This document shows, piece after piece, positions 1 through 52,383 of a stretch of DNA of 52,383 nt (position 1 is its first letter; each line of letters opens with the position of its first letter). The DNA lies in the NCBI RefSeq assembly GCF_001467895.1, contig NZ_LNYO01000027.1, positions 23,599-75,981 on the forward strand. The letters run 5' to 3'. The notes beneath the pieces were generated by a model. The model made no database searches. It saw only the letters and a program-made list of their open reading frames with translations, and was not told the DNA's origin. A program made the position numbers and the translations under genes. The stretch is from Legionella nautarum. Lineage in GTDB: Bacteria > Pseudomonadota > Gammaproteobacteria > Legionellales > Legionellaceae.

Positions 1-40
1 CTTGGATTTTTAGGGATAAGCCCTTCAATGCCTAATGCTC
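1..40 (-). pseudogene. Possible fragment of a second umuC-like gene running off the left edge
   Basis: Read on the minus strand the first bases encode EGLIPK in frame. The underlying 20 bases differ at only one position from the EGLIPK segment near the C-terminus of the intact umuC at 8736-9998. No start or longer reading frame is visible inside the window. It may be the remnant of a duplicated umuC or part of an unrelated gene that continues to the left. The match is short, so this is weak. Confidence 0.2.
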
Positions 41-129
41 CGGAACTTGCGCTGTGACGCAAAAATGCAGCACAAATTTATTGCCAATAATACTTTATTA
101 AGTCAAATACTGCGTAATATGCAGGTGGT

Positions 130-255
130 TTAGTATTTTGCTTCGCCTAAAACTGGCCTCAATAAGCCTGATTGAGTGAGATATAGAATATCGGTAATCC
201 CCCCATCTAATTTATAATGCTGACCATTTTCTATCTGCCAGTGGCCTCTAATAGG
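130..255 (-). pseudogene. Transposase-like remnant (RGHWQIEN motif)
   Basis: A 41-residue open stretch ending in TAA contains PIRGHWQIENGQHYKLDG. This resembles the R-x-H-W-x-I-E-N signature around the catalytic glutamate of ISAs1/IS4-type transposases. A stop codon lies two codons upstream of the segment and the residues after LDG do not look like the family. I read it as an insertion-sequence relic, not a gene. The rest of 1-328 holds no gene I can support. Confidence 0.35.
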
Positions 256-328
256 ATTTTACAGATATTTGTTTATTTTTCATTCTTATGATGTAATTTT
301 TTACTCTTTAGGAAAATAAAGAGATATC

Positions 329-922
329 ATGACTAAATTTGCGTCTATTCCAACCAAATCCAATTTACAAAATTCCCCTGCTCAAGACACTAGCAACGAA
401 ACAGAAAAATACGAATATCAAAATATTGTTCTAAAACTTTCTAATTTAACTAAAAAATACCAAGACAATTTAAATAAAGAAAACCTTCAAGAAAAGCAAA
501 TTAATCAAATACTTCAAAGACTACTTATTAACTTAGAAAATCCCAGTACAACTGACAAAACCAAAATTCGAGAGTTCTACGATTTTTTGAATTCCCGCCA
601 TCCTAAGGCCGGAATTAAAAATATAGATGTTATTCAGCAGGATGAAAACATTTCTGCCTCAAAGTTTATATTGGGGACTTTTTTTATTATGGCCAGTATT
701 ATGACCGGTGTATTTCCTTTTATTCTTATTGTTTCTGGATTGGTATACCTTGCCACGGATAGAAGTCTTTTTGATATATTTAATACAAACGGTGAGCAAT
801 ATGCAAAGGAAGTAACTCTGGTGGAAGCGCGAGATTTGAAGAAATATGGGGTTTTCTTTAACCCAGCGCCTCCTACCGAAGAAGAGGAAACTGATTTACC
901 CTTTATGGGCATAAAGATATAA
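329..922 (+). CDS. Hypothetical two-TM protein with acidic C-terminus, possible Dot/Icm substrate
   Basis: I do not recognise this 197-aa protein. Residues 1-110 are polar and rich in Asn, Gln and Lys with helical, coiled-coil-like spacing. Residues about 112-148 form two closely spaced hydrophobic segments, a hairpin-type membrane anchor. The C-terminus carries a TEEEETD acidic run about 15 residues from the end, followed by a hydrophobic tail. An E-block of this kind near the C-terminus is a recognised feature of many Legionella Dot/Icm effectors, so translocation is a reasonable guess but unproven. The start is supported by AAAGAG a few bases upstream. It stands alone and converges with the next gene. 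Confidence 0.6.
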   Translation: MTKFASIPTKSNLQNSPAQDTSNETEKYEYQNIVLKLSNLTKKYQDNLNKENLQEKQINQILQRLLINLENPSTTDKTKIREFYDFLNSRHPKAGIKNIDVIQQDENISASKFILGTFFIMASIMTGVFPFILIVSGLVYLATDRSLFDIFNTNGEQYAKEVTLVEARDLKKYGVFFNPAPPTEEEETDLPFMGIKI

Positions 923-968
923 CTTTCTTCTAAACTTCGTCAGTAGTTGAAGTAATAAAATATTCAAT

Positions 969-1007
969 TATCTTGTGGCGATTTTTAAACTAAACCGCCA
1001 TAAGATA
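969..1007. terminator. Hairpin between convergent genes
   Basis: TATCTTGTGGCG and CGCCATAAGATA can pair as a 12-bp stem with one G-U pair and a 15-nt A/T-rich loop. It sits between the stop of the 329-922 gene and the stop of the minus-strand gene that ends at 1070. No strong U-tract follows on either strand, so a terminator role is likely from position only. Confidence 0.4.
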
Positions 1008-1069
1008 TAATGAACTTGCATTGACCTTCCCCCCGAGTTAGTACCACTTTTTCGATGAGATTTATTAGC

Positions 1070-1957
1070 TTATGCTACCTGCTTAGCGTATTCAACAGGC
1101 GGCATATAATTGAGTTGATAAGACGAAGTATCTTTCCATTTTGCGGGTACAAGAGAAGTCCCCGTTGTGGTATTTATAAAATTAACATTTTTTTCAATCA
1201 ACCACCCTGACCAATACAATTTTTCTTCAATCATCCATGACTTAGAAAACCAATGTTGCAAGCCTAAATAGCCAACGGGGGCTTGAATAATATTTAAGGA
1301 AAAATTAGGAGTGAACGCATTGTCTAAAGAACTAGTACCATACCCATAAGTATTCACACCCGTATAGAAAGCCAAGGTTAGATAATTGCTAGAGTTAATT
1401 TTATAATAAAGCCCTAAATCGCCAGTGTAATTTCTTCCTTTTATCTTATTAATTTGATTCCCTCTCTGACCAATAAAAAAATCAAGTTCACCAAGCTTGT
1501 TGTACTCTAGATTAATTCCCAATCCAATGGCTAAACTATTATTGATTTGATAACTCAGAAGTAGACCACCCCGATAATAAAGAAAATAAGTTCTTGTTGA
1601 ATTATTCCTAAGAATTGAATTTTTTGGCCATTCTAAGTATCCATACACACTTGGCGTGATATTGAGTCCTATAACAACGCGTTCATTTAAGCGATAAGAG
1701 GTTAATAGAAAAGGCAGTGAATCATGAACACGACTTTTCACTTTTCCAGTGCCAAGGGTGGTTTTTCCTTTAAAATAGAGGTGCGGCATCATAAAAAGAT
1801 TACCACCAATCACCTGAAAATGTTCTGTTTGTTTTAATTCGGCCGGATTGAGAAAAAAATTCAAAGGCTGATCAACTGCACCATATACTCTATTAGAGAT
1901 AATACTTACATGGCTTAATAGAAAGATGACAAGAAAGGATAAAAAATTAGTTCTCAT
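1070..1957 (-). CDS. Predicted outer-membrane beta-barrel protein
   Basis: The 295-aa protein starts with MRTNFLSFLVIFLLSHVS, a plausible Sec signal peptide ending near VYGA. The mature part alternates short beta-like stretches rich in Gly, Tyr, Asn and aromatic residues (for example LTLAFYTGVNTYGYG and YLGLQHWFSKSW), as in transporter-like outer-membrane barrels. I chose the Met at 1957 over an upstream start at 1990. The longer form would place 11 charged residues before the signal peptide and overlap the kinase stop. The substrate is unknown. It lies downstream of, and in the same direction as, the histidine kinase at 1977, so co-transcription is likely. Confidence 0.6.
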   Translation of the reverse strand: MRTNFLSFLVIFLLSHVSIISNRVYGAVDQPLNFFLNPAELKQTEHFQVIGGNLFMMPHLYFKGKTTLGTGKVKSRVHDSLPFLLTSYRLNERVVIGLNITPSVYGYLEWPKNSILRNNSTRTYFLYYRGGLLLSYQINNSLAIGLGINLEYNKLGELDFFIGQRGNQINKIKGRNYTGDLGLYYKINSSNYLTLAFYTGVNTYGYGTSSLDNAFTPNFSLNIIQAPVGYLGLQHWFSKSWMIEEKLYWSGWLIEKNVNFINTTTGTSLVPAKWKDTSSYQLNYMPPVEYAKQVA

Positions 1958-1976
1958 TAAAGTCCGTTTTTGGTCT

Positions 1977-4391
1977 TTACATCGATGCAATAAGTCGGTT
2001 TTTAATTAACAAATAAGTCTCTGCTAACACTTCTAATAACTGCTGATATAGTTTTTCTAAGGAATGTGAGTGGCCTGCTTTACGATACCGTTCGAGGTAT
2101 TGACAGGCATATTGCATTCGTATGGTACCTACATAAGAAGCACCTCCCTTCGCTTTATGAGCTAATTTTTCAACTTCGTTCCAATCTTTAGCTTCATGCG
2201 CTTTTTGAATATCGCTTTGAATTTTGGGGATTTCAATAAGCATTAATTGTAACATTTCATTTAAAACACTCTCATTTGACATTGTTTCTATGCCTTTAGC
2301 GAGATCAAATAAGGGAAACTGCTCAAGCTCAAACAATTCTTTCTCGGTGTTAGGTAAATCTATCCCTAATCCTTTAGGAAAGGTAGGATCTGTATTGTCT
2401 TGAGAAACCGAAATGTTTTGCACATTTCTTTCAGTATCAGTAGATTTAAATAGATATTCATCAAAAATTTTCCCTAAAAATTCGATGCGTAAAGGCTTTT
2501 GGACTACTTTATCAATTCCAGAATTGACACCAGATGCCTCCACCTCTCGCTTAGCATGGCCTGTTAACGCAATGATAGGAACCCGCTTCTTATGATGACT
2601 TTTTTCCCACTTTCGTAAATGTTGAGAAAACACCAAACCAGAAATATTAGGTAGACCGATATCGGTAAGAATTAAGTCAAATACATTTGAAGTCGCTAGA
2701 GCCAACGCTTCGGTACCATCCATCGCTGAAGTAAAACGACAACCGGTTTCCTTAATCATTCCCTCAAGGACTCGTAGAGCGACCAGGTCATCTTCGACTA
2801 AAAGAAGATGAGGCCTATGATTTTTCTTCATTAACCCTATTTTTTCTTTAATGCGACTATTTACTGAAGTGAGTGAAGCTGCGCTTTTATCAACAGGCAC
2901 AGAATCAGGATTACCTATTTTAAAGGGTAAATCAAAAGAAAAAGTGGAACCTTTATCAACTTGACTCGTTAAGTGAATTTTTCCTCCTAAGCGCTTTACA
3001 TATTTCTTTACAATGTGTAACCCAATACCATGCCCCTTGTACATTCCTTTATAGGAAGGGCTTGCTCTATAAAATCGTCTAAAAATTTTCTCTCGAGCCT
3101 CATCAGGGATCCCAATTCCCGTATCGATAACCATAAAATTAAGCTTTACTTTATGAGTAGCTCGCTGAATCACTTTAATATTTATTTCAACATAGCCTTT
3201 TAAGGTAAATTTAATCGCATTGCCTAATAAATTAAGTAAAATTCGATTGAGTTTGACGCGATCTCCAATCAGATAAGTAGGAAGTTCATTATCAATGTTC
3301 ACTTTAAACTGAAGATCTTTTAACTTAAGGGTTGGCATTTCAAGCGCTACAATGGCTTCAATCGATTGACGTAAATCAAAACATTCTTCATGAATATCGT
3401 CTTCAGAAATGTTCTCAGCAGAGATAATATCAAGCACTCCATTGAGCAAATCTAATAATTGTTCACCACTTTCATTAATTAAATGAGCATCTTCTTTGGC
3501 AATTGCATCTTTAAGATTAAGTTCTAGGTTTCTTGCCATACCAATGATACCCGTTAGGGGAGTCCGAACGTCATGACTCATGTTGGCAATAAATTCTGAC
3601 TTTGCGCGACTTGCTATCTCTGCTTGTTCTTTCGCGTTTTTAAGAGCTGTAATATCTGTAGAAATACCGGCCACCCCAATGATTTCACTATTTTTATTTC
3701 GTAAAGGAACACGGCTTGTTAAAAAATGAAAAACAACACCATTGGTGCCGGGTAAAGGGGGGTCTTCAATACCGTAGATTGCTTTACCTGTCTCAAGAAC
3801 GGATAGATCATCCTTTTTTAATTTATTAGCTAATCCCTCAGGCCAATCGCAGAGAACAGATAATTCTTCATAGGTTTTACCCCGAAATTGCTCAATGGTC
3901 ATACCAAGCATAGTCAATACGTTTTGATTACAACCAAGCATGAAACAATTTTTATCCATCCAATAGACATTACAAGGCATGTTTTCAATAAGCGTTTCCA
4001 TTTGGTAAATGGCATTTTTGTTTTCGCTTTCTGAAAAATTAACAGTCTTAAAAACATGAAATAAACCCTCTGGCGTTTCAACGGAAAACGCTTGCCATTG
4101 GTATCGTGTGTTATTGATGATAGTGTCAATCGTTTGATTAAAGGTCTGAATATGCATAGGAACACGCGCATAATCAGAAATAAAGCAAGGAATCAGCGCC
4201 TGGTGGCAAAGCGTTTTAAATGACTTACCTTGCGCTTCTAACAGCGTGCAATGAAACAATTTTTCAGCACCTTGATTCAAAATAGAAACATTAAATTGCT
4301 CATCCAAAATCACAAGGATTTCTTGCAGTTGGTTTGCGATTGAAAGAAGTAAGGGATTTTGTTTTATAAAATTAAGATAATTTATGGACAT
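1977..4391 (-). CDS. PAS-containing hybrid histidine kinase with receiver and HPt domains (ArcB-like)
   Basis: No membrane segment is apparent, so this is probably a cytoplasmic sensor. Domain order is: two PAS-like regions (the second ends with GISTDIT); HisKA with the H-box NMSHDVRTPLTG (His about 273 with this start); HATPase_c with an N-box (LLNLLGNAIKF) and G-boxes (DTGIGIP, KGHGIGL); a receiver with phospho-acceptor Asp in LILTDIGLPN; and a C-terminal HPt with His in LAHKAKGGAS. This is the layout of phosphorelay kinases such as ArcB. An ORF start at 4448 would overlap the divergent gene at 4440. The Met at 4391, with AGGA upstream, avoids this. The cognate response regulator is not in the window. 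Confidence 0.85.
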   Translation of the reverse strand: MSINYLNFIKQNPLLLSIANQLQEILVILDEQFNVSILNQGAEKLFHCTLLEAQGKSFKTLCHQALIPCFISDYARVPMHIQTFNQTIDTIINNTRYQWQAFSVETPEGLFHVFKTVNFSESENKNAIYQMETLIENMPCNVYWMDKNCFMLGCNQNVLTMLGMTIEQFRGKTYEELSVLCDWPEGLANKLKKDDLSVLETGKAIYGIEDPPLPGTNGVVFHFLTSRVPLRNKNSEIIGVAGISTDITALKNAKEQAEIASRAKSEFIANMSHDVRTPLTGIIGMARNLELNLKDAIAKEDAHLINESGEQLLDLLNGVLDIISAENISEDDIHEECFDLRQSIEAIVALEMPTLKLKDLQFKVNIDNELPTYLIGDRVKLNRILLNLLGNAIKFTLKGYVEINIKVIQRATHKVKLNFMVIDTGIGIPDEAREKIFRRFYRASPSYKGMYKGHGIGLHIVKKYVKRLGGKIHLTSQVDKGSTFSFDLPFKIGNPDSVPVDKSAASLTSVNSRIKEKIGLMKKNHRPHLLLVEDDLVALRVLEGMIKETGCRFTSAMDGTEALALATSNVFDLILTDIGLPNISGLVFSQHLRKWEKSHHKKRVPIIALTGHAKREVEASGVNSGIDKVVQKPLRIEFLGKIFDEYLFKSTDTERNVQNISVSQDNTDPTFPKGLGIDLPNTEKELFELEQFPLFDLAKGIETMSNESVLNEMLQLMLIEIPKIQSDIQKAHEAKDWNEVEKLAHKAKGGASYVGTIRMQYACQYLERYRKAGHSHSLEKLYQQLLEVLAETYLLIKNRLIASM

Positions 4392-4439
4392 TCTGGTATC
4401 ATATCCTATCATTGAAACATCATTTGCCCACTTTTTATT

Positions 4440-7400
4440 ATGGATCAAACGTGCTATTTAATTGGCGAAGATAGCCTCTTAATCCAATGTGGGAACCTAC
4501 TTCTCTCTAATCACTATAATATTAGCCTAGTTATTTCCCCAATCAAATCCATTCACCGATGGGCAAAAAAAAATAAGATTTCGGTGATTAAAGCTATTGA
4601 TGAGCTGGATTTCGATAAAACACCTCAGGTTGATTATATTTTTAGTATAGTGAATAGCCATCTTTTATCGTCTTCCTTCCTAAAATTGGCTCGTAAGCAC
4701 GTGATTAATTACCATGACTCTCTACTACCCGATTATGCAGGCCTAAATGCAACAAGTTGGGCTTTAGTCAATGGCGAGCGGCAACATGGCATTACCTGGC
4801 ATATCGTCAATGAGCAAATCGATGAGGGAGATATTCTTATTCAACGCTCTTTTCCTATCGAAAACAACGCTACAGCATTAAGTTTGAATTTGCGTTGTTA
4901 TGAGCTTGCCATCGATAGCTTTAGTGAGCTACTCCATTCTCTACAATCTGAATCTTATGTGACTCAATCGCAATCTTTAGCCAATCGGCGCTATTTTTCA
5001 GCGACTCATCTTTTGCCTGAGCTTGGTTTTATTAATTGGCAAACCATGTCAGCCGATTTCATTGTGAGGCTGCACCATGCATTACTACTCGGACACTACA
5101 AAAATAATATTGGACTATTAAAAATCTATCTAGGGCAAGATTTTTTAATTGTTTTAGACGCGCAGCTTATTAATAAGCCAGCCGATAGAAAAAATCCAGG
5201 AACAATCTTAAATGTCAGTTTAGGCGAGATGCAAATCTCAACCTGTCAGGGCATTGTTAATTTGCACTTTAAACTACCTAGCGCTAGAAAAATAACAACG
5301 GAGATTATTGCTACCTATAATTTATTGCCTGGAATTGAACTTCCTTCGTTACCCGAAAACTTAATGGCACTGCACACTAAAAGCTATAAGGATGCCTTAA
5401 CCCATGAGGGATTTTGGATAAAACAATTACAATCTTCAACCGAACATAAGCATTATGCGTCTTTTTCTCATCAAGAAAGAGAATTTGAACAAGCCGTTAG
5501 TGTTTTACAATTGAATCAATTACCTCTTAACTCAGCCATAAAAGACCTTTTTATCCTATTATTAACAAGCTTTTTAATTTATTTTTTTCGTCTCAATAAT
5601 TATGAAAAAACCTCCTTGCACCTAATTCCTAATACTCGCTCCTCTTCACAAAAGAATCTACCGAGTCTTTTTCCGTCCTTTCTCCCCTTCAATTGGCCAG
5701 AGCTTGATGAAGCTTATTCCTTAGAAAAGATGATGAAGCGTGTAGAAAAAAAATACCAAAAATTACTCCTCCATGTGGGCTACCTAGGGGATATTTTTTT
5801 AAGACAGCCTGAACTCGAAGATTATGTTGCCCCATCCATTGCCATCAGTTTTTCACCAATTGAGTTATATCGCCTTCCTAGCAGCATCACTATTTACATT
5901 CAGGTAGATGAAATAAAGGGGAATATCCATAGTTACCATCGCCTAGATGAGGAACATAATAAAACGGAGCTGCAATCGTTTCGCTATTTCAACAGCCATA
6001 TTTCAAAGATAATCGAGATTTTGATTAATAGTCCTAAAACTCCTATTAACGAGTTTTGCTTTCTTAGTGCGAGTGAAATAAATATTTTAAACGAATTAGC
6101 CACAGGGAAAACATATCCTCTCCCGCCAGATTCGCTCACTACTTTGTTTGAAAAGAAGGTCAATGAACTACCTCACGCCACCGCCCTATTAATGAACAAT
6201 AAGGCTATTTCTTATTTACAACTTTGGCAAATGGCTGAAATTATTGCCGATTTAGTCCGAACCACGGTTCCTGCACAAACGTTTATTGGCCTTTATACTT
6301 CTCGAAACCCTATTATGCTAGCAATGATTTTCGGGATATTAAAAGCAGATTGTGTGTATGTCCCTTTAGATATTAAATACCCTCTTGGTAAAATTGAATT
6401 AATTGCTAGTCGTGCAAAATTGGACCTAATCTTCACCACAAGCGAATTTACCCAACCATTAATTGATTTTTTTAAGACCCAAAGCCTTTCAATTATTGAT
6501 ATTGAAAAGCTATTAGACAACAAAACACAATCCTTAAAAACCTTCAACACACCAATTCTGCGTCCCGCTGAAAACCGTCTTGCTTATATCATGTTTACCT
6601 CAGGAACAACCGGTGAACCTAAAGGCGTTATTATCAGCCAAAACAATGTGATTAACTATTGTTTTTGGTTCATGGAAACGACCCAATTTAACGCCGAGTC
6701 AGTAATTGACTTCTCATCCTCAATTGCTTTTGACCTATCCGTTCCTTGCACTATTGCGCCTTTACTCGCAGGAGGAACTATCGCAATTTGTACAGAAGAA
6801 GAAAAATTTAACCCCAAATTATATTTAGCGCATCTACTAAGGTATAGAGTCACCCATACTGAACTCACTCCTGGTTATGTCGAGCTACTACTCAACCACC
6901 CTGAAATGATTCAGAATTTAAGTCAACTTAGATATCTTTTGCTCGGTGCAGATACAGTGCATACCAATGAAGTCAATCATTGGCTATCACTCTGTCCTCA
7001 CACACAAATAGTCAATGAATATGGACCAACCGAAGCAACCGTTTCTGTAACGTCCTATTTTGTTACCCCTCATTCACCCCTTCACACCGCCACAATCCCA
7101 ATTGGTAAACCTGCTTTTAACAGTTTTTGCTATGTACTCGATAAATTTAATAATTTATGCCCTTTTGGCATGAAAGGCGAGCTTCATGTGGCCGGCAATC
7201 AAATTGCTCTAGGGTATCTCGAAAAACCTCAAATTACCGCTCAAAAATTTATTTCTTTATGTTTCAATGACAAGGATTCGATTCGTGCCTATAAAACCGG
7301 TGATGAGGTTTGCTGGAATGCTGATGGGCAATTGCAATTTTTTGGTCGCAATGATTTTCAAATCAAGCTTCATGGATATCGAATCGAACTTTCTGCTATA

Positions 7401-8630
7401 GAAGCCTTATTAATGCAACAGGATTCAATCCATCAAGCCGTAGTAAGGCTTAAAAAGCAGAATAAAGAAAAATCCTTATGTGCCTATTTAGTGGCTAAAC
7501 CTAATAAAACGATAGTATTAGATGAGTTACAACATTATTTAGCTAATTATCTGCCTTCATACATGTTACCTAAGGATTTCTTCTTAGTGAAAAGTATTCC
7601 CTTAAAGGAAAATGAAAAAATTGATCTTGAACGATTAGAAAACGAAATGGATAAACAACTAATCGCTCCTCCCACTATGCCCTACAATAGCTTAACGTCA
7701 ACGCAAGAATACTGCTTAAAAACATGGCAGAATGTTTTTAAAAAGACCGTGCTAATTGAGGACAATTTTTTTGATTTAGGTGGGGACTCGTTAATTGCAC
7801 TACAAATTATAACTGTTCTTAAAGCACATTATTCAATTCCTCTTTCCCTAAGTTGTTTATTTGAAAGCCCAACCATTTTGTCTCTTTCAGCGCAAATAGA
7901 TAGGCTTCTAAAACAGCACTCCCCTCAAAAACTTATCCTCAATTACTCCAACACATTAATTAAACTGTCTACTGGTAGCTATCCTACTCCTCTTTTCTTA
8001 GTCCATCCGGTCGGCGGCTCGATTTTTTGGTATCAACAATTAGCAAAGCAACTAGAAGGCAAATACACGGTTTACGGTATTCAAGATCCCAATCTTGAAG
8101 AAGAGCAATTTAAATTTCAAAATATTGAAGAAATGGCTGCTTTTTACCTACAAGCAATCTCGTCTGTTTATCAAGGAAATCAGTTTTGTTTAGGAGGTGC
8201 ATCATTTGGAGCAACAGTCGCCTTTGAAATGGCTTATCAATTACAACAAGCCGGTTTTAGCATTCCATTCTTAGGCTTATTAGATGGCTGGGCACATTAC
8301 CCCTCTAGTCTAATGAAAGAAGATTCATTAAACCTAATTTCCCAAAACAACCAATATATTACGGAAGAGCAACGGCTTCGTCTTTTAAGCCAAGAGGAAT
8401 ACAGGAAAAAATTGCTTAATCAATATGCTATCCCTACCCTATCGGCCAATGTCTTATTATTCAAAGCGCAGAAATTATGGAAAAGTTTTGCAGAGATTAA
8501 TGATACTTATAACGGATGGCAAAGTTATGTCCACGGAAAAATTACTGTTCATCTTGTTCCAGGGGATCATGAAAGCATGTTCTTTCATCCTAATATCGAA
8601 AAATGGGCTCATTTGTTTTTTACTATTTAA
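4440..8630 (+). CDS. Single-module nonribosomal peptide synthetase: formyltransferase - C-like - A - PCP - thioesterase
   Basis: This 1396-aa multidomain enzyme begins with a formyltransferase domain carrying the catalytic Asn90-x-His92 of NYHDSLLPDYAG and Asp128 of QIDEGD. An FMT_C-like segment extends to about 310. Residues about 320-530 look like half a condensation domain, but no HHxxxDG motif is present. An adenylation domain follows, with A3 FTSGTTGEPKG (about 719), A4 FDLS, A5 NEYGPTEATV and the terminal Lys in LKENEKID. A carrier domain has LGGDSL (Ser about 1118). The C-terminal thioesterase has GGASFGAT (Ser about 1254) and a late GDHE histidine. By analogy with formylating initiation modules such as LgrA, it may formylate an aminoacyl-PCP and release it. 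The product is unknown. It is divergent from the kinase with only 48 bp between starts. Confidence 0.85.
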   Translation: MDQTCYLIGEDSLLIQCGNLLLSNHYNISLVISPIKSIHRWAKKNKISVIKAIDELDFDKTPQVDYIFSIVNSHLLSSSFLKLARKHVINYHDSLLPDYAGLNATSWALVNGERQHGITWHIVNEQIDEGDILIQRSFPIENNATALSLNLRCYELAIDSFSELLHSLQSESYVTQSQSLANRRYFSATHLLPELGFINWQTMSADFIVRLHHALLLGHYKNNIGLLKIYLGQDFLIVLDAQLINKPADRKNPGTILNVSLGEMQISTCQGIVNLHFKLPSARKITTEIIATYNLLPGIELPSLPENLMALHTKSYKDALTHEGFWIKQLQSSTEHKHYASFSHQEREFEQAVSVLQLNQLPLNSAIKDLFILLLTSFLIYFFRLNNYEKTSLHLIPNTRSSSQKNLPSLFPSFLPFNWPELDEAYSLEKMMKRVEKKYQKLLLHVGYLGDIFLRQPELEDYVAPSIAISFSPIELYRLPSSITIYIQVDEIKGNIHSYHRLDEEHNKTELQSFRYFNSHISKIIEILINSPKTPINEFCFLSASEINILNELATGKTYPLPPDSLTTLFEKKVNELPHATALLMNNKAISYLQLWQMAEIIADLVRTTVPAQTFIGLYTSRNPIMLAMIFGILKADCVYVPLDIKYPLGKIELIASRAKLDLIFTTSEFTQPLIDFFKTQSLSIIDIEKLLDNKTQSLKTFNTPILRPAENRLAYIMFTSGTTGEPKGVIISQNNVINYCFWFMETTQFNAESVIDFSSSIAFDLSVPCTIAPLLAGGTIAICTEEEKFNPKLYLAHLLRYRVTHTELTPGYVELLLNHPEMIQNLSQLRYLLLGADTVHTNEVNHWLSLCPHTQIVNEYGPTEATVSVTSYFVTPHSPLHTATIPIGKPAFNSFCYVLDKFNNLCPFGMKGELHVAGNQIALGYLEKPQITAQKFISLCFNDKDSIRAYKTGDEVCWNADGQLQFFGRNDFQIKLHGYRIELSAIEALLMQQDSIHQAVVRLKKQNKEKSLCAYLVAKPNKTIVLDELQHYLANYLPSYMLPKDFFLVKSIPLKENEKIDLERLENEMDKQLIAPPTMPYNSLTSTQEYCLKTWQNVFKKTVLIEDNFFDLGGDSLIALQIITVLKAHYSIPLSLSCLFESPTILSLSAQIDRLLKQHSPQKLILNYSNTLIKLSTGSYPTPLFLVHPVGGSIFWYQQLAKQLEGKYTVYGIQDPNLEEEQFKFQNIEEMAAFYLQAISSVYQGNQFCLGGASFGATVAFEMAYQLQQAGFSIPFLGLLDGWAHYPSSLMKEDSLNLISQNNQYITEEQRLRLLSQEEYRKKLLNQYAIPTLSANVLLFKAQKLWKSFAEINDTYNGWQSYVHGKITVHLVPGDHESMFFHPNIEKWAHLFFTI

Positions 8631-8735
8631 TATATTAATGGCTCACTATCAAAATTCACTTCACCAAAATTAACAAATAGCTTTGGGCCGCTTCTTCATT
8701 CAGACTAAAGTGCCTTCCCCGTATTTGTTTTAAAT

Positions 8736-9998
8736 CTAGGTTAAATTTTTCACAATGGGTAAATCAGTCCACCGTGTGGTATAGGCTGGTGACTTAAGCT
8801 CAGCCCGCATCGCCCATGGTTTAGAAGCCCCTTCTGATGCTAAGTGAATCGTTTCGCGCCCAAAACGTGCATTAATGGCATCAAAGGTTTTCAATAGCTT
8901 GTCTTTTTTTTCTATTTCGCTATCTGATAGCTGATTAAAGAGGTCGATTTGTTTAAATTGTTTAGGAATAAGCCCTTCAAGGCAAACTCCGACTTTCTTA
9001 TAGCAAAAGCCTGCTTTAAATAATTGTTTCAGGCAGCGTTTGGCAATTTTAGTAATGACCATTAAATCATCGGTAGGATTAATCAGTTTAAATTGCAGGC
9101 TTTGACAATATTGCGCTAAATCATGACGAAAGCGATTGGTTTGTACAAACACATAAACATATTGGGCGACTAATCCTTCCTGCCTTAATTTTTCATAAGC
9201 TCTCGCACAATGAGAACTTATCGCTTCGGCAATAACCGACAATTCAGTTTGCATGTCCCCAAAGGATTTAGACGACATGATGGATTGTTTAGGCTCCCTT
9301 ATTTCTAATTCGTTACAAGCAATGCCGCGTAACTCCATGGCTGTTCGCATCAAGACCACATTAAATTTTTGTTTTAAGAGATGCGGATTTAAATGAGCTA
9401 AATCTGCCGCAGTCGCCACCCCTCGCAACAGTAATTTAGTTGACCATTGACGCCCTATTCCCCAAACATCCCCTATGTCAATTTTATTTAGCCAATGGCG
9501 CTCATGAGTGACATTAAAAACAGGGATTTTTAATACCTTCTTACACAGATGATTGGCAATTTTAGCCAGTGTTTTAGTTGGACCTATGCCGATGGAGGTA
9601 GGAATGCCGGTTTCTTTTAAAATACGCTGTTGCAAATTCAAGCAAAAACGGTCGTGCTCTAATTCAGGCAGCGAACTTAAATCTAAAAAAGCCTCATCAA
9701 TGGAATAGATTTCCACATCCGTCCAGTTTTCAAGAATAACGGACATCACCCGATGCGACATATCGCCATAAAGGGTATAATTCGAAGAAAAGACGTTTAC
9801 TTTGTGTTGCCGGCAAAGCGCTTTCACCTCAAAAAAAGGACAGCCCATTTTTATACCGAGCGCTTTAGCCTCATTCGAGCGCGCAATCACGCAGCCGTCG
9901 TTGTTGGACAAGACTACAATGGGTTTATTGCGCAAATCAGGACGAAATAGACGCTCACAGCTCGCGTAAAAATTATTACAATCAATCAATGCGTACAT
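8736..9998 (-). CDS. umuC: DNA polymerase V catalytic subunit UmuC
   Basis: The 420-aa Y-family polymerase has the expected length. The N-terminal [18 protein letters not shown] contains the first metal-binding Asp, followed by [15 protein letters not shown] and the catalytic [10 protein letters not shown] box. A helix-hairpin-helix region ([15 protein letters not shown]) and a little-finger domain follow. UmuC carries out error-prone translesion synthesis together with processed UmuD. The gene starts three bases after the umuD stop, so the two form a tight operon. Plasmid-borne umuDC cassettes are common and usually raise mutagenesis and UV survival of the host. Confidence 0.95.
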
Positions 9999-10001
9999 GA
10001 G

Positions 10002-10529
10002 TCACCCAAAGGTATGAATGACATGAATAACCACACCCCAAATCACTAAGTCTTGTTCATCAGTGATATCGATAGGTTTGTATTTATCATTGGCTGGCAA
10101 AAGCTTGATACGCCCATTGACACGGGAAAGCCGTTTCACGGTGAGCTCACCATTAATCGCTGCAATCACGACTTTACCATGAGTTGCTTCAATACTTCGG
10201 TCGACAATCAATAAATCCCCTGATTGAATACCCACATCAGTCATGGAGTCCCCTGAAGCCCTCACCATGAAGGTGGATGCCGGATGATTAACTAAATACT
10301 GATTTAAATCGAGAAAGTCTTCGATGTAATCATCAGCGGGCGATGGAAAGCCTGCTCTGACGGTACTTGAGTACAAAGGAATGGGATAAGGCATTGAAGG
10401 TTGATGCTCAATGAGCTTTATCACCTCGTTGATGCGTGAAAGAGGAATGCGTATCGCTTTAGTTTGTTCTCCATATTTGCCCTGACCTTTTGGTCGTCCA
10501 GCACCAGGTCTTTTTCCGCCTCGTACCAT
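10002..10529 (-). CDS. umuD: UmuD-like S24 autoprotease with basic N-terminal extension
   Basis: The C-terminal part is a LexA/UmuD (S24) domain: cleavage pair Ala59-Gly60 in RAGFPSPADDY, catalytic Ser95 in ASGDSM and Lys132 in GELTVKRL. At 175 aa it is longer than the 139-aa E. coli UmuD. The extra N-terminus (MVRGGKRPGAGRPKGQGKYG then IRIPLSRINEVIKLIEHQ) is basic, with an AT-hook-like GRPKGQ and a strand-helix that could be a small DNA-binding unit. Extended UmuDs such as UmuDAb of Acinetobacter act as LexA-like repressors, and L. pneumophila has been reported to lack LexA, so self-regulation is plausible. The operator candidate at 10545 supports this. Confidence 0.93.
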   Translation of the reverse strand: MVRGGKRPGAGRPKGQGKYGEQTKAIRIPLSRINEVIKLIEHQPSMPYPIPLYSSTVRAGFPSPADDYIEDFLDLNQYLVNHPASTFMVRASGDSMTDVGIQSGDLLIVDRSIEATHGKVVIAAINGELTVKRLSRVNGRIKLLPANDKYKPIDITDEQDLVIWGVVIHVIHTFG

Positions 10530-10544
10530 GATTTTTTATTCTAT

Positions 10545-10592
10545 GATTGGTGTACATCAATCAATAGTAGAATAAAATGAAAGCAATTGTAA
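10545..10592 (-). promoter_or_regulatory. umuDC promoter with palindromic operator candidate
   Basis: On the minus strand a TTACAA box, a 17-bp spacer and TACTAT (10592 down to 10564) give a plausible sigma-70 promoter. Directly downstream lies GATTGATGTACACCAATC (10562 to 10545), an imperfect palindrome with a single mismatched pair centred on TGTACA, ending 16 bases before the umuD ATG. It does not fit the E. coli LexA consensus. A repressor bound here would block the promoter. Confidence 0.45.
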
Positions 10593-10671
10593 GAAGAATT
10601 TCCACCTAAATGGTCATATTTTGAATTATTCCTATTAACTCATAGAGTTACTTATACAAAAGAGTTAGCCT

Positions 10672-10698
10672 ACTTACCCACAAATTCTGTGGATAAGT
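10672..10698. promoter_or_regulatory. Inverted pair of DnaA boxes, part of a possible oriV
   Basis: TGTGGATAA at 10688-10696 is a perfect DnaA box on the minus strand (TTATCCACA). It faces a one-mismatch copy, TTACCCACA, at 10674-10682, inside an 11-bp inverted repeat with a 5-bp centre. Another perfect TTATCCACA lies at 11389-11397 inside the rep-like gene. DnaA boxes next to a replication gene are typical of theta-type plasmid origins. Without iterons that I can recognise nearby, the origin call stays tentative. Confidence 0.4.
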
Positions 10699-10763
10699 TA
10701 CTAGGCCGACACTAACCATTCTTAAGGATTACCCTCCCCTAGACTAGGCATTATCCTCTATCC

Positions 10764-11987
10764 TCAGGCACAGCGCTTTTCTTCCGCTTCAATTTCTTGC
10801 TCAATGCGACGTTGTTCAGCCCATAAAGCCTCAAGCTCTTTTCGATGCAATCGAATACGCTCACGAATGGTATTTATCACGTCCTCGTCTGAGTGTTGAT
10901 AAATACTGTTCGTCAGCTCATCAATTAAATCGTTCTTTTCTGTCATTTGAGCCTCCACTCGTTGAAGGCGCTCATCGTTTACAGTCTCAAAGGCATAGGC
11001 TTTTTGCTTCATTTCCTTTTCTTTTTCCCGAAGCCAGCGTTTTTCACGCAAGTCTTCTTTGTCTTTAAACGATTGACCTAAATAAAAATGCTTGTAAAAC
11101 CCTTTAGGCGTTCGCCAACTGTTGTCGCGAATCATTTTGGACAAAATGTTATTTCGATGTCTTAAGCAAGAAATCTTAGGTAAGTAAAAATCAACGTTCA
11201 ATAAAGCGAATAAGTATTCAGCTGCTAATTGTTGAGGCGATGAGAACTCCTTTCGAGACTTAATGATTAAATTGAAAAAAGTGCCTGCAACTAAATTTTT
11301 GATAGCGTCTGGAACTTCTTCCTTTACCTCTTGTGAGAGGAACTGTTGGACTGAATCAAAGGCTTGAGTCAACCGATGAAGGGTTGGTTTATCCACAGAA
11401 CAGGTTTTACCAAAGCTAATAGTATTAATAGGAGAAGAAATATAAAGATCTCTTATATAAGATTCCCTCAAAATGAGAGAATCAATTCTCTCATTTTGTT
11501 TTAAATCAAAGCGGTCTTGATTTTGCTTATCTCCTTCTAACGGAGTTTCTTGCTCAGATCTCCTATTATCGTCGTTAGTACTATTGTTAACAGGCGCAGG
11601 AGCAACTACGGCTGGCGCTGGTGAAATTTCAGGTTCAGTCTTAAGCTTTGCGAGCAGTTTATCGGTCACATTGATATAAGCGCCTATCGTTGAATTAAAT
11701 TCCCCATCTTTTTTTGTACGACAGTATTTAGAGCGCCTGCGCTCAATAAAACCCTCCTCCTCTAATTCTTTGATATAGCGGTGGAGAGTGCTTACGGGAA
11801 TATCAGTGTCTTGTGCAATTTCTTTATAGGGCTTCATAAACCATTTATTAGTAGAACCCTTTAATTTGTAAGTGCTGGTTTGCCAACCAAGTAAAATATA
11901 ATCCATCAACTGCGCCTTACGAGCCAATGGAATGACTTTGCGGAGACGTTTAAATCTCGAGTGAAAAATTGAACAAAGGTTCCCCAT
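10764..11987 (-). CDS. Putative plasmid replication protein with winged-helix N-terminus
   Basis: This 407-aa soluble protein opens with a winged-helix region: ARKAQLMDYILLGWQTST, then a recognition unit YKEIAQDTDIPVSTLHRYIK and the wing EEGFIERRRSKY, residues about 22-90. The middle (about 120-180) is Pro/Asn/Glu-rich and likely disordered. The C-terminus (about 300-405) is a long charged coiled coil (EKEMKQKAYAFETVNDERLQ). It lies divergent from parA and next to DnaA boxes, where plasmids of this type keep their initiator, so I infer a replication role. A plain DNA-binding regulator is the alternative. I cannot name the Rep family. Confidence 0.5.
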   Translation of the reverse strand: MGNLCSIFHSRFKRLRKVIPLARKAQLMDYILLGWQTSTYKLKGSTNKWFMKPYKEIAQDTDIPVSTLHRYIKELEEEGFIERRRSKYCRTKKDGEFNSTIGAYINVTDKLLAKLKTEPEISPAPAVVAPAPVNNSTNDDNRRSEQETPLEGDKQNQDRFDLKQNERIDSLILRESYIRDLYISSPINTISFGKTCSVDKPTLHRLTQAFDSVQQFLSQEVKEEVPDAIKNLVAGTFFNLIIKSRKEFSSPQQLAAEYLFALLNVDFYLPKISCLRHRNNILSKMIRDNSWRTPKGFYKHFYLGQSFKDKEDLREKRWLREKEKEMKQKAYAFETVNDERLQRVEAQMTEKNDLIDELTNSIYQHSDEDVINTIRERIRLHRKELEALWAEQRRIEQEIEAEEKRCA

Positions 11988-12301
11988 AGATAATATCCTT
12001 ATCTTTATTGTTTTTTTTAGGGAACAAAGCTAAAATATAACTGGATTACTCAAAAAAATATTAAGAAACTGATCCCTTTATATTTTTTTGAATTTAGCTT
12101 CGTACCAAGCTGGATTTACAGTTATGGAGAGTTGCAGCTCTTCATAACTGGCTTCACACATCAATAGAGTTTTACACTATTTCCTCTCTTTATTTTCTTA
12201 TTCTTCTAAATCATTTGTTATAAATAACCTAATTATTAAGATTATTTAATTCATTCATAACCTTTAAAATACGATTTATACGTGATCGAAAGATTATTTG
12301 T
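11988..12301. other. AT-rich rep-par intergenic region, left part
   Basis: There is no gene here. The notable structure is a hairpin at 12121-12148, where GTTATGGAGAG pairs with CTCTTCATAAC around TTGCAG with one G-U. The remainder is strongly AT-rich and could be a DNA-unwinding element or carry the rep promoter. I see no iteron array in this part. Repeats begin at 12302. Confidence 0.4.
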
Positions 12302-12424
12302 CAATACTCAATACAAAAAATAAATCAATCATATTTTATTCATCTAACATCCTGATTTTATGCGGGATAGCAATGTTTTTCCCTTCAAGATTTATTATTG
12401 AAACAATACTCAATACGGTATTGA
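12302..12424. repeat. CAATAC half-site cluster, parS/operator candidate
   Basis: The 13-mer CAATACTCAATAC occurs twice, at 12302-12314 and 12404-12416. The second copy is part of TATTGAAACAATACTCAATACGGTATTGA-type dyads spanning 12396-12424, including TCAATAC-G-GTATTGA (12410-12424). Altogether six CAATA/TATTG half-sites lie within about 120 bp upstream of parA. Clustered dyads before a parA gene are typical of a centromere or of autoregulatory operators. Which protein binds cannot be told from sequence. Confidence 0.5.
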
Positions 12425-12449
12425 AAATAAGTTGTAAATTCATTATTTT
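12421..12449 (+). promoter_or_regulatory. parAB promoter candidate
   Basis: TTGAAA, a 17-bp spacer and TATTTT lie about 40 bp before the parA ATG. The -35 box overlaps the TCAATACGGTATTGA dyad, so a protein bound there would repress the operon. A ribosome binding site GGAG lies a few bases before the parA start. Confidence 0.4.
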
Positions 12450-12490
12450 TACGATAATGTAATTGTAAATTTTTAGCTTATGGAGAAGAT

Positions 12491-13438
12491 ATGCCTACAA
12501 AAAATCCTAAAGTGTTAGTTGTTGCGAATAATAAGGGTGGAGTTGGAAAAAGTCTTATTAGTCAATTGATTTCAACCTATATCGCATTCAAGAAAAATAA
12601 AAAAGTCTTGGTTCTTGATTTTGATCCGCAAGGAAATATGTCATATAGATTCCTCAGAGATACCCGCATAAGAGAAATGTCTAATTATAAGCCTCCTTTA
12701 CATCCTGATTATGACCCTAATAATCCCGAAGATGATGGATGGGATGGTCGCTCTTCGGCGTTAGATATGTGGACGGAGAACCCAGTCGTTCCTTACCCAA
12801 CAGATTTAGATAATTTAGATATTCTTCCAAGCAATGCAGCTCTTATAAAAGGTATCGAATCTTTTGAATATTCAGATACCCTTGAAAGTATCGTACAACG
12901 CCCTTACGATTTTTTTGCCATGGATGAATTTATATCTTGTGGGTATGACTTGATCATCATCGATACCCCGCCTGCAAAAGGCCCCTTAACACAAAGTGCT
13001 ATCAGAGCTGCAACACATGTTTTAATACCTTTGGAGCTCAGCAATAAATCTCTTCAAGGTTTAGCAGGTATGGTTGATCTTGTTAATCGCCAGAATATCT
13101 ACCGTCCAGCTGATGTACAGGCCAAAATCATTGGATTATTGAAAAATAAAGTTGACTACAATAAAAGAACGCCTCAGAACCGAATCATAGATACAATAAA
13201 AGATAATCCGATGTTAAACACGTTGCTTATTGAAGATGTTGAGATTCATGATTCTCCAAGAGCAGTGGATATAGATGAAGATCAGGCTCCAATTACTGCA
13301 CCTTATACTGAATTAAAAGATAATGATAGGTTTGCTATTGAAGCTGTCGCATTAGGTGAGTTTGTATATAACAAAGTCTTAGGAGAAAAGGACCATGTCA
13401 CTAAAAAAGAAGATAATCACGAGTTCGCTAACATCTAA
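12491..13438 (+). CDS. parA: ParA-family partition ATPase
   Basis: The 315-aa protein has the deviant Walker A KGGVGKS at residues 15-21, the A' motif VLDFDPQGN and the Walker B/switch region LIIIDTPPAKG. This is the ParA/Soj fold that drives segregation of low-copy replicons. There is no long N-terminal DNA-binding domain, so it is closer to the short type of ParA, although 315 aa is longer than chromosomal Soj and includes an insertion around residues 55-110. It overlaps parB by 44 bp. The upstream CAATA dyads are the likely operator or centromere. Confidence 0.9.
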   Translation: MPTKNPKVLVVANNKGGVGKSLISQLISTYIAFKKNKKVLVLDFDPQGNMSYRFLRDTRIREMSNYKPPLHPDYDPNNPEDDGWDGRSSALDMWTENPVVPYPTDLDNLDILPSNAALIKGIESFEYSDTLESIVQRPYDFFAMDEFISCGYDLIIIDTPPAKGPLTQSAIRAATHVLIPLELSNKSLQGLAGMVDLVNRQNIYRPADVQAKIIGLLKNKVDYNKRTPQNRIIDTIKDNPMLNTLLIEDVEIHDSPRAVDIDEDQAPITAPYTELKDNDRFAIEAVALGEFVYNKVLGEKDHVTKKEDNHEFANI

Positions 13439-14498
13439 GGCAAAGAAACCGGATACAGTTATCCGTGCTGGAATTACCGCAAGCTTAAAATATACACGTG
13501 GAAAACAACTTGTCGAACACGACCCTTTTTTGTTGATTCCTGATCCGCAGAATCCTAGGCCAGGAGAGGTCATCGATGAGGCATGGTTAAAAGAATATTT
13601 AAAATTAGGAGAGGAGAATTCTCTTTGTAGAGTTAATCCTGAAACGGGAGAATATGAGATTCCAGAGTTTTCAACGTTACAGAATATTGACGATGATAGA
13701 GCAGAGGATAGTTATAATTTCTTAAGGGATCTTGCATTTTCCATAAGAAATGATGGGTTGATTGAGCCAATTGAGATTTTTTTGGCAGATCGTCAAAATG
13801 ATCTAGAATATTTTCGTAATAACAATTTGGAGTTTGGGTATGTAATTTTAGAAGGACATCAGCGCCGTCTTGCTGGAATGATGGCTGGTGTTCCTACGCT
13901 TACTTGTATTGAAATCACTGATGAAAGTATCCTTGCGAAACTAAAAGTAAAACATAGAAAATTAAGAAGACAGTTGTCTGAGAATAACTTAAGAAAAGGA
14001 TTAACTGTTTCACAAAATTTTCAAATTATTCAAGAAATATTGTCTGATCCAAGTACTAAATCTCTAACTAAAAAAGAATTGTCCTCTATCATTGGGCTTA
14101 ATGAGAGTATAGCGAGTGCTCTGCGTACTATTTGTACAAAACCAAATAATTATCCACCAATTTTCTTTTCTATGATTAAAGAAAATAAATTAACTTTTAA
14201 GATGATTCGAACTCTTGTTCCTAAGTCATATACAGATATTGAAAATGCTTTAATGAACAATTCTAAATTACCAGAAGAGCCATCCAAAAATAAAATAAAG
14301 GCACGTGGCAGAGAGGGTGGTGCCAAAAAGAAATATGCTACTTTTAAAGTAAGTGATGAACGGGAGTCTTTTATCTTGCAAAAATTTCTACTATCAAGAT
14401 TCCCTGAAATTAATCAAATTACTAACGAGATGAATTTCAAAAGTCTAGAAAATATATTAAATAAAGTTAAAGAGATAGCGTTAACTGAAATAGTGTGA
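13395..14498 (+). CDS. parB: ParB-like partition protein
   Basis: The 367-aa partner of ParA has a ParB/Sulfiredoxin-like core with IRNDGLIEPIEIF followed by the box EGHQRRLAG (residues about 152-160, the equivalent of GERRxRA). A helix-turn-helix region follows (KKELSSIIGLNESIASALRT, about 225-245), then a basic C-terminal part. It would bind the centromere and stimulate ParA. The start at 13395 has AAAAGG just upstream and lies inside the end of parA, which suggests translational coupling. The divergent sequence and the lack of a ParB-type dimer domain that I recognise make this a non-canonical family member. Confidence 0.8.
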   Translation: MSLKKKIITSSLTSKAKKPDTVIRAGITASLKYTRGKQLVEHDPFLLIPDPQNPRPGEVIDEAWLKEYLKLGEENSLCRVNPETGEYEIPEFSTLQNIDDDRAEDSYNFLRDLAFSIRNDGLIEPIEIFLADRQNDLEYFRNNNLEFGYVILEGHQRRLAGMMAGVPTLTCIEITDESILAKLKVKHRKLRRQLSENNLRKGLTVSQNFQIIQEILSDPSTKSLTKKELSSIIGLNESIASALRTICTKPNNYPPIFFSMIKENKLTFKMIRTLVPKSYTDIENALMNNSKLPEEPSKNKIKARGREGGAKKKYATFKVSDERESFILQKFLLSRFPEINQITNEMNFKSLENILNKVKEIALTEIV

Positions 14499-14508
14499 CC
14501 CGGGTCAC
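14495..14508. repeat. GC-rich perfect palindrome across the parB stop codon
   Basis: GTGACCCGGGTCAC is a perfect 14-bp palindrome in an otherwise AT-rich region, and the parB TGA stop lies inside it. The dyad extends outwards as AATAGTGACCC/GGGTCACTATT if two bases are bulged. No U-tract follows. It could be a ParB-binding site or an operator for the next gene. Confidence 0.5.
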
Positions 14509-14580
14509 TATTTGCGTAACTTATTGTTTTTAAATAATAATTTAATCATTTTTGATTTTTTTGATTTAACAGGATCTCTT

Positions 14581-15054
14581 ATGAATGAGAAAAGAAAGAG
14601 TAAAAAGTTATTCTTTGCGGTTCCGCAAAAAAAAGAAAAATGGCTTGTTTGTATTCGCTTTCCTACAGATATAAAAGAAAAATTAAGAAAGCAAGCAGAC
14701 AAGGATTACACTGGTAAAGGAAAGCAATCTAAATTAGTAGATGATGCTGTGAATTACTATATATACACACTTTCAGAAATTAAATGGGGGGAATATGAAA
14801 AGGACCCTGACTATGCAGAATTAATAGATGATATCTATGAGGGCTTAAATCAAGAGCCTTTAGAAGGAGCTACCCAAGTGTTTTTCACAGAAGAAACAAA
14901 AAATAAAATTCTTGAAATAGAAAAAAAGGTTAAATTAACTAAACCACTAATGAAGGATGTTAGAACTGGTTTAATTAGAAAAGCTGTATCAATTAGACTT
15001 AGCTTAGGTGATAAAATGTTTTTTGATTCGATAATGAGTAATTCTGGTGATTAG
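14581..15054 (+). CDS. Third gene of the par operon, small basic DNA-binding-like protein
   Basis: I do not recognise a family for this 157-aa protein. It is basic at the N-terminus (MNEKRKSKKLFFAVPQKKEK). It contains two similar strand-helix-helix units: VCIRFPTDIKEKLRKQADKD...SKLVDDAVNYYIY (about 25-62) and TQVFFTEETKNKILEIEKKV...GLIRKAVSIRLS (about 100-147). These look like duplicated ribbon-helix-helix modules. AGGA precedes the ATG at 14581. A longer frame from 14512 would begin with a low-complexity leader and is less likely. Its position behind parAB suggests a centromere-binding or regulatory partner. Confidence 0.6.
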   Translation: MNEKRKSKKLFFAVPQKKEKWLVCIRFPTDIKEKLRKQADKDYTGKGKQSKLVDDAVNYYIYTLSEIKWGEYEKDPDYAELIDDIYEGLNQEPLEGATQVFFTEETKNKILEIEKKVKLTKPLMKDVRTGLIRKAVSIRLSLGDKMFFDSIMSNSGD

Positions 15055-15435
15055 ATTATATTACAGACTGTTTGATGCTGTATGTTTTCTTAGAATAGAA
15101 AATATAAATCTAGTTAATGATATTTTAAATACAACTGATTACAATTACTTAATAATAAGTGTGAGCAAATTAAATGGTAAGTAGGTGGATGAATTTGGGG
15201 AATTGTACAATTTTCACTATGTAATTCAATTTATTCCTTGTTTATTATCTATATCTGAAATTATTGGTGCCTCAAATTTATTATGAAGTGTTTTGAGTGA
15301 TTTGTTGTAAGTGTACCGGCAAAAAACTGAATTTTAGAATGTCAGATTATGAGATTAGTATGATAAAATCCGTCAAAAAAATTAAAAATATAAGCAATTT
15401 TTTGCAGGTAAAAAACTTTGTTAATTTATCATGTA
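15055..15435. other. Non-coding AT-rich gap
   Basis: No reading frame or RNA gene that I can support lies here. It separates the par operon from the repeat-headed signalling operon and is extremely AT-rich. A TTGTTA box at 15418-15423 could serve as a -35 element for transcription entering the repeat tract. Confidence 0.4.
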
Positions 15436-15522
15436 TATAAAATATAAAATATAAAATATAAAATATAAAATATAAAATATAAAATATAAAATATAAAATA
15501 TAAAATATAAAATATAAAATAT
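15436..15522 (+). repeat. Tandem 7-bp repeat (TATAAAA), about 12.4 copies
   Basis: Twelve uninterrupted copies of TATAAAA run from 15436 to 15519, plus a partial TAT. Because the unit is 7 bp and contains TAA in rotating frame, the tract cannot be coding. It ends 15 bp before the ATG of the hydrolase gene. Each unit also resembles a -10 box (TATAAA). Perfect short tandem repeats of this length are prone to slippage, so copy number probably varies and would shift promoter spacing or leader length. Confidence 0.97.
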
Positions 15523-15537
15523 GGAATTGGATAGGTC

Positions 15538-16152
15538 ATGAATTACACAATTGATTTAGAACAAATAAGAGAATATAACACGCACCACTTTGTAATAAAT
15601 CCAAAAAGAGCAGCATTGATTGTTATAGAAATGCAGAATGTATTTCTAACAGATTTAAAATTAATATCTGATAGACAGATTAACAATATTAAATCAATAA
15701 TTGAGGCATCTGAGAAAGCCGGAGTAAAAACAATTTATGTGCGCCATAATGATAGCTCTGAAATTTCAAAGTCAATGATAGAGTGGTGGGGTGGTGATAA
15801 AATTGAATATGGCAGCGAAGGTTGGAAAATGCTCGAAGGATTTAATACGACAGGAAAGACTATTATTGATAAAAATCAATACAGCGCTTTTTTCAAAACA
15901 AATTTAGATAACATCCTTCAGGAAAATAATATTACAGATGTAATTGTAGTAGGTGTTATGGCTAATTGTTGTTGTGAAACAACAGCTAGAGATGCTTTTA
16001 TGCATGGTTATAAAGTATTTTTTATTAGCGATGCAACATCTACATTAAACGAAGATTTACACCTATCTGCAATAAAGAATTTATCTTTTGGCTTTGCATG
16101 TATAAAGAATACAAGTGAGATAATTAACGATTTAAATTATGATAGAAAATGA
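15538..16152 (+). CDS. Isochorismatase-family cysteine hydrolase
   Basis: The 204-aa protein has the typical length and fold signature of this family: LIVIEMQNVFL, then KNQYSAFFKTNL with the catalytic Lys112, and GVMANCCCETTARDA with the nucleophile Cys145. The usual catalytic Asp of the VIDMQ motif is Glu31 here, and the nucleophile sits in an unusual Cys-Cys-Cys run. Members hydrolyse isochorismate, carbamoyl or amide compounds such as N-carbamoylsarcosine, nicotinamide or ureidoacrylate. The substrate cannot be read from sequence. No signal peptide is present. Its last four bases overlap the next gene (ATGA), so it is translationally coupled to a binding protein and a sensor kinase. Confidence 0.85.
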   Translation: MNYTIDLEQIREYNTHHFVINPKRAALIVIEMQNVFLTDLKLISDRQINNIKSIIEASEKAGVKTIYVRHNDSSEISKSMIEWWGGDKIEYGSEGWKMLEGFNTTGKTIIDKNQYSAFFKTNLDNILQENNITDVIVVGVMANCCCETTARDAFMHGYKVFFISDATSTLNEDLHLSAIKNLSFGFACIKNTSEIINDLNYDRK

Positions 16153-17222
16153 TTTATCGAAATAAGAAAATAGCAATATTATTTGCTTGTATAACTATAA
16201 TAAATAATACGCAAGCGACTGAAGTTATTCATACTGATTCTAAAAAAATTGTTAATGTAATTGCATTTTATGGCTTTTTGGAAGATCAGAGAATTAAAAA
16301 TGCAGTAGAGAGTCAATGTAATGTAAATTTCTCACATGATTCTTATTATACAAATGCAGAATTCTTACATACTTTTTATAAACAAAGAAACTACTACGAT
16401 GTTATGATTTTCAGCAACATGGTTTATGGTAGTATAAAAAATCAACTTCCAAATATTGAAAATAGTAATCTCTGGAAATCATCTAATGATTATTATCCAT
16501 ATTTTAAAAACTATTATCGGACAAAAAATTACACAAAAAACACGGCTTTTTTTACCCATTCAATAGTTGGATTTATGTATAATCCCGAGTTAATCAATAT
16601 TACTCCAGATCAAAAAATGAGTGATATTTTTAAATCAGCTAAAGAGAATAATGTAATTTTAGTAGATGACTCTGGGGAAATAGGAAATTTATTGACAATT
16701 GGCTTCAGTAACGATCAAGCTATTCAAAAAAATAGTGATGGAACAGTTTCATTGACTTATGAAAATTTAAAGCGAATGACTCAAAATAGTAAGGTCTATA
16801 TTACCAGCGATTTTAATAGAATTTATGACAGTAAAAATTTTGCGCTTAGTTACATCTGGTCAGGGGACGCATTGTTGTATATTAAAAAATCTGGAAAACC
16901 TTATAAATTTGTGATTCCATCAAATGCTAGCTCCATTTGCACAGATTTAATTGTTCAAATGAAAGATACGCCCGAAGCAAATTGTGTAGCAAATGTATTG
17001 CAAAATCAGTCTACCTTAGAATATTTTGAAAATAACACCTATTTTTTTTCCCCATATTTTAAAAATCATATTAATGATAAATCGTATAGAGAATTATATG
17101 AAAAGACAAAAAAGACTTTACCAAAGTTACGAATGATCCAACCAGTAGAAAACTTCGAGAAAGAATATAATGATAACTGGAATAAGATAAAACTTAATAT
17201 CAGTAAAAATAACTTTGATTAA
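16149..17222 (+). CDS. Periplasmic PotD-like binding protein
   Basis: This 357-aa protein starts with a short signal peptide (IAILFACITIINNTQA, cleavage near residue 23). The mature part follows the pattern of polyamine/iron-type solute-binding proteins: YDVMIFSNMVYGSI, then VGFMYNPELI, VILVDDSGEIGNLL, LSYIWSGDALLYI and SSICTDLIVQM. No ABC permease or ATPase gene is nearby. The gene lies between a hydrolase and a membrane kinase with a periplasmic domain, so a sensing role (ligand presentation to the kinase) is more likely than transport. Only two bases separate it from the kinase. The ligand is unknown. Confidence 0.7.
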   Translation: MIYRNKKIAILFACITIINNTQATEVIHTDSKKIVNVIAFYGFLEDQRIKNAVESQCNVNFSHDSYYTNAEFLHTFYKQRNYYDVMIFSNMVYGSIKNQLPNIENSNLWKSSNDYYPYFKNYYRTKNYTKNTAFFTHSIVGFMYNPELINITPDQKMSDIFKSAKENNVILVDDSGEIGNLLTIGFSNDQAIQKNSDGTVSLTYENLKRMTQNSKVYITSDFNRIYDSKNFALSYIWSGDALLYIKKSGKPYKFVIPSNASSICTDLIVQMKDTPEANCVANVLQNQSTLEYFENNTYFFSPYFKNHINDKSYRELYEKTKKTLPKLRMIQPVENFEKEYNDNWNKIKLNISKNNFD

Positions 17223-17224
17223 TT

Positions 17225-19504
17225 ATGATAAATAATTCCCTTCAAAAGTTAATTTTGTATATTACAAATGTTACAGACATAGATTCTTATAAAAGAGTAA
17301 TAAATCATTTAATGACATTTTTGATTGTATTTGGATTATGTATAAGTTTAATAGCTATGTATACAAGTTATTATAGATTTGAAAAAAACTCAAAAAAGGT
17401 CAATAAAGAATTACTCGCTAATGCCAATTCGATTCTACAATCAAATATATCAGAAAAACTAAGTATAATTGTAAATAATCAAGACTTTGTAAGTTATATT
17501 AACGAAGGTGAGTATAGTAGAAAATTGAATGCTGTTAGCATGATGTTCCTATTCAATAAGTTTATTGATAATGATTTAATTTCAGGTTTAAAAGTCTATA
17601 AGAATGATAATGGAATAATTCTAGATATTGGAAACAGTGATTCTTCTTTTCATGTAAATCTAAACCTTTGTTACTTAAATGGACAGATAAATAACCGTTA
17701 TGGGAATTGTTACGCAAGAATAATTATTTTTATCTCAAAAAATTCATATCTTAATCGTCTAGCTAAACTAAATTCAAATATAAAACCTTGTGACTATAAA
17801 AATAGTAAATGTGATACATTTAACCCTTTTTTTTTTGGAAAATTTGGATCATTCTCTATAGTTAATTCTTCAAAAGAATTAGTTTCGATAAAACAAACTA
17901 CTCCTAGTCGTTATCAATTATTCATACCTGCAATTATAATTTCTATTATTTCAACCTTTGGTTTATTAATTGCTCAGAGGCTAATTAAATTATTAACTAA
18001 TAAATATCTTGCTAATCCCATTAAAGAAATTGAAACAAATCTAAAAGATAATGTCCCTTTGAAAAATGAATATATAAAAGAAATACATTATCTTGCCAAG
18101 GAAATTGAAGAATATAAAGAAAATAAATTTGAGATCGAAATTGGAAAAAATTTAGCTCAGGTTGCTCATGATATGCGTTCTCCACTGCTAGCGGTCGATT
18201 CATTTTTTCGATTGGTAGAAAAGAAGCTAGATGAGTCTGAGCGATATTTCGGAAGAATTGCCATTAGAAGACTAGATGATATTGCGTGGAGTTTACTTTC
18301 AAAATTTAAAAATAAAAATATAAATGAAGACGAAAATAATTATGTTTTTCTACATTCTTGTATACAAGAGATCTTATCAGAAAAACGCATGGAATATGCT
18401 AAACAAAATATAGAATTTGAATTTATGGTTAGTCCTGGTGATGCCTTCACCTTGGTTTACCTTAATTCGATAAACTTAAAAAGAATGTTATCTAACATTA
18501 TTAATAATGCTGTTAACGCTATTATGCCAAAAACTGGTTTGGTAGAAATATGTCTCGAAGTTAATTTTGCGGGTGCCTTAATTTCAATTAAAGATAATGG
18601 AAAGGGAATGAGTCCAGAATTTATTAAAGAAATTTTTGCTAATTGTAGAATGGAGAAAGCCAAAACTAATTTAGGGTTACCTCATGCAATTGAATTCGTT
18701 GATCAGGTTGATGGTAAATTAGAAATTATTTCAAATGAAGGGAAGGGAACTACAGTGAATATTTCTCTACCACCTTGTGATACTCCATTTTGGTGTATAA
18801 GTGAGTATCATGCACTGAGCGATGAACTATTAATTTTTATTGATGATAGTAAAGCAGTACACGATGTTTGGGATGATATGCTCAGGAATTTTAAAGATCT
18901 CAATCCTAAACATTTTTATAATGCGCAAGATGCATTAAGCTTTATGGTAGCTGAGCAAAAAAAATTAGTGATTTTTTGTGATTATGAATTTTTTGATGAA
19001 GATAAAAATGGACTTTATATTTTAGACAAAGCGCCTAAAGACGCAACAAAAATTTTAGTCACAAGTTGTTTATATAATCAAAAAATAATGAAGGAAGCAA
19101 TTGAAAGAGGATTTAAGATTTTACCAAAAGATCTAGTACCCTATTTTAAAATACGGAAAAAAGTTCAAACTTCTGAAAAGCAAATTAGCTTGATATTTAT
19201 TGATGATGAACCTAGAAATACCCAATCTTGGGAATTTTTTGCGAAAACTAAAAAACTAAAAATTGTAACTTACAATGATATTCATGCGTTTTTAGTGGAT
19301 GCAAATAATTTTGAAAAAGATATTCCTATCTACATTGACTTAGATTTGCAGTCCGAACGAAGTGGTATTGATTACGCGAAAGACATACATAAAAAAGGTT
19401 TTCATAAAATTTATATTACTACTGGTGCAATTGATTTTGAAATTGAAAACGCAAAGTATCCATGGATTACTGAGATACAAGAAAAGAGGTTTCCGTTTAT
19501 CTAA
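17225..19504 (+). CDS. Membrane hybrid histidine kinase with two receiver-like domains
   Basis: This 759-aa inner-membrane sensor has TM1 at about 27-49, a periplasmic domain of about 180 residues and TM2 at about 232-252. A linker leads to HisKA with His315 (QVAHDMRSPLLAV). HATPase_c has an N-box (NIINNAVNAI, about 424-433), G1 DNGKGMS and G2 NLGLPHA. Two receiver-like domains follow: the first has Asp540-Asp541 and the acceptor position FCDYEF (586), the second has IDDEP (660-662) and YIDLDL (705). The usual receiver Lys motif is altered (ILPKDL). Signal is probably received in the periplasm from the adjacent binding protein. No separate response regulator is encoded nearby, so output may be an unlinked partner. 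Confidence 0.85.
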   Translation: MINNSLQKLILYITNVTDIDSYKRVINHLMTFLIVFGLCISLIAMYTSYYRFEKNSKKVNKELLANANSILQSNISEKLSIIVNNQDFVSYINEGEYSRKLNAVSMMFLFNKFIDNDLISGLKVYKNDNGIILDIGNSDSSFHVNLNLCYLNGQINNRYGNCYARIIIFISKNSYLNRLAKLNSNIKPCDYKNSKCDTFNPFFFGKFGSFSIVNSSKELVSIKQTTPSRYQLFIPAIIISIISTFGLLIAQRLIKLLTNKYLANPIKEIETNLKDNVPLKNEYIKEIHYLAKEIEEYKENKFEIEIGKNLAQVAHDMRSPLLAVDSFFRLVEKKLDESERYFGRIAIRRLDDIAWSLLSKFKNKNINEDENNYVFLHSCIQEILSEKRMEYAKQNIEFEFMVSPGDAFTLVYLNSINLKRMLSNIINNAVNAIMPKTGLVEICLEVNFAGALISIKDNGKGMSPEFIKEIFANCRMEKAKTNLGLPHAIEFVDQVDGKLEIISNEGKGTTVNISLPPCDTPFWCISEYHALSDELLIFIDDSKAVHDVWDDMLRNFKDLNPKHFYNAQDALSFMVAEQKKLVIFCDYEFFDEDKNGLYILDKAPKDATKILVTSCLYNQKIMKEAIERGFKILPKDLVPYFKIRKKVQTSEKQISLIFIDDEPRNTQSWEFFAKTKKLKIVTYNDIHAFLVDANNFEKDIPIYIDLDLQSERSGIDYAKDIHKKGFHKIYITTGAIDFEIENAKYPWITEIQEKRFPFI

Positions 19505-19510
19505 AGTTTT

Positions 19511-19726
19511 TCAAATCTTCGCTTTCTCGATATTGTTTTGTTGGGCTTCTTTATCTAGTGTAAGTAAATATTTTTCTATTAAAAACGCGTTGTTTTCAGC
19601 TGCATCAAGCAAATTTTTATGATCAATTGCACTTTTCACACTACGTAGAAGTGTTATCTGGTCGCTTATATCTCGTATTATAGGTAAGAGATCATGAGGT
19701 ACATTTTTAATAGTTCTAATTGTCAT
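19511..19726 (-). CDS. Small helical protein downstream of the repressor
   Basis: This 71-aa, mostly helical, charged protein (MTIRTIKNVPHDLLPIIRDI) is of unknown family. Its start overlaps the stop of the repressor gene by 4 bp, so the two are coupled. It converges with the kinase gene, whose stop is only six bases away. It may assist or antagonise the repressor, as small partner genes often do, but nothing in the sequence shows a function. Confidence 0.6.
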   Translation of the reverse strand: MTIRTIKNVPHDLLPIIRDISDQITLLRSVKSAIDHKNLLDAAENNAFLIEKYLLTLDKEAQQNNIEKAKI

Positions 19727-20328
19727 ATTAACCCTTTTTCTATTTTTCTTTCCAAATATATGGCTACCCCGAGCAACTGATCTCCCTTTCTAAAATCAAA
19801 GCAATCATTTTCATTATAAATTACTAAATTTTTTTGATTGTATTTTAATTTGCCAATAAAGATCAATTTCTTATTTTTTATAAATGCAATTCCAATTTTT
19901 CCTGCCATATCAATAGGTAACAGTGTGCTGAAAATTAATAAATCGTCTTTGATTATTTGAGAGTTTATACATTCTGTAAGCTCATAACCAAAAAAATAAT
20001 ACTCATCTGAAATTATTGATGGCCAGGTTTTAAAGGTAAGGTGCTTAAGATCTTCAAATGAAGATAATCCATCTGATAAAGATTTTATAAATTTTTCTGT
20101 TAGAATGGGTATGTTTATTATTTTATCAAATTCAACTAAAGACTCTTCCATCCCTAAAATTTCAGCTATCTTAGGCAAATATTGGCTTTTCTCTTGTTTT
20201 TTGGCAAGAATTTTATTGAGATGTTGTGGACTTATACCTAATTTTTTTGCAAGATGGACTTGCTTAATCCCTGTTTCTTTTATTTTTTTTTTTATTTGAT
20301 CACTAGGAGTTTCAGTAGGAGAGGGCAC
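19723..20328 (-). CDS. Phage-type XRE repressor with S24-like C-terminus (LvrR/PrpA-like)
   Basis: The 201-aa protein has an N-terminal Cro/CI helix-turn-helix, KQVHLAKKLGISPQHLNKIL, at about residues 22-41. Its C-terminal half resembles the LexA/CI (S24) dimerisation fold (KDDLLIFSTL..GKIGIAFIKN..FIGKL..FDFRKGDQLLGVAIYLE). No convincing Ser-Lys catalytic pair is visible, so it may not self-cleave. It is divergent from lvrA, exactly where Legionella conjugative elements keep a phage-like repressor (lvrR). I infer that it represses the transfer operon and its own gene through the intergenic palindrome at 20511. Confidence 0.75.
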   Translation of the reverse strand: MPSPTETPSDQIKKKIKETGIKQVHLAKKLGISPQHLNKILAKKQEKSQYLPKIAEILGMEESLVEFDKIINIPILTEKFIKSLSDGLSSFEDLKHLTFKTWPSIISDEYYFFGYELTECINSQIIKDDLLIFSTLLPIDMAGKIGIAFIKNKKLIFIGKLKYNQKNLVIYNENDCFDFRKGDQLLGVAIYLERKIEKGLI

Positions 20329-20510
20329 TTATTCTATTACTCTATAAATAAAAACAGGTTGTCTATAAGCTAAATCATCTTGTTAACAAAATCAAATTTA
20401 AAAAAGTCATATGATTCATATCTTGATCTGCAATTCGCCAAATTATAAAACCTAACATCGATATTGGCTCGAAATTATTTATCCAAAATCTACCCCCTAT
20501 CTCTCCTGTC
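20329..20510. other. Repressor-lvrA intergenic region, left part
   Basis: No gene is present. This stretch should contain the minus-strand promoter of the repressor. I do not see a clear -35/-10 pair that I would defend. The control elements that I can point to begin at 20511. Confidence 0.35.
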
Positions 20511-20529
20511 AATTAATAGCTGATTAATT
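20511..20529. promoter_or_regulatory. Palindromic operator candidate
   Basis: AATTAAT and ATTAATT are perfect 7-bp arms around AGCTG. The element lies between the divergent repressor and lvrA genes, about 70 bp before the lvrA -35 box, and is a natural candidate for repressor binding. Confidence 0.4.
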
Positions 20530-20596
20530 AGAGCATTAATATAAATCACTATCGTGTGTGTTGTAAAAATAAATACCCTAAAGTAGTTTATATTTA

Positions 20597-20624
20597 TTGA
20601 CACTTAATTTTTTTAAGGCAGAAT
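20597..20624 (+). promoter_or_regulatory. lvrA promoter
   Basis: A consensus TTGACA (20597-20602), a 16-bp spacer and CAGAAT (20619-20624) lie about 50 bp before the lvrA ATG. Just downstream, GTTTA and TAAAC arms flank an A-run and could form a second operator that overlaps the transcription start. Confidence 0.55.
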
Positions 20625-20677
20625 AGTTTAAAAAAATAAACCATTTCGATTTAAAGCTTTAGGATAGGAATTATTAA

Positions 20678-21664
20678 ATGGAAGACATTAAATTATACAA
20701 TCTAGCGAGAGAACAAATTGAAAATCCTTTTATCGGATTACCTTGTGCTTCGAGTCGTTTAATTCAATTGTTGATAACTAGAGCAAATCCTTCTACAGGT
20801 ATAGTGGATAACCTGACATATCGGGATCTTGCTACACTATTAATTGTTGACCATGCGCCGGGCAGAAAGGGAGCTGGCATACCTAAAATTGAAACAATAA
20901 GAAGCTATTTAAGAACTGTTGCTAAATGCTGTTCAAACGACTTTAGAATCATTACTGATGGCCAAAAGCTAAAATTCCAATTCACTAATATGCCAAAAAT
21001 TTACGCTCTTTTTTTCGATAAAAAAGAAGTGTACAGGGAAGAGGAAAGTGGTGAGAGCAGGAAAAAAAATACAATAGACTCAATAAATAAACCCGCTCTC
21101 TTAGGACTTTCGAACACCCAGAAAAACGAGGAATTAGCCACAGATGGCTTTTTCCAAAAGCCTGTAAAGAATATTAATATTATTAACAAACAAAACAAAC
21201 TAACAACAAGTGAGGGCGTTTTAAATCACAAAAAACCGATTTCAGCTGATTTTTCCCCAAATCAAGAAACGATAGAAATCGCTTTAAGCAGAGGTCTAAA
21301 CCAGGTATTAAACTCCGAAGAGCTTAAAAAATTCGTCCACTACAACTTAGCCAACGGCTGCCAGTGGGTTGATTTTAATCCGATTTTTATCAAATGGCTT
21401 GAGCGCGAAAGAGAGTACAGCCAATTAAAACAACGCAATAACCAACCAACACAAGGAAAAGCAAGGAGTCGTGTGAATGAATATTCAGCCTATACCAACA
21501 GCTATGAATCAGCAATGGCAGCAGTCCTTCAAGCCAACGCCGATGCCTGTCCACCATGCAGTCCAAGTTTCACAGACTCATTCGACGAGAATGAATCTTT
21601 CTCCGTCGAATATCTCGTGGCTATGGCAACAGCTAACCGCCATATACGGCCAGTTGTTTATTAA
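20678..21664 (+). CDS. lvrA: Legionella vir region protein LvrA-like, DNA-binding regulator
   Basis: The 328-aa protein heads the lvr-lvh operon. Residues about 10-115 look like a winged-helix unit (SSRLIQLLITRANPSTGIVD, then LTYRDLATLLIV, PKIETIRSYLRTVAKCC and a wing FRIITDGQKLKFQF). The centre is Lys/Asn-rich and probably unstructured. A second conserved part, FVHYNLANGCQWVDFNPIFIKWLERERE, lies at about 222-249. The last 63 residues are encoded in DNA that also encodes the start of LvrB in another frame. Gene order (repressor, lvrA, lvrB, csrA-type genes, lvhB2) is the basis for the name. I could not compare the sequences directly. Confidence 0.7.
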   Translation: MEDIKLYNLAREQIENPFIGLPCASSRLIQLLITRANPSTGIVDNLTYRDLATLLIVDHAPGRKGAGIPKIETIRSYLRTVAKCCSNDFRIITDGQKLKFQFTNMPKIYALFFDKKEVYREEESGESRKKNTIDSINKPALLGLSNTQKNEELATDGFFQKPVKNINIINKQNKLTTSEGVLNHKKPISADFSPNQETIEIALSRGLNQVLNSEELKKFVHYNLANGCQWVDFNPIFIKWLEREREYSQLKQRNNQPTQGKARSRVNEYSAYTNSYESAMAAVLQANADACPPCSPSFTDSFDENESFSVEYLVAMATANRHIRPVVY

Positions 21665-22154
21665 TAAATTTGGAACACATGATGCAACTGGTGTTTGGTA
21701 TGAAACACTTAAAACCCTAACGCCACTAGCTTTAGAGAAAGGGCTAGAGCGACTGAGCAATCTATCAACGGGACACAAGTTTTGCGAATTTCCACCTAAC
21801 TGTTTGCAATTTAGAGCGCTGTGTTTGGCTTTTTATGAAGAGCAGAATCTACCTGGTATGGACGAAGCTTATCGCGAACTCACAAGCTTAGCGTATAAAA
21901 CCAAAGCCCATGGGGTTCACCCGTTAGTGAAAGTGATTGCTAAGCGATTGCCACCCGAGTATTTCGATATTGAAGCGGACTATGTTGCCTATCCTATTTT
22001 TAAAAGTGTTTATGAACAGGTGTGCTCGTTAGTGAAACAAGGCCATGAGTTGGTTGAGCCTTTTGAATTGTTTATTCCTAAAAAACAATCCGATCATGCT
22101 ATTGCTCGTCACTATCTTACACAAATCAAACTTTGTTTAGGAGTTAAACCATGA
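21477..22154 (+). CDS. lvrB: Legionella vir region protein LvrB-like
   Basis: This 225-aa soluble protein has the core SWLWQQLTAIYGQLFINKFG...WYETLKTLTPLALEKGLERL...FCEFPPNCLQFRALC, a helical pattern also seen in replication/loader-like proteins of mobile elements. The start at 21477 has a strong AAGGAG eight bases upstream, so the 188-bp overlap with lvrA is probably genuine. Role inferred only from its fixed place in lvr clusters. Its stop overlaps the next gene by ATGA, which implies coupled translation. Confidence 0.7.
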   Translation: MNIQPIPTAMNQQWQQSFKPTPMPVHHAVQVSQTHSTRMNLSPSNISWLWQQLTAIYGQLFINKFGTHDATGVWYETLKTLTPLALEKGLERLSNLSTGHKFCEFPPNCLQFRALCLAFYEEQNLPGMDEAYRELTSLAYKTKAHGVHPLVKVIAKRLPPEYFDIEADYVAYPIFKSVYEQVCSLVKQGHELVEPFELFIPKKQSDHAIARHYLTQIKLCLGVKP

Positions 22155-22351
22155 CTGAACCACTCGCTTTAAAAGCGTTTAGTGCGCTTGAGTTAATTCA
22201 CTTGCTCTATGATTGTGCTTTGAAATTGGATTCAGCGCACCAGGCGCTTGAAGAAAAATCGCTTCATGAAACCGCAATCGAAGCTTTCAAAGCCTACGAT
22301 TTTCTCTTATTTCAGCTGCAGCAAGAGCAGTTAGCGTTTACCGTACACTAA
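22151..22351 (+). CDS. Small hypothetical protein of the lvr operon
   Basis: This 66-aa acidic helical protein (MTEPLALKAFSALELIHLLY) has no recognisable motif or membrane segment. It starts inside the lvrB stop codon (ATGA), a sign of translational coupling. The reading frame and amphipathic leucine spacing make it look real. Confidence 0.65.
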   Translation: MTEPLALKAFSALELIHLLYDCALKLDSAHQALEEKSLHETAIEAFKAYDFLLFQLQQEQLAFTVH

Positions 22352-22372
22352 TTTTAACTAAAAGGGACTTCA

Positions 22373-23008
22373 ATGAATCAAGTTATTCAAGAAAAAATTG
22401 CTGCACTGACGAAACCTTTAGCTAAATATGGGATTGCAGGTTTTAAAATGAAACTTTTATTTAGTGATCGAAGCACTTTCGAATTGGCTAGTCCATTGAA
22501 AGAGGGCGTTCCTACAGACTCACAAATATCTGTTATTGCGATTGAAAGACTTCATAATGAATGTTCTTTTATATTTGAAGGTATTGGAGTCGGATCAAGT
22601 AGTACTCACTCTCATTGGCGAGAAAAGGATAAGGATAAATTTGCGCTTTTTTGTATCCAGTTTGTTGATGCGATGTTGGATGTGATTATTGAGAAAAATC
22701 CAGATTATCGCTTTTCATTCATTTTAAACAATAAAAGACTTAGAGATGCCGTGATACGTCAGGAATATCTTGATATGGTCACCTTCTCTGAACGTGAGCA
22801 GTTATGTTTACTTTTAGCAGCTCAAGGTAAAAAGACCAAAGTGATAGCAAAAGAACTCAATATTAGTCCTCACACTGTAGAACAATACTTAAAACGAATT
22901 CGAACGTCATTAAACTGTGACAATTTGATTCAGGCGATGTTTGAGTCCATTCAACGCGGCCTTATCGGTAAAATAAATCCTATTTCCATAAATCAATACC
23001 AGCAGTAA
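22373..23008 (+). CDS. LuxR/FixJ-type transcriptional regulator
   Basis: The 211-aa protein has a C-terminal LuxR helix-turn-helix at about 140-205: FSEREQLCLLLAAQGKKTK, then VIAKELNISPHTVEQYLKRI, including the typical invariant Glu and the HTVEQYLKR recognition helix. The N-terminal 135 residues are not a receiver (no phospho-acceptor pattern) and could be a ligand-binding domain like those of Legionella LuxR regulators. AAAGGGAC precedes the ATG. It sits inside the lvr operon between lvrB and the csrA-type genes. It is therefore placed to feed a host signal into transfer control. Confidence 0.85.
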   Translation: MNQVIQEKIAALTKPLAKYGIAGFKMKLLFSDRSTFELASPLKEGVPTDSQISVIAIERLHNECSFIFEGIGVGSSSTHSHWREKDKDKFALFCIQFVDAMLDVIIEKNPDYRFSFILNNKRLRDAVIRQEYLDMVTFSEREQLCLLLAAQGKKTKVIAKELNISPHTVEQYLKRIRTSLNCDNLIQAMFESIQRGLIGKINPISINQYQQ

Positions 23009-23160
23009 GCGCGGGGTGTTTATCTTTCATTTTTCCGCTTTCTTTTCTATCCCTTTTATGCCAGTTCTATTCGAAAAGCTTGGAATCAATTTTCAAGTAT
23101 CTTCTAAGTTATATTGTCACCAAAAATTAAAATTAACTATCACAAATAAAATTAAAAAAC

Positions 23161-23180
23161 AATCCCCAAATTTGGGGATT
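23161..23180. promoter_or_regulatory. 20-bp perfect palindrome before the csrA-like pair
   Basis: AATCCCCAAATTTGGGGATT is a perfect 20-bp palindrome, 61 bp before the chosen start of the degenerate csrA gene. On the minus strand it is followed by GTTTTTTAATTTT and would make a terminator, but there is no minus-strand gene to terminate. On the plus strand it could be an operator, or an RNA hairpin in the leader that presents GGGGA next to further GGA motifs (GTGGAAG, ATGGAGA). Confidence 0.6.
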
Positions 23181-23241
23181 ATGTGGAAGATTTTTTATGG
23201 AGAAAATACTGAAAAATAATAATGAAAGGTGGTGGTTTTCC

Positions 23242-23457
23242 ATGACCTATAAGGAAAGAGGGGTTCAGCAAATTAATAACCAAAAGGGTGCTCATACAAA
23301 GGTGGTCACTGAGATAGAAAGAGGCATTGGCCAAAGCTTCATTATCAATCATGAGATAGAAATTATGCTCTGCGGTATGCATGAAGATTTAGTACGGTTT
23401 GGTATTGAAGGGACTGAGGATAGCGTCATTCAATTGGATTTAAGCCCAACTAAATAG
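23242..23457 (+). CDS. Degenerate CsrA-family protein
   Basis: The 71-aa product aligns by eye with CsrA: IERGIGQSFIINHEIEIMLCGMHEDLVRFGIEGTEDSVIQLDL matches the IGEALMIG..IKLTVAGIKGNQVKFAIEAP frame of the next gene. The conserved N-terminal MLILTRR strand, including the RNA-contact Arg, is replaced, and the C-terminal VHREEIY segment is lost. I chose the ATG at 23242, which has AAGGTGG upstream, over 23197. It may form heterodimers with, or antagonise, the canonical CsrA 31 bp downstream, or bind a different RNA. This is inference. Confidence 0.7.
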   Translation: MTYKERGVQQINNQKGAHTKVVTEIERGIGQSFIINHEIEIMLCGMHEDLVRFGIEGTEDSVIQLDLSPTK

Positions 23458-23488
23458 AGAAATATAATTTAAGGGAAGGAAGAAAACG

Positions 23489-23716
23489 ATGTTGATTTTA
23501 TCAAGACGTATAGGTGAGGCATTAATGATTGGGACTGATATCAAATTAACAGTCGCTGGTATTAAAGGAAATCAGGTTAAATTCGCCATTGAAGCCCCTC
23601 GAGAAATTCCTATTCATCGGCAAGAAATTTATAACAAAATTGAAGAGGATGCACGAAATAGTTCAGCTCAAGACAATAAAAAGATAATAAAGATTGTTGG
23701 CTGTAAAAATCACTGA
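23489..23716 (+). CDS. lvrC: CsrA-family RNA-binding regulator (LvrC-like)
   Basis: This 75-aa protein is a typical CsrA: MLILSRRIGEALMIGTDIKL with the RNA-contact Arg in SRR, then VAGIKGNQVKFAIEAPREIPIHRQEIY including the IHRQE segment. CsrA dimers bind GGA motifs in leaders and block translation. Its own leader has GGGAAGGAAG, where the ribosome binding site overlaps two GGA motifs, as expected for autoregulation. Legionella conjugative elements carry such a csrA paralogue (lvrC/csrT) directly before the secretion genes, which is the position here. Confidence 0.9.
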   Translation: MLILSRRIGEALMIGTDIKLTVAGIKGNQVKFAIEAPREIPIHRQEIYNKIEEDARNSSAQDNKKIIKIVGCKNH

Positions 23717-23844
23717 TTTACTTAGGTAAATAAGTTTTATTCTCTTTCATAGATGGAAATAAGTTTAAAAAAATTTCTAGCTATGATTTAAGCACTCAGC
23801 TTAGGGATTTATTTAAAAAATAAATATTAAATTAAGGATGAAAT

Positions 23845-24144
23845 ATGACCGAAAATCGGCGATATAAACGTCTCTATACTGTGTTACTCACACTAGGATT
23901 AGGTCTTAGTTCCAATTTAGTGTTTGCTGATGACATTGACCCTTTTAATAAGGCGTCTGATTGGTTAAGTAATATATTAATAAGTTTGTCGTTATCAATA
24001 CTGGCACCGGTCATTATGTTTAACTTGTGGCAATTTTATCAAGGCCATAAAGATGCAAGAGAGGTCGTAAAACCCATTTTAATAACGGCTTTGATAGTAG
24101 GAACACCTGCTGTTGTTCTCTTGATTAAACAGGTCCTTCAGTAA
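23845..24144 (+). CDS. lvhB2: VirB2-like pilin (LvhB2)
   Basis: The 99-aa pro-pilin has a signal peptide (RLYTVLLTLGLGLSSNLVFA, cleavage near Ala-28) and two hydrophobic segments (about 38-62 and 78-97) separated by a short charged loop, the VirB2/TrbC topology. It would form the conjugative pilus. AAGGATG precedes the start. It is the first gene of the secretion operon and ends two bases before the VirB3-B4 gene. Confidence 0.85.
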   Translation: MTENRRYKRLYTVLLTLGLGLSSNLVFADDIDPFNKASDWLSNILISLSLSILAPVIMFNLWQFYQGHKDAREVVKPILITALIVGTPAVVLLIKQVLQ

Positions 24145-24146
24145 TC

Positions 24147-26900
24147 ATGAGCGAACAGGTTCGATATTTAGAAAAAGATATGCTTGCCAAAGGCATGACA
24201 AGAAGCGCTAAGGTACTAGGCGTCCCCATTAATTTTGTGATCCTAAATATTGGTTTTTTTGTTGTGCTGATGTTGATAGCTTACCTTAGCTCTCAAAGTG
24301 TATGGAGTATCTTTATTACCTTATGGAGCATGATCATTGTTCATCTACTGATGATGATGCTATCGCTTAAGGAAGATAAGGCCATACAAATCTTATTATC
24401 GAACTTCAGTTTATGCCAAAAAACACCTTTCGATGAGGTGAATGGTTATAGCCCATTAACGAGTTTTTTAAAAAAAACGAAACTTAAGGAAGTTTCCAGT
24501 AAAAAACATCTTCCCTGGTCACATCTTTATGATAAGCATACCGTCGTCACGAAAAAAGGAGAGTTACTGCAAATACTCACTTTGGAGGGAATGCCTTTTC
24601 ATACGGAAGATGATTTTTTCTTAGATGACAGTAAAAAAATTCGCAATCGCGCTCTGTATCAAATGGCTTCTCCCCAAATTGCGATTAGTTTTTATACAAT
24701 TAAGAAACCTCATCACGATTATCCACAAGGCACTTATCCAGAAGGTTATGCCAAAGAGTTCAATCGTCGTTATCAAGAAAAATTAAAAACGGAAAAGCGC
24801 TATCAAAATTTTATCTACATTGTACTGATGGTTAAAGCACCTATTTTAGCAAGGACGAATAAAAAGCGAGCACAACATAAGCCCAATGAAACGCATAAAG
24901 AACAACAGGCGTATTTTAGTCAAGGCATCAAAACGCTGAATGAACAAAGCTCGCGCTTAATCAGTTTATTTAAAGCCTACGGTTGCAGACGATTGGGTAC
25001 ACTTCAAAAGCCCTTTGCTCATTCTGAAGTGCTGTCATTTTTATCCTATTTAGTGAATCTTAAAGACCGTTTTGTGAACGCACCGATTCAATCCTTAGAT
25101 AACTATTTAGCTTATGAATCACATCATTTTGCAAGACGAAGAGGGGTGATTCAGATTAGGGATGTCAGTGGTCAAAGTCGTTTTGCGGCGATGTTGTCGT
25201 TAAAAGAATATCCCGAAGAAACCCAAGCTTGTTTAATGGATACCTTATTAAATGCCTCTTGTGAATTGATAATGACACAATCGTTTTTCTTTAAACACAA
25301 TCAACTTGCCATCGATGCGTTTGAACGACAGCAACGAAAAATGGAGCAAACCGATGATTCGGTCTTACTGGCCGACAAAATTAATAGTGCCGTAGAAGAA
25401 TTGAAAGCAGGCATTGCCTCTTGTGGTGAACACCACTTAAGTCTTTGTATTATCGCTGATGAGCTAGATTCCTTAAACAAAGCCATTTATGACATTGACG
25501 CTAAATTAAATCAAGAGGCAGGGCTTGGCATTGTCCGAGAAGAGCAGGGGGTTGAATTAGCGTTTTGGGCGCAATTGCCGGGGAACCAAGCCTATCGTAT
25601 TCGTCAATCATTAATTAGTAGTTTAAACCTAGCAAGTTTTGCCAACCTACATAATTATCCTTTAGGAAAAGCGTCAGGCAATCATTGGGGAGAGGCACTA
25701 ACCTTACTGGAAACCCTAAGTGGTACGCCGTTTTATTTTAATATCCATGTTGGGCAAGTGGGGAACTCCATTTTTATAGGGCCAATGGGCAGTGGAAAAA
25801 CACTCTTACTGTCTGCCATTTTAGCGTTTTCCCTCAAGTTTGGTGGCTGGCGATTTGTATTTGATAAAGACCGAGGAATGGAAGTTATCACTCGTGCTCT
25901 AGGTGGACAATATAATCAAATGGAGCCTGGAAAAGCCTCTGGCATGGCTCCTCTTCAATTAAAAGATAGCCCTGAAAATCGAGCGTTTAATATTTTACTT
26001 CTTAAAAAAATCCTAAGCCTTTCAAAGCCTTTATCTACTCAGGAAGAAAAACGCATTGAAAAAGCCATCCATGCGATGTATGAACTGAATGAATCAAGTC
26101 GCAGATACCGTCACTTAGCTCCCTTTTTAGGAGTGGCTGAACCGGGAAGTTTAAGAGAGCGGTTTGATCGTTGGCATTCCGATGGTCAACATGCATGGCT
26201 TTTTGATAACGAAAAAGACTCCTTTACGTTCAATAATAAAATGATTGGTTTTGACATTGGAAAGTTACTGAATCAAAGCTTTATTGAAGTGAGCACCCCG
26301 GCATTAATGTATCTATTTCATCGCATCAGTGAGTGCTTAGATGCCTCACCAACGATGGTCTTTATTCCTGAAGGTTGGAAAGCCTTAAGCGACCCTTTCT
26401 TTCAAGAGCAGTTAAAAGATTGGAGTAAAACACCGCGCAAAAACAATATGGCGATGCTTATGGATACACAAAATCCTGAAGATTTAGCCTTAAGTCCTGC
26501 GGGTTGCTCCATTGTTGCCGAAGCAAGAACACAAGTTTTTTTTGCGAATGCTCAAGCCAAATGGCAACACTATAACCAATTTAATGTGAGCGAGAGGGAA
26601 TTTGAAATTATCAAAGAAGTGTTGCCTGCCATTGGCGGACATTATTTCTTGTTAAAACAGGGAAAGATCAGTGTTGTTGCGCGTTTAAACTTAACCGGAT
26701 TAAACGAGGATATCTCGATTTTATCGAGCAATTTAGCGAGAGCTTTGTTACTGCAACGAATTACTGCGCGGGTAGGGGACCTCATTGAGGCCTGGCTTCC
26801 TTACTATGTGAAGTTAAACGCCATACTTGAACAAAAACACAATAATTCATTCCCTGATTTTGAGGTGCATCTCGATAGTTACTGGGAGCAGTGTCAATGA
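24147..26900 (+). CDS. lvhB4: VirB3-VirB4 fusion ATPase (LvhB3/B4)
   Basis: The 917-aa protein begins with a VirB3-like segment (residues about 1-85: LAKGMTRSAKVLGVPINFVI followed by two TM helices at about 28-72). It then continues as VirB4. The Walker A is FIGPMGSGKTLL (about 542-553). At the Walker B position the sequence reads MVFIPEGWKAL, so the usual Asp-Glu is Pro-Glu, a notable change next to the catalytic Glu. The motif TQNPEDL matches the later conserved VirB4 region. VirB4 energises pilus assembly and substrate transfer at the inner membrane. VirB3-VirB4 fusions are known in several T4SS lineages. Confidence 0.9.
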   Translation: MSEQVRYLEKDMLAKGMTRSAKVLGVPINFVILNIGFFVVLMLIAYLSSQSVWSIFITLWSMIIVHLLMMMLSLKEDKAIQILLSNFSLCQKTPFDEVNGYSPLTSFLKKTKLKEVSSKKHLPWSHLYDKHTVVTKKGELLQILTLEGMPFHTEDDFFLDDSKKIRNRALYQMASPQIAISFYTIKKPHHDYPQGTYPEGYAKEFNRRYQEKLKTEKRYQNFIYIVLMVKAPILARTNKKRAQHKPNETHKEQQAYFSQGIKTLNEQSSRLISLFKAYGCRRLGTLQKPFAHSEVLSFLSYLVNLKDRFVNAPIQSLDNYLAYESHHFARRRGVIQIRDVSGQSRFAAMLSLKEYPEETQACLMDTLLNASCELIMTQSFFFKHNQLAIDAFERQQRKMEQTDDSVLLADKINSAVEELKAGIASCGEHHLSLCIIADELDSLNKAIYDIDAKLNQEAGLGIVREEQGVELAFWAQLPGNQAYRIRQSLISSLNLASFANLHNYPLGKASGNHWGEALTLLETLSGTPFYFNIHVGQVGNSIFIGPMGSGKTLLLSAILAFSLKFGGWRFVFDKDRGMEVITRALGGQYNQMEPGKASGMAPLQLKDSPENRAFNILLLKKILSLSKPLSTQEEKRIEKAIHAMYELNESSRRYRHLAPFLGVAEPGSLRERFDRWHSDGQHAWLFDNEKDSFTFNNKMIGFDIGKLLNQSFIEVSTPALMYLFHRISECLDASPTMVFIPEGWKALSDPFFQEQLKDWSKTPRKNNMAMLMDTQNPEDLALSPAGCSIVAEARTQVFFANAQAKWQHYNQFNVSEREFEIIKEVLPAIGGHYFLLKQGKISVVARLNLTGLNEDISILSSNLARALLLQRITARVGDLIEAWLPYYVKLNAILEQKHNNSFPDFEVHLDSYWEQCQ

Positions 26901-27598
26901 AAAAAAGACAAATCCTAATAACGCTCGTAGTCTTTTTCTTTAGTTCAGTGATCTATGCCGACCTATTAACGATTGTTGAAGACGCCAAATTGTTAGATGC
27001 AACCCTTGAGCAAATCAAGCAAATAAAAGCGATTCAATCAAAATTGAAGAATCAATTAAAAGTGCTCGATAACCAAAAAAAATTGCTAGAGTCCAGCAAT
27101 AAGGCAATGACGGGTCATTACAATTACGGAACTATCGATAATCCACTGCTTAAAAATTGGCAGCATTCGGGGAAAAATTGGGACAGTCTTTTAGAGGGTA
27201 CAGACAAGGATGCCTTGACCCGATTAAAAAAACAAATTGCCAGTGAATTTCCACTCAGCGATGCGAATAAACTTTTCACCCTACAAAATTCAGAACAAAC
27301 CAAACTCTTTAATTTGTTGTCAAAAGCAACACTTGCTTCAAGAGCAAGTCAAACTCTAGCCTATAACAGCGTTGATGATGAACTTCTACTGCTTGAACAA
27401 CTGCAAGAACGCATTGAACAAACCCCGAATCAAAAAGCCATTCTCGATTTAATCGCCCGAATTCAAATTGAAGAGGCAAAATTGAGCGCTTACCAAATTA
27501 AAGCGAATGCAGTGAATGCCCAATTGAGTAGTCTACAAAGTCAACAAGAACTGACTGATGCGAAATGGGCCAATGACTTTTTTAAATGGCATAACTAA
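26897..27598 (+). CDS. lvhB5: VirB5-like minor pilin (LvhB5)
   Basis: This 233-aa protein has a signal peptide (MKKRQILITLVVFFFSSVIYA). It then has a long helical, coiled-coil-rich body (LLDATLEQIKQIKAIQSKLK, and a second pair near the C-terminus), as in VirB5/TrbJ proteins at the pilus tip. The ATG at 26897 overlaps the VirB4 stop (ATGA). A GTG six bases earlier is less likely. Confidence 0.8.
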   Translation: MKKRQILITLVVFFFSSVIYADLLTIVEDAKLLDATLEQIKQIKAIQSKLKNQLKVLDNQKKLLESSNKAMTGHYNYGTIDNPLLKNWQHSGKNWDSLLEGTDKDALTRLKKQIASEFPLSDANKLFTLQNSEQTKLFNLLSKATLASRASQTLAYNSVDDELLLLEQLQERIEQTPNQKAILDLIARIQIEEAKLSAYQIKANAVNAQLSSLQSQQELTDAKWANDFFKWHN

Positions 27599-27623
27599 TT
27601 AATAACAAAAGGAGAACAGCCAG

Positions 27624-27791
27624 GTGAAAAAAAAGATAAGGAATCGTTTATTAGGTCTTTTGGTTGTGAGTTTAGCCCTTTTAGCCCTGGTGTTAGGGGC
27701 AACCCCTCTTTTAAAAGCGCAAAAAGAAAAACAACAACTCGCAGAAGAAGAAAAAAAGTTTGCCGAATTTTTTGCGTGGAGAAACCAATGA
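27624..27791 (+). CDS. Small membrane-anchored protein of the T4SS operon
   Basis: This 55-aa gene uses GTG as start, with AAAGGAG nine bases upstream. The product has a basic N-terminus (VKKKIRNRLLG), one hydrophobic stretch (LLVVSLALLALVLG) and a Glu/Lys-rich tail ending FAEFFAWRNQ. Its stop overlaps the next start (ATGA). The coupling and the clean signal/TM pattern argue for a real gene. The role is unknown. It may be a small entry-exclusion-like or assembly protein. Confidence 0.65.
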   Translation: MKKKIRNRLLGLLVVSLALLALVLGATPLLKAQKEKQQLAEEEKKFAEFFAWRNQ

Positions 27792-27922
27792 GACGTACGT
27801 TAGTAGTGATTCTCAGCTTGCATTTATGTGCCTGTGCAACGCAGCGACCTGAATTGAAAGCTCCTTGCGACCCTTTAAGGTGCATCAATCGGACTAATGT
27901 GAATACTTGGTATAAAGGATAA
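27788..27922 (+). CDS. lvhB7: VirB7-like small lipoprotein
   Basis: The 44-aa product MRRTLVVILSLHLCACATQR has a lipobox LCAC, so Cys-16 would be lipidated after signal peptidase II cleavage. The remaining 28 residues include two further cysteines. VirB7 proteins are tiny outer-membrane lipoproteins that hold VirB9, and several lie next to virB6. The gene overlaps its upstream neighbour by 4 bp and ends three bases before the virB6 GTG. Confidence 0.7.
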   Translation: MRRTLVVILSLHLCACATQRPELKAPCDPLRCINRTNVNTWYKG

Positions 27923-27925
27923 GTC

Positions 27926-28969
27926 GTGGATTTTAAAGTAGCTCCTGAGACTTTTGTGGATGATATTATTCGTATTATCGATGGTTTAACGGCTGAGTTT
28001 ATAAAAACCGGATTTAATACCATTGCAAATCATTGGTTAAGCTCAGGCCTACTGGATTCTATTCTTACGCTTTATGTTCTTTATTTTTTATATCAAGCTA
28101 AATTTTACAACACCCCTTTGGCTGATGCGACAAGGCATCTTGTTAAAGTCGTTTTTGTTTTTATACTCAGTACCAATTGGAGTGTGTTTTACATTCTTAT
28201 CTATAATGTGGCCACCAACGGACCCTTGCAGATCATTAAATTGTTGCTCCAAGGGCAAGGAAATACTCTACCCGATGGTTCTTTAAATGACACGTTTATT
28301 ACGGGTATTAAACAGGCCATGGGGTTACTCGCTAACATGCCCATTTCGTTTAAAGGGGTGGTTTGTTCAGTGTTTGCGGCTTTCTTTCTTATCCTAGCGA
28401 CCTTTCTTTTTACCTTAATCGCGCTGGCTATCATCATTATTTCAAAGTTTTACTTAGCCGTTTATTTAGCCTTAGCGCCTTATTTTTTAGTGATGTTTCT
28501 TTTTAATGGGACTCAGGGATTATCAGAAAGTTGGGTAAGAGCCTGCCTAAGTAACGCTTTAATACCTATCTTTGTGGGCTGTGTTTTATTACTGACGACC
28601 GTTTTAGCTCAAAGCTGCATGAATACGGCTTCATTTACGGGCGGCAAAAGCCCCGATTTTATTGGCATTATTCTTTATTTTGCCACCGCCTTAATCAGTG
28701 CTTATCTCATCAAAGTGACGCCTGAAAAAGCAGCCGCTTTAACCTCTTCATTAGCCATTGCCTCTGCCGGGCAGATGGCTAACTACGGGAAAAAATTAAG
28801 CTCTAGTCTCTCGCAAGCGGGTTCATCACTGAAAAAAGGAGGCTCTGCAGCAAAAGAAGCCTATTCAACTCGCCAAAATCGACTTCTTGAAGAAACGAGG
28901 CAACGGTCAGAACAAAGACGCCAGCAACTGGAAGAACAACGAGAACGCCGAGCAAGAGCAGGTTATTAA
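27926..28969 (+). CDS. lvhB6: VirB6-like inner-membrane channel protein (LvhB6)
   Basis: This 347-aa polytopic protein has about six TM segments (for example GLLDSILTLYVLYFLY, GVVCSVFAAFFLILATFLFT, LVMFLFNGTQGLSESW, LIPIFVGCVLLLTTVL and FIGIILYFATALISAYLI). It has a charged Arg/Gln-rich C-terminal tail (about 305-347). The TQGLSESW region corresponds to the conserved Trp-containing loop of VirB6. The start is GTG at 27926 with AAAGGA six bases before it. Confidence 0.85.
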   Translation: MDFKVAPETFVDDIIRIIDGLTAEFIKTGFNTIANHWLSSGLLDSILTLYVLYFLYQAKFYNTPLADATRHLVKVVFVFILSTNWSVFYILIYNVATNGPLQIIKLLLQGQGNTLPDGSLNDTFITGIKQAMGLLANMPISFKGVVCSVFAAFFLILATFLFTLIALAIIIISKFYLAVYLALAPYFLVMFLFNGTQGLSESWVRACLSNALIPIFVGCVLLLTTVLAQSCMNTASFTGGKSPDFIGIILYFATALISAYLIKVTPEKAAALTSSLAIASAGQMANYGKKLSSSLSQAGSSLKKGGSAAKEAYSTRQNRLLEETRQRSEQRRQQLEEQRERRARAGY

Positions 28970-28990
28970 GAAAGGCTAATGAGATAAATC

Positions 28991-29686
28991 ATGACAATAA
29001 CTAATCCAATAAACACACAAGATGAGACCTATTTTCAAGAAGCACGTAGCTGGTATGAAGATATCTACACCATTAAGGAAAAGCAAATAACACTCTATCG
29101 CATGCTCTGTATGGGATTATTTGCACTTTTAAGCCTTAGTTTGGTAGGTCTTACGTCCCTCATCACCCGAGAAAAAGTACAACCTTTTTTAGCGTTGGTA
29201 GATAAACGCACAGGGGAAGTAACCACACCAACCCGTTTAAACAGTGAAGACTTAAAAATTAATTGGAAAATGGTTCGCTTTTGGGTCACTACCTATATCA
29301 ATAACCGCGAATCGTATAATTTTCTTAATATTAATGAGCCATACCATAGGGTGATTGCGATGTCGAATGACAAGGTAGGGACTCAAGTGGATAAAGAACT
29401 CCGTCCCGATTTGAATGCTAAAAGTCCTATCGTTGTATTAGGTAAACATCATTACGTGACCGTCACAATTCATTCCATTAACAAGCTTAATAAAGACCAT
29501 TTATTGGACATTCGTTTTACTACGAACACCATCGATTGTGAAACCCACAAAGTGGTGCGCAGTAATGAATGGCGAACTACGATGAAATGGTTGCTCTTAA
29601 ATAAAAAACGAAGCTTAGATGAATGGGATAAAAATCCCTTAGGTTTTACGGTGATTTTTTATGATAAACAACCCATTGTTGCCTAA
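28991..29686 (+). CDS. lvhB8: VirB8-like inner-membrane scaffold (LvhB8)
   Basis: This 231-aa bitopic protein has a short cytoplasmic N-terminus (SWYEDIYTIKEKQITLYR), one TM at about 38-58 and a periplasmic NTF2-like domain. The domain holds typical VirB8 stretches (VTTYINNRESYNFLNINEPYH, DIRFTTN, NEWRTTMKW, NPLGFTVIFYDKQP). It nucleates the inner-membrane part of the T4SS and contacts VirB9 and VirB10. Confidence 0.9.
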   Translation: MTITNPINTQDETYFQEARSWYEDIYTIKEKQITLYRMLCMGLFALLSLSLVGLTSLITREKVQPFLALVDKRTGEVTTPTRLNSEDLKINWKMVRFWVTTYINNRESYNFLNINEPYHRVIAMSNDKVGTQVDKELRPDLNAKSPIVVLGKHHYVTVTIHSINKLNKDHLLDIRFTTNTIDCETHKVVRSNEWRTTMKWLLLNKKRSLDEWDKNPLGFTVIFYDKQPIVA

Positions 29687-29705
29687 CGATAAATAAGAGG
29701 TCCTT

Positions 29706-30458
29706 ATGTTTATGATTTTAAAGTGTTTTATTGTCTTGCTTATCACAAGCTATACGCTTTCGAGCGTTGCCAATCAAACGCCTAGGGGGTTAATGACTGA
29801 TAGTCGGATCAAGATAGTTAGCTATGATGAGGATGAAGTGGTCCAGGTGCGTACGACCTTTGGTTATGCCACAACCATTGAGCTGCAAAAGGGTGAATAC
29901 ATTACCGATAAACCAGGTACGGGTAAGGCGGAGGGCTGGTATGTCGTCTCTGAGAATTTTTCAAATCTAATTAGTATTAAACCCAAAAAAGCAAACAACA
30001 CGACCAATCTTAATTTTTCGACTAATAAAGGCCGCAGCTATACCTTTCTTTTAAGCGCTGAAGAAGAATCTAAACATCCTACCTTTCGTATTCGTTTTGA
30101 GTATGAAGACAGTCACCATTTAAGCTCACCTCAAAAAGCTTATCAATTAATCAGTCATTTCGACAATCCTACGGAGGTGAATGCCAATTATAGTTTTTGG
30201 GGCGATAAAACGATCGCACCCATTGTGGCTAAAGACAATGGCAATTTCACCTTATTGCGCTTCAAACCAGGCGCTCCAATTCCTGCCATTTTAGCCGTCG
30301 ATTTAAAAACAAGACGCGAATCCTTAGTGAACTACCGATTACAAAGTGGCTATGTGGTGGTGGAAGGAGTCTATCCTCAATACACCTTTCGTCTTGGAGA
30401 GCACGTCACTTGCCTTTTCAACGAAACGGCCATTAAAGAATGGAAAAACGGCATTTAA
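29706..30458 (+). CDS. lvhB9: VirB9-like core complex protein (LvhB9)
   Basis: This 250-aa protein has a signal peptide (FMILKCFIVLLITSYTLSSVA). Beta-rich mature motifs follow: RIKIVSYDEDEVVQVRTTFG, then NLNFSTNKGRSYTFLL, NANYSFWGDKTIAP and the C-terminal VVEGVYPQYTFRLGEHVTCLFN. These fit the two beta-domains of VirB9. It forms the outer-membrane core with VirB7 and VirB10. Confidence 0.9.
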   Translation: MFMILKCFIVLLITSYTLSSVANQTPRGLMTDSRIKIVSYDEDEVVQVRTTFGYATTIELQKGEYITDKPGTGKAEGWYVVSENFSNLISIKPKKANNTTNLNFSTNKGRSYTFLLSAEEESKHPTFRIRFEYEDSHHLSSPQKAYQLISHFDNPTEVNANYSFWGDKTIAPIVAKDNGNFTLLRFKPGAPIPAILAVDLKTRRESLVNYRLQSGYVVVEGVYPQYTFRLGEHVTCLFNETAIKEWKNGI

Positions 30459-30475
30459 AGAGACGAGACTTTCTT

Positions 30476-31651
30476 ATGAAACCTGAACAACCAAACCAGC
30501 AAGAGACGAAACTCATTGACGATGAGCCTGTACTTAAAGACAGCAAAGGGCCATCGAAAGGGCTATGGATGGTCGCCGCTTTCCTTATCGTGCTCGCCGT
30601 CATTACGATGCAGTTCGGCGCCAAATTTATCTTTCATCGATTCACTATTAAGCCTCCATCGTCAGAAAATATGATTTCTGATGAAGTCAAAGAGTATAAA
30701 ACGCTTCCCATGCCTCAAAATAAAAAAAGTGCCGAGGAAAAGAAAGCGCCTGGGCTCGTGGCTCACAATGAAGACTTTGATGTGATTCGTTACTTACAAA
30801 GCAAACAGCGGCCAATGCCTACTGACCGGGACAATCTGAAAGCATTAATTAAACGGCAAGAAGAAAAGCAGCGGCATGACGATGAACTAAGAATGCGTGA
30901 AAGTCCTGTCTTATTATCCATTGGGGTAGGGAGTCCAAACCGCGCAGGAATGAATCAACGAAGCGCTAATCCTCAAGCTGATTTTCAACCTAATGCGAAT
31001 CTTGCTTATTTAAATAGCATCAGTAATCAACCGATTCAAGAAGTCAATGCCGGTCTTTTTGGTGATTTACGTTTTCGTATTCGTAAAGGAAAAGTGTTGC
31101 GTGGTGTGACGGAATCAGCCATTGATTCGGATTTACCAGGCATGATTCGTGGCCATTTGACTCAAGATGTTTATGGTGATCAAGGTGAAATTCCTCTTCT
31201 TCCTAATGGGGCAGGGCTTATCGGCGAATATCGCTCAGGAGGAATAAGCAATGGGCAGATAACCTTATTCGTTGTGTGGACGCGAGTTCAATTATCAAAT
31301 GGTATTTATGTCACGATTGATTCACCCGGAAGCGACCCACTGGGTAGGGCGGGGATGACAGGGGAAGTGGATCATCATTACCTTCAACGTTATGGCTCCT
31401 CCCTGTTAAGTTCTTTATTTAGTGTCAGTGCAGCGACTCTAGGTGTGAACTCCACCGATCGCTTTAATTCAGAAAGCGCTTACCGCCAAGGCTTATCCAA
31501 TGCTTTTGCGCAACAAGCCAATCAAGATTTTCAACACTATTCATCCATACAAAACACGATAAGACCACCTCAAGGCACTGAAATCACTATTATGGTGAAT
31601 AAGGATATCTCCTTTGAAGACGTGCTTACACAAACGGAGGATTTGGCATGA
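30476..31651 (+). CDS. lvhB10: VirB10-like core complex protein (LvhB10)
   Basis: This 391-aa protein has a cytoplasmic N-terminus, a TM at about 30-50 (LWMVAAFLIVLAVITMQFG) and a charged periplasmic linker. The C-terminal beta-barrel carries the family signatures KGKVLRGVTESAIDSDLPG, VYGDQGEIPLLPNGAGLIGEY and GRAGMTGEVDHHYLQRYGSS. I prefer the Met at 30476, just after the virB9 stop. An in-frame ATG at 30440 would overlap virB9 and has its purine run too close. It spans both membranes and gates the channel. Confidence 0.9.
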   Translation: MKPEQPNQQETKLIDDEPVLKDSKGPSKGLWMVAAFLIVLAVITMQFGAKFIFHRFTIKPPSSENMISDEVKEYKTLPMPQNKKSAEEKKAPGLVAHNEDFDVIRYLQSKQRPMPTDRDNLKALIKRQEEKQRHDDELRMRESPVLLSIGVGSPNRAGMNQRSANPQADFQPNANLAYLNSISNQPIQEVNAGLFGDLRFRIRKGKVLRGVTESAIDSDLPGMIRGHLTQDVYGDQGEIPLLPNGAGLIGEYRSGGISNGQITLFVVWTRVQLSNGIYVTIDSPGSDPLGRAGMTGEVDHHYLQRYGSSLLSSLFSVSAATLGVNSTDRFNSESAYRQGLSNAFAQQANQDFQHYSSIQNTIRPPQGTEITIMVNKDISFEDVLTQTEDLA

Positions 31652-32643
31652 GCTTAGCCCTTGAGAACTACTTAAGCCCACTTTATCCCTATCTTCATCA
31701 GAATCAAGTGTCTGAACTTTGTATCAATAAACCCGGTGAGCTTTGGTTAGAAGAGCAGGGTAAATTTTCTTTAGTTCGCTTGGAGGCGCTGACAGAAAGA
31801 TGGCTTTTAACGCTTGCGGAACTGATTGCTGAATTTAACAATAAATCCTTATCCGAAACAAAGCCCTTATTATCGGCGACCCTGCCTCAGGGTGAGCGCT
31901 GTCAGATTGTTTTACCACCGGCTTGTGAAAAAGGGCAATTTGTTTATTCCATTAGGAAACCCAGCATTCTCAGTTTAACCCTTGCTGATTGGGAGAAAAA
32001 AGGTGCTTTTGACAAAGTGAAACATCATTTTATTGCGCGTGAGGCTAAAATTAAAGCAACTTTGCAGCAACTTGCCAACCAAAAGCAATGGAAAACACTC
32101 CTTTCTTTTGCGGTGCGCTCTAAGCTTAATGTCATTATTAGTGGGGGAACTTCTTCAGCTAAAACCACCTTACTTAACTCTTGTTTAAAAGAAATTGACG
32201 TTCAAGAACGCTTAGTGACGATTGAAGGGGTAAGGGAAGTCAAAACCACGCTCCCTAATTGTGTCCATTTACTTGCCAATGAAGACAACGACGAAGGGCA
32301 TTCGGCCTCGATGTTGGATTTATTAAAAGTTTCTTTTCGATTACGTCCTGATCGCATCTTTTTATCCGAATTGCGCTCTCATGAAGCCTATCCTTTCTTA
32401 AGGGCTTGTATTTCAGGTCACCCAGGTAGTTTAACCACGTTGCATGCAGATTCCATTGCAAGTGCAAAAGAGCAGCTTTGTTTCATGCTCAGTGAATCGC
32501 CTTCTTTGCAAGGAGCAAGCGTTAACCGTTTAAAACAATTAATTCGGACAGCCATTCATGTCGTGGTCCAGATGCGGCGAGATGAAGAGGGGGTTCGTTT
32601 GATTGAGGATATTGATATCGGAGGAGTAATCGATGATTTTTAA
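31648..32643 (+). CDS. lvhB11: VirB11-like secretion ATPase (LvhB11)
   Basis: The 331-aa hexameric ATPase has an N-terminal domain (SELCINKPGELWLEEQGKF) and the P-loop ISGGTSSAKTTLLNS, followed by the Asp box TIEGVREVKT, Walker B-like RPDRIFLSELRS and the His box GHPGSLTTLHADS. The P-loop Gly just before Lys-Thr is Ala here (SAKT instead of SGKT), unusual for the family. It overlaps virB10 by 4 bp and virD4 by 11 bp. Confidence 0.92.
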   Translation: MSLALENYLSPLYPYLHQNQVSELCINKPGELWLEEQGKFSLVRLEALTERWLLTLAELIAEFNNKSLSETKPLLSATLPQGERCQIVLPPACEKGQFVYSIRKPSILSLTLADWEKKGAFDKVKHHFIAREAKIKATLQQLANQKQWKTLLSFAVRSKLNVIISGGTSSAKTTLLNSCLKEIDVQERLVTIEGVREVKTTLPNCVHLLANEDNDEGHSASMLDLLKVSFRLRPDRIFLSELRSHEAYPFLRACISGHPGSLTTLHADSIASAKEQLCFMLSESPSLQGASVNRLKQLIRTAIHVVVQMRRDEEGVRLIEDIDIGGVIDDF

Positions 32644-34567
32644 TGGTGCTGCGTTCCTCCTTTTTTATTTCTGTCTTTATAAAAGCCTTAACCCTAAAGG
32701 ACAGAGGAAGTTTTTAAGCTTAAATCTTTGGATTATGGGCGCTGTTGTGGCCCTTTTTATTTTTACAACACTTTGGTCTTTGATTTTTTTCTCTCTAATG
32801 AAGCTTTCATTAAGACTTGTTAGACCCTGGTCAGTCCTTCAATTAATCCCACAAACAAGGGATTGGGACCTTGTTACTCAGTTTTATTTTTGGGTCTTTC
32901 CCACTTTGTCTCTTAGTTTAATTGGGTTTGGCAAGCTTAATCAGCTATTGGAACCGGCCTGGAAACAATTATACGGGAATGCCCATTGGGCAAGCCGTCA
33001 CGAGATGAAAAAGATGGGCTTTCTTAAAGAAGAGGGTAATGTGGTCGTTGGCAAATTAGGTGCTACTTTGCTGCGCTACTCGTTAACCAACCATCTTTTA
33101 GTCTTTGCTCCTTCGCGCTCAGGAAAAGGGGTCTCTCTGGTGATCCCTAATGCGCTTCATTGGCAGGGCTCACTATTAGCCTTGGATAATAAATATGAAA
33201 TATTTGATTATACGAGTGGTTATCGGGCGCAATCAGGTTCTGAAGTCTATCGTTTTTCACCGGCACAAACTCACTATCAAACGCATTGTATTAATCCCTT
33301 AGATTATGTGGATAGGGTAAACCCTTGTAAACGCGTCACCGACCTACATCTTATTTTAGATATCTTGATTGCCCATTCAGATTCTGAAAATAAAATGTGG
33401 GTAGAAGAAGCACGTTCCCTCGCTTTAGGTTTACTTTTATGGCTCATGCAAAGTGAACGCAATTTTGCGTTAAGTGAACTATCAGCCCTCGTGAAAGGCG
33501 GTCAATTAGAATTATTTTTGCAGCAAGTCATACAGGATCATACCATTGCCGATAATTTAATCAGTATCGATCCGCCAGCTTTTTTAGCGATCCAAAACTT
33601 TTTACAAAAAGCACCTAAAGAACAATCAGGGGTTAGAACTACCTTAGCGTCGATGCTAAGACTCTGGGAAGACCCTCTTATTTGTGCGGCCACCAATCGT
33701 TCTGATTTTGATTTTAGAGATCTGCGAAAAAGACCCATTACGGTGTATTTATCTTTTGGAACCCATCAAATTTCACGCCTTGCTTCCCTGATTAATTTGT
33801 TGGTGCAGCTTTTTTTAAACGTCATGTTGTCCCATCTGCCCACTGAAGAGGAGCCTTACAAAGTACTTTGCTTGCTCGATGAGATTAATCGCTTTGGTCG
33901 TATGGATAAACTGAAAGATGGCTTTGGCGACTTAGCAGGGTATGGAGTTCATCTTATGCCAATTATTCAGAATGTGGGTCAATTTTATTCGATTTATGGT
34001 GGACGGGATCAAAGCGATATTTTTTTCCAAAACACCGACTTAAAGATAGGCTTTCGCCAAAATGCGCCAACGGATAAGGAATTTTTATCCAAAGAACTGG
34101 GCAATCGCACTATTCGCATTAAAAATCGAAGTTATGCGACGAATCGAGAGGGCAGTAATTACAGCGAAAGTCTCATTGAACGACCGCTGTTATCACCAAC
34201 TGAAATTGGACGCCTTTCTAAGCGGCAACAAATTATAATCACCGGTGACGGCGTGATTCGCTGTCACAAAATAACCTATTACAAAGACAGGCAGTTTAAA
34301 CGCAAACTGTTGCCTGCGGCCATTATTCCTACTGTTAAACCTCAGTTTCCCATTATTGATATTAAAAAAGAAGCGATGGAAGAAACCCTCGATGAAGACA
34401 ATAACGAGACCAATTTTAAGACAAAAAAAGATACTAAAAGCAAATATAAGCCCTCAAATACAAAGACTTTTCTGAGTGATACCAGTCACCCCTCTAAAGC
34501 CGATGGACAGACCAGCGAGCTCATTGAATATTTAGCCCAATCATTTGAAGAAGAAGGAATTGAATAA
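32633..34567 (+). CDS. lvhD4: VirD4-like coupling protein (LvhD4)
   Basis: This 644-aa T4SS coupling ATPase has N-terminal TM helices at about 33-58 and 78-103. Walker A is FAPSRSGKGVSLVIPN (about 160-176), the second motif is ALDNKYEIFDYTSGYR and Walker B is LCLLDEINRFGRMDKL (about 415-430). The C-terminus (about 575-644) is Lys/Asn/Asp-rich and looks disordered, a likely substrate-binding tail. It hands the relaxase-DNA complex to the channel. Its stop overlaps the next gene by one base. Confidence 0.93.
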   Translation: MIFNGAAFLLFYFCLYKSLNPKGQRKFLSLNLWIMGAVVALFIFTTLWSLIFFSLMKLSLRLVRPWSVLQLIPQTRDWDLVTQFYFWVFPTLSLSLIGFGKLNQLLEPAWKQLYGNAHWASRHEMKKMGFLKEEGNVVVGKLGATLLRYSLTNHLLVFAPSRSGKGVSLVIPNALHWQGSLLALDNKYEIFDYTSGYRAQSGSEVYRFSPAQTHYQTHCINPLDYVDRVNPCKRVTDLHLILDILIAHSDSENKMWVEEARSLALGLLLWLMQSERNFALSELSALVKGGQLELFLQQVIQDHTIADNLISIDPPAFLAIQNFLQKAPKEQSGVRTTLASMLRLWEDPLICAATNRSDFDFRDLRKRPITVYLSFGTHQISRLASLINLLVQLFLNVMLSHLPTEEEPYKVLCLLDEINRFGRMDKLKDGFGDLAGYGVHLMPIIQNVGQFYSIYGGRDQSDIFFQNTDLKIGFRQNAPTDKEFLSKELGNRTIRIKNRSYATNREGSNYSESLIERPLLSPTEIGRLSKRQQIIITGDGVIRCHKITYYKDRQFKRKLLPAAIIPTVKPQFPIIDIKKEAMEETLDEDNNETNFKTKKDTKSKYKPSNTKTFLSDTSHPSKADGQTSELIEYLAQSFEEEGIE

Positions 34568-37305
34568 TGAAATTATCAAGAACAAGCCGATTAGCCCTTC
34601 GATTAGGGATTAAAACGAAAGAATATCATGATTATATTCATGCTAATGAGGAAAAAGAGCGCCATCAAAAACGACGCGACCTGTTTTTATCTCAACCGCG
34701 TGAGCGGGTTATCAACGACTATCCTGAACTTAAGCCTATTTATGAGGTACAAGATAGCGCGCTACGTTTTTTCAATGATGTTCTTATTGCAACACCGCAA
34801 AGTCTTAATACGAATCGTCGAAATCAGCTACGTGCCCAACATCTTGCGTTTGAAGCCTTTGATTTTTTAGATAAGAATAAACCCGTTCCTTTATTTTTCC
34901 GAGAAGGGCGCTCTGAAGAAGCAAGTCTCCTGCGGGCCGAAGAGCTTCGCACCTTAAGGCATGAACTTAATTTAAGTTTTGATGACAATGCGCGGGTAAA
35001 TTCTGAACTACGTCAGGAAGCGCACGCGCGCTATGCGAAGTTTAGTCATTCTTTTTTTAGCAACGAACAAGAAGCCGTTAAGCAATATCCAGAGCTCGCA
35101 CCCCTTATGAAAGTAAAAAAACAAGCAACTCGTTATTTTAGTCAATGGGTTATTGAGGAAAAAAGGGATAAGGTCATTAAAGATTGTTTAAACCGAGCGA
35201 TTAAAGACATAGCGCGTCATATTCCGTTGCCAAATGCCGAAGAAATTAAAGCAGAAGCATTGAGTTTGCGAAGCTCCTGGATAGGTACGCAAACAAATAT
35301 TCCGCAAGCAAAGGGAGGTGCTCCATCAAAAACCTATCAATACCAAGGTGTTGATTTTATGAAACAGTTGATTGGCAAAAATGGGATTGCTCAAGGTTGG
35401 TGGCCCTACAATCCTGATTTATTAGAAGCAACGAATAGAATTAATGATATCGATAATGAGATCTTAAAAGAGCAATGGATAACCTCGTTTAATACCCTCC
35501 CTAAAGAAGAGGTCTTAGAAAAATTCCCAAAACTGACTGTGATCTATAATAAATTGGATGCAGCACGCCTATTTTATAATGAAAAAATAGCAACCCCTTA
35601 TGCCGAAGAGGCGGCCAAGACGATAGTCACTCTTGATTTTGATTGCTTATTAAAGAATGAACCCATTAAAGCCATTAGTGAAACACCAGCGAAACTGCAT
35701 GAGCAACTGATTCAACAAATTCAATATCAACTTCAAATTGAGGGAAAAGAAAAAAGTCTAGTCACTGCGGCCAAACCCTTTAACCAACAACTGAAAGTAT
35801 TTCACCGTATTCAAGAGTCAACCTTTAACGATCTTGATGCCTCAAATGAGAATTTTCCCGATGAATTAGCACCCGTTCTTGTTCCAAAAGTACTGGAGTT
35901 ACCCCAAAAACCACTAATAAGTTTAGAAAGTATCGCTGAGCAAATCAGAGACCTTAAAGCGCAGATGTTAGAAGCCGGTCTTTCCCAACAGCCCTTAGAT
36001 AAGCTATTGCAAGAACAGCTCAATCTCTCTCAGGACCCCGTTGAACAGGAGCTTAAGGCCTCCACTGACACTCAGTTATTCCTTGAAGAGAAGACAATTC
36101 AACCCACGATCAGTTTGAGTTCGTTGCATTCAACCGCAGCTCCTTTAGACCTTGATGCTATTTTGAACTCCGATCATCGCTCAAAAACCATTGAGGGGGA
36201 TGAATTTTCTCGTTGGGATATCCCCTTATTAACGGAAGCACTGAATAAACGAGGTCGAGAATTTGTAACTGCGCTTTTAGGTGAGCCGCGTTTTCAAGAC
36301 AATCAGCAATTGCGTTTTGGAGCTAATAAGGGTTCATTAATTGTCACGATCGCAGGTCCTAAACAGGGTCTATGGTATGATCATCAAACCGGTGAAGGCG
36401 GTAACCTCATTCAATTAGTCCAAAAAGAAAAAAATCTAAACTTTAAGGAAGCGCTCGATTATATTGGCAATTATTTAGACTTTTCACCCGAAAAAAGTGT
36501 TTCAAGTCAAATCGATGTCAGCGATTTACCCAAAACATTGACTGATGATCAAATTAAGTTAGTCCGCTATGCCAGACAATTAGCGAATAGTTCACAACCC
36601 CTTGAAGGGACTCTTGCTGAAACTTATCTTAAAAGTCGGGGTATCGATACCTCCGTGTGTAGCCCTTATGTTCGTTTCTTACCTTCGGTTAAAGAAAAAG
36701 AAACAGGTCAAATGCATCCCGCGTTATTATTGATTGGAAAAAATAAAGCAGGCAAGGTGCAATGTGCACAAGTCACTTTTTTATCTAAAGAGGGTAAAAA
36801 GCTCTCTATCGAAGAGCCGAAGCGCACCTTTGGATTACCTAAAGGGGCTCTTATTCCTGTTCATGTCGGTACTAGCAATCTTTATGGGTTAGCGGAGGGT
36901 GGCGAAACCTCTCTTTCTGTAGCCTGTGCCCATAAAGAATTAACAGTGTTTGCATCCCTCGGTAGTTTTACCAATTTTGCCCACAGTGCACTCAATGGCA
37001 ATGGCAATACGCTTATTGTCTTTGCTGATAATGATTTAGCCGCTAAGGCGTCTATTTCTAAAAGAAATAAGGCCTTCGAACAGCTTCAGGCCCAAGGATT
37101 TAATCTTTTAACCTGTAAACCTAAAACGCTTAGACAAGATTTTAATGATGTGTTGCAAGAAAAAGGGCTTGAAGGCCTTAGGCAAGAATCATTGCAATTA
37201 ACGCTTTATGCTTCAGAAAAAAAAGAGTCGACTAGACATCAAGAAAATCAGTTTTCACGACAATTAGAAAAGAAGAAAACCCCTGAACAGGAGCTCGATT
37301 TTTAA
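34567..37305 (+). CDS. Large TOPRIM primase-like protein of the transfer operon
   Basis: The N-terminal half of this 912-aa protein is helical and contains three copies of a module: DYPELKPIYEVQDSALRFF (about 51), QYPELAPLMKVKKQATRYF (about 173) and KFPKLTVIYNKLDAARLFY (about 319). Around 540-620 lies a CHC2-like fold (GLWYDHQTGEGGNLIQLV) that lacks the zinc cysteines. A TOPRIM domain follows with the Glu motif GLAEGGETSLS (about 776) and the acidic motif VFADNDLAA (about 816). This resembles conjugative primases fused to or associated with relaxases. It may prime the transferred strand. Lvr proteins of unknown role follow lvhD4 in L. pneumophila, and I could not check for correspondence. Confidence 0.7.
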   Translation: MKLSRTSRLALRLGIKTKEYHDYIHANEEKERHQKRRDLFLSQPRERVINDYPELKPIYEVQDSALRFFNDVLIATPQSLNTNRRNQLRAQHLAFEAFDFLDKNKPVPLFFREGRSEEASLLRAEELRTLRHELNLSFDDNARVNSELRQEAHARYAKFSHSFFSNEQEAVKQYPELAPLMKVKKQATRYFSQWVIEEKRDKVIKDCLNRAIKDIARHIPLPNAEEIKAEALSLRSSWIGTQTNIPQAKGGAPSKTYQYQGVDFMKQLIGKNGIAQGWWPYNPDLLEATNRINDIDNEILKEQWITSFNTLPKEEVLEKFPKLTVIYNKLDAARLFYNEKIATPYAEEAAKTIVTLDFDCLLKNEPIKAISETPAKLHEQLIQQIQYQLQIEGKEKSLVTAAKPFNQQLKVFHRIQESTFNDLDASNENFPDELAPVLVPKVLELPQKPLISLESIAEQIRDLKAQMLEAGLSQQPLDKLLQEQLNLSQDPVEQELKASTDTQLFLEEKTIQPTISLSSLHSTAAPLDLDAILNSDHRSKTIEGDEFSRWDIPLLTEALNKRGREFVTALLGEPRFQDNQQLRFGANKGSLIVTIAGPKQGLWYDHQTGEGGNLIQLVQKEKNLNFKEALDYIGNYLDFSPEKSVSSQIDVSDLPKTLTDDQIKLVRYARQLANSSQPLEGTLAETYLKSRGIDTSVCSPYVRFLPSVKEKETGQMHPALLLIGKNKAGKVQCAQVTFLSKEGKKLSIEEPKRTFGLPKGALIPVHVGTSNLYGLAEGGETSLSVACAHKELTVFASLGSFTNFAHSALNGNGNTLIVFADNDLAAKASISKRNKAFEQLQAQGFNLLTCKPKTLRQDFNDVLQEKGLEGLRQESLQLTLYASEKKESTRHQENQFSRQLEKKKTPEQELDF

Positions 37306-37370
37306 ACCTGCCTACTTCGCTAGTCAACAACAACGACTAAACAATTAACCTAACTAAAGAGACTTTGATA

Positions 37371-38276
37371 ATGACGCAAATAAAGGTGTTCACTTTGCTT
37401 TTGCCAAAATTTGGAAAAAAGCAAGGGTTTAAGAAAAACAGCAATCAAATTGTTTCAAAAAAGCGCAATAAAAGAGGCTCAAAATTAAAACATTTGGCCT
37501 TTTTTGCCCTGCTTTATTTCCCTATGTTTAGTGCTAATGCGAATTCAAACTTTGCGTCCGTTCAATTCGTTGTGGATGTGGCAAATGCATTAAGAAAGGA
37601 ATTTAATGTTGGGTTTCAAGCCATGCAAACGCAAGTTAATAATGTGTTCAATCAGCTTTCTACCAATGTCAGCGCCCAAATTACAAGTATTAACCAAGAG
37701 CTAAAACGAGATTTAGAACCGCTTAAAGAGCAAATCAACAATCTGCCCATTAGGTCTCATCACATTGGAGATAGGATTGAGGGCGGTGTTGTTTTTTTTG
37801 TGGATGCCTCCTTACAACATGGATTAGTAGCCTCTTTAGACGATGTGCATGAGGGCATTGAGTGGCGTAATGGGGAAAGTGGTGATCGCTTAATTAATGC
37901 AGCTGGTCTTGGAGTAGGTGCCGGTGAAACAAACACTCGCTTAATTATTGCACAGCAAACGGTCGACCAACAAGATGGCCAATATGCAGCCCTGCTTGCG
38001 GCAAATTATCAAGTCACTGCTCAAGGCGCTTCCTGTTCAGCACTTTCAAACCATGAACTTTGTTATGGCGGTTGGTTTTTACCTTCGCTGCAAGAGTTAT
38101 CTCTTTTATTAACCAACCTTAAACAAACGCCAGTTGGACATAGGCCTGAGGGAACTTACTGGAGCTCCACCGAAGGTAATTTTACTCAATCTTGGGCGCT
38201 TGATTCTAATCAGGCAGAACCCTTGTTATTGGATAAAGCAGTGCTTGGCAAAATTAGAGCAATTCGTAAATTTTAA
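37371..38276 (+). CDS. Surface protein with coiled-coil stalk and DUF1566 (Lcl-like) C-terminal domain
   Basis: This 301-aa protein has an unusually long signal region: about 40 mostly basic residues precede the hydrophobic core HLAFFALLYFPMFSANA, like extended signal peptides of autotransporters. Residues about 60-125 form a coiled-coil stalk (FNVGFQAMQTQVNNVFNQLS). The C-terminal 170 residues are DUF1566-like (GDRIEGGVVFFVD, WRNGESGDR, GAGETNTRLI, GGWFLPSLQEL, TYWSSTE), the domain that ends the Legionella collagen-like adhesin Lcl. The ATG at 37371 fits AAAGAG upstream better than a TTG at 37365. Its paralogue lies immediately downstream. Confidence 0.75.
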   Translation: MTQIKVFTLLLPKFGKKQGFKKNSNQIVSKKRNKRGSKLKHLAFFALLYFPMFSANANSNFASVQFVVDVANALRKEFNVGFQAMQTQVNNVFNQLSTNVSAQITSINQELKRDLEPLKEQINNLPIRSHHIGDRIEGGVVFFVDASLQHGLVASLDDVHEGIEWRNGESGDRLINAAGLGVGAGETNTRLIIAQQTVDQQDGQYAALLAANYQVTAQGASCSALSNHELCYGGWFLPSLQELSLLLTNLKQTPVGHRPEGTYWSSTEGNFTQSWALDSNQAEPLLLDKAVLGKIRAIRKF

Positions 38277-38294
38277 ATGAAATGAGATCTCAAC

Positions 38295-39122
38295 ATGAAA
38301 AAAATATTGATGACGCTGTTATTGCTGTTTATTAATTACACAGCAAGTGCCGGACCAGGTGATGATATTTGGCAAAACATTACTACAATTAACGCACTCC
38401 TTGCTGTGATGAGGGAAGATATTACCAGTTTACAACAGGAGAGTACGTCAACCACGATTGCTGTTTCGCAATTGCAAACCGGCTTAAAACATTTATCCGA
38501 GGTGATTCAGGCGCTAAGTAGCGACAGTAATCAATCGCTAGCAACAATGAGTAATGAGGTGGCGAATGTTAAATCGGCGCTCCCTAAACCGCATGTGATT
38601 GGCGAATACTACCATGGGGGAATTGTTTTTTATGTGGACGAAAGTGGGCAACATGGATTAATTGCGAGCAAAATTGATTGTAATGAAGAAGGGATTGAAT
38701 GGCGAAACGGTTTATCCGGAAGCAAAATCACCAATGCCAGAGGGGATGGCCTCGGTGCTGGTGAAACGAACACGCTATTGATTATTAGTCAGCAAACCAT
38801 TGATAAACAAAAGGGCAGTTTCGCAGCCCTTCTTGCCCATAATTTCAAAGTGTCTGAGGATGGAATAACCCCCTGTAAGACGCCTGTTACGCCCGATGCT
38901 CGATGTTACGGCGCTTGGTATTTACCCTCATCGTTTGAATTACAACTCATTCATTTGAATTTACATCAAGCAGGCTTTGCATCCTTTGTACCTGAGTTTT
39001 ATTGGAGTTCGACGGAAATTAATGTGGCAAACGCCTGGTTAGTGAATTTTGCAACCGGTGAAACCATCGCGAGCAATAAATCAAACACCATAGGCCACGT
39101 TCGCGCGGTCAGTCGATTTTAA
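38295..39122 (+). CDS. Second stalked DUF1566 (Lcl-like) protein
   Basis: This 275-aa paralogue of the preceding protein has a standard signal peptide (MKKILMTLLLLFINYTASA), a helical stalk (about 25-95) and the same C-terminal domain (EYYHGGIVFYVDESGQHGL, EWRNGLSGSK, GAGETNTLLI, GAWYLPSSFEL, FYWSSTE, HVRAVSRF). The two cysteines around CKTPVTPDARC match the pair in the neighbour and could form a disulphide. Probably exported and trimeric by analogy with Lcl. A role in donor-recipient contact is suggested only by its place at the end of the transfer operon. Confidence 0.75.
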   Translation: MKKILMTLLLLFINYTASAGPGDDIWQNITTINALLAVMREDITSLQQESTSTTIAVSQLQTGLKHLSEVIQALSSDSNQSLATMSNEVANVKSALPKPHVIGEYYHGGIVFYVDESGQHGLIASKIDCNEEGIEWRNGLSGSKITNARGDGLGAGETNTLLIISQQTIDKQKGSFAALLAHNFKVSEDGITPCKTPVTPDARCYGAWYLPSSFELQLIHLNLHQAGFASFVPEFYWSSTEINVANAWLVNFATGETIASNKSNTIGHVRAVSRF

Positions 39123-39144
39123 TCATTTATAAAGAGGATAAATT

Positions 39145-39768
39145 ATGAAATATTTAGTTTCTATATTGTTTTTTTTAAGCACAACGGGAAGCTTTGCATG
39201 TTGTGAGGAAGATGTCAGTCATTGGTATTTAAATGGTGCTTTTGGTTATGCATCCTATGCTAATCATAATGGTCATACCAGCTTAGGTCGTCTAGGATTA
39301 GGTTATCTCTTACCAGGAGTAGGCTATTTTCAAGTGGGATTAGAAGGAGGCATCCAAAATGGACATACGATGCGCCCTTATTTCCCTGTTGCAAGTATTA
39401 ATGCCTTGGGTGGTGTTCCGGTTGAGTTGCAATTAAAACCGATGCTTGATTTATTAGCGGTAGTAAAAACCGTTCCCTTAGATGCCATTCCTGTATTTGG
39501 TTATCTAAAAGCAGGAGCGTTATATCAACAATTACATATTGATAGAGAAACAGTGACTCCTGTAAAGCGGTTTCGCGGAGTTACCCCTGAGCTAATAGTA
39601 GGTCTAGGTTATAAACTAAATGATCAAGCATCGATTAATATAAGCTATCAATATTTTTGGGGTAGAGCTCCTCAATTAGTAGTTAATGAATTAACGCAGA
39701 CTGCAACCTTAAGAAATATTCCTTCGCGACAAGCAATAATGCTCGGTTTCAGTTTTAATTTTTTATAA
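39145..39768 (+). CDS. Outer-membrane beta-barrel protein
   Basis: This 207-aa protein has a signal peptide (MKYLVSILFFLSTTGSFA) directly followed by two cysteines. It has about eight beta-like strands (YLNGAFGYASYAN, GRLGLGYLLPG, FQVGLEGGI, INISYQYFWG) and a terminal strand ending in Phe (AIMLGFSFNFL), the signature recognised by the BAM complex. It resembles small OmpA/OmpW-type barrels of Legionella. It is the last gene of the plus-strand run and could anchor or assist the two stalked proteins. Confidence 0.75.
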   Translation: MKYLVSILFFLSTTGSFACCEEDVSHWYLNGAFGYASYANHNGHTSLGRLGLGYLLPGVGYFQVGLEGGIQNGHTMRPYFPVASINALGGVPVELQLKPMLDLLAVVKTVPLDAIPVFGYLKAGALYQQLHIDRETVTPVKRFRGVTPELIVGLGYKLNDQASINISYQYFWGRAPQLVVNELTQTATLRNIPSRQAIMLGFSFNFL

Positions 39769-39771
39769 GGC

Positions 39772-39847
39772 GAGCTAGATAGCTCTTTCTTAAGCTTAAA
39801 TAAGAACGAAGTCTTACACTTCTTTACTTCTTTATAGAGTGTAAGAC
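39772..39847. terminator. Transcription terminator region between transfer operon and mob genes
   Basis: GAGCT-AGAT-AGCTC at 39772-39785 is followed by TTTCTT, a weak intrinsic terminator for the plus strand. A second, stronger inverted repeat has perfect 10-bp arms GTCTTACACT (39811-39820) and AGTGTAAGAC (39838-39847). The region separates convergent operons, so termination in both directions is expected. Confidence 0.5.
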
Positions 39848-39946
39848 GTTTAATAGCAAAGTCGTTAATAAAAGATAGAGATGAATTGCGTAAGTAGGGC
39901 AGGGGAGAGACTGAAAGTAGGCTAATGATCAAAATTTAACAGATGA

Positions 39947-41113
39947 TTAATCGGTTTCTCCCAGCCCTAGATCCCTAGAATTTTTATTTAATTGATTTTT
40001 CGCAGGGTATAAGCCTAAAAAGTTGGAATCCTTAGTCAATGACGAGGATTTCGCTATGAATTTCTCTTTCAATAATTCGTCTTTCGACATTTCCGAAGGA
40101 AAATGCTTTGAAAAATCCAATAGCAATTTGGCGGTCATTAGACTGTTATCTTTATTGGGCGAATCCGCGTTTTTAGTATGTTGTTCAAACAGTTTTTTAG
40201 CCGTCTTATAAAAACGATTTTTAACGGCATGATTGCGTAATTGTCTTTGTTCTTTACCCGTATCGGCTGATTGCTTAGAGAGAAGCTCTTCTTGGACTCG
40301 TTTTGCTAAGGCTTTATCGACTGCGGGTATGACATTGCGATTTCTCATCTGAACTAAAGGTGATTTTAAGGACTGGCCTGCAAGTCCTCTTTCAAAGCGA
40401 CGGCTTGCCTCAACCATGAGTCCATGTTCGCGGCACTTTTTAGCAAAGTTTTTGCGCAGCAAATGAAGGTATTGTTTTCGTGGATTTAATTTATAACCTT
40501 CTACAGAGCGTAAACAAATCACTGAATGGATATGTGGGTGTTCAGTATCATTATGAGCTACAAATAAATAATCATGCTGACCGCCGAATTCTTCTTGTAA
40601 AAATTCTCTCGTTAGTTGTTTAAAACGATCGCGACAAGTATTAGGAGGCGCGCTTAATACCATATGCATCGTATTACGTGAATTTTTATGATGATCAAAA
40701 TAGATAGCATTCCAAGAAGATAATAAATCATTCGATTCTTCTGCTGAATGAATCAATGATTGTTCTTGATCTTCTGCTGGCAAATCAAAATCACGAGTAA
40801 TATAAGCTAAGTGTTTATAGATTTTATCTAGACCCTTTCCAAAGCTTGTAATTTTTAAAATCGCTTGCTTATATCCTGAAGCAATGCGAATGAGATCAGC
40901 CGTTGATAATTCGTACTGCGAAGAGTTACTGGCTGTATGATAGCCATACTTAATTTCCTTAGTAATTCTCGTGCGTTTCTGGATCGTTTTTTTAGATGAT
41001 TTTACAGAATGAGCATTGTCGTTTTCGTTATAAGCATGCGAATGGATAAAACGTCGAGATTTACCTGCATCATCTAATAAACCGTCTTCTAAATCATCAT
41101 TCATAGTGATCAT
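39947..41113 (-). CDS. Relaxase (VirD2/MOBP-like)
   Basis: The 388-aa protein has the three-histidine metal site as HPHIH at residues 192-196 within HNDTEHPHIHSVICLRSVEG. An N-terminal catalytic-Tyr region (ILKITSFGKGLDKIYKHLAYITRD, about 85-108) and a motif NTMHMVLSAPP follow the MOBP pattern. It would nick oriT and stay bound to the transferred strand. At 388 aa it has no helicase or primase domain. The TOPRIM protein at 34567 may supply that function. It overlaps the MobC-like gene by 17 bp. The start may be at 41104 instead. Confidence 0.85.
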   Translation of the reverse strand: MITMNDDLEDGLLDDAGKSRRFIHSHAYNENDNAHSVKSSKKTIQKRTRITKEIKYGYHTASNSSQYELSTADLIRIASGYKQAILKITSFGKGLDKIYKHLAYITRDFDLPAEDQEQSLIHSAEESNDLLSSWNAIYFDHHKNSRNTMHMVLSAPPNTCRDRFKQLTREFLQEEFGGQHDYLFVAHNDTEHPHIHSVICLRSVEGYKLNPRKQYLHLLRKNFAKKCREHGLMVEASRRFERGLAGQSLKSPLVQMRNRNVIPAVDKALAKRVQEELLSKQSADTGKEQRQLRNHAVKNRFYKTAKKLFEQHTKNADSPNKDNSLMTAKLLLDFSKHFPSEMSKDELLKEKFIAKSSSLTKDSNFLGLYPAKNQLNKNSRDLGLGETD

Positions 41114-41486
41114 GATTAACCGCTTCCTGATATCTGGTTATCGTTCGCATAATATAGTTTTTTAGACTAGCATTCACTTCTTTTACATGAGATAAGACAT
41201 CCTGTAAATAGTCATTGGAAAAGCGATTGTTAAGTTGATCATTTTGATGCAGTTTTGTAGTAATTTGATTTAAGTTTCTAGCAATCCCTGTGAGTTGTCT
41301 TACTGCTTGTCTAAACTCGTTTAATTCTTCATGAGTTAAATCAGGACCAAAGCCAATATAATCTCGTAATAATTTACGGATTAATCGACTTTTATTTGTC
41401 TCACCAAATAATAATAAACTGACAGATTCAGCCTGTGTCCATTCTTCATCAGTTAATCGCACACGAATCGATTTAGTTTTGTTCAT
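41097..41486 (-). CDS. mobC: MobC-like ribbon-helix-helix relaxosome accessory protein
   Basis: This 129-aa protein has the RHH-like start SIRVRLTDEEWTQAESVSLL and the MobC hallmark ELNEFRQAVRQLTGIARNLNQI at about 60-82. It binds oriT and helps open the DNA for the relaxase encoded immediately downstream. It is transcribed away from the putative oriT at 41487-41720. Confidence 0.85.
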   Translation of the reverse strand: MNKTKSIRVRLTDEEWTQAESVSLLLFGETNKSRLIRKLLRDYIGFGPDLTHEELNEFRQAVRQLTGIARNLNQITTKLHQNDQLNNRFSNDYLQDVLSHVKEVNASLKNYIMRTITRYQEAVNHDHYE

Positions 41487-41720
41487 AGTCTATTTGTGTC
41501 CTTCTAAAGTATTTAGACCGCAAGCCGAAAGGTTGAGGAAATAGTCGCGTTTTGCGACTGGCGATGTGATATTTTTTTAAAATGTCCCACACTTCGCCTA
41601 TCCCGCAAATACTTAACTTATGCCACTGAATATATTATAATAGTTATAGAAAATTTGAGCTAGAACTATCATCTTTTTTAAAATTAGTTGGCTGAAATTA
41701 ATTGATAAAACAGGAGGGTT
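41487..41720. other. Probable oriT region
   Basis: This non-coding stretch lies directly upstream of the mobC-relaxase pair, where MOBP oriTs usually are. It holds a hairpin AGTCGC-GTTTT-GCGACT (41543-41559) and, further on, CCTATCCCGCAAATAC (from about 41597), which loosely recalls the YATCCTG-type nic region. The phrase TATTTAGACC at about 41506 recurs at 42897. The exact nic site cannot be assigned by eye. Confidence 0.5.
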
Positions 41721-41726
41721 AGTGCA

Positions 41727-42218
41727 ATGGATAATTCACAGAAAACCGATTTAGAGCAAATTTATAAAACCCCCTATATTGATAGGCCTGCGCCAGGATA
41801 CTACCCTCTAGTAAGAGCTAAAAAAAATAAGCTATCCCTTCCTTATATAACGGATTTAAGTATCTATTTTTTTAAGGAGCGATTATCAATTGATACCGTA
41901 ATTAAAGAATTAACTTTTGCATTAGTGGCCTTAGCAACCTATCTTTTCATGCAATATACAGGTCGCCTCACTTCACTAAAAGGCTTTGGAACTTTCATTG
42001 GTGCAATGCTAGTATTTTCTCTCTTTTATAACCTCTATAAAGCTGCATTTAAATCATTGGCACCAGGATTAATTTGTATATGCTTTGGTCTTTCCTTGTT
42101 AACCACCAAGTTACATCAACAATTTTTTATTTTTTTATCAAAAGAAACGATTGAATATATTATCGGAGGAGGGGCTTTTTTTGTTGCATTATCACTTTTA
42201 AAGAGTGAAGTTTATTGA
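41727..42218 (+). CDS. Small polytopic membrane protein
   Basis: This 163-aa protein has a soluble N-terminus (about 1-50, with YIDRPAPGYYPLVRAKKNKL) and four hydrophobic segments (about 61-75, 86-103, 110-128 and 140-158). AGGAGG lies nine bases before the ATG, a strong ribosome binding site. I do not recognise the family. It is transcribed away from oriT and could be a leading-region gene or an entry-exclusion protein, but this is guesswork from position. Confidence 0.65.
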   Translation: MDNSQKTDLEQIYKTPYIDRPAPGYYPLVRAKKNKLSLPYITDLSIYFFKERLSIDTVIKELTFALVALATYLFMQYTGRLTSLKGFGTFIGAMLVFSLFYNLYKAAFKSLAPGLICICFGLSLLTTKLHQQFFIFLSKETIEYIIGGGAFFVALSLLKSEVY

Positions 42219-42635
42219 CGTTTAAACATTATAATTGTATTAAAAATTAAACGATGAAAACATCAAGAAATAAAGAGGTCATGTTATTCTATAAGAGTAA
42301 TAGTATTTAGTTGCTGCTAACAACCATTCATCGAATTGTTAGCAGCAGTACAGTATTCAAATCAGCAAGCCGTAGCATTTGTATTACCCCTAGCCGCTAC
42401 CGCAATCGAGTCCGTAATTTCGCACCAACTAGGAAATCATCTTTTGCTAATCTATCCCGCAGCATTTTTTCAAACTATGATGGAGTTGGATTGATTAGCA
42501 TTTCAATTTCAGTTTTCTCTATTGATTAAAAAATAGTAAAATGTTTTGAATCGCTAAACCAGAGATGCAGTCGGAAATTTTAATCTATAGCTCAAAATAC
42601 AATAGTCAATGATTAACTAACCCTACAAAATAAGG
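42219..42635. other. Intergenic region with a 12-bp inverted repeat
   Basis: Perfect arms TGCTGCTAACAA (42312-42323) and TTGTTAGCAGCA (42336-42347) flank a 12-nt loop. No U-tract follows. The rest holds no reading frame I trust. An open frame at 42311-42529 begins inside the repeat with a low-quality, Ser/Arg-rich sequence. Confidence 0.5.
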
Positions 42636-42641
42636 ATGCCA

Positions 42642-42893
42642 ATGATAAAAACACTTTGTAGTGCCCCATTTGTAATTGCAATCACAATTATTCTTCTATT
42701 CGTTTTTTATTTAACAGGATTAGAATCTAATCCTCAAGACATCCTGGCCACTGCTTTCAAACCACTATTGGTTGGGTTCATGGGGCTGTTTTCCCTACAA
42801 TGTTCGTATATTGGACCGCTTCATTTTTCATCAATCGACTGTAAAACTGAATTTGTTTTAAGTAGTTACAGCTTGGGCCTTGCGCAAACCTAG
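42642..42893 (+). CDS. Short two-TM hypothetical protein
   Basis: This 83-aa product has two hydrophobic segments (FVIAITIILLFVFYLTG and LLVGFMGLFSLQCSYI) and a short polar tail. AAGG precedes the ATG at 42642. An ATG six bases earlier is also possible. It is unrecognised, and the abrupt tail suggests it could be a truncated remnant. Confidence 0.4.
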   Translation: MIKTLCSAPFVIAITIILLFVFYLTGLESNPQDILATAFKPLLVGFMGLFSLQCSYIGPLHFSSIDCKTEFVLSSYSLGLAQT

Positions 42894-43026
42894 GGATATT
42901 TAGACCTTCGGGTTGAGTGGGGCTTAGGGATTATTGGCACATCCACTAACCTGTTTGGAGAAAAACACATTCTGATTACTATAGTTAGATCTAATACCGT
43001 AGGTATTTGCAGTCTAAATAAATCTA

Positions 43027-43054
43027 AAAGCCCCGAAGGGCTTTCATTTTTTTT
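43027..43054. terminator. Intrinsic terminator, probably bidirectional
   Basis: AAAGCCC-CGAA-GGGCTTT is a 7-bp stem with a tetraloop followed by CATTTTTTTT on the plus strand. On the minus strand the hairpin is followed by TAGATTTATTT. It serves the plus-strand gene ending at 42893 and the convergent minus-strand gene ending at 43053. Confidence 0.85.
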
Positions 43055-44105
43055 AATTCTTTTCAAGAATTTTTAGACTTGGTTTAATAAAATGCTCATA
43101 ACTGAATGCTGCGTTTAAGGTAAATTTTCGCACCCATGCATTATTTCGATTTCGTGAAAACTTAAATGCTTTTTCTTTTAGGAGAGTTCTAATTTCCTCG
43201 CTTGGCTTGAAACCAAAGTGAATGCAAATCTTTTGATCGTCACTAATTGTTACCTTAATCCCATTTTCAAACTCATCATCTATCGTTTTAGAATTTGTCT
43301 TTTCTACCTCCGCTATTCTTTTTTTATAACGATTAATATTAGCCCCTAAATTTTGCAATTCCCATCGTTTAAAACCTATAATTTTTCCATAATAATTTGG
43401 TTCCAATAAGTCTGCTATTTGTATTTCATTTAAATTGAATTCAGTGTGTAATAGGTTTTTAAACTCTCCTAGATTTTCTGGTGATATATCTGGACAACCA
43501 TTTTTAAAATACTTTCTGATCAGCTTGTTGATAGCCTTCATTTCTTCACGTTGGGCTTCTAATTTCTCAATTTTATTGTCGATTTTGTCACAAGCGTTTG
43601 GATCGTCTATCTGGATTGATGAACCGTCACCATAAGGCAAGACAAATTTTAAAATATTTTTGATGGATTTTTTTCTAAACTCATCAATTGCAGTCAGCTT
43701 AGCATCAGCATAATTAGAAAGTTTTTGATTTCTTGCAACTGGAAAGTTTGCGGGTCCAACGATGAAACTTGATGCAACCTTTGCATGAGAGTGTAACCAG
43801 GAGTTATAGCAATCACATAATTTTTCCCGATGTGATTTAAACCATTCATCGAACATAACACCAAAATCTTGCCGCACTTCCGCCCCTCTTTGCGAGGATT
43901 TAGAAATCTCATCCAGTACCTTGATCTTGTCTTCAAGAAGGGCTTCTACGTACTCAGCCCTTACATTTACACCTCTTTTTTCTGGCGAGAAAGAGGTATT
44001 CATAAAGGCTCGCTCTGCTATTTCTTGGCGAATATCGTTAAGAAATGTTGAAGCCTCTGGTAGGCTTTGAATCAGTTCATTTTCTAAATTTTTTACGTAG
44101 TTCAT
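43053..44105 (-). CDS. Hypothetical protein with DUF3560-like C-terminal segment
   Basis: This 350-aa soluble protein is largely helical. The middle has a Lys/Glu coiled coil (KIDNKIEKLEAQREEMKAIN, about 165-190). The C-terminal 50 residues (ICIHFGFKPSEEIRTLLKEK, then AFKFSRNRNNAWVRKFTLNA) match the motif often found at the end of plasmid-borne DUF3560/antirestriction-associated proteins, where an FSR..NAWxRKLT core recurs. The function is unknown. It is divergent from the gene at 44274 and shares its inverted-repeat promoter. Confidence 0.6.
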   Translation of the reverse strand: MNYVKNLENELIQSLPEASTFLNDIRQEIAERAFMNTSFSPEKRGVNVRAEYVEALLEDKIKVLDEISKSSQRGAEVRQDFGVMFDEWFKSHREKLCDCYNSWLHSHAKVASSFIVGPANFPVARNQKLSNYADAKLTAIDEFRKKSIKNILKFVLPYGDGSSIQIDDPNACDKIDNKIEKLEAQREEMKAINKLIRKYFKNGCPDISPENLGEFKNLLHTEFNLNEIQIADLLEPNYYGKIIGFKRWELQNLGANINRYKKRIAEVEKTNSKTIDDEFENGIKVTISDDQKICIHFGFKPSEEIRTLLKEKAFKFSRNRNNAWVRKFTLNAAFSYEHFIKPSLKILEKN

Positions 44106-44175
44106 CTTTTTAGATCCTTATTTTGTTTTCTGATGTTCTTAATGAACAGGATTATTATTACAAAAATCCGATATT

Positions 44176-44243
44176 AAGTCAACAAAAAACAACTTTTTAA
44201 TAGTTGTTTTTTGTTGACTTTTATTGTGGTGCTATTCCATAAT
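44176..44243. promoter_or_regulatory. Shared divergent promoter on an 18-bp perfect inverted repeat
   Basis: The arms AAGTCAACAAAAAACAAC (44176-44193) and GTTGTTTTTTGTTGACTT (44203-44220) are perfectly complementary around a 9-bp centre. Each arm ends in TTGACT, a -35 box. On the plus strand TTGACT is followed after 18 bp by CATAAT (44238-44243). On the minus strand TTGACT is followed after 16 bp by TAATAA. One bound protein could therefore control both genes symmetrically. Confidence 0.75.
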
Positions 44244-44273
44244 TCGACAATCAATACCTTGGAAATCGACCTG

Positions 44274-45101
44274 ATGAAAAAAGTACTCCGCTTTGAAATG
44301 AAGCAAAATTTACGTAGACCAACACGTATTTATGTGAAATCACCTGATCTGAAAACCAGCTATGGCTATTTTCATGCGGACAATCCTTCATCGTTTGATG
44401 GATGGAGCCAGCTCTCCGAAGAGCAGACCACTGAATTGGTTTTGTTTATTCAAAACATTGAAGCAATCAATGCCTTGTTAGGGAGTGAGGCCAGTAATAA
44501 ATTGATGGATTTTCGATTTCGCCTACCTATTGATTTTGTAGCAACCTTGCATGAATTGACATCACTTTTTAATCACCAGAACATTAAATATAATTTTTTT
44601 GAGGCAGCCTTAACTGGAATCATTCAACAGATGAAAATGGCCACCGTGCAACTAAATGATGAAAAAAAACAGCAAGCATTAACCTTATTGGATAAAATAG
44701 GACTGGCCACCTATAAAAAGCTCGATCTCACCTCGCCTCTTCAGGCTGTCTTTTCTGAGCTTTTGGCAGTTCATAATAAATCTGAAAAACTACACAAGAA
44801 AGCCTTAGCCCTATTTGATAAAGATAAAAGTTACTCGCCTAAAGCCATTGAAGGAATGGCCAGTGGTGAATCACAACCTGCAAAATGGTTAGTAGCCTGT
44901 GCTATTGATGTATTAATTGAGGAACGCTTACCAATTTTAGAAAGGTGTTTAAACGACAATGAGTTGTTTTTATTATGGGCAAAACCGCTTTTAGACCACC
45001 AATTTAATCGGGAGTTATTGCTCAACAAAATACGCGCCCTTAGCTGGCATAGCATGGAACAAATCGTAGTCTCCTATCACCCCAAAGCCCATCCATCATG
45101 A
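44274..45101 (+). CDS. Hypothetical helical protein
   Basis: This 275-aa soluble protein starts MKKVLRFEMKQNLRRPTRIY. It contains a helical core without recognised motifs (LDKIGLATYKKLDL, then LIEERLPILERCLNDNELFL). I preferred the ATG at 44274 over a TTG at 44211, because the latter lies inside the promoter inverted repeat. Divergent from the 43053-44105 gene and likely co-regulated with it. Confidence 0.6.
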   Translation: MKKVLRFEMKQNLRRPTRIYVKSPDLKTSYGYFHADNPSSFDGWSQLSEEQTTELVLFIQNIEAINALLGSEASNKLMDFRFRLPIDFVATLHELTSLFNHQNIKYNFFEAALTGIIQQMKMATVQLNDEKKQQALTLLDKIGLATYKKLDLTSPLQAVFSELLAVHNKSEKLHKKALALFDKDKSYSPKAIEGMASGESQPAKWLVACAIDVLIEERLPILERCLNDNELFLLWAKPLLDHQFNRELLLNKIRALSWHSMEQIVVSYHPKAHPS

Positions 45102-45104
45102 ACA

Positions 45105-45746
45105 CTACTCAGCTTTCGCTTTCCTATCAATATTATGGAATAACCTATTAGCCTCAGTCGCGTTAATTTGTTTCATTCTTATTTTAAATTCAGATTCGCT
45201 GAGTCGTTGACCTTGATCCAATTCAAATCGGCTCACAGTAGCAGCGGGGCGAGTAGTATCCGCCTTTTCCCAAGTGACCCTCAAAAGGTATTTGTCTCGT
45301 ATTTTTGTATAGATAATATGCGCATACAGAGTATCATCATTAAAAAATTTCCTATAATCGATCCAATCTTGTGAATTTTTATCAATAGACCAGCAAAATG
45401 ATTTTATCTGACACTCTTTATAACGACTTTTCCCCTTGAATAAGTCATTTAAAAAGTTTTTAAGCCCCTGATTTCCAAAATAAGTATGCCCTTCATCACC
45501 ATAATGTTTAAAAAACAGTTCTGATAAGCGTTCTGTTGGACTTTTTTCAGTCACAAAAAAATAAGGCCAAAAAATGGGCTTGAGAATCAAATACCGCTTG
45601 AGATCAGGTCTTTTAAGCAGTAAATCCTGGTTATAATAGGTGTTAAAACGCTGGAAATTGAGAAAGCTCTTGATAGAATAACTTAAGGTAATTAATCCTC
45701 CAACCACATACAACACTACCAAAAACTCGCCTACGCTTACATCCAT
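45105..45746 (-). CDS. Membrane-anchored hypothetical protein
   Basis: This 213-aa protein has one N-terminal TM (FLVVLYVVGGLITLSYSI, about 8-25) and a possible second hydrophobic patch (YLILKPIFWPYFFV). A soluble domain follows with Trp/Tyr-rich beta-like stretches (FCWSIDKNSQDWIDYRKFF, YLLRVTWEKADTT). No family recognised. It converges with the 44274 gene, with only three bases between their ends. Confidence 0.6.
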   Translation of the reverse strand: MDVSVGEFLVVLYVVGGLITLSYSIKSFLNFQRFNTYYNQDLLLKRPDLKRYLILKPIFWPYFFVTEKSPTERLSELFFKHYGDEGHTYFGNQGLKNFLNDLFKGKSRYKECQIKSFCWSIDKNSQDWIDYRKFFNDDTLYAHIIYTKIRDKYLLRVTWEKADTTRPAATVSRFELDQGQRLSESEFKIRMKQINATEANRLFHNIDRKAKAE

Positions 45747-45903
45747 TACCTACCACCAGGATTCTAAAGTAAAAAATAATCAAAGGATTTGAAATGATGG
45801 GCTATTATAACATTTAGGAGCAAATGACGTACACTGCGATTCAGTTACATAGTGCATTCTGTTAAAATCACACCCTATGGCAAACACCAACAATTCTCCG
45901 TAT

Positions 45904-45991
45904 TTGATTTTGAGCACAGTCGGGTTATAATATAACTAACCATACCCGCCACGCCTCTTCACAATGCGGACCAGGGCGGGTTATTTATTTT
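45904..45991 (+). ncRNA. Promoter and short hairpin leader RNA before the Abi gene
   Basis: TTGATT (45904-45909), a 16-bp spacer and a perfect TATAAT (45926-45931) form a strong promoter. The transcript would start near 45938 and fold ACCCGCC (45944-45950) onto GGCGGGT (45975-45981) around a 24-nt loop. A U-rich TATTTATTTT follows, a terminator-like end, just at the Abi start codon, which has no clear ribosome binding site. It could be a roughly 55-nt RNA that ends before the gene or a translational control leader. Confidence 0.55.
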
Positions 45992-46891
45992 ATGCATTTA
46001 AAAATGGTTTTTAATGAACCACCTCTTTCCATACCAGAACAAATCCATCATTTACGACAGAAAGGGCTATTGCTGGATGACGAACAAGAAGCCAGCCATT
46101 ATCTAACAGTCATTGGTTATTACCGCTTAAAGATTTATTCTAAACCCTTTCTCATAAGCTCTGAGACAGGCATCAGCCAATTTAAACCCAACACGCGATT
46201 TTCCGATCTTTTAAATTTGTATGTCTTTGACAGAGAGTTGCGTTTATTGGTTACCGATGCCCTAGAGCGAATAGAAGTCTCTTTTCGTACCGCCATATCT
46301 AATGCGATGAGTCTGAAATACGGTGCGCACTGGTATCTGTGCGCTGATTTATTTTCTTCAATCGAGCAGCACCAAATGTTTCTTGAAGAAGTCAAATCAC
46401 ATCTAAAACGCTCACACGAAGACTTTATTAAAACCTATTATGCCAAATCCCATGAACCCGAACACCCACCAAGCTGGATGGTCATGGAATGCATTTCTTT
46501 TGGTACGATATCCAAGCTCTATGCCAATATTAAAGACCGAACTATCAGAAAAGAAATTGGCGATACGCTTGGGCAATATAGCGAAATCATCAAATCATGG
46601 ATGCGCTCACTGACCTACACCAGAAATTTATGCGCGCACCATTCTCGCTTATGGAATCGATTCTTCGTCAATAAACCTAAAGTCCCAGAGATTAGAGTAT
46701 CTTTTAATCACAACGAGAGTCCTTTCTATCTGCAAGCCTATATTATTCACTCGCTATTAAAAAACAGCGCGCCAGGCAATCACTGGCGAGATAAATTACT
46801 TCATCTTTTTAAAAATAATTCCTCTATCCCCTTTGCAAATATGGGATTTTCAGAAAATTGGGAACAAGACGGCATATGGGGGTTGGAATAA
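45992..46891 (+). CDS. Abi family (AbiD/AbiF-type) HEPN protein
   Basis: This 299-aa protein matches the Abi_2 family: IPEQIHHLRQKGLLLDDEQE, then YLTVIGYYRLKIYSKPF, YVFDRELRLLVTDALERIEV and the HEPN RNase motif RNLCAH (Arg211, His216, in YTRNLCAHHSRLWNR). Such proteins abort phage infection, probably by RNA cleavage. The preceding hairpin RNA and the absence of a ribosome binding site suggest control by the leader. A second start at 46004 is possible. Five bases separate it from the DUF3987 gene, so the two may be co-transcribed. Confidence 0.9.
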   Translation: MHLKMVFNEPPLSIPEQIHHLRQKGLLLDDEQEASHYLTVIGYYRLKIYSKPFLISSETGISQFKPNTRFSDLLNLYVFDRELRLLVTDALERIEVSFRTAISNAMSLKYGAHWYLCADLFSSIEQHQMFLEEVKSHLKRSHEDFIKTYYAKSHEPEHPPSWMVMECISFGTISKLYANIKDRTIRKEIGDTLGQYSEIIKSWMRSLTYTRNLCAHHSRLWNRFFVNKPKVPEIRVSFNHNESPFYLQAYIIHSLLKNSAPGNHWRDKLLHLFKNNSSIPFANMGFSENWEQDGIWGLE

Positions 46892-46896
46892 ATAAT

Positions 46897-48390
46897 ATGA
46901 ACCCCAATGAATCAAGTCTCCTAACACCAGAAAATGACATCCGCTGGGAACATCCAAGACCTCTTTTGCCCGCATTGGAGCCAGAAACACATTATCCCGC
47001 ACAAGCGCTTCCCTCTATCCTTGGAAAAGCGGTAACCGCTTATCAAGGTTACGGTCAGCAACCTACAGCATTGGTTGCCTGCAGTGCTTTAGCGAATATT
47101 TCACTGGCTTGCCAAGCGCTTGCCAATGTCGCAAGAGATAAGTACTTAATAAGCCCTGTTTCTCTTTATTTTTTAGTAGTTGCCCAATCAGGCGAGCGCA
47201 AGAGTGCAGCCGATAACGTGTTTTCAAAACCCTCACGATCCTGGGAGTTAGAGATCAGAAAAAATCGCGAACCGGATGTTCAGACTGCATTAACCTTACA
47301 TCAAGCCTGGCAAATGGAGCGCGATGGTTTGTTGAATCAGATTAAACGCGCCATGATGACGGGTGAAGACACTACTTTTTATAAAGACCTTTTGGCACGA
47401 CTCATTCGCATTGAGCCAGATATTCCATTATTACCAACTCTCTATTTTGAAGACGCAACTCAGGAAGCCCTGGCCATCCATTTAGCTCGTGGTTGGCCAA
47501 GTGCTTCATTGTGGTCTGATGAGGCAGGTATTGTATTGGGCAGTCACAGTATGCAGTCAAATCCTGCTCGCTTTGTTGCTCTACTCAATCGTTTATGGGA
47601 TGGAAAAGCCTTTACGGCACACCGCAAAACCACAGACAGCTTTACCCTGCAACATCGGAGGCTTACCTTAAATCTCATGATGCAACCTTTGTTGTTGCAA
47701 ACAATGACCAATCAGCATCAAAATATTAGCCGACAAAGCGGTTTTTTACCCCGTTGTCTGCTCGCCTACCCTAAAAGTGCCATGGGTGTTCGATTCTATC
47801 AAGAGCCACCTGACTCAAAAGCCTACCTCGATGGCTATGAAATAAGAATTACTGACTGCCTGAATCAATCGCTAAATTTAAACAGAAAAGGATGTCATAA
47901 GCTCCCCGCCCTTTTTATGAGTATTGAAGCAAAACGAACCTGGGTGCAATTTTTTAATGCGATTGAGTCTGGGCTAAATTATCAGGGGCAGTGGGCAGGA
48001 CTTCAGGATTTTGCTAGTAAAGCTGCTGAAAACGCAGCACGGCTTGCCGCTCTTTTTCATTTGTTCGAAGGAAAAATAGGCGATATTGGTTCTGAATCGA
48101 TGGAGCAAGCCATTGAGATCATTCATTGGCACATGAAAGAAACAAGGCGATTATTTGATGCAGGAAATCAAACCAATGAACTGGCCGATGCACAAACACT
48201 GTTTCAGTGGCTTAAGGATAAGGGATTGAATCAAATCACCGCACGCGATATTCAACGTCTAAGTCCATTACGTAATATTGAGCGCCGTGATAACGCTATC
48301 GGTATTTTGATTGAACATCAGATGGTACGATTAACCAAAGAAGGAAGCAGAATCATACTGGAATTAAATCCCCTTTGTTTTCATAATTGA
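46897..48390 (+). CDS. DUF3987 (YfjI-like) replication-type protein
   Basis: The 497-aa protein has the family pattern: an N-terminal Pro-rich segment (WEHPRPLLPALEPETHYPAQ), then QGYGQQPTALVACSALANIS, the P-loop-like VVAQSGERKSAADNVF and Walker B-like SLWSDEAGIVLGSH. A helicase-like C-terminal region and a small winged-helix end follow (LADAQTLFQWLKDKGLNQIT). These proteins are common in phage satellites and ICEs, where they are thought to act as primase-helicases. GGA about 8 nt before the ATG at 46897 supports this start over 46858. GCGAC repeats follow directly downstream. Confidence 0.8.
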   Translation: MNPNESSLLTPENDIRWEHPRPLLPALEPETHYPAQALPSILGKAVTAYQGYGQQPTALVACSALANISLACQALANVARDKYLISPVSLYFLVVAQSGERKSAADNVFSKPSRSWELEIRKNREPDVQTALTLHQAWQMERDGLLNQIKRAMMTGEDTTFYKDLLARLIRIEPDIPLLPTLYFEDATQEALAIHLARGWPSASLWSDEAGIVLGSHSMQSNPARFVALLNRLWDGKAFTAHRKTTDSFTLQHRRLTLNLMMQPLLLQTMTNQHQNISRQSGFLPRCLLAYPKSAMGVRFYQEPPDSKAYLDGYEIRITDCLNQSLNLNRKGCHKLPALFMSIEAKRTWVQFFNAIESGLNYQGQWAGLQDFASKAAENAARLAALFHLFEGKIGDIGSESMEQAIEIIHWHMKETRRLFDAGNQTNELADAQTLFQWLKDKGLNQITARDIQRLSPLRNIERRDNAIGILIEHQMVRLTKEGSRIILELNPLCFHN

Positions 48391-48410
48391 AATCCGATTA
48401 TCATTAAATC

Positions 48411-48682
48411 TGCGACACCGCGACACTTGCGACACACCAAGGCGTAATGGGTAAATTCTTTATTAGAGATTCATAATATTGACCGATGGTTTATTTATGC
48501 GGCATGCAAAACAAGTTCTATTGGCGATGGTCAAAATCCTTTTGATAAAACCCAAACACCCAATTTTGAGCAAGATCTATCCGTTTTGAATAATGAAGCT
48601 CATTAAATAATTTGTGAATTGTTATTACATCGGAGATAATGCCAAATCAAATGGACTTAAATTTTGCGACAGCTTGCGACTT
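48411..48682 (+). repeat. GCGACA direct repeats and a broken reading frame
   Basis: GCGACAC occurs three times within 48411-48438 and TTGCGAC twice in 48664-48680. Between them, 48447-48605 is open for 52 codons without a start codon (WFIYAACKTSSIGDGQNPFD, then QTPNFEQDLSVLNNEAH). It reads like a decayed protein end. The repeats may be binding sites for the DUF3987 protein or origin iterons. Otherwise 48391-48740 contains no gene. Confidence 0.5.
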
Positions 48683-48740
48683 AAATGATTAAGATACACC
48701 GTTTTTCAATACAAGACTAAAGTAATGTTGGGTTTTTAGT

Positions 48741-48946
48741 GCATATCCAGACTAAACTGGCAATGTCGAAAAAAAACTTTAAAAATTAACACAAATTATA
48801 AATGCTAAGGATTAAATTTGTAGATCTATAATCTGATTCGTTATTCTTAGAGCCATTGCTGACGCCTCGAAACAGCTAAATTATAAACATTCATTACAAA
48901 TGATGAATCAAATTATTGTTCCATTGCCAGTTTAGTCTGGATATGC
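48741..48946. mobile_element. 206-bp MITE-like element with 25-bp perfect terminal inverted repeats
   Basis: Bases 48741-48765 (GCATATCCAGACTAAACTGG plus CAATG) are exactly the reverse complement of 48922-48946. Between them lie 156 bp of AT-rich DNA without an open frame. Each end contains a small dyad CCAG-N6-CTGG. No target-site duplication is evident in the flanks. Size, perfect ends and lack of coding capacity fit a miniature inverted-repeat element mobilised in trans. It lies 63 bp upstream of the FRG-domain gene and could influence its expression. Confidence 0.8.
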
Positions 48947-49009
48947 GGAATCAGAACAATATGACCTTGCAATTATTGTCATTTACTATGATTAATATGG
49001 AAAAGTAAA

Positions 49010-50044
49010 ATGAAAAGCTATTACTTTGATTCATTAAAAAAACTAATTCCTTTTTTAGAAGCTCTTTCGGGACGGGGGTATTTTTTTCGAGGTCAACGAG
49101 ATGCAATTCAATGGAAAGTAATTCCTAGTATTTTCAGAAAAAATCGACTTGATGAGTATATAAAAAAAATACAAGTTCCCGCTTCTTACTATTCATATCC
49201 ATTTAATGAATCTGTAGTAAAAAAATGGTTTAATTGTAATGAAATTCTAGAGTTTGTGAGCTTAACTCTTTATAAGAATAAAAATAAAATTCGATGTTTT
49301 GAGCAATTACCCCTCAAAATTCAGAGATTATTTGAATTGGGGACAATCTTATTAAGATATAATTTTTATCTTGGCCTCTATGTTAGTCAAAATCCAAACA
49401 ATCATCTCTTTGATAAGAATACTTCATCTCTTTCTGAAATTATTCCTTATCAAGTTTGGGCGACAAAAGATAAATTCATTGGCTATATTCAATATGCTCT
49501 ACCCATATTATTAGATATAAATTTGCTGGATGGAACTATCTACCAAAAAGGGAGCCACGATAATGTTATCACCGGTTACAATCAAACATTCCCCCAACAC
49601 TACGATTTTCCAACAGCAGCAGTAGACGTAACTACATGCTATTTGGTTGCTCTACATTTTGCTACTGATGGTGGAGATAAAATCGACTCTACATGTTTTT
49701 CAGTTTATGCTTATAAACAACTAGATCTTTCTGATGAGGCTCCCTGCTTTCTTTATAATAATGATGAGCTTAAATCTAATATACGTGCTCAAGCACAAAA
49801 AGGCTCATTTCTTTTTTTCAGAAATCCCTGCACTCATTATTTAGAAACAGGAGAATTTCCAAGTTTGGATATGTTAGTTAATCACTGCATAAATAATCAC
49901 CTACAACCTTTTGCAGATGTAATTAAAATTAATGTCCCTTATTCAAATTATGTACTAGCTCCTCTGCGTGAGCTCTTGATAACTAATGACATTAGTAATA
50001 AAACGTTAAAACCTGATATTGCTAATATGCCCGTATTGATTTAA
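49010..50044 (+). CDS. FRG-domain protein
   Basis: The 344-aa protein carries the FRG signature GYFFRGQRDAIQWKVIPSIF at residues about 23-42. The second conserved block FPQHYDFPTAAVDVTTCYLV (about 196-215) is followed by ALHFATDG, and a late FLFFRNPC matches the family end. Its biochemical role is unknown. FRG proteins often occur in defence islands, and this one sits beside an Abi gene and a recombinase. No TM or signal peptide is seen. Confidence 0.8.
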   Translation: MKSYYFDSLKKLIPFLEALSGRGYFFRGQRDAIQWKVIPSIFRKNRLDEYIKKIQVPASYYSYPFNESVVKKWFNCNEILEFVSLTLYKNKNKIRCFEQLPLKIQRLFELGTILLRYNFYLGLYVSQNPNNHLFDKNTSSLSEIIPYQVWATKDKFIGYIQYALPILLDINLLDGTIYQKGSHDNVITGYNQTFPQHYDFPTAAVDVTTCYLVALHFATDGGDKIDSTCFSVYAYKQLDLSDEAPCFLYNNDELKSNIRAQAQKGSFLFFRNPCTHYLETGEFPSLDMLVNHCINNHLQPFADVIKINVPYSNYVLAPLRELLITNDISNKTLKPDIANMPVLI

Positions 50045-50160
50045 GACAGGGGTTCAATTATGTAACACGAATCAGGGAACTCATCGTTTGACATAATTTT
50101 GATTGTGGCCTGGTGTGTCAGACTTCCAAAGCTAAAAGCAAAATTTTAAATACTGTTAAT

Positions 50161-50415
50161 TTATTTTTCAAAATAACCACTATCTAAGTCATTTTTAAAG
50201 TCTAGTGGCCAGTTAGTTCCATGCCCAGTTTTATATTCTCTTTCTTTGTGACTTGAATTTTTAGTGATCGATATTATTCCCCAATCAAAGTATTCTCCTG
50301 TTTGTGGATGAGGAGGAGAAGACGTATCTTTATAATTTAAGGTAAAATCTTTAATATTGAACTGACCCTCAATGGCACATTTAAAATCTCTCATAACATC
50401 ATTTGGAATATTCAT
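50161..50415 (-). CDS. Small hypothetical protein
   Basis: This 84-aa acidic protein (MNIPNDVMRDFKCAIEGQFN; Trp/Tyr-rich middle with EYFDWGIISITKN) has no recognised family. AGGAGA lies six bases before the ATG, a strong ribosome binding site, so the gene is probably real. It is transcribed in the same direction as the recombinase upstream. Confidence 0.6.
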   Translation of the reverse strand: MNIPNDVMRDFKCAIEGQFNIKDFTLNYKDTSSPPHPQTGEYFDWGIISITKNSSHKEREYKTGHGTNWPLDFKNDLDSGYFEK

Positions 50416-50474
50416 TTATATCTCCTAATTATCATGAGTATTTTGAGTTACGTTGTTGAAATAACATACGGTAA

Positions 50475-51482
50475 TTAAGTAAATAATTCTTCTATAGTAG
50501 ACTGGATTTCATCTTGACTCGGTTTAGCATAACGAAAAATTTCTTTAATGGAAACATTACCACTTAACTCTTGCGCAAAATGAACCCCATGCTTATCGGT
50601 TACTTTTTTTAAAAAGGTATGTCGCAATTTATGTGGAGTAAATTCAAACTTTTCATGTTCCGGTAAAAACGCCAAAGCCTGCTTTAAAACCCGTTGGCAA
50701 ATCCGGTACACATCCAAAGTTTGTAGACGCGTACCATACCTTGTTATAAATAACGGTTCATCTTGTTGGGCTTCTCTTTTTTCAAGATAGTGATCTAAGT
50801 ACCCCCTACTCTCTTGGGGTAAAGGAATTTTTTGACTAATGCGTTTTGACTTATGACGTAGAACTTCACACAAACCTTTTTGTCGATACTGCCCCACATT
50901 TAAAGAGACGATTTCAGATTCACGAAGTCCAGTGCCAAGCAACAGATAAAATAAAGCGGTTTCCATTAGTGGATTTTGGTTTTTGCGGGTACAACTTTTA
51001 ATTCGTTGCTCGCAAGCAGACTTTAACCTCATTAATTGGCGTGAAGTTAGGCCATTCCAATCAGGCGCATCAGTTTGTAAATCTTTAACTTGAGCAAGGG
51101 GGTCCCCTGCTAACAAGGGTCGTTGTTGATGAAGCCATCGACCTACGTGACGAATAGTTGCCATCGTGCGATTAATAGAAGTTGCTTTGTATGGTTTTCC
51201 GGTTTTTTCAGAAATTGTCTTAGATAAATTTTTTTGGAAATGTTTGCTAACTGCCGGTGTCCAACTATCAACCCAATCATGCCCTATTTCGTTTTGGAAA
51301 AAATGAATAAATTTTGCTAGGTCTTTCATTTTGGCTTGTTCAGTTTTTTCTGGAGCACCTTTCACATGCACTGAGTAATAATAGGACAACCACGCTGAAA
51401 GTGAATTGGTGTCAAAATGAACATCCAAGGGATGGAAAATCTTATCTATCACAAACTTCCGATTTTTTTCATTTTCATTCAT
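50475..51482 (-). CDS. Tyrosine recombinase / integrase
   Basis: The 335-aa protein has an N-terminal SAM-like domain (WLSYYYSVHVKGAPEKTEQA) and a catalytic domain. The catalytic domain contains Arg187 in GTGLRESEIV, His284 and Arg287 in TPHKLRHTF, and the nucleophile Tyr318 in IFRYAKPS. The second conserved His (LGH in relatives) is Asn309 (LSGNVSI), an unusual change. The Met at 51482 was chosen over a TTG at 51512. It could integrate this region or resolve multimers. No tRNA or obvious att site lies nearby. Confidence 0.85.
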   Translation of the reverse strand: MNENEKNRKFVIDKIFHPLDVHFDTNSLSAWLSYYYSVHVKGAPEKTEQAKMKDLAKFIHFFQNEIGHDWVDSWTPAVSKHFQKNLSKTISEKTGKPYKATSINRTMATIRHVGRWLHQQRPLLAGDPLAQVKDLQTDAPDWNGLTSRQLMRLKSACEQRIKSCTRKNQNPLMETALFYLLLGTGLRESEIVSLNVGQYRQKGLCEVLRHKSKRISQKIPLPQESRGYLDHYLEKREAQQDEPLFITRYGTRLQTLDVYRICQRVLKQALAFLPEHEKFEFTPHKLRHTFLKKVTDKHGVHFAQELSGNVSIKEIFRYAKPSQDEIQSTIEELFT

Positions 51483-51548
51483 TTGTGGAACCCAATGAAT
51501 TCCTGAGATCAATAATTGGCATTTTACCTATTTTTAATGGTTTGTGAA

Positions 51549-51612
51549 AGATAAGGTAAGTTATCTATCTCAAAATAATAATTTTCAATCTGACTCTGTT
51601 TCTTATTGAGAG
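51549..51612 (+). promoter_or_regulatory. Operator candidate and promoter start for the toxin-antitoxin pair
   Basis: AGATAA-GGTAAG-TTATCT (51549-51566) is a perfect 6-bp-armed dyad upstream of the pair, and TTGAGA at 51607-51612 could be the -35 box with an A/T-rich -10 about 18 bp further on. An autoregulating XRE antitoxin would be expected to bind a dyad here. Confidence 0.35.
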
Positions 51613-51656
51613 TCTGTGATATATTTAAATTATATAAAATCTTGTATATTTAGTTA

Positions 51657-51968
51657 ATGAAACCTATAATTTGGTTAGGCAGCAGTTATAATGACATATT
51701 GGACTTTCCTAAAGAAGCAAGACAATCTGCAGGATATAATCTGGATAAAATTCAAAGAGGCCAAGAACCAACTGATTGGAAACCCATGACATCGATTGGG
51801 CAAGGTGTTAAAGAAATCAGGATTCATTGTGACAATGAATATCGAGTCATTTATTTAGCCCAGAAAGATGAAGGCATATATGTGCTTCATTCCTTTGTAA
51901 AGAAAACACAAAAAACAAGTAGCAAAGATCTTGAGTTGGCTAAAAAACGATTTAAACAAATACCCTAA
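51657..51968 (+). CDS. HigB/Gp49-like toxin
   Basis: This 103-aa protein belongs to the phage Gp49/HigB-type RelE-superfamily toxins: DILDFPKEARQSAGYNLDKI, then VKEIRIHCDNEYRVIYLAQK and YVLHSFVKKTQKTS. Such toxins cleave mRNA at the ribosome. No ribosome binding site is evident before its ATG, whereas the antitoxin gene 21 bp downstream has a strong one, which would favour excess antitoxin. The toxin-first order is typical for HigBA. Confidence 0.85.
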   Translation: MKPIIWLGSSYNDILDFPKEARQSAGYNLDKIQRGQEPTDWKPMTSIGQGVKEIRIHCDNEYRVIYLAQKDEGIYVLHSFVKKTQKTSSKDLELAKKRFKQIP

Positions 51969-51988
51969 CGCAGTTAGGAGGAGAAGCA

Positions 51989-52279
51989 ATGATGAATCAT
52001 ACAACTACAGGTAGTGTTTTTGATGATTTAGGATTTAGTGAATCTGAGTCAGAAAATTTAAAAATTAGAGCAGCATTAATGCGAGCAATAGAAAAATATA
52101 TTGCTGATAAAAAATTGACACAATCTCAAGCAGCAAAATTAATGCATGTATCACAGCCACGAATCAGTGATTTGATTCGTGGTAAAATTCATCTTTTTAC
52201 TATTGATATGCTCGTGAACATGCTGGCATGTACCCATGCATCCATTTCACTTGTTGTTAATGAACAAGTAGCTGCATAA
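51989..52279 (+). CDS. HigA-like XRE antitoxin
   Basis: This 96-aa protein has the XRE helix-turn-helix LTQSQAAKLMHVSQPRISDLIRGK (about 43-66, listed here as the HTH positions) and the following LFTIDMLVNMLACTHASISL typical of antitoxins partnered with Gp49-like toxins. GGAGGAG sits eight bases before the start. It neutralises the upstream toxin and probably represses the operon. The pair would stabilise the replicon by post-segregational killing. Confidence 0.88.
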   Translation: MMNHTTTGSVFDDLGFSESESENLKIRAALMRAIEKYIADKKLTQSQAAKLMHVSQPRISDLIRGKIHLFTIDMLVNMLACTHASISLVVNEQVAA

Positions 52280-52323
52280 ATGGGAGCCATCAAAACTGAC
52301 GTTGTCTAATAGATCTGTACACG

Positions 52324-52383
52324 CCAGTTAAGAGATAATGTACTTAACTGGAGAAAGTAATGATGATAAGAAAGAAATACCCC
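52324..52383 (+). CDS. Start of a probable transposase gene, cut by the window edge
   Basis: An ATG at 52360 with GGAG (52350-52353) begins MMIRKKYP, similar to the basic starts of IS3-type OrfA proteins. Only 24 coding bases are visible. Just before it, CCAGTTAAG (52324-52332) pairs perfectly with CTTAACTGG (52343-52351) and would hide the ribosome binding site, a known way for insertion sequences to avoid read-through expression. The identification as a transposase is a guess. Confidence 0.35.

What the first reader, a model, noticed from the sequence alone, without database searches (positions are those of the whole stretch)
45904..46891. AbiF-type HEPN protein behind its own terminator-like small RNA
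A strong promoter (TTGATT-16-TATAAT) drives a predicted RNA of about 55 nt with a GC-rich stem and U-rich end, just before an Abi gene that lacks a ribosome binding site. Recent work, as I recall it, links AbiF-type HEPN proteins to upstream non-coding RNAs in toxin-antitoxin-like systems related to the origin of Cas13. This locus fits that design.
Basis: partly seen in the sequence, partly recalled or inferred. Interest (0 to 1): 0.7.

Follow-up and report, generated by a model that had tools for sequence, protein, structure and literature searches.

The report
AbiF toxin with its RNA antitoxin
A plasmid-like region of a Legionella genome carries a known kind of suicide gene (AbiF) behind a tiny RNA that probably keeps it harmless, and following that RNA outward shows the same small RNA standing alone, without the toxin gene, in many phages, where it may be a disarming decoy.

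Summary
Confirmed. 45945-45981 is Rfam abiF RNA RF03085 (39.2 bits, cut-off 37). The gene behind it is Abi_2/AbiF (185 bits), related to PDB 8vz6, catalytic Arg/His kept. It belongs to a published RNA-antitoxin/HEPN-toxin kind: a new member, not a new system. Unlike the studied C. difficile locus it has one motif, with a U tract directly on the motif's own stem. In 66 of 67 loci scored, at least 5 of the 10 bases after the stem are T; a 5' leader outside the Rfam model is conserved. The missing ribosome site is not unusual.

The surprise lies outside the window. A reversed control pattern hit none. Fourteen named phages, T4-, T7- and SPO1-like among them, carry the RNA (8 also pass Rfam's cut-off); none of the 14 records shows Abi_2. 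I propose these solitary RNAs are antitoxin mimics that disarm host AbiF. Untested.

The parts
45904..45931 (+). sigma-70-like promoter TTGATT-16-TATAAT
   Evidence: hexamers unchanged in two Legionella relatives; -10 position recurs in homologues
45937..45944 (+). 5' leader TAACCATA, outside the Rfam model; probable RNA start near 45938
   Evidence: YAAYA within 11 bases before the hairpin in 38 of 46 dereplicated loci against 4% in control windows; A at -6 in 44 of 46. Start site inferred. The window's own leader reads TAACC, a variant of YAAYA
45945..45981 (+). abiF RNA RF03085: outer stem 45945-45950/45975-45980, inner helix 45952-45954/45966-45968, loop 45955-45965, 3' bulge 45969-45974
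   Evidence: covariation; 36 of 37 bases identical in the L. hackeliae copy
45981..45991 (+). U tract directly after the stem, probable intrinsic termination site
   Evidence: sequence; at least 5 T in the 10 bases after the hairpin in 66 of 67 loci
46004..46891 (+). AbiF/Abi_2 HEPN RNase toxin gene (alternative start 45992)
   Evidence: PF07751 185.3 bits; PADLOC AbiD; PDB 8vz6 E 1.5e-46; the annotated L. hackeliae relative starts at the equivalent of 46004
46622..46639 (+). HEPN catalytic motif RNLCAH (R211, H216 counted from 45992)
   Evidence: aligned with R210/H215 of 8vz6; R210A+H215A inactive per PMC12373285; both residues invariant in 58 of 58 aligned proteins

Best explanation
A plasmid-borne type III-like toxin-antitoxin and abortive-infection module. 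One promoter makes an RNA of roughly 50-55 bases: a conserved AA-rich leader, the abiF hairpin and a U tail. Most transcription stops at the U tract right behind the hairpin (inferred), giving free antitoxin RNA. Rare read-through makes the AbiF mRNA (inferred). AbiF is a HEPN endoribonuclease, probably a dimer, held inactive by one RNA per monomer (inferred from relatives). When RNA supply falls, through plasmid loss or phage shut-off of transcription, free AbiF cuts RNA and stops growth (inferred). The single hairpin thus serves as both antitoxin and attenuator.
For: RNA family match; toxin family and catalytic residues; RNA in front of most related genes; covariation with 30 double-changed cells, 0 of 500 shuffles as high; U tract in 66 of 67 loci; conserved leader and -10; hairpin 36 of 37 identical where the shared 1.75 kb block is 81%; experiments on C. 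difficile AbiFCd/RCd22; PbAbiF-RNA structure as described in PMC12737573 (passages).
Against: No transcript, toxicity or binding data for this copy. The hairpin has an 11-base loop and a 6-base bulge, unlike a textbook terminator. In C. difficile phage phiC2 the two motifs are not followed by a U tract and a separate hairpin with a T run follows. 14 of 80 protein-selected loci have no RNA match even with R2, nor do the AbiF loci of phages Javan5 and LMC or one intact Abi_2 locus of the genus, L119, though L119 shows a hairpin and T run by eye. No phage-defence test.
Confidence: 0.78

Rival explanations
1. The RNA is only a cis attenuator (leader terminator) and does not bind AbiF.
For: U tract on the stem and a start codon close behind it.
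Against: Loop and bulge letters recur across distant groups, which a terminator does not need. The C. difficile RNA works in trans and binds its protein. The RNA occurs alone in phages.
Confidence: 0.1
2. The U tract is not a terminator but part of the bound antitoxin or a processing site, and the RNA is cut from a longer transcript by AbiF.
For: PMC12737573 reports that AbiF processes its own RNA (passage). Several phage copies lack the U tail (1 T in 10 bases in 4 of 14 named phages).
Against: T, not A, dominates the tail (72% T, 9% A over 66 loci), and it starts at the stem as in intrinsic terminators.
Confidence: 0.2
3. The RNA is a guide: AbiF is aimed at a target by pairing of the loop.
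For: Related to Cas13 according to papers; loop length varies between groups.
Against: Loop letters recur across groups, and several longer loops look like hairpin extensions by eye. No direct repeat family of 18 bases or more in 40000-52383.
Confidence: 0.03

Closest known systems
AbiFCd/RCd22 of C. difficile phage phi027 (PMC12373285)
   Same: abiF RNA motif before an Abi_2 gene, sigma-A-type promoter, co-transcription, RxxxxH HEPN
   Different: RCd22 has two motifs, a separate terminator and a ribosome site; here one motif with the U tract on its own stem and no SD core
PbAbiF-AbiFr (PDB 8vz6; Cell 2025 paper not held, known through PMC12373285 and PMC12737573)
   Same: homologous over residues 5-296, catalytic R/H aligned
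   Different: different phylum; its locus layout was not seen
ToxIN (type III TA) and phage pseudo-ToxI (PMC3475682, abstract)
   Same: RNA antitoxin against an endoribonuclease; a phage RNA mimic frees the phage
   Different: unrelated toxin family (recalled); ToxI is repetitive (abstract), abiF RNA is a single hairpin here
Racr RNA anti-CRISPRs (PMC10651486, passages)
   Same: solitary phage copy of a defence RNA element used as decoy
   Different: CRISPR repeats, not an RNA antitoxin

Membership tests
Rfam RF03085 abiF RNA | score at or above the gathering cut-off | tested here: met
   39.2 against 37 bits
Rfam RF03085 abiF RNA | both helices kept by compensatory change | tested here: met
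   6 of 9 pairs with double changes, 99.4% of 507 cells paired; the alignment was fitted to the model
Abi_2/AbiF proteins | PF07751 over cut-off, full domain | tested here: met
   185.3 against 25.6 bits, profile 1-184 of 184
Abi_2/AbiF proteins | HEPN RxxxxH catalytic pair | tested here: met
   aligned with R210/H215 of 8vz6; invariant in 58 of 58 rows
Type III-like toxin-antitoxin | RNA gene directly upstream on the same strand with a promoter | tested here: met
   RNA position; promoter by consensus and by recurrence in relatives, no transcript data
Type III-like toxin-antitoxin | toxicity neutralised by RNA-protein binding | not testable with these tools
   only shown in relatives (PMC12373285)
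RCd22 layout | two motifs, separate terminator, ribosome site | tested here: not met
   one motif in the window; U tract on its own stem, no SD core
Abortive infection system | protects the population against phage | not testable with these tools
   no experiment
CRISPR-Cas13 | repeat array near the effector | tested here: not met
   no direct repeat family (18 bases or more, seed 12) in 40000-52383

The most novel reading that the evidence does not exclude
Many phages carry the abiF RNA as a solitary gene without AbiF; in some it sits behind a phage promoter or inside a tRNA array. It would be an RNA antitoxin mimic that binds and disarms host AbiF, a natural counter-defence parallel to pseudo-ToxI and Racr. 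Solitary copies in bacterial restriction and toxin-antitoxin loci would act as anti-addiction RNAs.
Probability: 0.6. Interest if true: 0.8.

Novelty: new member of a known kind. Interest (0 to 1): 0.6.

Why it matters
The locus widens a toxin-antitoxin kind that papers place at the root of Cas13, and shows a compact layout in which antitoxin and probable terminator are one hairpin. More important, the same RNA stands alone in phages of several unrelated families. If these RNAs neutralise AbiF, they are a widespread RNA-only counter-defence, they tell which phages meet AbiF in nature, and they give ready natural variants for learning how the antitoxin recognises the toxin. PMC12373285 says the anti-phage activity of AbiF is hard to show in C. 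difficile; a phage that keeps a decoy would be indirect evidence that AbiF defends.

Tried and rejected
Lack of a ribosome site as a special feature: rejected. 16 of 67 AbiF genes have an SD core outside the hairpin against 61 of 203 control ORFs, Fisher p 0.35. A first duplex-energy test was misleading because it let the stem's own G-rich 3' arm count: AbiF looked stronger than first-start controls (medians -5.5 and -3.9, p 0.011) and no different from best-start controls (-5.2, p 0.60). I replaced it, which leaves the hairpin out.

The promoter by consensus alone: not above chance. The upstream gene 45105-45746 as a partner: matched in 8 of 22 genus genomes, partly as fragments, and not clearly tied to AbiF. 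A guide role for the loop: disfavoured. Structure prediction: tool switched off, so the HEPN claim rests on sequence. The 3' bulges of a few phage and bacterial RNAs were compared by eye and showed no clear host match; I draw nothing from it.

Position of phage RNAs near tRNA genes: real in three cyanophages, modest in general (9 of 15 dereplicated RNAs in tRNA-bearing loci within 500 bases, random positions 33%; the other 54 of 69 are in loci without a detected tRNA). Three places counted among the 158 have at most 4 of 6 stem pairs and look like chance hits (L273, L283, L293). The full T7 promoter pattern had no match in L325; the T3 pattern had two, with 3 and 2 mismatches. Of the nine bacterial loci with RNA and no AbiF, L105 was below Rfam's cut-off and not found by R1 at E 0.01.

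Full report
What is there. The window lies in contig 27 of a 3.65 Mb genome. One genome of its genus (G281) has a 129,882-base contig with the RNA at 1140-1176, the length and position of the L. hackeliae plasmid record NZ_LN681226.1, so the genus is taken to be Legionella. VirB/Trb transfer genes, a relaxase, a ParA-like gene and an UmuC-like gene in the window point to a conjugative plasmid or element. The RNA at 45945-45981 is Rfam RF03085, the only match at E 0.001 in the genome. The gene is a full-length Abi_2 protein; PADLOC calls it AbiD. Its one relative among PDB sequences at E 0.01 is 8vz6, E 1.5e-46 over residues 5-296, with R211/H216 aligned to R210/H215. PMC12373285 says the R210A+H215A variant of PbAbiF is inactive, and a figure legend in PMC12737573 names 8VZ6 as the PbAbiF-RNA complex. 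The RNA and gene, with most of an upstream divergent gene, form a 1.75 kb block at about 81% identity in L. hackeliae plasmid II, L. maioricensis and L. saoudiensis, ending 5 bases after the AbiF stop; in the last two no ORF of 100 aa or more was listed for the upstream gene. The hairpin itself is 36 of 37 identical.

Is the RNA really tied to the gene? It gave 85 hits up to E 5, some of them mirror hits on the minus strand; all lie within about 150 bases upstream of AbiF, none elsewhere in 597 kb. Of the 80 protein-chosen loci, 59 score at least 17 bits on the plus strand; they are not dereplicated. R2, built from R1 hits, finds 66 of 80 at E 0.05 or less. Some of the other 14 show a hairpin and T run by eye, not scored. 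R2 found nothing in the AbiF loci of phages Javan5 and LMC (L142, L143). In the Legionella genus sample 9 of 22 genomes have Abi_2 and 5 of 22 have RF03085; with filters off R1 scores L118 20.9 bits, L120 only 13.5 bits at best (its gene lies on the minus strand of the locus, as that hit does), and L119 not at all, though L119 and L120 have hairpins and T runs by eye. Across larger samples RF03085 is in 19 of 274 genomes of the class, 11 over the cut-off, and R2 in 7 of 299 of the phylum. Covariation: 99.4% of 507 cells paired, 6 of 9 pairs with double changes, 30 such cells, 0 of 500 shuffles as high, and sliding the partner destroys it. That alignment was fitted to the model, so it leans towards the structure.

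Layout. In 67 loci the ten bases after the hairpin hold 7.2 T on average, at least 5 in 66, against 2.6 in upstream control windows. Composition of the tail: 72% T, 9% A. The first ATG, GTG or TTG in frame follows 3-52 bases after the hairpin, once 89, and 16 of 67 lie within 12 bases. Before the hairpin a leader YAAYA occurs in 38 of 46 dereplicated loci against 4% in controls, with A at -6 in 44 of 46; the Rfam model starts after it. The -10 peaks 18-21 bases before the hairpin. The picture is promoter, short leader, hairpin, U tract, toxin gene. C. difficile phage phiC2 differs: two motifs, no U tract on them, then a separate hairpin with T run and a ribosome site (PMC12373285). L069 also has two motifs. 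I saw no description of the fused layout in what I read; searches listed one paper centred on AbiF. The Cell 2025 paper and the RNA discovery paper that I tried by recalled ids are not held, so it may be in print.

Mechanism. From relatives: AbiFCd is toxic, its RNA lowers expression in cis, neutralises in trans and binds the protein; stem-breaking mutations abolish this, pair-keeping swaps do not (PMC12373285: outline, abstract and sections 4, 6, 7, 9, 11, 12 and part of 13). PMC12737573 (passages) reports one RNA per PbAbiF monomer and blocking by bulge nucleotides C32 and U38. The window RNA has a 3' bulge GACCAG whose A and C (motif positions 26, 27) are invariant in 16 of 16; equating this with the reported bulge is my inference.

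RNA without toxin, in bacteria. Of 31 loci found by RNA alone (not dereplicated), 22 have AbiF right behind, one of them only its C-terminal part; 9 do not. R1 finds the RNA in 8 of these 9 at E 0.01; L105 is not confirmed. Two of the 9 are followed by what looks like a decayed AbiF start (L092, L111). By my reading of the ORFs (families not scanned), three lie in type I restriction loci (L095, L098, L101), three beside AbiE-like pairs (L096 and L110 of one genome, L105), and one near a relaxase (L102).

Phages. Together 167 loci and 168 places: 7 with AbiF within 250 bases by an HMM of this clade (E 0.001), 3 cut, 158 without, and none of these 158 with AbiF elsewhere in the fetched locus. 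The bacterial and viral proportions differ, Fisher p 3e-16 (22 of 31 against 7 of 165, the samples being drawn differently). A reversed pattern of the same letters hit nothing. The four outer stem pairs are not in pattern 1: in 69 dereplicated solitary RNAs all four pair in 52 at nominal spacing (65 if the best of six spacings is allowed), while dealing the 3' arms out anew at nominal spacing gives 18.7, sd 2.7, at most 27 of 69. Fourth pair: C-G 22, G-C 36, A-U 7, U-A 4. AAYA stands before the hairpin in 43 of 69 against 11% of control windows, and at least 5 T follow in 54 of 69. A -10 of at least 5/6 stands at the expected distance in 18 of 82 against 4%; 18 of 82 lie inside an ORF of 100 aa or more against 79% of random positions. 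Abi_2 is absent from the 38 whole viral records that I tested of those behind the 167 loci, though these may be fragments. One protein each from 10 viral loci against PHROGs: 8 match, 4 of them virion or lysis families (portal, tail, tail fibre, endolysin).

Named phages. I fetched 14 regions chosen from longer blastn listings (33, 97 and 93 records with matches up to E 10, many of them probably chance; regions). R1 finds the RNA in 14 of 14 at E 3e-4 or better (Javan132 only as model positions 7-30). Rfam's own cut-off is passed in 8 of 14: Acj61, S-SZBM1, S-CREM1, PZL-Ah8, CGphi29, LittleE, S-SRM01, RHEph21; SNW-1 is below it, and the other 5 were not listed by Rfam at E 0.05. Abi_2 is in 0 of 14 records (12, 2). 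They span Straboviridae, Kyanoviridae, Autographiviridae, Herelleviridae and others (record taxonomy lines); that such T4-, T7- and SPO1-like phages are lytic is recalled, except S-CREM1 (abstract listing). In three cyanophages a tRNA begins after a gap of 4-5 bases. In T7-like PZL-Ah8 a T3-type promoter (3 mismatches) ends 17 bases before the hairpin; a second (2 mismatches) lies upstream of the major capsid gene, and shuffles give none. The 37-base hairpin is identical in the Aeromonas phage PZL-Ah8 and the Salicola phage CGphi29. The PZL-Ah8 RNA is 90% identical over 49 bases to an RNA lying directly before an annotated Abi family gene on a Pseudomonadaceae plasmid. Against the idea: the U tail is weak or missing in several phages (1 T in 10 in S-CREM1, S-SZBM1, LittleE, SNW-1), the leader is missing in some by eye, and no phage RNA has been shown here to meet an AbiF in its own host.

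What is known. PMC9964418 (passages) reports one abiF sRNA in S-CREM1 and three phages in Rfam; the review PMC12197685 (passage) says its role is unconfirmed. PMC3475682 (abstract) shows phage pseudo-ToxI mimicry against ToxIN. PMC10651486 (passages) describes solitary-repeat RNA anti-CRISPRs and notes that some phages mimic antitoxin RNAs. PMC13187072 (passages) does not mention AbiF. Searches listed no paper that I recognised as proposing solitary abiF RNAs as AbiF decoys; this covers only the held library, the listings and the passages read.

Verdict. The window locus is an ordinary, well-kept member of a recently described toxin-antitoxin kind. The solitary phage RNAs are the part worth a laboratory's time.

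Noticed in passing
L003 (own genome C10:48023-48184): A 161-base fragment, 97.5% identical to window 46494-46654 (the HEPN catalytic end), lies in another contig: a remnant. Another genus genome has a different AbiF fragment (L127).
   Followed up: partly
window 48741-48765 and 48922-48946: Perfect 25-base inverted repeat 156 bases apart, possibly the ends of a small mobile element.
   Followed up: no
window 44176-44220: Near-perfect palindrome (22-base arms, 1 base apart); the stretch 44105-44215 also lies just before the module in L. hackeliae plasmid II (73%).
   Followed up: no
L006, L009, L330: AbiF sits inside type I restriction loci (after hsdS and before a DEAD/DEAH helicase gene, or between an hsdM-like methyltransferase and hsdS) on plasmids of three bacteria.
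   Followed up: partly
L096, L105, L110: abiF RNAs without AbiF next to AbiEi/AbiEii-like pairs in two genomes (my reading of the ORFs; the L105 RNA is weak).
   Followed up: no
L022 2958-3003 and other Rhodobacterales-type loci: A second small hairpin with an SD-like loop seems to abut the AbiF start codon (by eye).
   Followed up: no
L005 2565-2659, minus strand: RAGATH-13 ribozyme match, 76.1 bits, just under the 80-bit cut-off, on a Legionella israelensis plasmid.
   Followed up: no
window 49010-50044; 51657-52279: FRG-domain protein matching PADLOC PDC-S15 models, and a Gp49/HTH_37 pair that looks like a HigBA-type toxin-antitoxin.
   Followed up: no
L328 2494-2564: skipping-rope RNA (RF02924, 46.8 bits) in the same tRNA-rich stretch of Bacillus phage phiNIT1 as the abiF-like RNA.
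   Followed up: no
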